A stretch of 20,378 bases of DNA, taken from a virus. The DNA is taken from positions 1 through 20,378 of the IMG/VR virus record IMGVR_UViG_3300037246_001300, one strand, 5' to 3'. This document shows positions 1 through 20,378 of the stretch, in pieces. The notes under the pieces were generated by a model, which did not search any database, was not told the DNA's origin, and worked only from the letters and a program-made list of their open reading frames with translations. A program made the position numbers and the translations under genes. Each line of letters opens with the position of its first letter. Within the stretch, counting starts at the first letter, position 1.

Positions 1-2874
1 CGCGACCCCAAGGGCGGCCGGCGCTTCCGGTTCGAGGGTCCGTCGCTGGTCGCGGTGCTGTCGAAGCCGCCCGAGGTCGAGCGCTGGAATATGTACATGG
101 CTGGCCTGCGGGCTCGCCTACTCAAGAAGGAGCGGCGCGAAAACCTTTGGACCAACGCCCAGATCAACTCGATGATCGAGTCGGTCCTGCCCGGTGGCGT
201 CGACGTCGATTCGATCCTGACCGCCCTCTTCAAGTCGCCCGTGGTCGGCCAGTTCATGCAGACACTCGCCGATGGCTCGACGCAGGTGGAGGCGCCGATC
301 TACGGCCGGATGATCGACCTGGACGGCCGCGAGGTGCGTGTCCGTGGCGCGTTGCGACCCGTGAAGCGGCCGACGGTGGCGGAGCGTGTCGCCGAGGTGC
401 GCGAGGAGTTCGAGCTGCCTGACTCTGCGCAGCCCTATCTCGAGGCGCAGCTGATGTGGAAGCAGTTCAACCAGCGGGCGCTGGACTTCGCGCAGCGCAT
501 GGGCGTGATCTCGCGCAAGGGCCGAGAGACGTGGGAAACCGATGTCTACCTGCCGTTCTACCGCGTACACCGCAGCGGGCGCTTCGGGGCCAGCAAGCGC
601 GACGGGATCCAGGGCTACTCCAACCCGATCAAGCATCTGACCGGCGGCACCGAGAACGTGCGCGACCTGACGGCGAACATGATTCAGAACACCGCCATGC
701 TCATCGACGCCGCGATCAAGAACGAGACGATGGGCGAGGCTGTGAAGCTCGCGATGCAGGAGGGTGGCGCGCGGTTCATGGCGCGGATCCCCAAGCGCAG
801 CCAGAAGGTCAAGGTCTGGATCGGCGACCTGGCGCGACGGTTCGAGAAAGCCTTTGAGGAGCTGGTGGGCCAGGACCTGCCGCCCGAGATCGAGGAAGCC
901 TTCCGCCAGGCGTGGGATGAGATCGGCCCGATGGTCGAGCTGTGGCAGCACGGCCTCGCGCCCTACGCGCCGAAGGTGGTCGCGCACCTGGTCGATGGCC
1001 GGCCCACGTTCTACGAGGTGGGCGACCCGCTGCTGTTCCGCAGCTTCCTCGCGCTCGATCGCGAGCCGGCAGCCTGGGCAGTCCGCCAGCTCGGGAAGGT
1101 CGCCAACCTGAAGCGCAACCTGATTGTGCTCTCGGCCGACTTCATCACCGGCAACGTCTTCCGTGACACCGTGGGCATGGGCATCCTCACCCAGCACGGG
1201 GCGAAGCCCTTCTATGACACGGCGCGCGGCTTCGTCCATCGGATGCGCGGCGATCCCGGGATCGCCGGCCGGACGTTCAAGGCGATCGACGACAACGTGC
1301 GAAAGGCGATGGGCAAGGAGACGCCGCCCGACTACTTCAAGCACTACGTCGCCAACGGCGCGGGCTTCACGTCGTACATGCTCGATCCCGAGTACTTCCA
1401 GCGGCGGATGGACAAGCTCTATCGCGAGTATGGCGTGGACCCCAAGACGATCCTCTCGACACCTTCGCGGGTGCTCGACTTTATGAAGCTGCTGGTCGAG
1501 GCGAGTGACACCGCCTCGCGGCTCGGCGAGTACGTCCGAGCAGTCGAGGGCGGCCTGGTCCCCGAGCGTGTCGGGGCCTACGACGCCCGCGAGATCACGG
1601 TGGACTTCGCGATGCGCGGCGACAAGGCCAACGCGATCGGCCAGATGGTGAACTTCGTCTACGACACCGTGGCGTTCCTGCGTCCCATGATGCTCGGGCT
1701 GGACCGCGCGTATCGGGGCTTCGTGAAGCAAGAGAACAAGCGGCAGGTCGGTGCGCGCACGGCGATGTTGGCCGCCTTCACGATGGCTAACTGGTGGTGG
1801 ATGAACTCCAGCGAGGACCGGCGCGAGATCTACCAGGCGCTCGAGGACTGGGACCTCGTGAACAACTTCCACTTCATCGTGCCGACCTACGAGGAGATGA
1901 AGCATCAGATCCTCGGGACGCCCCGGCCGCCGCTCTGGGGACCGGACCCGCGTGTCTCGCCCCGGTACAACCACTTCCGTCTGCCCAAGGTGTTCGAGGT
2001 GGGCACGATTGCGACCACCGCCGAGGTGTCGCTGGACGCGACGCACCGCGCGATGCGCGACGAGCCCTGGGGCGCGCTGTACGCACGTCGGCTTCTCCAG
2101 GCCGCCGGCACGATCTACAGCTTCAACCCGATCCCGAGCGCGCTGTTGCCGACGATCGAGTGGGGCTTTGACTTCAATTTCTTCACCGGGCGCCAGATCC
2201 AGGGGAGCCTGGTCCGCTACGAGCCCTGGGCGCGCTACCACGACTGGACGAGCCCGACACTCAAAAAGGTGGGCGAGGCGACACGCGGGCTGCCCGTGCA
2301 GCTGAACCCGGCCGTCATGCAGCACTTGATCCGGGGACACCTGGGCTACTGGGGCGGCTACGGCCTCAACCTCTCGGATCGAGTCTTCTTCGACGACCTG
2401 CCGGAGTGGTCCTGGGCGCAGGCGCCGGGCATCCGCCGCATCTACCAGCAGCCCACCAAGCGCTCGCGCCAGATGAACGAGCTGAGCGAGTCGGTGCAGG
2501 CACTCGACGAGTTCCGCGCCACGTTCCTGAAGATGAGGGCCGAGGGCCGGCTGGGCCTGGCCGCCGAGATGGCCGCGCAGCCGGAGGCGCGCATGTTCGA
2601 GCTGCTGAAGGGTCCGAAGCAGGTCATGGAGTACCTCCGGCAGCTGCGGCACCAGGTCAATCTCAACTCGGAGATCGAGGAGCTGCACAAGCTCGCCGAG
2701 CACATCAAAGACAACGTGCCGGGGGGCACGGAGATCGTGGCTACAGCGCGGCGCACGGGGGCCTGGAACTCGGTGCCGAAGCTCAAGCGGCTACTCTTGG
2801 CCCAGGTCAGGCGCACCCAGAAGGACATCGCCGGGCCGTTGGCCGAGCAGCTGGCAAGGGAGAAGGCAAAGTGA
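1..2874 (+). CDS. Giant polyvalent virion protein, C-terminal part (LPD38-like), 5' truncated
   Basis: The reading frame is open from the first base, so the gene starts outside the window; the visible part is 957 residues. A GTG at 55 lies in frame but is probably internal. Around visible residues 371-392 is a stretch with NLIVLSADFITGNVFRDTVG, which resembles the N..RD signature of the large polyvalent protein-associated domain LPD38. A Trp-rich hydrophobic patch (ANWWWMN) follows near residue 598, and the C-terminus is charged and helical. Known family: LPD38 domains occur in very long phage proteins thought to be packaged and delivered with the genome, often fused to peptidase, methyltransferase or helicase domains. 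None of those enzyme domains is recognisable here, but the N-terminus is missing. The stop overlaps the next start (GTGA). The position, last before exported and lysis genes, fits the end of a virion block. The family call is from remembered motif similarity only. Confidence 0.65.
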   Translation, partial: RDPKGGRRFRFEGPSLVAVLSKPPEVERWNMYMAGLRARLLKKERRENLWTNAQINSMIESVLPGGVDVDSILTALFKSPVVGQFMQTLADGSTQVEAPIYGRMIDLDGREVRVRGALRPVKRPTVAERVAEVREEFELPDSAQPYLEAQLMWKQFNQRALDFAQRMGVISRKGRETWETDVYLPFYRVHRSGRFGASKRDGIQGYSNPIKHLTGGTENVRDLTANMIQNTAMLIDAAIKNETMGEAVKLAMQEGGARFMARIPKRSQKVKVWIGDLARRFEKAFEELVGQDLPPEIEEAFRQAWDEIGPMVELWQHGLAPYAPKVVAHLVDGRPTFYEVGDPLLFRSFLALDREPAAWAVRQLGKVANLKRNLIVLSADFITGNVFRDTVGMGILTQHGAKPFYDTARGFVHRMRGDPGIAGRTFKAIDDNVRKAMGKETPPDYFKHYVANGAGFTSYMLDPEYFQRRMDKLYREYGVDPKTILSTPSRVLDFMKLLVEASDTASRLGEYVRAVEGGLVPERVGAYDAREITVDFAMRGDKANAIGQMVNFVYDTVAFLRPMMLGLDRAYRGFVKQENKRQVGARTAMLAAFTMANWWWMNSSEDRREIYQALEDWDLVNNFHFIVPTYEEMKHQILGTPRPPLWGPDPRVSPRYNHFRLPKVFEVGTIATTAEVSLDATHRAMRDEPWGALYARRLLQAAGTIYSFNPIPSALLPTIEWGFDFNFFTGRQIQGSLVRYEPWARYHDWTSPTLKKVGEATRGLPVQLNPAVMQHLIRGHLGYWGGYGLNLSDRVFFDDLPEWSWAQAPGIRRIYQQPTKRSRQMNELSESVQALDEFRATFLKMRAEGRLGLAAEMAAQPEARMFELLKGPKQVMEYLRQLRHQVNLNSEIEELHKLAEHIKDNVPGGTEIVATARRTGAWNSVPKLKRLLLAQVRRTQKDIAGPLAEQLAREKAK

Positions 2875-3341
2875 AACGACTACTGATGATCCTCGCGCTG
2901 CTGATCGCGGCGCCGGCCTGGGCGCAGACCGCGCCGGGATCGGACTCCACCGCCGGAACTGCCTGGTATCGCTCGTCCGATCTGACGAACGGTTCGGGCT
3001 GCGGCAATACGCTGGACGGCGGGAAGACCTGCTACTTCCGGTTTGCGACCGACGCGCTCCACTCGCGACCACTTGAGCTCAAGGGCCACTATGGGCACTC
3101 GGTCTGCTACGTCGAGCTGGATGTGGATGGTCTGGGCGCGGGCACCGTGGATCTCTGGTTCTGCAACGAGGACCGCGCTACCTGCGATCGTCACGGGTCC
3201 GTCCTTATCGCGTCACTCACGGGCGACTACACCGTGACCCCGAACAAGGCGTGTGCCTGGTCGGTCCCGGCCGGCCTCATCTGGGCCGAGCCGGTGGTCA
3301 GTCCGGCCACGCCGTCGAACGTCTTCGTGAGGGCCAACTGA
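2871..3341 (+). CDS. Exported six-cysteine hypothetical protein
   Basis: 156 residues starting at GTG 2871, which overlaps the upstream stop by four bases (GTGA). The N-terminus is a textbook Sec signal peptide: VKRLLM, a hydrophobic core, then a probable AWA cleavage site before QTAPGS at about residue 18. The mature part holds six cysteines, an even number consistent with disulfides in the periplasm. It is rich in Gly, Ser, Thr and aromatic residues, which suggests a beta fold. No family is recognised. It is translationally coupled to the giant virion protein upstream and to a second exported protein downstream. A role at the host envelope (superinfection exclusion, lysis help) or as a minor virion component is inference only. 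Confidence 0.8.
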   Translation: MKRLLMILALLIAAPAWAQTAPGSDSTAGTAWYRSSDLTNGSGCGNTLDGGKTCYFRFATDALHSRPLELKGHYGHSVCYVELDVDGLGAGTVDLWFCNEDRATCDRHGSVLIASLTGDYTVTPNKACAWSVPAGLIWAEPVVSPATPSNVFVRAN

Positions 3342-3976
3342 TGCGCCCGCTGCGCCCGCATCTCCTATTCCCGGCCCTCCTGGCGCTGGGCTCGTTGTGG
3401 CTTGGGTTCGCCCTGGTCGGGCCGTGGATCACGGCCGAGGCCACGGTCGTACAGGGCTTCAACGCGCCGTCCCGTGGGTTGGATCGCGTGGAGCGACTCC
3501 GCTGGGTGATAAACCAGGTCAACGCCAACGTGCTCTGGTGTCTCAATAACGGTGCCTTCGGGGTGGCGTCGGGGCTTTGCCCAACCGATCTCGACGATGA
3601 GGCGACCGGCTCCGACCCGGTGCTTGTGCTCCAGCCAATCGACCGGGGCGGCACGCTGATGCAGCAAGGTTGTGCCGTCTACGACATCACGGGCGTTGCC
3701 ATCGGCGAGGACATCGAGATTGCGGTTCGGGAGTACCCCCCGCTCGCTGTTGGTGGCTTCACTCTCATGTCGCCACGGGTCAGGATCGACGACACGACCG
3801 TGCTCGGGAAGGTATGCGCTTCGGTGGCGGCACCCTCAACGCTTGCCGACTGCGCCAGCGGAATCGGTATTCCGTTCTTGACCACTACCAGTTCGATTGG
3901 GCTGTCTGTCGAGTTCGACACAGCCGATACCAACGGGCAGTTTGTCTACAACTGCTGGGTGGATGTGGCGTACTGA
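3341..3976 (+). CDS. Second exported or membrane-anchored six-cysteine hypothetical protein
   Basis: 211 residues from ATG 3341, which shares one base with the preceding stop (TGATG). The N-terminus MRPLRPH is followed by a hydrophobic segment (about residues 8-31), either a signal peptide or an uncleaved anchor. The rest is predicted extracytoplasmic and contains six cysteines, including LWCLNNG, QQGCAV, ADCASG and YNCWVDV. The mature part resembles a beta-rich structural domain, but no family is recognised. Its tight coupling to the other exported protein suggests the two act together. The gene is followed by a 20-base gap that holds a G-run motif before the next start. Confidence 0.78.
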   Translation: MRPLRPHLLFPALLALGSLWLGFALVGPWITAEATVVQGFNAPSRGLDRVERLRWVINQVNANVLWCLNNGAFGVASGLCPTDLDDEATGSDPVLVLQPIDRGGTLMQQGCAVYDITGVAIGEDIEIAVREYPPLAVGGFTLMSPRVRIDDTTVLGKVCASVAAPSTLADCASGIGIPFLTTTSSIGLSVEFDTADTNGQFVYNCWVDVAY

Positions 3977-3983
3977 CTAACCT

Positions 3984-3991
3984 GGGGGGGG
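3984..3991 (+). promoter_or_regulatory. G-run ribosome-binding motif, copy 1 (CCTGGGGGGGG)
   Basis: CCT followed by eight G ends five bases before the GTG start at 3997. There is no ordinary AGGAGG nearby, so the G-run probably pairs with the 16S anti-Shine-Dalgarno through G-U wobble. The same core recurs at 7376 and 13115 with 5-6 base spacing. Confidence 0.5.
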
Positions 3992-3996
3992 ATGAC

Positions 3997-4260
3997 GTGA
4001 ACGGAGCTTGGCTACAACGGGTCATTGTCGCGGTAGCGGCGGCGGCCCTGCTCGCTGGCGCTGGTGCGCTCGTGAGCACGGGGCAGCAGGCGGAGAAGGT
4101 CGCCGAGCTGAAGCGCGACCAGGCCCAGCACGAGGCCAGCGGCGGACACCCGGAGGTGCGCGAGAAGATCGCGAGGATCGAGGCCAAGGTGGACGCCAAC
4201 GGAAAGGTCATCGACAAGAACGGGGACAAGCTCGACCGGATCCTCGACCGGCTGCCGTGA
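3997..4260 (+). CDS. Small protein with N-terminal membrane segment and coiled coil
   Basis: 87 residues from GTG 3997, chosen because a G-run lies at the right distance upstream. A hydrophobic Ala-rich segment (about residues 9-28) is followed by a charged region rich in E, K, R and D. The heptad-like spacing there (EKVAELK, REKIARIEAK, KLDRILDRL) suggests a cytoplasmic or periplasmic coiled coil. This single-TM plus coiled-coil layout is common in phage lysis cassettes, where such proteins can be i-spanins or holin partners. It directly precedes the endolysin, with a four-base GTGA overlap. The overlapping pair at 4945-5269 is a better spanin candidate, so the role here stays open. Confidence 0.75.
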   Translation: MNGAWLQRVIVAVAAAALLAGAGALVSTGQQAEKVAELKRDQAQHEASGGHPEVREKIARIEAKVDANGKVIDKNGDKLDRILDRLP

Positions 4261-4640
4261 TCCCTCTGCGGCTCAAGTCGGGTGTCCGGGTCCGAGTCCT
4301 GACGCCGCAGATCGTCCTGGCGATCGGGATTGCGCTGCCGCTGTGGGAGGAGCACGGCGCCCCCGAGCTGGTCATCACGTCTTGCAACGAGGGCAAGCAC
4401 CGCCGGAACAGCGAGCACTGGATGGGCTACGCGGTGGACCTGCGGACGAACACGCTTTACAAGGCGAACCCGGACATAGCGTCCACACACAAGCGCTCGG
4501 TGTTCTTGCTCGGATTGCTCGACACCTTCCGGCTACGGCTGGGCTATCCGAAATCGGTGGACTACCAGGTGATGCTGGAGCACGTCGGCAAGAGTCAGGA
4601 GCACGCACACCTCGAGTTTGATCCGCAGGGGTCGGCGTGA
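4257..4640 (+). CDS. Endolysin, peptidase M15 (D-Ala-D-Ala carboxypeptidase/VanX-like) family
   Basis: 127 residues from GTG 4257 (GTGA overlap with the upstream stop). The sequence shows the M15 metal-site pattern SxHxxGxAxD as SEHWMGYAVD (H54 and D61) and a C-terminal ExxH as EHAH (E115, H118). In this family these supply the zinc ligands and the catalytic glutamate. Enzymes of this family cut peptide bonds in peptidoglycan stem peptides or cross-links, and single-domain versions of about 120-150 residues are common phage endolysins. There is no signal peptide and no cell-wall-binding domain, so export would depend on a holin; a holin-like gene follows about 100 bases downstream. Which peptidoglycan bond is cut cannot be read from the sequence. 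Confidence 0.85.
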   Translation: MIPLRLKSGVRVRVLTPQIVLAIGIALPLWEEHGAPELVITSCNEGKHRRNSEHWMGYAVDLRTNTLYKANPDIASTHKRSVFLLGLLDTFRLRLGYPKSVDYQVMLEHVGKSQEHAHLEFDPQGSA

Positions 4641-4927
4641 CCTGGCAGCTACACTTCAACCCATCGAGCCCTGGAGCCCTGAGCGCCGTGTCCGTCTACA
4701 CTTCGCCGGCGCTGGCCGCCTACTACGAGGAGCACCCAGACCATGCCCGAGGAAGTGAGTACGAAGCCCTGGTGGACATCGTGGACCCTGTGGTTCAACG
4801 GCCTGCTCGTTCTGGCCGGCGCGGCGCTAGAAGTCCTTGGGGACCTGCCCCCCGAAGCGGCCGGAAGCGGCTGGATCGTGACAGTGACCGGCGTTCTCAA
4901 CGGACTCTTGCGTTTCAAGACAAGTAG
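4637..4927 (+). CDS. Doubtful small ORF overlapping the holin-like gene
   Basis: An open frame of 96 codons starts at GTG 4637, overlapping the endolysin stop (GTGA), the coupling used by its neighbours. The first ~37 residues (up to 4743) look like ordinary coding sequence and fill the 102 bases otherwise empty between endolysin and holin-like gene. The remainder becomes Arg/Pro-rich and lies out of frame with the well-supported gene at 4743. It may be a short real gene with a dual-coded tail, or non-coding spacer. No family is recognised. Confidence 0.3.
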   Translation: MTWQLHFNPSSPGALSAVSVYTSPALAAYYEEHPDHARGSEYEALVDIVDPVVQRPARSGRRGARSPWGPAPRSGRKRLDRDSDRRSQRTLAFQDK

Positions 4928-4943
4928 CCCCGTCGGGAAGTGA
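4743..4943 (+). CDS. Small holin-like membrane protein
   Basis: 66 residues from ATG 4743, with GAGGAG centred about ten bases upstream. The protein reads as a polar start with PWWTSWTLWFN, a first hydrophobic segment (about residues 15-33), a DLPPEAAGSG turn, a second hydrophobic segment (about 42-56) and a basic end with LRFKTSSP. This short two-helix, Trp-rich N-terminus, LR.KT C-terminus arrangement matches a common class of small phage membrane proteins found beside endolysins and treated as putative holins. The stop overlaps the next region by a few bases. Holin function is inferred from topology and position. Confidence 0.7.
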   Translation: MPEEVSTKPWWTSWTLWFNGLLVLAGAALEVLGDLPPEAAGSGWIVTVTGVLNGLLRFKTSSPVGK

Positions 4944-4944
4944 G

Positions 4945-5139
4945 ATGGGCGCGCTCATCGGAGAGATCGCGGGCTACGTCATCGCGATTGCCGGCGCTGC
5001 GGCGCTGGCCGGTGTCGCGCGCTGGTGGGCCGTCTCGCGCAAGCAGAACCAGACGCGCGACCAGCTGCGCATCGCTGCTGATCCTCTTCCCCCTGATGCT
5101 GCTCGCGACGAGCTGCGTGACCGAGAGCGGTCCAGCTAA
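4945..5139 (+). CDS. Candidate inner-membrane spanin subunit (Rz-like)
   Basis: 64 residues from ATG 4945, one base after the holin-like stop. An N-terminal hydrophobic segment (about residues 3-24) is followed by a charged, mostly helical tail (SRKQNQTRDQ ... RDELRDRERSS). It is short for Rz proteins, which usually exceed 90 residues. The reason to propose the role is the second frame that overlaps its 3' half and encodes a probable lipoprotein, the hallmark overlapping architecture of Rz/Rz1 spanins in phages of Gram-negative hosts. An alternative is a second holin/antiholin. Confidence 0.5.
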   Translation: MGALIGEIAGYVIAIAGAAALAGVARWWAVSRKQNQTRDQLRIAADPLPPDAARDELRDRERSS

Positions 5140-5269
5140 CCGCTGCCCACCGTTCCCCGATCCCGAGGCCGGCGTGATCGACGCGATCCCGGGCGACCAG
5201 GGCGGCCCGATCGACCGCTGGATGGTGGCGCTGGCGAAGCTCGCCAAGCAGCTCGACGCCTGCGACTAG
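5012..5269 (+). CDS. Candidate outer-membrane spanin lipoprotein (Rz1-like), overlapping frame
   Basis: This frame overlaps the Rz-like gene in another phase and runs past its stop. The start is uncertain: GTG 5012 gives 85 residues with a basic n-region followed by the hydrophobic stretch SLLILFPLMLLATS; CTG codons at 5075/5078 are alternatives. The hydrophobic stretch ends in LLATS-C, a plausible lipobox with the lipidated Cys at base 5114. The mature 51 residues are Pro/Gly/Asp-rich near the N-terminus (CPPFPDPEAG) and end in a short amphipathic helix. Rz1 proteins are short, Pro-containing outer-membrane lipoproteins that join an inner-membrane partner across the periplasm to fuse the two membranes. 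The stop shares a CTAG with the opposing gene. Confidence 0.55.
   Translation: MSRAGGPSRASRTRRATSCASLLILFPLMLLATSCVTESGPANRCPPFPDPEAGVIDAIPGDQGGPIDRWMVALAKLAKQLDACD
5266..5269. other. Shared CTAG: stop codons of two convergent genes
   Basis: TAG at 5267-5269 ends the Rz1-like gene on the plus strand and TAG read from 5268-5266 ends the CPCC gene on the minus strand. The two coding regions therefore overlap by four bases with no terminator between them. Confidence 0.85.
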
Positions 5270-5793
5270 CGCGGCTGGTCCACGGGCGGCACGATCGCCG
5301 CCATCAGCTCCCGGTAGTCGAACTTGTCGGCGAGCGCGTCCAGGATGTAGAGCTGCGGCCCCCCGAACTTTTGCAGCCGGTCATCGTAGACGTAGGCGAT
5401 CTTCTGGATCGAGAGCCTGTTCAGGACGTAGGCCAGGCCCTTCAAGGTGAGCCGCCAGAACCCGCTCGTCTTCTTGTGCGGCTCGTCGTCTTCACCCTTG
5501 ATCCTCGGTTCGATCAAGCCCCAGTGCTTCGGGATCGAGTAATCGACGCCGCTCTTTGCCGCGTTCAGCTTGACGCCCACCTCAGTCCAGTGAACCCAGC
5601 CGCCCTCGCGCGTGAGGCCGAGCTGGTAGAAGCCGATCAGCCAGCGCGCGATCCCGGCGCTGACCCGTCGCGGGTAGATCTTCACGTTCTGCCGGCAGCA
5701 CGGGCACGGCACCTTGCCGCCCCCCTTCACTTGCTCGCGCGTCCAGTCGCGTGTCGCCTTGAGGGTCCAGTCGTCGGTCGGGGGTCCGGTCAT
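5266..5793 (-). CDS. Phage protein with CPCC knuckle and winged-helix-like region
   Basis: 175 residues, starting at the ATG at 5793 that overlaps the RusA stop (ATGA). Longer upstream readings are Arg/Pro-rich shadow of rusA and were rejected. Cys30-Pro-Cys-Cys33 resembles half of a zinc ribbon, with no second Cys pair visible. The middle (ARWLIGFYQLG, VHWTEVG, HWGLIEPR, SGFWRLTLKGLAYV) looks like a winged-helix or PadR/MarR-like module. The end (FGGPQLYILDALADKFDYRELM) is typical of a widespread uncharacterised phage protein type. Its position, last in the leftward operon after RusA, suggests DNA binding or replication/recombination, but no specific function is known. Confidence 0.75.
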   Translation of the reverse strand: MTGPPTDDWTLKATRDWTREQVKGGGKVPCPCCRQNVKIYPRRVSAGIARWLIGFYQLGLTREGGWVHWTEVGVKLNAAKSGVDYSIPKHWGLIEPRIKGEDDEPHKKTSGFWRLTLKGLAYVLNRLSIQKIAYVYDDRLQKFGGPQLYILDALADKFDYRELMAAIVPPVDQPR

Positions 5794-6287
5794 TTCACCA
5801 CCTTTAGGTCGGCCTTCTGGTTGATCTTCGCGACCTGGATCAACGCCCCGGGCTCGCGTAGCCACGTCTTCGATGCGAACACGCCGCAGATCTGTTTGTC
5901 GTCGGCGTAGAGGACGCCCTGGAGCGCATCGCCGACGGCGCGCAGCAGCTTGTCCAGATCGGGCGTCACGGTCGGGTAGTTGCGGTCGGGCTTCTGCGGC
6001 GTCTTCAGCCGGAAGTGGACCTTGAGGAGCAGCGGCTCGTCCGCCTGGTAGTACGGCCGGAGGCTGCGGCCGGGGAGGGCAATGAGCGCCTGCACGGCGG
6101 ACCAGCCGACCAGCTCGCGCCATGTCTTGAGCCGCGCGCCTGCCTGCTCGACGGGCCACGCCTTCGCGCGGTGGGTGAGGATCCCGCCGGCCTCCTCGAC
6201 GACCACCTTGGCGCGGGCGACCTTGGATCCCTGGGGCACGGGGCGGCCCCTCACCTCGAACGTGATGGCCCTCACGGTCGCGGGCAC
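5790..6287 (-). CDS. rusA: RusA-like Holliday junction resolvase
   Basis: 165 residues from GTG at 6287; the codon before it is a TAA, so the frame cannot extend. The N-terminus has the family signature GRPVPQGSK (about residues 14-22). The core has PDLDKLLRAVGDALQGVLYADDKQI (split here as PDLDKLLRAVGDAL and GVLYADDKQI), with Asp110, Asp112 and Asp130 aligning with the metal-binding aspartates of RusA. RusA enzymes are dimeric endonucleases that cut Holliday junctions symmetrically and are often phage-borne, serving to resolve recombination intermediates before packaging. The gene follows a 139-base untranslated stretch that may hold its own promoter and is coupled by ATGA to the gene downstream. 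No strong Shine-Dalgarno is seen; the GTG at codon 5 is an alternative start. Confidence 0.93.
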   Translation of the reverse strand: MPATVRAITFEVRGRPVPQGSKVARAKVVVEEAGGILTHRAKAWPVEQAGARLKTWRELVGWSAVQALIALPGRSLRPYYQADEPLLLKVHFRLKTPQKPDRNYPTVTPDLDKLLRAVGDALQGVLYADDKQICGVFASKTWLREPGALIQVAKINQKADLKVVK

Positions 6288-6342
6288 TTAGCTTCGCCCC
6301 ACGTCCAGGACTCTGGCTCTTAGAGGTGAAACCTTAGAAGAA

Positions 6343-6370
6343 GTAGTAGTAGGCACCGACAGACCGACAA
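6343..6370 (-). promoter_or_regulatory. Possible sigma70-type promoter for rusA
   Basis: Read on the minus strand, TTGTCG (6370-6365) and TACTAC (6348-6343) are separated by 16 bases, upstream of rusA. The match to TTGACA/TATAAT is moderate. The -35 box overlaps one of the repeats in this gap. Confidence 0.3.
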
Positions 6371-6428
6371 AACTCACCTAACCCCCCGTCCGAAAAGGGT
6401 TCGCCCTGACAAAACTCCGACAGAACTC
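6366..6428. repeat. Three short direct repeats GACARAACTC
   Basis: GACAAAACTC occurs at 6366-6375 and 6408-6417, and GACAGAACTC at 6419-6428, where the last bases enter the 3' end of the neighbouring CDS. Copies start 42 and 11 bases apart. Between the first two lies a weak inverted repeat, AACCC (6380-6384) and GGGTT (6397-6401). This stretch is visibly less GC-rich than its surroundings. It could be an operator or iteron-like site controlling rusA. The rest of the 6288-6426 gap shows no gene. Confidence 0.5.
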
Positions 6429-6789
6429 AGCCCGCTACGAAGGAGGGCTCTCCGCCCGGCTTGCCGTAGTCCAGCCAGTCCTGCGCGGCGTAGTAGAGAG
6501 ACTGAAGGGCGACCTGCTGCTGGCTCAGGAGCGCCTCCATGCGCCCGATCCACTCGTCCTCAGTGAGCGCCAGAGACGCCCGCTGGAGGTTGGCTAGCTC
6601 GAGTTCCAGCTCGTTCTGGCGCAGGTCGCCGGAGGTGTCGTGCGTGAGGAGGGTCCACGCCAGGCGCCGCTGGCACGGCGCGCAGAGGTTCATGTAGAAG
6701 CCCGGAACGACCTCGTGGCGCTCGGCCAGGAACAGGTTGATGGCCTCGCCGGCCGCTCGCCCGGTCGCGCACTTCTCGCAGTCCATCAT
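6427..6789 (-). CDS. Hypothetical protein with paired CxxC motifs
   Basis: 120 residues. Two adjacent ATG codons begin it, overlapping the upstream stop. Cys4-Cys7 and Cys36-Cys39 (CEKC and CAPC) form a likely four-cysteine zinc site. The C-terminal 70 residues are mostly helical and acidic, with Leu/Gln-rich stretches (LELELANLQ, LLSQQQVALQSL). No family is recognised. It lies third in the leftward operon behind the repressor and the Acb2-like gene. It could be a small DNA-, RNA- or protein-binding factor. Confidence 0.78.
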   Translation of the reverse strand: MMDCEKCATGRAAGEAINLFLAERHEVVPGFYMNLCAPCQRRLAWTLLTHDTSGDLRQNELELELANLQRASLALTEDEWIGRMEALLSQQQVALQSLYYAAQDWLDYGKPGGEPSFVAG

Positions 6790-6983
6790 CGCGTCGCCCG
6801 CAGAGCCTTCTCGGTCCAGAGGAGGGCCTGCTCGATGGCCGTGATCGCCAGCGACTTCAGCCGGCCGTCGGGGACAACACGGTTGATGCCGGTCGCGAAC
6901 TTCAGGGCCAGGTCTTGAATCTCCTGGGCGCGCTGGTCGGAGTTGCTCTCGTCGATCAGTCTGGAGTGCAGGTCGTCCATCAT
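6786..6983 (-). CDS. Acb2/Tad1 hairpin-domain-like small protein (candidate anti-CBASS/anti-Thoeris sponge)
   Basis: 65 residues, two helices by composition. The C-terminal half reads VVPDGRLKSLAITAIEQALLW followed by TEKALRATR (the first motif here split at W). This closely follows the pattern P.GR.KSLA.T.LE.A..W...AI that I associate with the Acb2/Tad1 hairpin family. Characterised members are small phage proteins that bind cyclic oligonucleotides or gcADPR-type signals and so block CBASS or Thoeris immune signalling. The gene overlaps the stop of the xre repressor (ATGA) and is preceded by GAGAGGGA. Co-expression with the repressor would make it an immediate product on entry. Ligand-binding residues cannot be verified by eye, and the broad family contains members of unknown function. 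Confidence 0.6.
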   Translation of the reverse strand: MMDDLHSRLIDESNSDQRAQEIQDLALKFATGINRVVPDGRLKSLAITAIEQALLWTEKALRATR

Positions 6984-7210
6984 GTCCGGTCCCTCTCGGT
7001 GATGGCGAGATCGAGCCGGCGCTCGCGGGGGAGTCGCAGCTTGACCGCCAGGTTGTGTGCCCAGGATTCGATCACGCGCAGGGTGGAGCCCATCGGCTCG
7101 GAGCCGTTCTCGATCCCGGAGAGCGTGGTCTGGGGGATGCCCGTGGCCCGTTCCACGTCCTTCTGGGTCATCTGACGGGCCTCTCGAAACGCGCGGAGAT
7201 TCAATCCCAT
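6980..7210 (-). CDS. XRE/Cro-CI-type helix-turn-helix repressor
   Basis: 76 residues from ATG 7210. It is a nearly bare HTH domain: helix 1 around LRAFREARQ, the helix-turn-helix MTQKDVERATGIPQTTLSGIENG (in two parts, MTQKDVERATG and IPQTTLSGIENG, about residues 14-36), then two closing helices. Such short proteins act as Cro-like or minimal CI-like repressors that dimerise on palindromic operators. No Shine-Dalgarno precedes the ATG; a good -10 box sits just six bases upstream, implying a leaderless mRNA. A set of TAGCG/CGCTA half-sites overlaps that promoter, so autoregulation is likely. It is the first gene of the leftward operon and faces the divergent rightward genes, the usual place for a phage switch. 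Confidence 0.88.
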   Translation of the reverse strand: MGLNLRAFREARQMTQKDVERATGIPQTTLSGIENGSEPMGSTLRVIESWAHNLAVKLRLPRERRLDLAITERDRT

Positions 7211-7216
7211 CGCCCG

Positions 7217-7244
7217 ACTATAGCGTTGCGCCGCTAGCGGTCAG
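7217..7244 (-). promoter_or_regulatory. Leaderless xre promoter
   Basis: On the minus strand, CTGACC (7244-7239), a 16-base spacer and TATAGT (7222-7217) give a good sigma70-like promoter. The ATG of xre begins seven bases after the -10, so transcription would start at or next to the start codon. Confidence 0.55.
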
Positions 7245-7250
7245 CCGCTA
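7221..7250. promoter_or_regulatory. Probable repressor operator: overlapping palindromes
   Basis: Within 30 bases there are TAGCG (7221-7225), the perfect palindrome CCGCTAGCGG (7231-7240) and CCGCTA (7245-7250). TAGCGG-TCAG-CCGCTA (7235-7250) is itself a perfect inverted repeat. The sites overlap the spacer and -35 of the xre promoter, as expected for an autoregulated Cro/CI operator. Confidence 0.6.
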
Positions 7251-7262
7251 AGCCTTCGGGGT

Positions 7263-7362
7263 CGTGCGGAGAGGGGGCTCGACGGGTGGGCGCAGGTCAG
7301 TCTCCGTTCCCACTGGGCTGGCCTGAACCTCCCAGGGTTCACCCCCCGGCCCTCTCCGCGCG
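7263..7362 (+). ncRNA. Foldable leader between operator and first rightward gene
   Basis: A 13-base stem with one G-U pair can form between 7263-7275 and 7350-7362, its core being GCGGAGAGGG with CCCTCTCCGC. Inside lies a hairpin TGAACC (7324-7329) with GGTTCA (7336-7341), and CCCACTGGG near 7310. No open frame of note occupies these 100 bases. It may be a structured 5' leader of the gene at 7388, or a small RNA; there is no clear terminator U-tract. Confidence 0.35.
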
Positions 7363-7375
7363 GCATCAACTACCT

Positions 7376-7382
7376 GGGGGGG
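7376..7382 (+). promoter_or_regulatory. G-run ribosome-binding motif, copy 2 (CCTGGGGGGG)
   Basis: CCT followed by seven G ends five bases before the ATG at 7388. No conventional AGGAGG is present, and the spacing is what a Shine-Dalgarno site would need. Confidence 0.5.
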
Positions 7383-7387
7383 ATTCC

Positions 7388-7606
7388 ATGAAGACCAAGA
7401 TCGAAAAGAGCCACAGGGAATCGAGAACGATTCGACTGAACCAGGAGCGCATCCTCGACGGGCCGATCCGCGCGCTCACGACGGACGTGACCGAGCTGGT
7501 CCACGCGGCCCGGGACATGATTACCGCCTACGCAAAGCGCTCGTCGGTGCCGCGCGAGATCACGGCGTTGCAGTCGGCCGTCGAACCCTTCAAGCACCTC
7601 GACTGA
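7388..7606 (+). CDS. Small hypothetical protein, first rightward gene
   Basis: 72 residues. ATG 7388 is chosen over a GTG at 7286 because the G-run lies five bases upstream and the upstream translation is Pro-rich, unlike coding sequence. The protein is charged and helical (KTKIEKSHRESR at the start, HAARDMITAYAKR in the middle), with no Cys, signal or membrane segment. It is the first gene after the divergent control region, so probably early-expressed. No family recognised. Confidence 0.72.
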   Translation: MKTKIEKSHRESRTIRLNQERILDGPIRALTTDVTELVHAARDMITAYAKRSSVPREITALQSAVEPFKHLD

Positions 7607-7932
7607 TGGCGCGCGACTACGCCGTTGTGTTGCGCGTCGAAAACCTCGACGTGTACGAGCTGATCGGGGACAAGGGCTACGGCCGCGTGCCCGAGAAGGT
7701 CCGCCAGGTCTTGACCCTGAGGCGGTCGATGTTGGAGGACGAGGACGAGATGGCCCGGCAGCTGGCCGGGATGTACGGAACGGAGGAGGACCACCTCGCG
7801 GTCGCCGTGGCGATTCTGTCGGCGCTGGTCCGCGCGGTGAAGCCGCAGCCCGGCGTGGGCGAGCGGCTGGACATCGGCCGGGGCCGGAGGCCGTGGTATC
7901 AGAAGCGCTGGACCGGCTGGGGCAAGGGGTAG
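7606..7932 (+). CDS. Hypothetical protein
   Basis: 108 residues from ATG 7606, sharing one base with the preceding stop (TGATG). The first half alternates beta-like hydrophobics (YAVVLRVENLDVYEL), the middle is acidic (MLEDEDEMARQL), and the C-terminus is basic with Trp and Tyr (RRPWYQKRWTGWGKG). No family is recognised and no membrane segment is seen. Followed by a 93-base gap with strong inverted repeats. Confidence 0.75.
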   Translation: MARDYAVVLRVENLDVYELIGDKGYGRVPEKVRQVLTLRRSMLEDEDEMARQLAGMYGTEEDHLAVAVAILSALVRAVKPQPGVGERLDIGRGRRPWYQKRWTGWGKG

Positions 7933-7941
7933 GCGTGTGAG

Positions 7942-8026
7942 CGAGGGGCGGCGACGCGGATCTTGTGGACTGAACGACCGTAGGATCGTCCTGGGATTCA
8001 CCCAGGCGCTCGCGGGTCGCCCCTCG
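7942..8026. repeat. Inverted-repeat structure in the 7933-8025 gap
   Basis: CGAGGGGCG (7942-7950) pairs perfectly with CGCCCCTCG (8018-8026). Inside is a clean hairpin CCTGGG (7990-7995), loop ATTCA, CCCAGG (8001-8006), and a weaker ACGA/TCGT pair. The GTG start of the next gene begins at the last base of the 3' arm, so the fold could hide the start. It could instead be a terminator without a U-tract. Confidence 0.5.
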
Positions 8027-8238
8027 TGACCTACCAAGACGAAGCGGCGGCGATCGTGCTGGTGATGCACCTCGTCCGCGTCTGGACCGAGTTCACCGAC
8101 AAGCCGCTCGACGACGGGCGCTTCCTTGCCTTCGTCGATGCCACGGGCCAGACGGTCGATCCTGAGTTCAGCGGCGCCAACACTGTTGAGTCGGTGCTCA
8201 ACACGATCAAGGACACGAGCGGGCGGTTCGCGTCGTGA
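8026..8238 (+). CDS. Small hypothetical protein
   Basis: 70 residues if GTG 8026 is used. No Shine-Dalgarno is visible before this GTG, and an ATG at 8065 (MHLVRVW) is an alternative giving about 57 residues. The protein has a hydrophobic helical start (AAAIVLVMHLVRVW) then a mixed acidic region; it is too polar overall to call a membrane protein. The stop overlaps the next start by GTGA. No family recognised. Confidence 0.62.
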   Translation: MTYQDEAAAIVLVMHLVRVWTEFTDKPLDDGRFLAFVDATGQTVDPEFSGANTVESVLNTIKDTSGRFAS

Positions 8239-8702
8239 ACATCGACAAAGAGTTCCCGCACAAGTTCCTGCGCGCGAGCGACCTGGCGGGCGCCGGGACG
8301 CAGCGCGTCTTCATCGAGCGCGTGTCACGCGAGGAGATGTTCCACCGCCAGACGAACCAGCAGCGCTACAGGCCGGTCCTCCGCTTCATCGACAAGCAGA
8401 TGGCCCTGGTCCTGAACGTGACGAACGCGATGACCATTCGGGACTGCTACGGCCCCGAGACGGACGACTGGGTGATGAAGCCGCTGGACCTGCACGTCGA
8501 GCGGATGCACAACGGCGAGAACGGGATCGTGGTCACGGTCCCGTTGCCCGCACCAGAGAGGGACGATGGAAACCAAGAACGAGAAGATCCAGAAGCAGAT
8601 CGACCAGATGAAGCTGGCCCAGAAGAGTCACGCCGAGGGCCTGAGCGCGACGATGGTGGAGGTCAGGACGAGGCTGGCGACGGCTCCGAAGGTGATGACT
8701 GA
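8235..8702 (+). CDS. Conserved phage protein with acidic C-terminal tail in dual-coded DNA
   Basis: 155 residues from GTG 8235 (GTGA overlap). The first ~103 residues follow a pattern common in phage genomes: FPHKFLRASDL at the start, RFIDKQMALVLNVTNAMTI in the middle, then YGPETDDWVMKPLDLHVERM and VTVPLPAP at the end. I know this family as conserved and uncharacterised, often near recombination or replication genes. The remaining ~50 residues are Asp/Glu/Arg/Gly-rich and lie over the first 137 bases of the next gene in another frame. The tail therefore probably arose by overprinting rather than being part of the fold. Confidence 0.78.
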   Translation: MNIDKEFPHKFLRASDLAGAGTQRVFIERVSREEMFHRQTNQQRYRPVLRFIDKQMALVLNVTNAMTIRDCYGPETDDWVMKPLDLHVERMHNGENGIVVTVPLPAPERDDGNQEREDPEADRPDEAGPEESRRGPERDDGGGQDEAGDGSEGDD

Positions 8703-8868
8703 CGACGGCCAGGAGGCGCTCGACGTGTCGCAGATGGCGCCGGCCGAGCAGCTGCTCCTCTCGCTCGCCCAGCTGCGCTCAGCGGTGGACGTGCTGGGGA
8801 TCGCCCAGTGTGGCTCCACGCTCGCGTTGCTGGAAGCCCAGCTCGAGCCCGAGATGGTCCTCCACTGA
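8566..8868 (+). CDS. Helical hypothetical protein
   Basis: 100 residues from ATG 8566, with GAGAGGGA just upstream. The N-terminus is Lys/Gln/Glu-rich (KNEKIQKQIDQMKLAQK) and could form a coiled coil. The C-terminus is Leu-rich and helical (AEQLLLSLAQLRSAVDVLG). It overlaps the preceding gene by 137 bases and the following one by one (TGATG). No family recognised. Confidence 0.75.
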   Translation: METKNEKIQKQIDQMKLAQKSHAEGLSATMVEVRTRLATAPKVMTDDGQEALDVSQMAPAEQLLLSLAQLRSAVDVLGIAQCGSTLALLEAQLEPEMVLH

Positions 8869-9101
8869 TGGCCCTCCAGGTATGCGAGGCGTGCGGCTGC
8901 CGGTTCGAGTTCATCAAAGGCCCGGCCGGCAAGCCGATCCCGGTCCAGAAGGTCCGCACCGTCTACAAGCTGCTGGAGCTGAAGGAGGAGAACGGCCGGC
9001 TGGTGAAGGCCGAGATCGCGGGCGTTGAGGGGGATGGGCTCTACGTCTCGCACTTCGAGACTTGCAGCCACCCGGGCCAATTCTCCAGGCGTCGGCCGTG
9101 A
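8868..9101 (+). CDS. Small zinc-ribbon-like protein
   Basis: 77 residues from ATG 8868 (TGATG). Cys6 and Cys9 (CEAC) near the start and His62 with Cys66 (HFETC) near the end make a plausible split zinc site around a beta-rich core with KPIPV. Similar CxxC ... HxxxC mini-proteins, with a central G(K/R).(I/M)P(V/L) motif, are common in phage early regions and have no established function. It is coupled to the next cysteine-rich gene. Confidence 0.75.
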   Translation: MALQVCEACGCRFEFIKGPAGKPIPVQKVRTVYKLLELKEENGRLVKAEIAGVEGDGLYVSHFETCSHPGQFSRRRP

Positions 9102-9466
9102 ACTGCGTCCGGTGCCCCGCCACGGCCGTCGTCACCCGCGACGGCGTTCACTGGTGCCGCCCGTGCTCGGAGGGCATCACGGCCGCCGAGCGCCAGCTCC
9201 TCCGCTGCGAGGTGGAGGGCTGCCGCAAGGGCGCGGAGCACACCTGCGACCAGCCGCTCCGGGACTTCCGCCGCGAGCCCAGGGCGTGCCTCCGCTACGT
9301 CTGCGAAGAGCACGCGCAGCCCTTCGGCCCCGCTCGCGACGACTTGCACCTCTGCCCGGAGCACACCGACTTCGCCCAGGACGGCGCGTCGGTCGCCGGG
9401 GGGTTCCTCCAGCCCAACCGGGCCAGCCGGATCCGCGCGTGGCTGCGCCGCAAGAGGGACCGGTAG
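9098..9466 (+). CDS. Cysteine/histidine-rich multi-zinc-finger protein
   Basis: 122 residues from GTG 9098, which overlaps the preceding stop (GTGA); an ATG further upstream at 9062 lies inside the previous gene and was not chosen. Cys3/Cys6 with Cys20/Cys23 form a four-cysteine ribbon. A second set, Cys37/Cys42/Cys50, Cys69/His72 and Cys86/His89, suggests one or two further B-box-like zinc sites. The C-terminus is basic (RIRAWLRRKRDR), fitting nucleic-acid binding. No specific family recognised. It is the last gene before the palindrome cluster upstream of terS. Confidence 0.72.
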   Translation: MNCVRCPATAVVTRDGVHWCRPCSEGITAAERQLLRCEVEGCRKGAEHTCDQPLRDFRREPRACLRYVCEEHAQPFGPARDDLHLCPEHTDFAQDGASVAGGFLQPNRASRIRAWLRRKRDR

Positions 9467-9561
9467 GCCCCCTACCCGCCGCTGGTAGTGGGAGTCCCAT
9501 TACCAGGGGGATGGTTAATTGCTCTCCGGCTAGCCACTTTTGGGTAGGATTAACCATCCCC
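9462..9561. promoter_or_regulatory. Nested palindrome cluster upstream of terS (operator or packaging site)
   Basis: Three inverted repeats follow each other. GGTAGG (9462-9467) pairs with CCTACC (9471-9476). CTGGTAGTGGG (9482-9492) pairs with CCCATTACCAG (9496-9506), one G-T mismatch, around AGT. GGGGATGGTTAAT (9507-9519) is the exact reverse complement of ATTAACCATCCCC (9549-9561), 29 bases apart. The gap 9467-9583 carries no gene. Position just before terS suits a late operator, a terminator for the upstream genes, or a pac/cos element. Confidence 0.6.
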
Positions 9562-9583
9562 GAGTGGGTAGTCTCTGGAGGAG

Positions 9584-10105
9584 ATGACCCACCAAGGTGG
9601 CCGGCCGACCAAGCAGAACGCCAAGATCGAGGACGAGATCTGCCTGAGGATCGCTCTGGGCGGCCCTGGCTCGTCCCTGAAGCGCATCTGTGACGAGGAC
9701 GAGGCATTCCCCGCCCGGGAGACGGTTCTACGCTGGCTGGCGCGCGATGGGGCTCCCGCGAAGAGGTTTCGTCACAAGTACGCGCGGGCGCGAGAGGCCC
9801 AGGCCGACTCTCACCTCGACGACCTCATTGAGCTGGCGGACGAGCTGGTCTACGACCACGCCGAGCCGCGCCAGGACCCCGAGGCGGTGGCCGTGGCCCG
9901 GCTGCGCATCGACGCCCGGAAGTTCGCGTTGGTCAAGCTGTCGCCGAGGAAGTACGGTACGAGGGTGCAGGTGTCGGACGCGGACGGGGAGCCTCTGGTC
10001 CCGGCCAGCCGGCGCCAGGTGCTTGAGTTCGGCAACCCGGAGACGGAAGAGGCATTCCGTCGCCTGATCCACCGCCAGATCCAGGTCGAAGGAGGGACAG
10101 AATGA
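9584..10105 (+). CDS. terS: Terminase small subunit (Sf6/gp1-like)
   Basis: 173 residues from ATG 9584. GGAGGAG lies immediately upstream, closer than usual, but no better in-frame start follows. The N-terminus GRPTK, then a helix-turn-helix region (EICLRIALGG, LKRICDED, ARETVLRWLA) is the DNA-recognition part typical of the family. The central DLIELADELVYD with ARLRIDARKFALVKLSPRKYG is characteristic of Sf6-type small terminases, where it builds the oligomerisation core. Small terminases form rings that recognise the packaging site and hand DNA to the large subunit. The large subunit is encoded about 1.3 kb downstream, separated by small genes. Confidence 0.9.
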   Translation: MTHQGGRPTKQNAKIEDEICLRIALGGPGSSLKRICDEDEAFPARETVLRWLARDGAPAKRFRHKYARAREAQADSHLDDLIELADELVYDHAEPRQDPEAVAVARLRIDARKFALVKLSPRKYGTRVQVSDADGEPLVPASRRQVLEFGNPETEEAFRRLIHRQIQVEGGTE

Positions 10106-10311
10106 AGGGCTACGGAAGCCACGGGAAGGGTCACGGCAAGAGTCACCGCCGGATGTCCAAGGACATGGGCGTGGCAGACGAGGCGCGGCCGGATCGCATC
10201 GGCTCATCCTCGGTCGCCAGCGGCTCCAACAGCCGGCACTGGCAATATCCCGCAAAGGAGCCCAGCGTCCCGTCAGGCGGAGGCGGCGGTCAGTCTCGGC
10301 ATAGCCGCTGA
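10102..10311 (+). CDS. Small His/Gly/Ser-rich hypothetical protein
   Basis: 69 residues from ATG 10102 (ATGA overlap with terS). Composition is low-complexity: GYGSHGKGHGKSHRR at the start, Ser/Gly-rich in the middle, and PSGGGGGQSRHSR at the end. It is basic and probably disordered. Small basic Gly/His/Ser proteins are often seen among phage morphogenesis genes, but no function is established. The coupling to terS supports it as a real gene. Confidence 0.65.
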   Translation: MKGYGSHGKGHGKSHRRMSKDMGVADEARPDRIGSSSVASGSNSRHWQYPAKEPSVPSGGGGGQSRHSR

Positions 10312-10316
10312 CAGAA

Positions 10317-10592
10317 ATGCCGCCGCCTCCTGGACCGGGAGATCCGCCGACGAACGAGCCGCGCGAACGGCTCCAAGCCCTGCTCCGGGGCCGGAGTGAC
10401 GCTCGCGAGCCCATCAACAACCAGACGGTCGAGGAGCTGCTGGCCGTCGAGCTATCGACGAACCGGATGGGCACCACGCGCGTCCTGGCCGAGATGTTCG
10501 TCGAGCTTCAGCGCCACGATGAGGCGCAGACCGCCGCCGTGGCCGATCTTGAGCTGCGCGTCACCGCGCTGGAAAGAGCTGCCCGACCATGA
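10317..10592 (+). CDS. Small coiled-coil hypothetical protein
   Basis: 91 residues from ATG 10317. A Pro-rich start (PPPPGPGDPP) is followed by a helical region ending in a likely coiled coil (DLELRVTALERAAR). No Cys or membrane segment. It sits five bases after the preceding stop and overlaps the next start by ATGA. No family recognised. Confidence 0.7.
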   Translation: MPPPPGPGDPPTNEPRERLQALLRGRSDAREPINNQTVEELLAVELSTNRMGTTRVLAEMFVELQRHDEAQTAAVADLELRVTALERAARP

Positions 10593-10963
10593 AACAACTC
10601 CTCACCACAGTCGCGCTCCTGCTCCTCGTGGCAGGTACGGCGGCTGCGAACCATCTGGTATCACAGGACACCTGCGACCCGGAGTGCGACACCCACTCGA
10701 TGGAGTGGCGAGAGCTTGAGTCGCAGCCTTGGGCCGCAGTTGCCGGTCCGACAGCAGTAGGCGATGTAACCGACCCCCGAGATCAGAGCACCATCCGAGG
10801 CGTGGCCTGGACGACACAGCCGGACTTCGGATTCTACCGAGCCTTCGCGACCCGCGACGCGACGAGATCGCTGTACTCAAACCTCGTCAAGCTCGGCACG
10901 ATGCCGACTGCACCGCTTCTGATCTCGGTCAAGGTCACGGTCGAAGTGGAAATCCAACCATGA
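10589..10963 (+). CDS. Exported hypothetical protein
   Basis: 124 residues from ATG 10589 (ATGA overlap). A clear Sec signal peptide, MKQLLTTVALLLLVAGTAAA, would be cleaved before NHLVSQ. Two cysteines (TCDPEC) follow directly. The rest looks beta-rich and ends VKVTVEVEIQP. No lipobox is present. This is the third exported protein in the window and an unexpected neighbour inside the terminase region. No family recognised; a periplasmic or virion-associated role is only a guess. Confidence 0.78.
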   Translation: MKQLLTTVALLLLVAGTAAANHLVSQDTCDPECDTHSMEWRELESQPWAAVAGPTAVGDVTDPRDQSTIRGVAWTTQPDFGFYRAFATRDATRSLYSNLVKLGTMPTAPLLISVKVTVEVEIQP

Positions 10964-10988
10964 AGTCTCACCATCAAGGAGGACCGCC

Positions 10989-11243
10989 TTGAGTGACCAC
11001 AACGCCGAGATCGCCGAGAAGATCGGCAAGGACTTCCAGCGAGCGCTGCTGGAGGAGCTGCCCGACCTGGCCGCCGCCTGCGTGGGGGGCGCCAGCTCCT
11101 CGTTCAGCGCCACGCTCCAGATCGACAAGAGCAAGGACGGGTTTCGCGCGACCCTCAAGACCAGGGTTCGGCTCCCCGATCCCGAGGCGCTGACCTACGA
11201 CCTGCGGCTGGACGACGACCAGCTCAAGCTGGACCTCGGCTGA
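10989..11243 (+). CDS. Small hypothetical protein with TTG start
   Basis: 84 residues. TTG 10989 is chosen because AAGGAGGA (10976-10983) lies five bases upstream, one of the best Shine-Dalgarno sites in the window. A helical N-terminus (AEIAEKIGKDFQRALLEEL) is followed by a beta-rich half with FSATLQIDKS, FRATLKTRVRLPDPEAL and LRLDDDQLKLDLG. This layout matches a common small phage protein type of unknown role. No Cys pair and no export signal. Confidence 0.78.
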   Translation: MSDHNAEIAEKIGKDFQRALLEELPDLAAACVGGASSSFSATLQIDKSKDGFRATLKTRVRLPDPEALTYDLRLDDDQLKLDLG

Positions 11244-11249
11244 TCTCCC

Positions 11250-11450
11250 GTGTCTGTCCGACCGCCGTGGGAGCAGTACGAGTGCCCAGGGTGCGGCAAT
11301 CGCGTCACCGAGTCGGAGCGCCGCAAGGCGCCCTACGACTACTACTGCGTGGAGTGTGGCGAACATCGCCTCGCTAACTTTCAGCTCGTGAAGGACCGCA
11401 CGGCTGGAACTGGAATCCGAGCCGGTCCTGATGAGCGCCGCAGCCCCTGA
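11250..11450 (+). CDS. Small zinc-ribbon protein
   Basis: 66 residues from GTG 11250. Cys12-Cys15 (CPGC) and Cys33-Cys36 (CVEC) form a classic four-cysteine zinc ribbon. The last ~20 residues are Arg/Gly-rich and lie over the first 20 bases of terL in another frame. It directly precedes the large terminase and may be a small DNA-binding accessory; no family assigned. Confidence 0.68.
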   Translation: MSVRPPWEQYECPGCGNRVTESERRKAPYDYYCVECGEHRLANFQLVKDRTAGTGIRAGPDERRSP

Positions 11451-13110
11451 TCTCGAGGCCACCGCCGAAGCCAGCAGCCGATCAGTCCGGCTGATGCAGC
11501 TCGGGCTGCGCGTTGACGGCGTGCAGTTCGACCTGGCCCGCTACGCGCACCTGCTCGCGATCATCGACGACGACCACCCGAAAACGGTGGTCATCAAGGG
11601 CGCGCAGCTGGGCTTCACCGTCGCCTACATCCTCAAGGCGATCGACCGCGCGAAGAAGGGCCACCGGGGAATGCTCTACATGTTCCCGACCGATCGGGAC
11701 GTGGGCGACTTCTCCAAGGCCCGGTTCAAGCGCATCCTCGCGGAGAACCCGCCGCTCTCCGCCCTGGTCCGCGACACCGACGCGACCAACATCAAGAAGA
11801 TCGGCGAGACGTTCGGCTACTTCACGGGGGCCAGGTCGATCACGGGGCTCAAGTCCAGGCCGATCGACGACCTCTACAAAGACGAGCGCGACGACATGGA
11901 CGACGCGATGGTGGAGCTGGCCGACCACCGCCTCGACGCCAGCGACGACCCGCACAACACGGAGCTGGGCACGCCCACCGTCCCCGACTACGGCGTGGAC
12001 CTGAGCTACAGCCAGAGCGACCAGCGGATGTGGCATCTGAAGTGCCGCAAGTGCAACGGCTGGACGTGCAAGGAGCTGAACTGGCCCGACTGCCTCGCGG
12101 TCCAGGACGACGGCCACGCCTTCTATGTCTGCTCCAAGTGCAAGGAGGAGCTTGAGCCGGTCTATGGCGAGTGGGTGCCGGCCCACCCCGAGCGCTGCAC
12201 GGAGACGACGCGCGACGCGAAGGGCCGCGTCCTCGAGCTGGGCACCGGGACTCGCGGCTGGTGGGTGAACCAGCTCAACAGCCCGAGCAAGCTGCGGACG
12301 CCCACCGTGATCGCGGACGAGTACGACCTGGCGACCCGCAAGGGGAAGCTCCGAGAGTTCTTCAACTCAGTGCTCGGCACGGCCTACGCGGAGGTCGAGG
12401 CGCAGCTGACGGACCAGCTGCTCCGCTCCTGCTGCGGCAAGGACCCACGCCAGAACAAGAGCGAAGGGCCGTGTGCGATGGGCGTCGACGTCGGCATGCG
12501 GGACTTCCACTTTGAGATCCGCGAGCGCGTCACGGACGAGTTCTCCACGGTCGTGAACTGGGGCGTGCGGCACAGCTTCGACGAGATCGCGGACCTGATG
12601 AGCAGCTTCAACGTCCAGATCTGCGTCATGGACGAGATGGCCGAGAGCCGCAGCGTCGCCACGTTCAAGGCCAAACACCGCGAGGTCTACGGCTGCTGGT
12701 ACTCGGACCCGCACCACGGGCCGCACAAGTGGCAGATCCCGGACCAGAAGGTGACGGTCAACCGCACCGAGAGCCTGGACGAGAGCCACATGGACATCGT
12801 GGACCGCAAGGTCGAGTTTCCGCGTGAGGACGAACTGTTCCGCGAGGTGGTGGCGCCGCAGATGAAGAACCTTTCGAGGGTCTACAAGCGGCGAGACGAC
12901 CAGCTCGGCATCGGCCAGTACCGCACGGGCCAGCGCACGCCGGTCTGGGTGATCCTCGGCGGGGTCAAGAACGACCACCTGCGGCACGCCGACAACTACG
13001 CCCGGATCGCTCTGGGCCGGGTGGCCCTGGTCGAGCGGGTGCGGCGCGCGTCAAAACGTGAGCGATACTCGCGACCTGGCAAGCGCCGGCGTGGCTGGCA
13101 GGCCGGCTGA
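11431..13110 (+). CDS. terL: Terminase large subunit, GpA-like
   Basis: 559 residues from ATG 11431. The ATPase half has a Walker-A-like VVIKGAQLGFT (residues 53-63), with the loose P-loop typical of GpA-type terminases, and a Walker-B-like DDLYKDERD (Asp151/Glu152 region). A zinc-ribbon insertion follows, Cys205/Cys208 with Cys234/Cys237 (CRKC, CSKC), as in lambda gpA relatives. The nuclease half contains GVDVGMRDFHFE (Asp353), CVMDEMAES (Asp401) and HLRHADNYARIALG (Asp521), the spaced acidic residues of an RNase-H-like fold. The enzyme pumps DNA into the procapsid and cuts it. The C-terminus is very basic. It overlaps the zinc-ribbon gene by 20 bases. Confidence 0.93.
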   Translation: MSAAAPDLEATAEASSRSVRLMQLGLRVDGVQFDLARYAHLLAIIDDDHPKTVVIKGAQLGFTVAYILKAIDRAKKGHRGMLYMFPTDRDVGDFSKARFKRILAENPPLSALVRDTDATNIKKIGETFGYFTGARSITGLKSRPIDDLYKDERDDMDDAMVELADHRLDASDDPHNTELGTPTVPDYGVDLSYSQSDQRMWHLKCRKCNGWTCKELNWPDCLAVQDDGHAFYVCSKCKEELEPVYGEWVPAHPERCTETTRDAKGRVLELGTGTRGWWVNQLNSPSKLRTPTVIADEYDLATRKGKLREFFNSVLGTAYAEVEAQLTDQLLRSCCGKDPRQNKSEGPCAMGVDVGMRDFHFEIRERVTDEFSTVVNWGVRHSFDEIADLMSSFNVQICVMDEMAESRSVATFKAKHREVYGCWYSDPHHGPHKWQIPDQKVTVNRTESLDESHMDIVDRKVEFPREDELFREVVAPQMKNLSRVYKRRDDQLGIGQYRTGQRTPVWVILGGVKNDHLRHADNYARIALGRVALVERVRRASKRERYSRPGKRRRGWQAG

Positions 13111-13114
13111 CCCT

Positions 13115-13122
13115 GGGGGGGG
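13115..13122 (+). promoter_or_regulatory. G-run ribosome-binding motif, copy 3 (CCTGGGGGGGG)
   Basis: CCT followed by eight G, then TGAGAG and the ATG at 13129. Here GGGGTGA also resembles GGAGGTGA, supporting the view that the run is a wobble Shine-Dalgarno. It fills the 18-base gap after terL. Confidence 0.5.
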
Positions 13123-13128
13123 TGAGAG

Positions 13129-13428
13129 ATGGGGACGAAAGAATCCGACGCGGGACCGCAGCAGCTCGAGGCGGCCCTTGGCGTCGCGCCGATCCCGACG
13201 TGGGTCCACGCGCTGCGGGACTTCAAGGCGAAGCTCCAGGGCGTTGTCGCCGTTCAGGCGACGGACTCGTACCTCTGGGCCGAGGCCACGGGCGCTGAGG
13301 TGCGGGTGGCGCTCCGCGAGCTGCACGCGCTCATAGAGGAGGACGAGGAGGCCCTGACCCAGATCCAACAGCTGAAGGCTTCGCAGCTCACAGCCCGCCT
13401 GAGGAAAGGCGAGGCGTCCGGTGTTTGA
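13129..13428 (+). CDS. Small helical protein between terL and portal
   Basis: 99 residues from ATG 13129. The C-terminal half is strongly helical and acidic (ALRELHALIEEDEEALTQIQ). No Cys, signal or membrane segment. It overlaps the portal start by eight bases, so it is translated together with head genes. No family recognised; a head-assembly accessory is possible by position. Confidence 0.72.
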   Translation: MGTKESDAGPQQLEAALGVAPIPTWVHALRDFKAKLQGVVAVQATDSYLWAEATGAEVRVALRELHALIEEDEEALTQIQQLKASQLTARLRKGEASGV

Positions 13429-15607
13429 AGACATCGACGGCGAGGAGGAGCGGCGGCGTGAGGCCCGGTTCTTCTGGGAGCTGGCGATCGACCACTGGGA
13501 ACAGCGGAACATCGAGCGCCATGTCACGCTCGGCTTCTATCACAACAGCAACGGCGTCGGCCAGTGGGACGAGGCGGACCTCGACTTCCTGGAGGAGCAA
13601 GGACGCCCGGCGCTCTCGTTCAACCTGACAAAGAAGAAGGTCAACGCCTACATCGGGATGCAGATGGACGCGATGCAGAAGCCCGTCGTCCGCGCCGTCG
13701 GAGGTGAGGACGCCTGGAAGGCCGAGGTCTGGAACAACATCCTGGACCGGCTGCGCAACGAGCTGGACATGGACACGCTCGACTGCGAGGTGGCCGAGCG
13801 CGGTCATGTGATCGGCGAGGGCTGTCTCAACCTGGACGTTGTGGCCGATCCCGACCGGCCGGCACACCTGAAGATCGAGGCGACGTTCGTGGATCCGCTC
13901 GAGGTCAAGTGGGATCCGAACAGTCAGAAGGCCAGCCGCAAGGACGCGCAGTACTTCTTCTGGGACAAGTGGCTGACCCGCTCGGACTTCAAGCTCAGCT
14001 ACCCCGACCACGCGCACGAGCTGGACTACTTTATGAACTCGCTCACGGCGGACGAGAACTCTCCGCTGTACGACCCCGACTCCTACCGCTCCGAGCCCAC
14101 CGGGCACCACCGCTTTGTCCGCGACGACTACGACATGGAGCGGCTCTCCCGCTACTACGACATCCGCAACGACAAAGTGCGCGTGATCCACATGGAGTTC
14201 ATCACCGCCGTCGCCCGCAACTTCCTCGTCGGTCGCGGCCAGAACGGGGAGGAGATCAACGTCGAGATCAGCGACCAGGCGGCGCGCGTGATCCGAAGCA
14301 AGCGCGGCAAGGAGCAGTTCCCGGGGTTCGATGTGGTGGAGACGTGGAAGGACCAGGTTCACTGGTTCGAGTTCGTCCGCGACGTGACGCTGTTCGACGA
14401 GATCGCCCCGGTCCCCTTCGACGGCTGGTCCATCATTCCGTTCTCGCTGTTCGTGGATACCACCGACAAGACCTCCTACGGCTGGGTGCGCGACTTCATC
14501 GACCCGCAGCGCGAGGTCAATAAGAGCTACAGCCAGAGCCTCGATCACCTCATCACTCAGTCCAAGCCCGGGTGGATCGCCGAGAAGGGCGCGATCCCCG
14601 ACGAGAATCAGTTCGAGGAGTCGATCAACACCGGCGGCTCCATCGCGATCGTGGAGAAGGGCGCGCTGACCGGCCAGCAGGTGCGCGAGCGCCAGCCGGC
14701 CGTCTTGCCAGCAGGCGCCTACACGCGGCACCAGGCCAGCGTCGAGCTGTTCGACCGGATCGGCGGCGTCGCGACTGACGTGGAGCAGACCGCCGCCGGC
14801 GCTCGCCAGGAGGCGGCCTACACCGTTCACATGCGCCACCAGAAGGCGCTGGTCGCGATGAAGCTGCCGTTTGCCCACTACGCGCAGTACCAGCTGGAGG
14901 TCACGCGCCGGCTCATGCAGATCGTCACGCGGACGATGCCCGACGAGCAGATCGAGCGGCTGCTCTCCAACGTCGAGAAGTTCAAGGTCCACCAGGGCAC
15001 GGTCTGGATTCTCGAGCCGGCACCGCCACAGCCAGGAGCACCCGGCCAGGAGGGCGCGAGTGATCCGACCGGCCCCGGCCAGCAGAAGCAGATGGTCCCC
15101 GTCGGCCAGGTGCCGATCCGCGATCTCCGGGAGATGCAATACGACATCGAGCTCGACACAACGACGCACAACACAACGCTGCGACTGCTGGAGATGCAGG
15201 CCCTCGCCGAGCTGAAGAAGATGGGCGTCCCCGTGGACGACACCCTGATCGTGGAGAAGGCGACGACCAGCCGGCACGAGCGCGAGCGCCTGGTCGAGTT
15301 TGCGAAGGAGCGCGGCAAGGCGCAGGCCGCCGCCGAGAAGGCCCAGACCGACCAGCTCAACAGCCAGGTCGCGCAGGCGTTCAAGATCAGCGAGCAAGAG
15401 GTGGCCGAGAAGCGCCGGCACAACATCATCGACGAGGCAATCTCGGCGCTGAAGAACGAGCGCGACGCCGGCGCGAAGATCGCCGCGATCTGGGAGAAGT
15501 CGGACGAGGCCGAGAAGGCCCAGCTGTTCCAGATCCTCAACTTCATCAGTGACCAGCAGCTCGCCGAGCAGGCGCGCACGGCGTCACCGACGCAGGGGGC
15601 AACATGA
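13421..15607 (+). CDS. Portal protein, P22-like
   Basis: 728 residues from GTG 13421. The N-terminus (REARFFWELAIDHWEQRN, YHNSNGVGQWDE, RPALSFNLTKKKVNAYIGMQ) follows the pattern of P22-type portals, in which an early helical region leads to a conserved FN.....V....G segment. The length matches the family. The centre holds a conserved SYGWVRDFIDPQREVNKSYSQ-like stretch (in parts, GWVRDFIDPQREVNK and SYSQSLDHLI), which fits the portal stem/clip region. The C-terminal 170 residues are long, helical and Glu/Lys/Ala-rich, suited to the barrel. The dodecameric ring sits at one capsid vertex and is the DNA gateway. It is coupled by ATGA to the next gene. Confidence 0.87.
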   Translation: MFEDIDGEEERRREARFFWELAIDHWEQRNIERHVTLGFYHNSNGVGQWDEADLDFLEEQGRPALSFNLTKKKVNAYIGMQMDAMQKPVVRAVGGEDAWKAEVWNNILDRLRNELDMDTLDCEVAERGHVIGEGCLNLDVVADPDRPAHLKIEATFVDPLEVKWDPNSQKASRKDAQYFFWDKWLTRSDFKLSYPDHAHELDYFMNSLTADENSPLYDPDSYRSEPTGHHRFVRDDYDMERLSRYYDIRNDKVRVIHMEFITAVARNFLVGRGQNGEEINVEISDQAARVIRSKRGKEQFPGFDVVETWKDQVHWFEFVRDVTLFDEIAPVPFDGWSIIPFSLFVDTTDKTSYGWVRDFIDPQREVNKSYSQSLDHLITQSKPGWIAEKGAIPDENQFEESINTGGSIAIVEKGALTGQQVRERQPAVLPAGAYTRHQASVELFDRIGGVATDVEQTAAGARQEAAYTVHMRHQKALVAMKLPFAHYAQYQLEVTRRLMQIVTRTMPDEQIERLLSNVEKFKVHQGTVWILEPAPPQPGAPGQEGASDPTGPGQQKQMVPVGQVPIRDLREMQYDIELDTTTHNTTLRLLEMQALAELKKMGVPVDDTLIVEKATTSRHERERLVEFAKERGKAQAAAEKAQTDQLNSQVAQAFKISEQEVAEKRRHNIIDEAISALKNERDAGAKIAAIWEKSDEAEKAQLFQILNFISDQQLAEQARTASPTQGAT

Positions 15608-16059
15608 GCAAGAAGGGCACGCGACGCGCAGCCGCACCCGATCACGATGGGCCGGCGAGTCTGGATCGACCTCCGCCGACGCCGACGACGACCGAGGACC
15701 GGGCGGACCAGTTCGAGGAGGTCAACGTCGAGCCGGGCGAGCGGGAGCCGCCGCCGGCCCCGCCCAGCTCGAGCATGGCCCGATCGCTCGACGACATCAC
15801 CGGGCCGATGCCGAAGCCGCCGCCGGCCGAGGTCGAGCTGCCGTCAGACTTCACCGACGCGGACGTGAAGCGGTTCCAGGAGCTTTGCGGCGCGGTGGAG
15901 CACTTCCTCAAGCCGCTAGGTCCGAGCTGGGCGCGCACGATGGCGCTCCAGCACATCGTCGGCACTGAGAACTACGGGCTCATCGTCCTGGGTCGCGCCG
16001 TCAAGCCGACCACCAGGCCCGTGGGCCGCGAGTACCCCAACTGGCGAGGAGGTCGCTAA
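15604..16059 (+). CDS. Pro-rich hypothetical protein between portal and scaffold
   Basis: 151 residues from ATG 15604 (ATGA overlap with the portal). The first ~75 residues are disordered by composition: Pro, Asp, Glu and Ser-rich (PPPAPPSSS). The second half is a compact helical domain with FTDADVKRFQELCGAVEHF and GPSWARTMALQHIVG. No family recognised. Position suggests a minor head or scaffold partner. Confidence 0.72.
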   Translation: MSKKGTRRAAAPDHDGPASLDRPPPTPTTTEDRADQFEEVNVEPGEREPPPAPPSSSMARSLDDITGPMPKPPPAEVELPSDFTDADVKRFQELCGAVEHFLKPLGPSWARTMALQHIVGTENYGLIVLGRAVKPTTRPVGREYPNWRGGR

Positions 16060-16062
16060 AGC

Positions 16063-17217
16063 ATGGCCGCGCCCAACCGAGTCTCCGAAGAGGCGAATCT
16101 CTCCGACGATCAGCGGGGCTTTCTGACGCCCGACGATCTCGACGTGGACGATCCGGGCGACGGCCGCCCGGCTGCGCTGTCTGGGGATGGCCTGCCGGTG
16201 GGCACGCCCAAGCGCCAGACCCGCCGCGAGGATCTGCTGGACGAGGAGCGGCGCGAGCGGATCGACGACGACCGGGCCGAGGGCGACTTCGACAGCGACG
16301 TCGACGTGTCCGACGTACACGAGCGAGCACGCCAGCGCGGCCGGCGTGGCTCATCCGACACTGAGCAGGCGCTCACGGCCGAGATCACGAAGCTGCGCCG
16401 CAAGGGCCGCCAGCTCCAGGAGGATCGCCAGGGCGAGATGCGCGACGCGCAGGCACGGCGTCGAGCTGCTGGCGAGCCGGAGCCGGAGCCGCCCAAAGAC
16501 GAGCGCGACCCGCTGCGCGTATCGTTCGACGACGACGACAAGCCGATCATTCCGCGCGCCGATCTCGACCAGGCCATCCGCGACGCCATCCCCAAGCCCG
16601 ACCCGCGCCAGGTGGTCAACGACCAGATCAACACCCGCTACAACCAGCTGCGCGAGGAGCTGGTCGCGGAGGGACCGGAGAACGGGCCGGCGATCGAGCG
16701 GCTGGAGAAGGCGTACCGCTACCTCGACGAGATGGTGACGGTCGAGGTGATGGAGCACGGCCAGGGCCGGCAGATCAGCGGGCTCGATTCGATGATGGAC
16801 TTCATCGAGGAGCGTGGGCTCGACAAGCGCTTCCACGAGTTCTTCCCCGACGTGCCCGACGTGGGCGCGCTGGTCGATGCCAGCTCGTCGATGTCGTCGC
16901 GCAAGCTCAAGCAGGTGTTTCACGACTACCAGGACTACCAGGCCGAGGGCGGGCGAGCGGACGCGCCCGATCCCTACGACGAGCCGGCAGACGATCCGCC
17001 CGCGCGCCGCTACGAGCGCCCGCAGCACAAGCCGCGCCCGCGTAGCATGGCGCGCAGGGGCTCCGGGGCTCGCCCATCGGTGGAGCAGGGCCGGGGTCGG
17101 ATGAACGAGCTGCTGGACATGGACGACTTCGACCACACCAAGCAGACGATTGCCGAGCTGGATCGGCTGGTGGACTCCTACGGCGGCGACCGGGGCGGCC
17201 GGAACCGGCGCTACTGA
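16063..17217 (+). CDS. Probable head scaffolding protein
   Basis: 384 residues from ATG 16063, four bases after the preceding stop. It is highly charged, without Cys and with long helical stretches: an Asp-rich N-terminus, RRKGRQLQEDRQGEMRDAQ around residue 115, a central EELVAEGPENGPAIERLEKA helix, and a basic Arg/Gly-rich C-terminus. In phages with a P22-like portal and N4-type capsid, a charged helical protein between them is usually the scaffold, which guides capsid assembly then leaves. The basic tail fits binding to the capsid. The role is inferred from position and composition. The stop shares one base with the next start. Confidence 0.62.
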   Translation: MAAPNRVSEEANLSDDQRGFLTPDDLDVDDPGDGRPAALSGDGLPVGTPKRQTRREDLLDEERRERIDDDRAEGDFDSDVDVSDVHERARQRGRRGSSDTEQALTAEITKLRRKGRQLQEDRQGEMRDAQARRRAAGEPEPEPPKDERDPLRVSFDDDDKPIIPRADLDQAIRDAIPKPDPRQVVNDQINTRYNQLREELVAEGPENGPAIERLEKAYRYLDEMVTVEVMEHGQGRQISGLDSMMDFIEERGLDKRFHEFFPDVPDVGALVDASSSMSSRKLKQVFHDYQDYQAEGGRADAPDPYDEPADDPPARRYERPQHKPRPRSMARRGSGARPSVEQGRGRMNELLDMDDFDHTKQTIAELDRLVDSYGGDRGGRNRRY

Positions 17218-18668
17218 TGGGGGGCCAGAACCAGAGCCAGGGCGGCGGGTGGGGCTTCCACGATCCGACGCGGGGCCTGCTCTCGAACATCAGCGGCGGG
17301 CCGGGCACCTCGTCCCTGCCGCTCGGTGGTGGCGCCGTTGGTGCAAGCGCGATCCCGGGCGATCTCTCCCAGATTCAGCAGCTCATCTCGGGCCTCGGGG
17401 CACCTGGTCGATCGCCTGTTGGCGGCGGCGGCACCTCGCTCCCGGGTGGGGGTGCGGGCGGAGCTGCGGCGGGATCGCCGCTCTACCGCTCCGGTGGGCC
17501 TGCGATCTACTCCGGTGCTTCGCCGATCTCGGCCCCAGCCGCTCCAATCTCGGGCGGCGGTGGCGTGTTGCCGAATCTGCTCGCCGGGCCGACCAGCAGC
17601 GCGGCCGGCGGGGGCGGTGCGGCCGGCGCTGTGCCGGCGGGGGCGGACAAGCGAGTGGGGCCGCCGCCGATCACCCAGGGTCAAGGTCCGTTTGCTGGCC
17701 CCAAGCGAGTCGGCCCGCCGCCGGGGCCGGGAATGCCGCCGCCCCCGCCCACCGCGCGCGACTTGGGAGTGCGCCGCGAACCCGTGCCGCAGCCCTATGG
17801 GGGTGCCTACAGCCAGTGGGGGAACATCGACTGGATGGACCCGAACGCGGTGGATCCGCTGGGCAACCAGATCTTCGCGCCCCGGCCTGACGCGCCCTAC
17901 GAGTTCCAGGCCCCGGACTTCGACATCGCCAAGTTCCTGACGAACGAGGACGACTACGCCCTCAACTTCCGGCCGCCCACGCTGAACTGGGCCGATCGGC
18001 TCCACGCGCCGGCCGGGGGCGTGGGAGATCGGGACTATCAGGGGGATCTGAGGCCGGCGGGCGTTGAGGGCGAAAGCAACGTCTACTTCAACCCGGGTTC
18101 TGGTCCAGTCTCCCGGCAAGTGGACGCCGGCTTCCACAACGTCAGGGACGACGGCTACCACATGCAGGGCGTCCCGGTCCCCCAGTTTGGACCTCTGGGC
18201 GAAGCGGCCCCGCCGACGGGCCTGGAGTGGTGGAGCTATCCCGAGATCTACAACCCCGAGCACCTACGCCCCGACCTGCCGGGCGCCGAGGGCCAGCTCC
18301 CGGCCGGCTACTTCGACATCAACCTGCCCAACGACCAGCTGGGCGTGCTCTCCCAGACGCGGATCGACGATTCAGTAGACGCGCTGCTCAACAAGTATCA
18401 GGGGGAGTATGGGTTCGACATCGCGATCCCCAACAACCCCCCCGACAACCCCTTCGAAGTGGAGTACGCCAACTTGCCGGGCGAGCACTCCTCCGGGATC
18501 AGGCCCTTCTTCCAGGGCTTCGGGACGCTCGACGAGGCCACCCCGTTCCAGCCGGCCTACCGCTTCAGGCAGCCCCAGGCGCCCGTCACCGGCGGCGTGC
18601 GGGAGCGGTTTGCTGGCGCGGACGACCGCAGCCTGACTGAGCTGGCGATGAGGGTGCTGAACCCGTAG
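17217..18668 (+). CDS. Gly/Pro-rich structural-like protein of unknown function
   Basis: 483 residues from ATG 17217 (TGATG). Residues 1 to about 183 are low-complexity: Gly, Ala, Ser and Pro-rich, with two copies of KRVGPPP (about 145-151 and 163-169) and a run PPPPP. The rest is normal, Tyr/Pro/Asp-rich sequence (NIDWMDPNAVDPLGNQIFAP, WWSYPEIYNPEHLRPDLPG), probably extended or beta-rich. No Cys, membrane or signal segment. No family recognised. Its place between scaffold and capsid suggests a head or injected virion component. Confidence 0.72.
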   Translation: MGGQNQSQGGGWGFHDPTRGLLSNISGGPGTSSLPLGGGAVGASAIPGDLSQIQQLISGLGAPGRSPVGGGGTSLPGGGAGGAAAGSPLYRSGGPAIYSGASPISAPAAPISGGGGVLPNLLAGPTSSAAGGGGAAGAVPAGADKRVGPPPITQGQGPFAGPKRVGPPPGPGMPPPPPTARDLGVRREPVPQPYGGAYSQWGNIDWMDPNAVDPLGNQIFAPRPDAPYEFQAPDFDIAKFLTNEDDYALNFRPPTLNWADRLHAPAGGVGDRDYQGDLRPAGVEGESNVYFNPGSGPVSRQVDAGFHNVRDDGYHMQGVPVPQFGPLGEAAPPTGLEWWSYPEIYNPEHLRPDLPGAEGQLPAGYFDINLPNDQLGVLSQTRIDDSVDALLNKYQGEYGFDIAIPNNPPDNPFEVEYANLPGEHSSGIRPFFQGFGTLDEATPFQPAYRFRQPQAPVTGGVRERFAGADDRSLTELAMRVLNP

Positions 18669-18687
18669 CTTTCCCCTGAGTGGCCGC

Positions 18688-18792
18688 CCCGGAGCCCAGA
18701 ATCCCGGGAGGGTCTTCGGACCTGGGAGCATTCGAGAGGTTCTCCCGCCTCTGCCGCCCGCGAGTCGATCGCGGAGGGTGCCGATAGGCGCC
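18688..18792. repeat. Hairpin series in the gap before the capsid gene
   Basis: The 18669-18842 gap carries no convincing gene but several small stems: CCCGG/CCGGG (18688-18692, 18704-18708), GGTC-TTCG-GACC (18711-18722, a UUCG tetraloop), GAGA/TCTC (18734-18744), CGCGA/TCGCG (18759-18773) and GGTGCC-GATA-GGCGCC (18777-18792). None is followed by a T-run, so a standard terminator is unlikely; a structured leader for the capsid gene is possible. Confidence 0.45.
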
Positions 18793-18842
18793 AGGGCGTT
18801 GAATGCGCGTCGTCCCGCGCGAGTACCGCGAGGGACTCGACC

Positions 18843-19889
18843 GTGGCGGCCACCGAATTTGGCACCAACGACGCTCAGACCGTAAAGCTCTGGTCCACCA
18901 AGACCGCCTACGAGGCGATCGGCCAGACCTGGATGCGGAAGCTGATGGGGACGAGCGAAGACTCGATCCTCTACATGGCCCGCGATCTCGAGAAGCACGC
19001 CGGCGACACCATCCGCTACGACCTGCTGCGCCTGATGACCGGCGCCGGCGTGGACGGGGACACCCGGCTCAAGGGATTCGAGGAGGCCCTGGTCTACGAG
19101 CAGGACACCATCTCGATCAACCAGAAGCGCCAGGCCCATCTGTTCAAGGGAATGAGCCAGCAGCGCACGGTTCACGACTTGCGCCAGGACGGCAAGCGCA
19201 ACCTCGCCAAGTGGTACGCGGAAAAATACGACAAGTACATGCTCGCGTACCTGTGCGGGACTGCGGGCGATGCCCCGGGCAACGTCTCGCTCGAACTCCC
19301 CTTCGCCGGCAACGCGATCGTCGCGCCCGACGCCGCTCACGAGCACGTCACGGGGGCCACGTTCGAGCTGGACGACATCGACATCCTGGTCGAGATCGCC
19401 CAGATGGCGACGCCTCGGATTCAGCCGGCGATGGTGGACGGCCAGCCCAAGTACGTCCTCATCATCCACCCGTTCACCGCGACAGAGATGCGGACGGCCA
19501 CGGGTGCGGACAACTGGCGCGAGATCACGGCACTGGCTCGTGAGCGCAGCGCCAGCAACCCGCTCTACACCGGCGCGCTCGGGGAGTACGCGGGAGTCAT
19601 CATCCACGTCTCCGAGTACATCCCCCGGCAGATCAGCTCGCCGCTGACCTACAACATCTTCCTCGGGGCGCAGGCCGGCTGCATCGCATTCGGGAACGCC
19701 TGGAAGCGGCGGCAGCGCGGGCTCGGCAAGGGTTCCTACTTCAGCTGGCACGAGGACGTGGACGACTACGGGAACGAGGAAGGGATCGGTGTCGCGTCGA
19801 TCTTCGGGATCAAGAAGACGGTCTACAACTCCGTGGACTACGCGACGATCCGCTACGTCACCACCGACGACTCGCACGCGCTCCCGTAG
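18843..19889 (+). CDS. Major capsid protein, N4-gp56 family
   Basis: 348 residues from GTG 18843, with GAGGGA about eight bases upstream. The N-terminal third (TKTAYEAIGQTWMRKLMG) and the central block QRQAHLFKGMSQQRTVHDLR-like region (in parts, INQKRQAHLFKGMSQQRT and VHDLRQDGKRNLAKWYAEK) match the N4-gp56/DUF4043 capsid family. Later motifs are YVLIIHPFTATEM, GEYAGVIIHVSEYIPR and the C-terminal YFSWHEDVDDYGN with GVASIFGIKKT. The family has the HK97 fold and forms the icosahedral shell. The long structured leader before it fits the need for very high expression. The family call is by remembered motifs. Confidence 0.88.
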   Translation: MAATEFGTNDAQTVKLWSTKTAYEAIGQTWMRKLMGTSEDSILYMARDLEKHAGDTIRYDLLRLMTGAGVDGDTRLKGFEEALVYEQDTISINQKRQAHLFKGMSQQRTVHDLRQDGKRNLAKWYAEKYDKYMLAYLCGTAGDAPGNVSLELPFAGNAIVAPDAAHEHVTGATFELDDIDILVEIAQMATPRIQPAMVDGQPKYVLIIHPFTATEMRTATGADNWREITALARERSASNPLYTGALGEYAGVIIHVSEYIPRQISSPLTYNIFLGAQAGCIAFGNAWKRRQRGLGKGSYFSWHEDVDDYGNEEGIGVASIFGIKKTVYNSVDYATIRYVTTDDSHALP

Positions 19890-19925
19890 AACGGGGCTGG
19901 CGACGACACAAGGGGAAAGCTGAAG

Positions 19926-20378
19926 ATGTCCACCCTAACAGGCGCTTCTCTCAACGAGCACATCGTTCGCAAGCCGCTGTCGCTGATCTACGGCCGTCTA
20001 ACGCAAGTGACGTTGACGGTGCTCACCACCACCCACGGGTTCCTCGGAACTTCGGCCAAGCCGGCGCTCAAGTCGGTAACGCAGATCTGCGACGCCTGGT
20101 CGATCAACGTCCAGTCCGTCACAACGAACGGCACGGCGGTCGCCACGATGACGTTGCAGAACGAGGACTCGATCATCCTCTCTGTCGATGTCGAGGCGGT
20201 CGTATCGACCACGCTGACGAGGACCGCTGTGGTCCTGGGCACGGCGCGCGTCGACGAGACGATCGGCACGGTGGCCGGGGACGATCAGTGGCTGCGGCTC
20301 GTGCTGGTCGCCACGGGCACGGCAACGGTCCCGAACATCTCGGACTGGTTCGTGATGATGTTGCGGGTCAGCGAGCCC
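19926..20378 (+). CDS. Hypothetical virion protein, 3' truncated by the window end
   Basis: Open from ATG 19926 through the last base (151 codons, no stop). AAGGGGAA lies about eight to ten bases upstream. The start MSTLTGASLNEHIVRKPLSL is followed by a Thr/Val/Ala-rich, beta-looking sequence (VTLTVLTTTHG, SIILSVDVEAVVSTTLTRTAVV). No Cys or signal. Its place directly after the capsid gene is typical of head decoration or head-tail joining proteins, but no family is recognised. Confidence 0.7.
   Translation, partial: MSTLTGASLNEHIVRKPLSLIYGRLTQVTLTVLTTTHGFLGTSAKPALKSVTQICDAWSINVQSVTTNGTAVATMTLQNEDSIILSVDVEAVVSTTLTRTAVVLGTARVDETIGTVAGDDQWLRLVLVATGTATVPNISDWFVMMLRVSEP

Follow-up and report, generated by a model that had tools for sequence, protein, structure and literature searches.

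The locus and its genes

The window, by which we mean the whole stretch of 20,378 nucleotides that was analysed, is a 20-kb virus fragment encoding an N4-gp56-type capsid protein, a GpA-type large terminase, an Sf6-type small terminase and a portal protein. Its closest IMG/VR capsid relatives are about 45% identical, a search of viral contigs for the terminase found no relatives, and those window proteins that were scanned did not include a recognisable integrase. Two further genes of the fragment can be described in passing. A 939-aa protein (55-2874) with an LPD38 domain (large polyvalent protein associated domain, E 1.5e-20) is related to parts of far larger phage proteins and is likely an internal virion protein. 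A 66-aa zinc-ribbon protein (11250-11450) gave weak, sub-threshold DksA-like and Lar (restriction alleviation) matches.

The gene studied here belongs to a leftward operon, in which the minus-strand order is xre, the hairpin gene, a paired-CxxC gene, a 139-base gap, a RusA gene and the gene of a CPCC-containing protein. The first gene, xre (6980..7210), encodes a 76-aa HTH_3 (Cro/C1-type) regulator (PF01381, E 1.8e-10), which could equally be Cro-like or a repressor. The hairpin gene (6786..6983) encodes a 65-aa standalone protein, MMDDLHSRLIDESNSDQRAQEIQDLALKFATGINRVVPDGRLKSLAITAIEQALLWTEKALRATR, and shares an ATGA with the stop of xre at 6980-6983 and another, at 6786-6789, with the start of the gene for the 120-aa paired-CxxC protein (6427..6789). 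No relative of the latter was found in Pfam, PHROGs, PADLOC, NCBIfam or viral contigs. Beyond the gap lie a RusA-like Holliday junction resolvase (5790..6287; PHROG 140, E 4e-23; PF05866, E 3e-10) and, in ATGA overlap with it, the 175-aa CPCC-containing protein (5266..5793; PHROG 2693 matches its 5266-5655 portion, E 7e-17). The hairpin ORF is very likely a real translated gene, because its GC content by codon position (0.64/0.41/0.88) is similar to that of the neighbouring genes and a plausible ribosome site, AGAGG, precedes its ATG. Thus, the gene arrangement described by the initial annotation, with a 65-residue product containing the family-like motif PDGRLKSLAITAIEQALLW, a four-base overlap with xre and a paired-CxxC gene directly behind, proved accurate in each of these points. 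From the overlap, the same annotation also predicted that xre and the hairpin gene would be made first.

Upstream of xre, two tandem 16-bp dyads (TAGCG-N6-CGCTA; 7221-7236 and 7235-7250) form a candidate Xre operator. This exact pattern is found nowhere else in the window and in 0 of 100 shuffles, figures to be read with the pattern having been picked after it was seen. Beneath both dyads lies a promoter-like CTGACC-16-TATAGT on the minus strand (7217..7244), a match to consensus of a type observed once in the window against 0.3 expected in shuffles, and 6 bases separate the end of its -10 box from the xre ATG. The position of the dyads over the promoter and the closeness of the -10 box to the xre start suggest a leaderless, autoregulated transcript. 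A divergent 72-aa ORF (7388..7606, plus strand), for which no family match was found, faces the operon, and it is plausible that the region upstream of xre is a switch region.

Family membership and predicted fold

The hairpin protein matches the curated Pfam profile Acb2_Tad1_hairpin (PF24729) with an E value of 1.5e-9 and 38.3 bits, above the curated cut-off of 27, and also PHROG 1454 (E 6e-10), to which PHROGs assigns no function. The motif fit noticed earlier is therefore far beyond chance, and the assignment to the Acb2/Tad1 hairpin family is upheld by both the curated profile and the predicted fold. PADLOC and NCBIfam searches returned no match to the protein, and a plasmid search for the hairpin found none. 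When viral contigs were scanned with an alignment of five sequences, 131 relatives were confirmed, of which 80 were kept; the alignment used below (A2) consists of the window protein and 57 relatives, and all 58 members match PF24729. Compared with PDB chains, the A2 profile finds Acb2 homolog 43 (9ptq) at E 5e-13 and Tad1 at E 8e-5, and therefore the family bridges Acb2 and Tad1 by sequence; the match to the chain of T4 Vs.4, the Acb2 of T4, is weak (E 0.13). The nearest relatives, 26-37% identical in A2, are actinophage and Paenibacillus phage proteins of PHROG 1454, and one family member matched 328 phage records. Actinophage proteins of the hairpin type have been reported in print as putative Acb2 (PMC13348362, PMC11953737). 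In several Paenibacillus phages, such as Halcyone (locus L091, 1989-2204), the family protein is labelled 'putative phosphomannomutase', which is almost certainly a misannotation.

AlphaFold2, run as a monomer with A2, predicted helices at residues 2-9, 17-36 and 41-63 with a mean pLDDT of 94. The model thus has a short N-terminal helix and two long helices forming a helical hairpin, with no beta domain, which is the layout of the Acb2 protomer used for comparison (PMC12043709, PMC10419184). Many of the best structural matches in BFVD are named Acb2/Tad1 hairpin domain-containing protein, with probabilities up to 1.00 and TM of about 0.8. When the model was searched by Foldseek in the PDB, nothing significant was found, but the control model of a canonical relative fared no better, with T4 Vs.4 only at E 2.4 and TM 0.60, so this negative result has no bearing on the fold. 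By analogy with the family, the hairpin protein would assemble into a hexamer.

Residues kept and lost

Five residues, R41, T48, E51, A53 and W56, are invariant across the 57 relatives, and all of them are kept in the window protein, as is K43. The changes are found at other conserved positions of A2, where F9 (53/54 relatives) is replaced by L9, the Y/F/H of position 11 (48/55) by D11, H12 (47/55) by E12, R23 (51/57) by Q23 and N58 (57/57) by E58. The last of these substitutions is not decisive, because T4 Acb2 (Cys) and 9ptq (Thr) also have no Asn there. The remainder amounts to replacement of the N-terminal RFx[YF]H motif of the relatives together with the basic residue 23, and no aromatic residue precedes F29 in the window protein. 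All other A2 members with a fully included N-terminus have an aromatic residue in the N-terminal segment; the other members flagged for lacking one start late as cut for the alignment. In three other family members (L023, L026 and L057), RF is kept, VTAA, VTAV or GTAA replaces [YF]H, and position 23 is not basic, so this subfamily may be a further case in which the dinucleotide signature is partly lost.

These positions can be related to characterised Acb2 proteins. In T4 Acb2, Y8A disrupts cyclic-dinucleotide binding and Phe82 stacks on the ligand (PMC12657218), and T68M lowers binding (PMC12657230). Thr68 of T4 corresponds to T48, which is kept, and Tyr8 falls within the segment that is lost. 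N-terminal residues were matched to T4 by MAFFT and motif, and the Tyr8 column moves by one or more between alignments; the robust form of the statement is therefore the absence of any aromatic residue before F29. When T4 Vs.4 was compared with the family by hhalign, the last helix alone was aligned. Position 23 aligns with T4 Lys23, with PaMx41 Lys26 and with a Lys in 9ptq, a position which we take to have a role in binding. R41 aligns with PaMx41 Arg67 within the PGR motif; this pairing was read by motif because the automatic alignment misplaces the insertion of T4 and PaMx. Arg67 is presumably a cA3 contact, and a role of R41 in trinucleotide binding may follow if the two residues are equivalent.

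Neighbourhoods of the relatives

The initial annotation had read the operon as a combined switch and counter-defence module, and this reading was not sustained. No recurrent partner was detected by Pfam scan among 54 upstream and 53 downstream neighbours of the relatives, and none of these neighbours is a Cro/C1-type HTH protein; HTH_38-type proteins located before terminase account for a few of them. On these neighbours, which were picked by a longest-ORF rule, we rejected the idea that Xre and the hairpin protein form a conserved module. The window xre has no relative in the fetched loci, and none of the four genes xre, hairpin, CxxC and RusA has a relative in the loci fetched as capsid relatives. 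The annotated phage relatives of the hairpin gene adjoin thymidylate synthase, terminase or tRNA genes. In Gordonia phage Octobien14 (locus L005, 1-3201), the relative is encoded downstream of genes for nicotinamide phosphoribosyltransferase and a nucleotidyltransferase, possibly an NAD-related counter-defence neighbourhood. Such scattered neighbourhoods are as expected of mobile counter-defence cargo. The hairpin gene looks like mobile accessory cargo, whose place behind xre would be particular to this lineage. What we have here, as the operon extends into RusA and the PHROG 2693 protein, is a putative early operon with one counter-defence candidate rather than a dedicated module.

Function of the hairpin protein

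Because the Acb2/Tad1 core is kept and the N-terminal dinucleotide signature is lost, we infer a sponge of the Acb2 type whose target is a trinucleotide or has shifted in some other way. We lean towards the interpretation that the hairpin protein is a sponge of this type whose dinucleotide site has been lost or remodelled, whose likeliest ligands are cyclic trinucleotides or another signal, and which is produced from an Xre-led operon. In Acb2, dinucleotides sit between N- and C-terminal parts contributed by two protomers, and the trinucleotide site is formed at the ends of the central channel at the trimer interface, similarly in Tad1 (PMC12043709). On this interpretation, a short helix and a helical hairpin would assemble as a hexamer in which the cyclic-dinucleotide site of characterised Acb2 is lost or remodelled. 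If the protein is a sponge, its likeliest ligands would be cA3 or cAAG, bound where the conserved core forms the trimer interface, or some other signal, and by sequestering this host nucleotide signal the hexamer would keep a CBASS-type effector inactive. The protein would be made from the Xre-led leftward operon that also carries RusA, probably under Xre autoregulation. The ligand and the counter-defence effect are what we would predict from the family. Regarding the earlier proposal that the protein binds CBASS or Thoeris signals, the family on which it was based stands, but the absence of both the N-terminal dinucleotide motif and the Tad1 beta domain weakens the step from family to ligand.

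A canonical Acb2, binding both cyclic di- and trinucleotides with other residues serving the dinucleotide pocket, would have the same family and fold, and 9ptq has Thr at the site of position 11, so an aromatic residue there is not universal. Nevertheless, the window protein has acidic D11 and E12 in place of the aromatic-His pair as well as Gln in place of the basic residue 23, in addition to its want of an aromatic residue before F29, and we consider this reading not very probable. A sponge for gcADPR directed against Thoeris, as in Tad1, is scarcely probable at all. The family profile does match Tad1 chains across the hairpin, but loops of the Tad1 N-terminal beta domain help to form the gcADPR pocket (PMC12043709), and gcADPR is an unlikely ligand of a 65-aa all-helical protein because that domain is absent. 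The changes at several conserved positions might also mark a family member in decay, no longer able to bind a ligand and now without a function; we regard this as decidedly improbable, since the reading frame is unbroken, GC3 is 0.88, a plausible ribosome site is present, the core residues remain and the model has high confidence.

The loss of conserved ligand-site residues, together with the ATGA coupling immediately after xre and the autoregulatory look of the dyads, could instead be explained if the hairpin fold had been co-opted to act with the co-encoded Xre regulator, as its partner or modulator, and not as a defence antagonist. However, gene overlaps are routine in phages, 0 of 54 upstream neighbours of the relatives are Xre-type and the fetched loci contain no relative of xre, and thus we think this explanation unlikely. 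It is very improbable that the hairpin protein binds a host alarm nucleotide and reports to, or is co-regulated with, Xre as a defence-signal-responsive phage switch; if this were true, host immune signalling would alter phage gene expression.

The preferred reading, an Acb2-type sponge with a changed dinucleotide site, matters beyond this locus. Hairpin proteins are widespread in phages and are increasingly labelled Acb2 by homology alone, and a family profile match can outlast the residues used for dinucleotide binding, as in this copy. The protein therefore offers a good way to test whether the family shifts its ligand (to trinucleotides), changes its role or binds via other residues.

Comparison with known systems

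Tad1 and the window protein recognisably have in common the hairpin core R-x(6)-T-x(2)-E-x-A-x(2)-W, but most of the gcADPR/dinucleotide site of Tad1 is in its beta domain, which the window protein lacks. The actinophage and Paenibacillus phage proteins (e.g. Gordonia phage Octobien14 gp100) share the KSLAITAIE block, and unlike the window protein they retain RFx[YF]H, R23 and N58; their gene neighbourhoods also differ. Compared with Acb2 (T4 Vs.4, PDB 7uq2; PaMx33/PaMx41 gp24; homolog 43, PDB 9ptq), the window protein has no counterparts of Tyr8/Tyr11 (T4/PaMx) or of the basic K23/K26, with D11, E12 and Q23 instead, and its gene sits behind an Xre gene. It nevertheless resembles Acb2 as a standalone small all-helical hairpin protein of the same hairpin family, in the arrangement of a short N-terminal helix and two long helices, and in T48, the equivalent of T4 Thr68.
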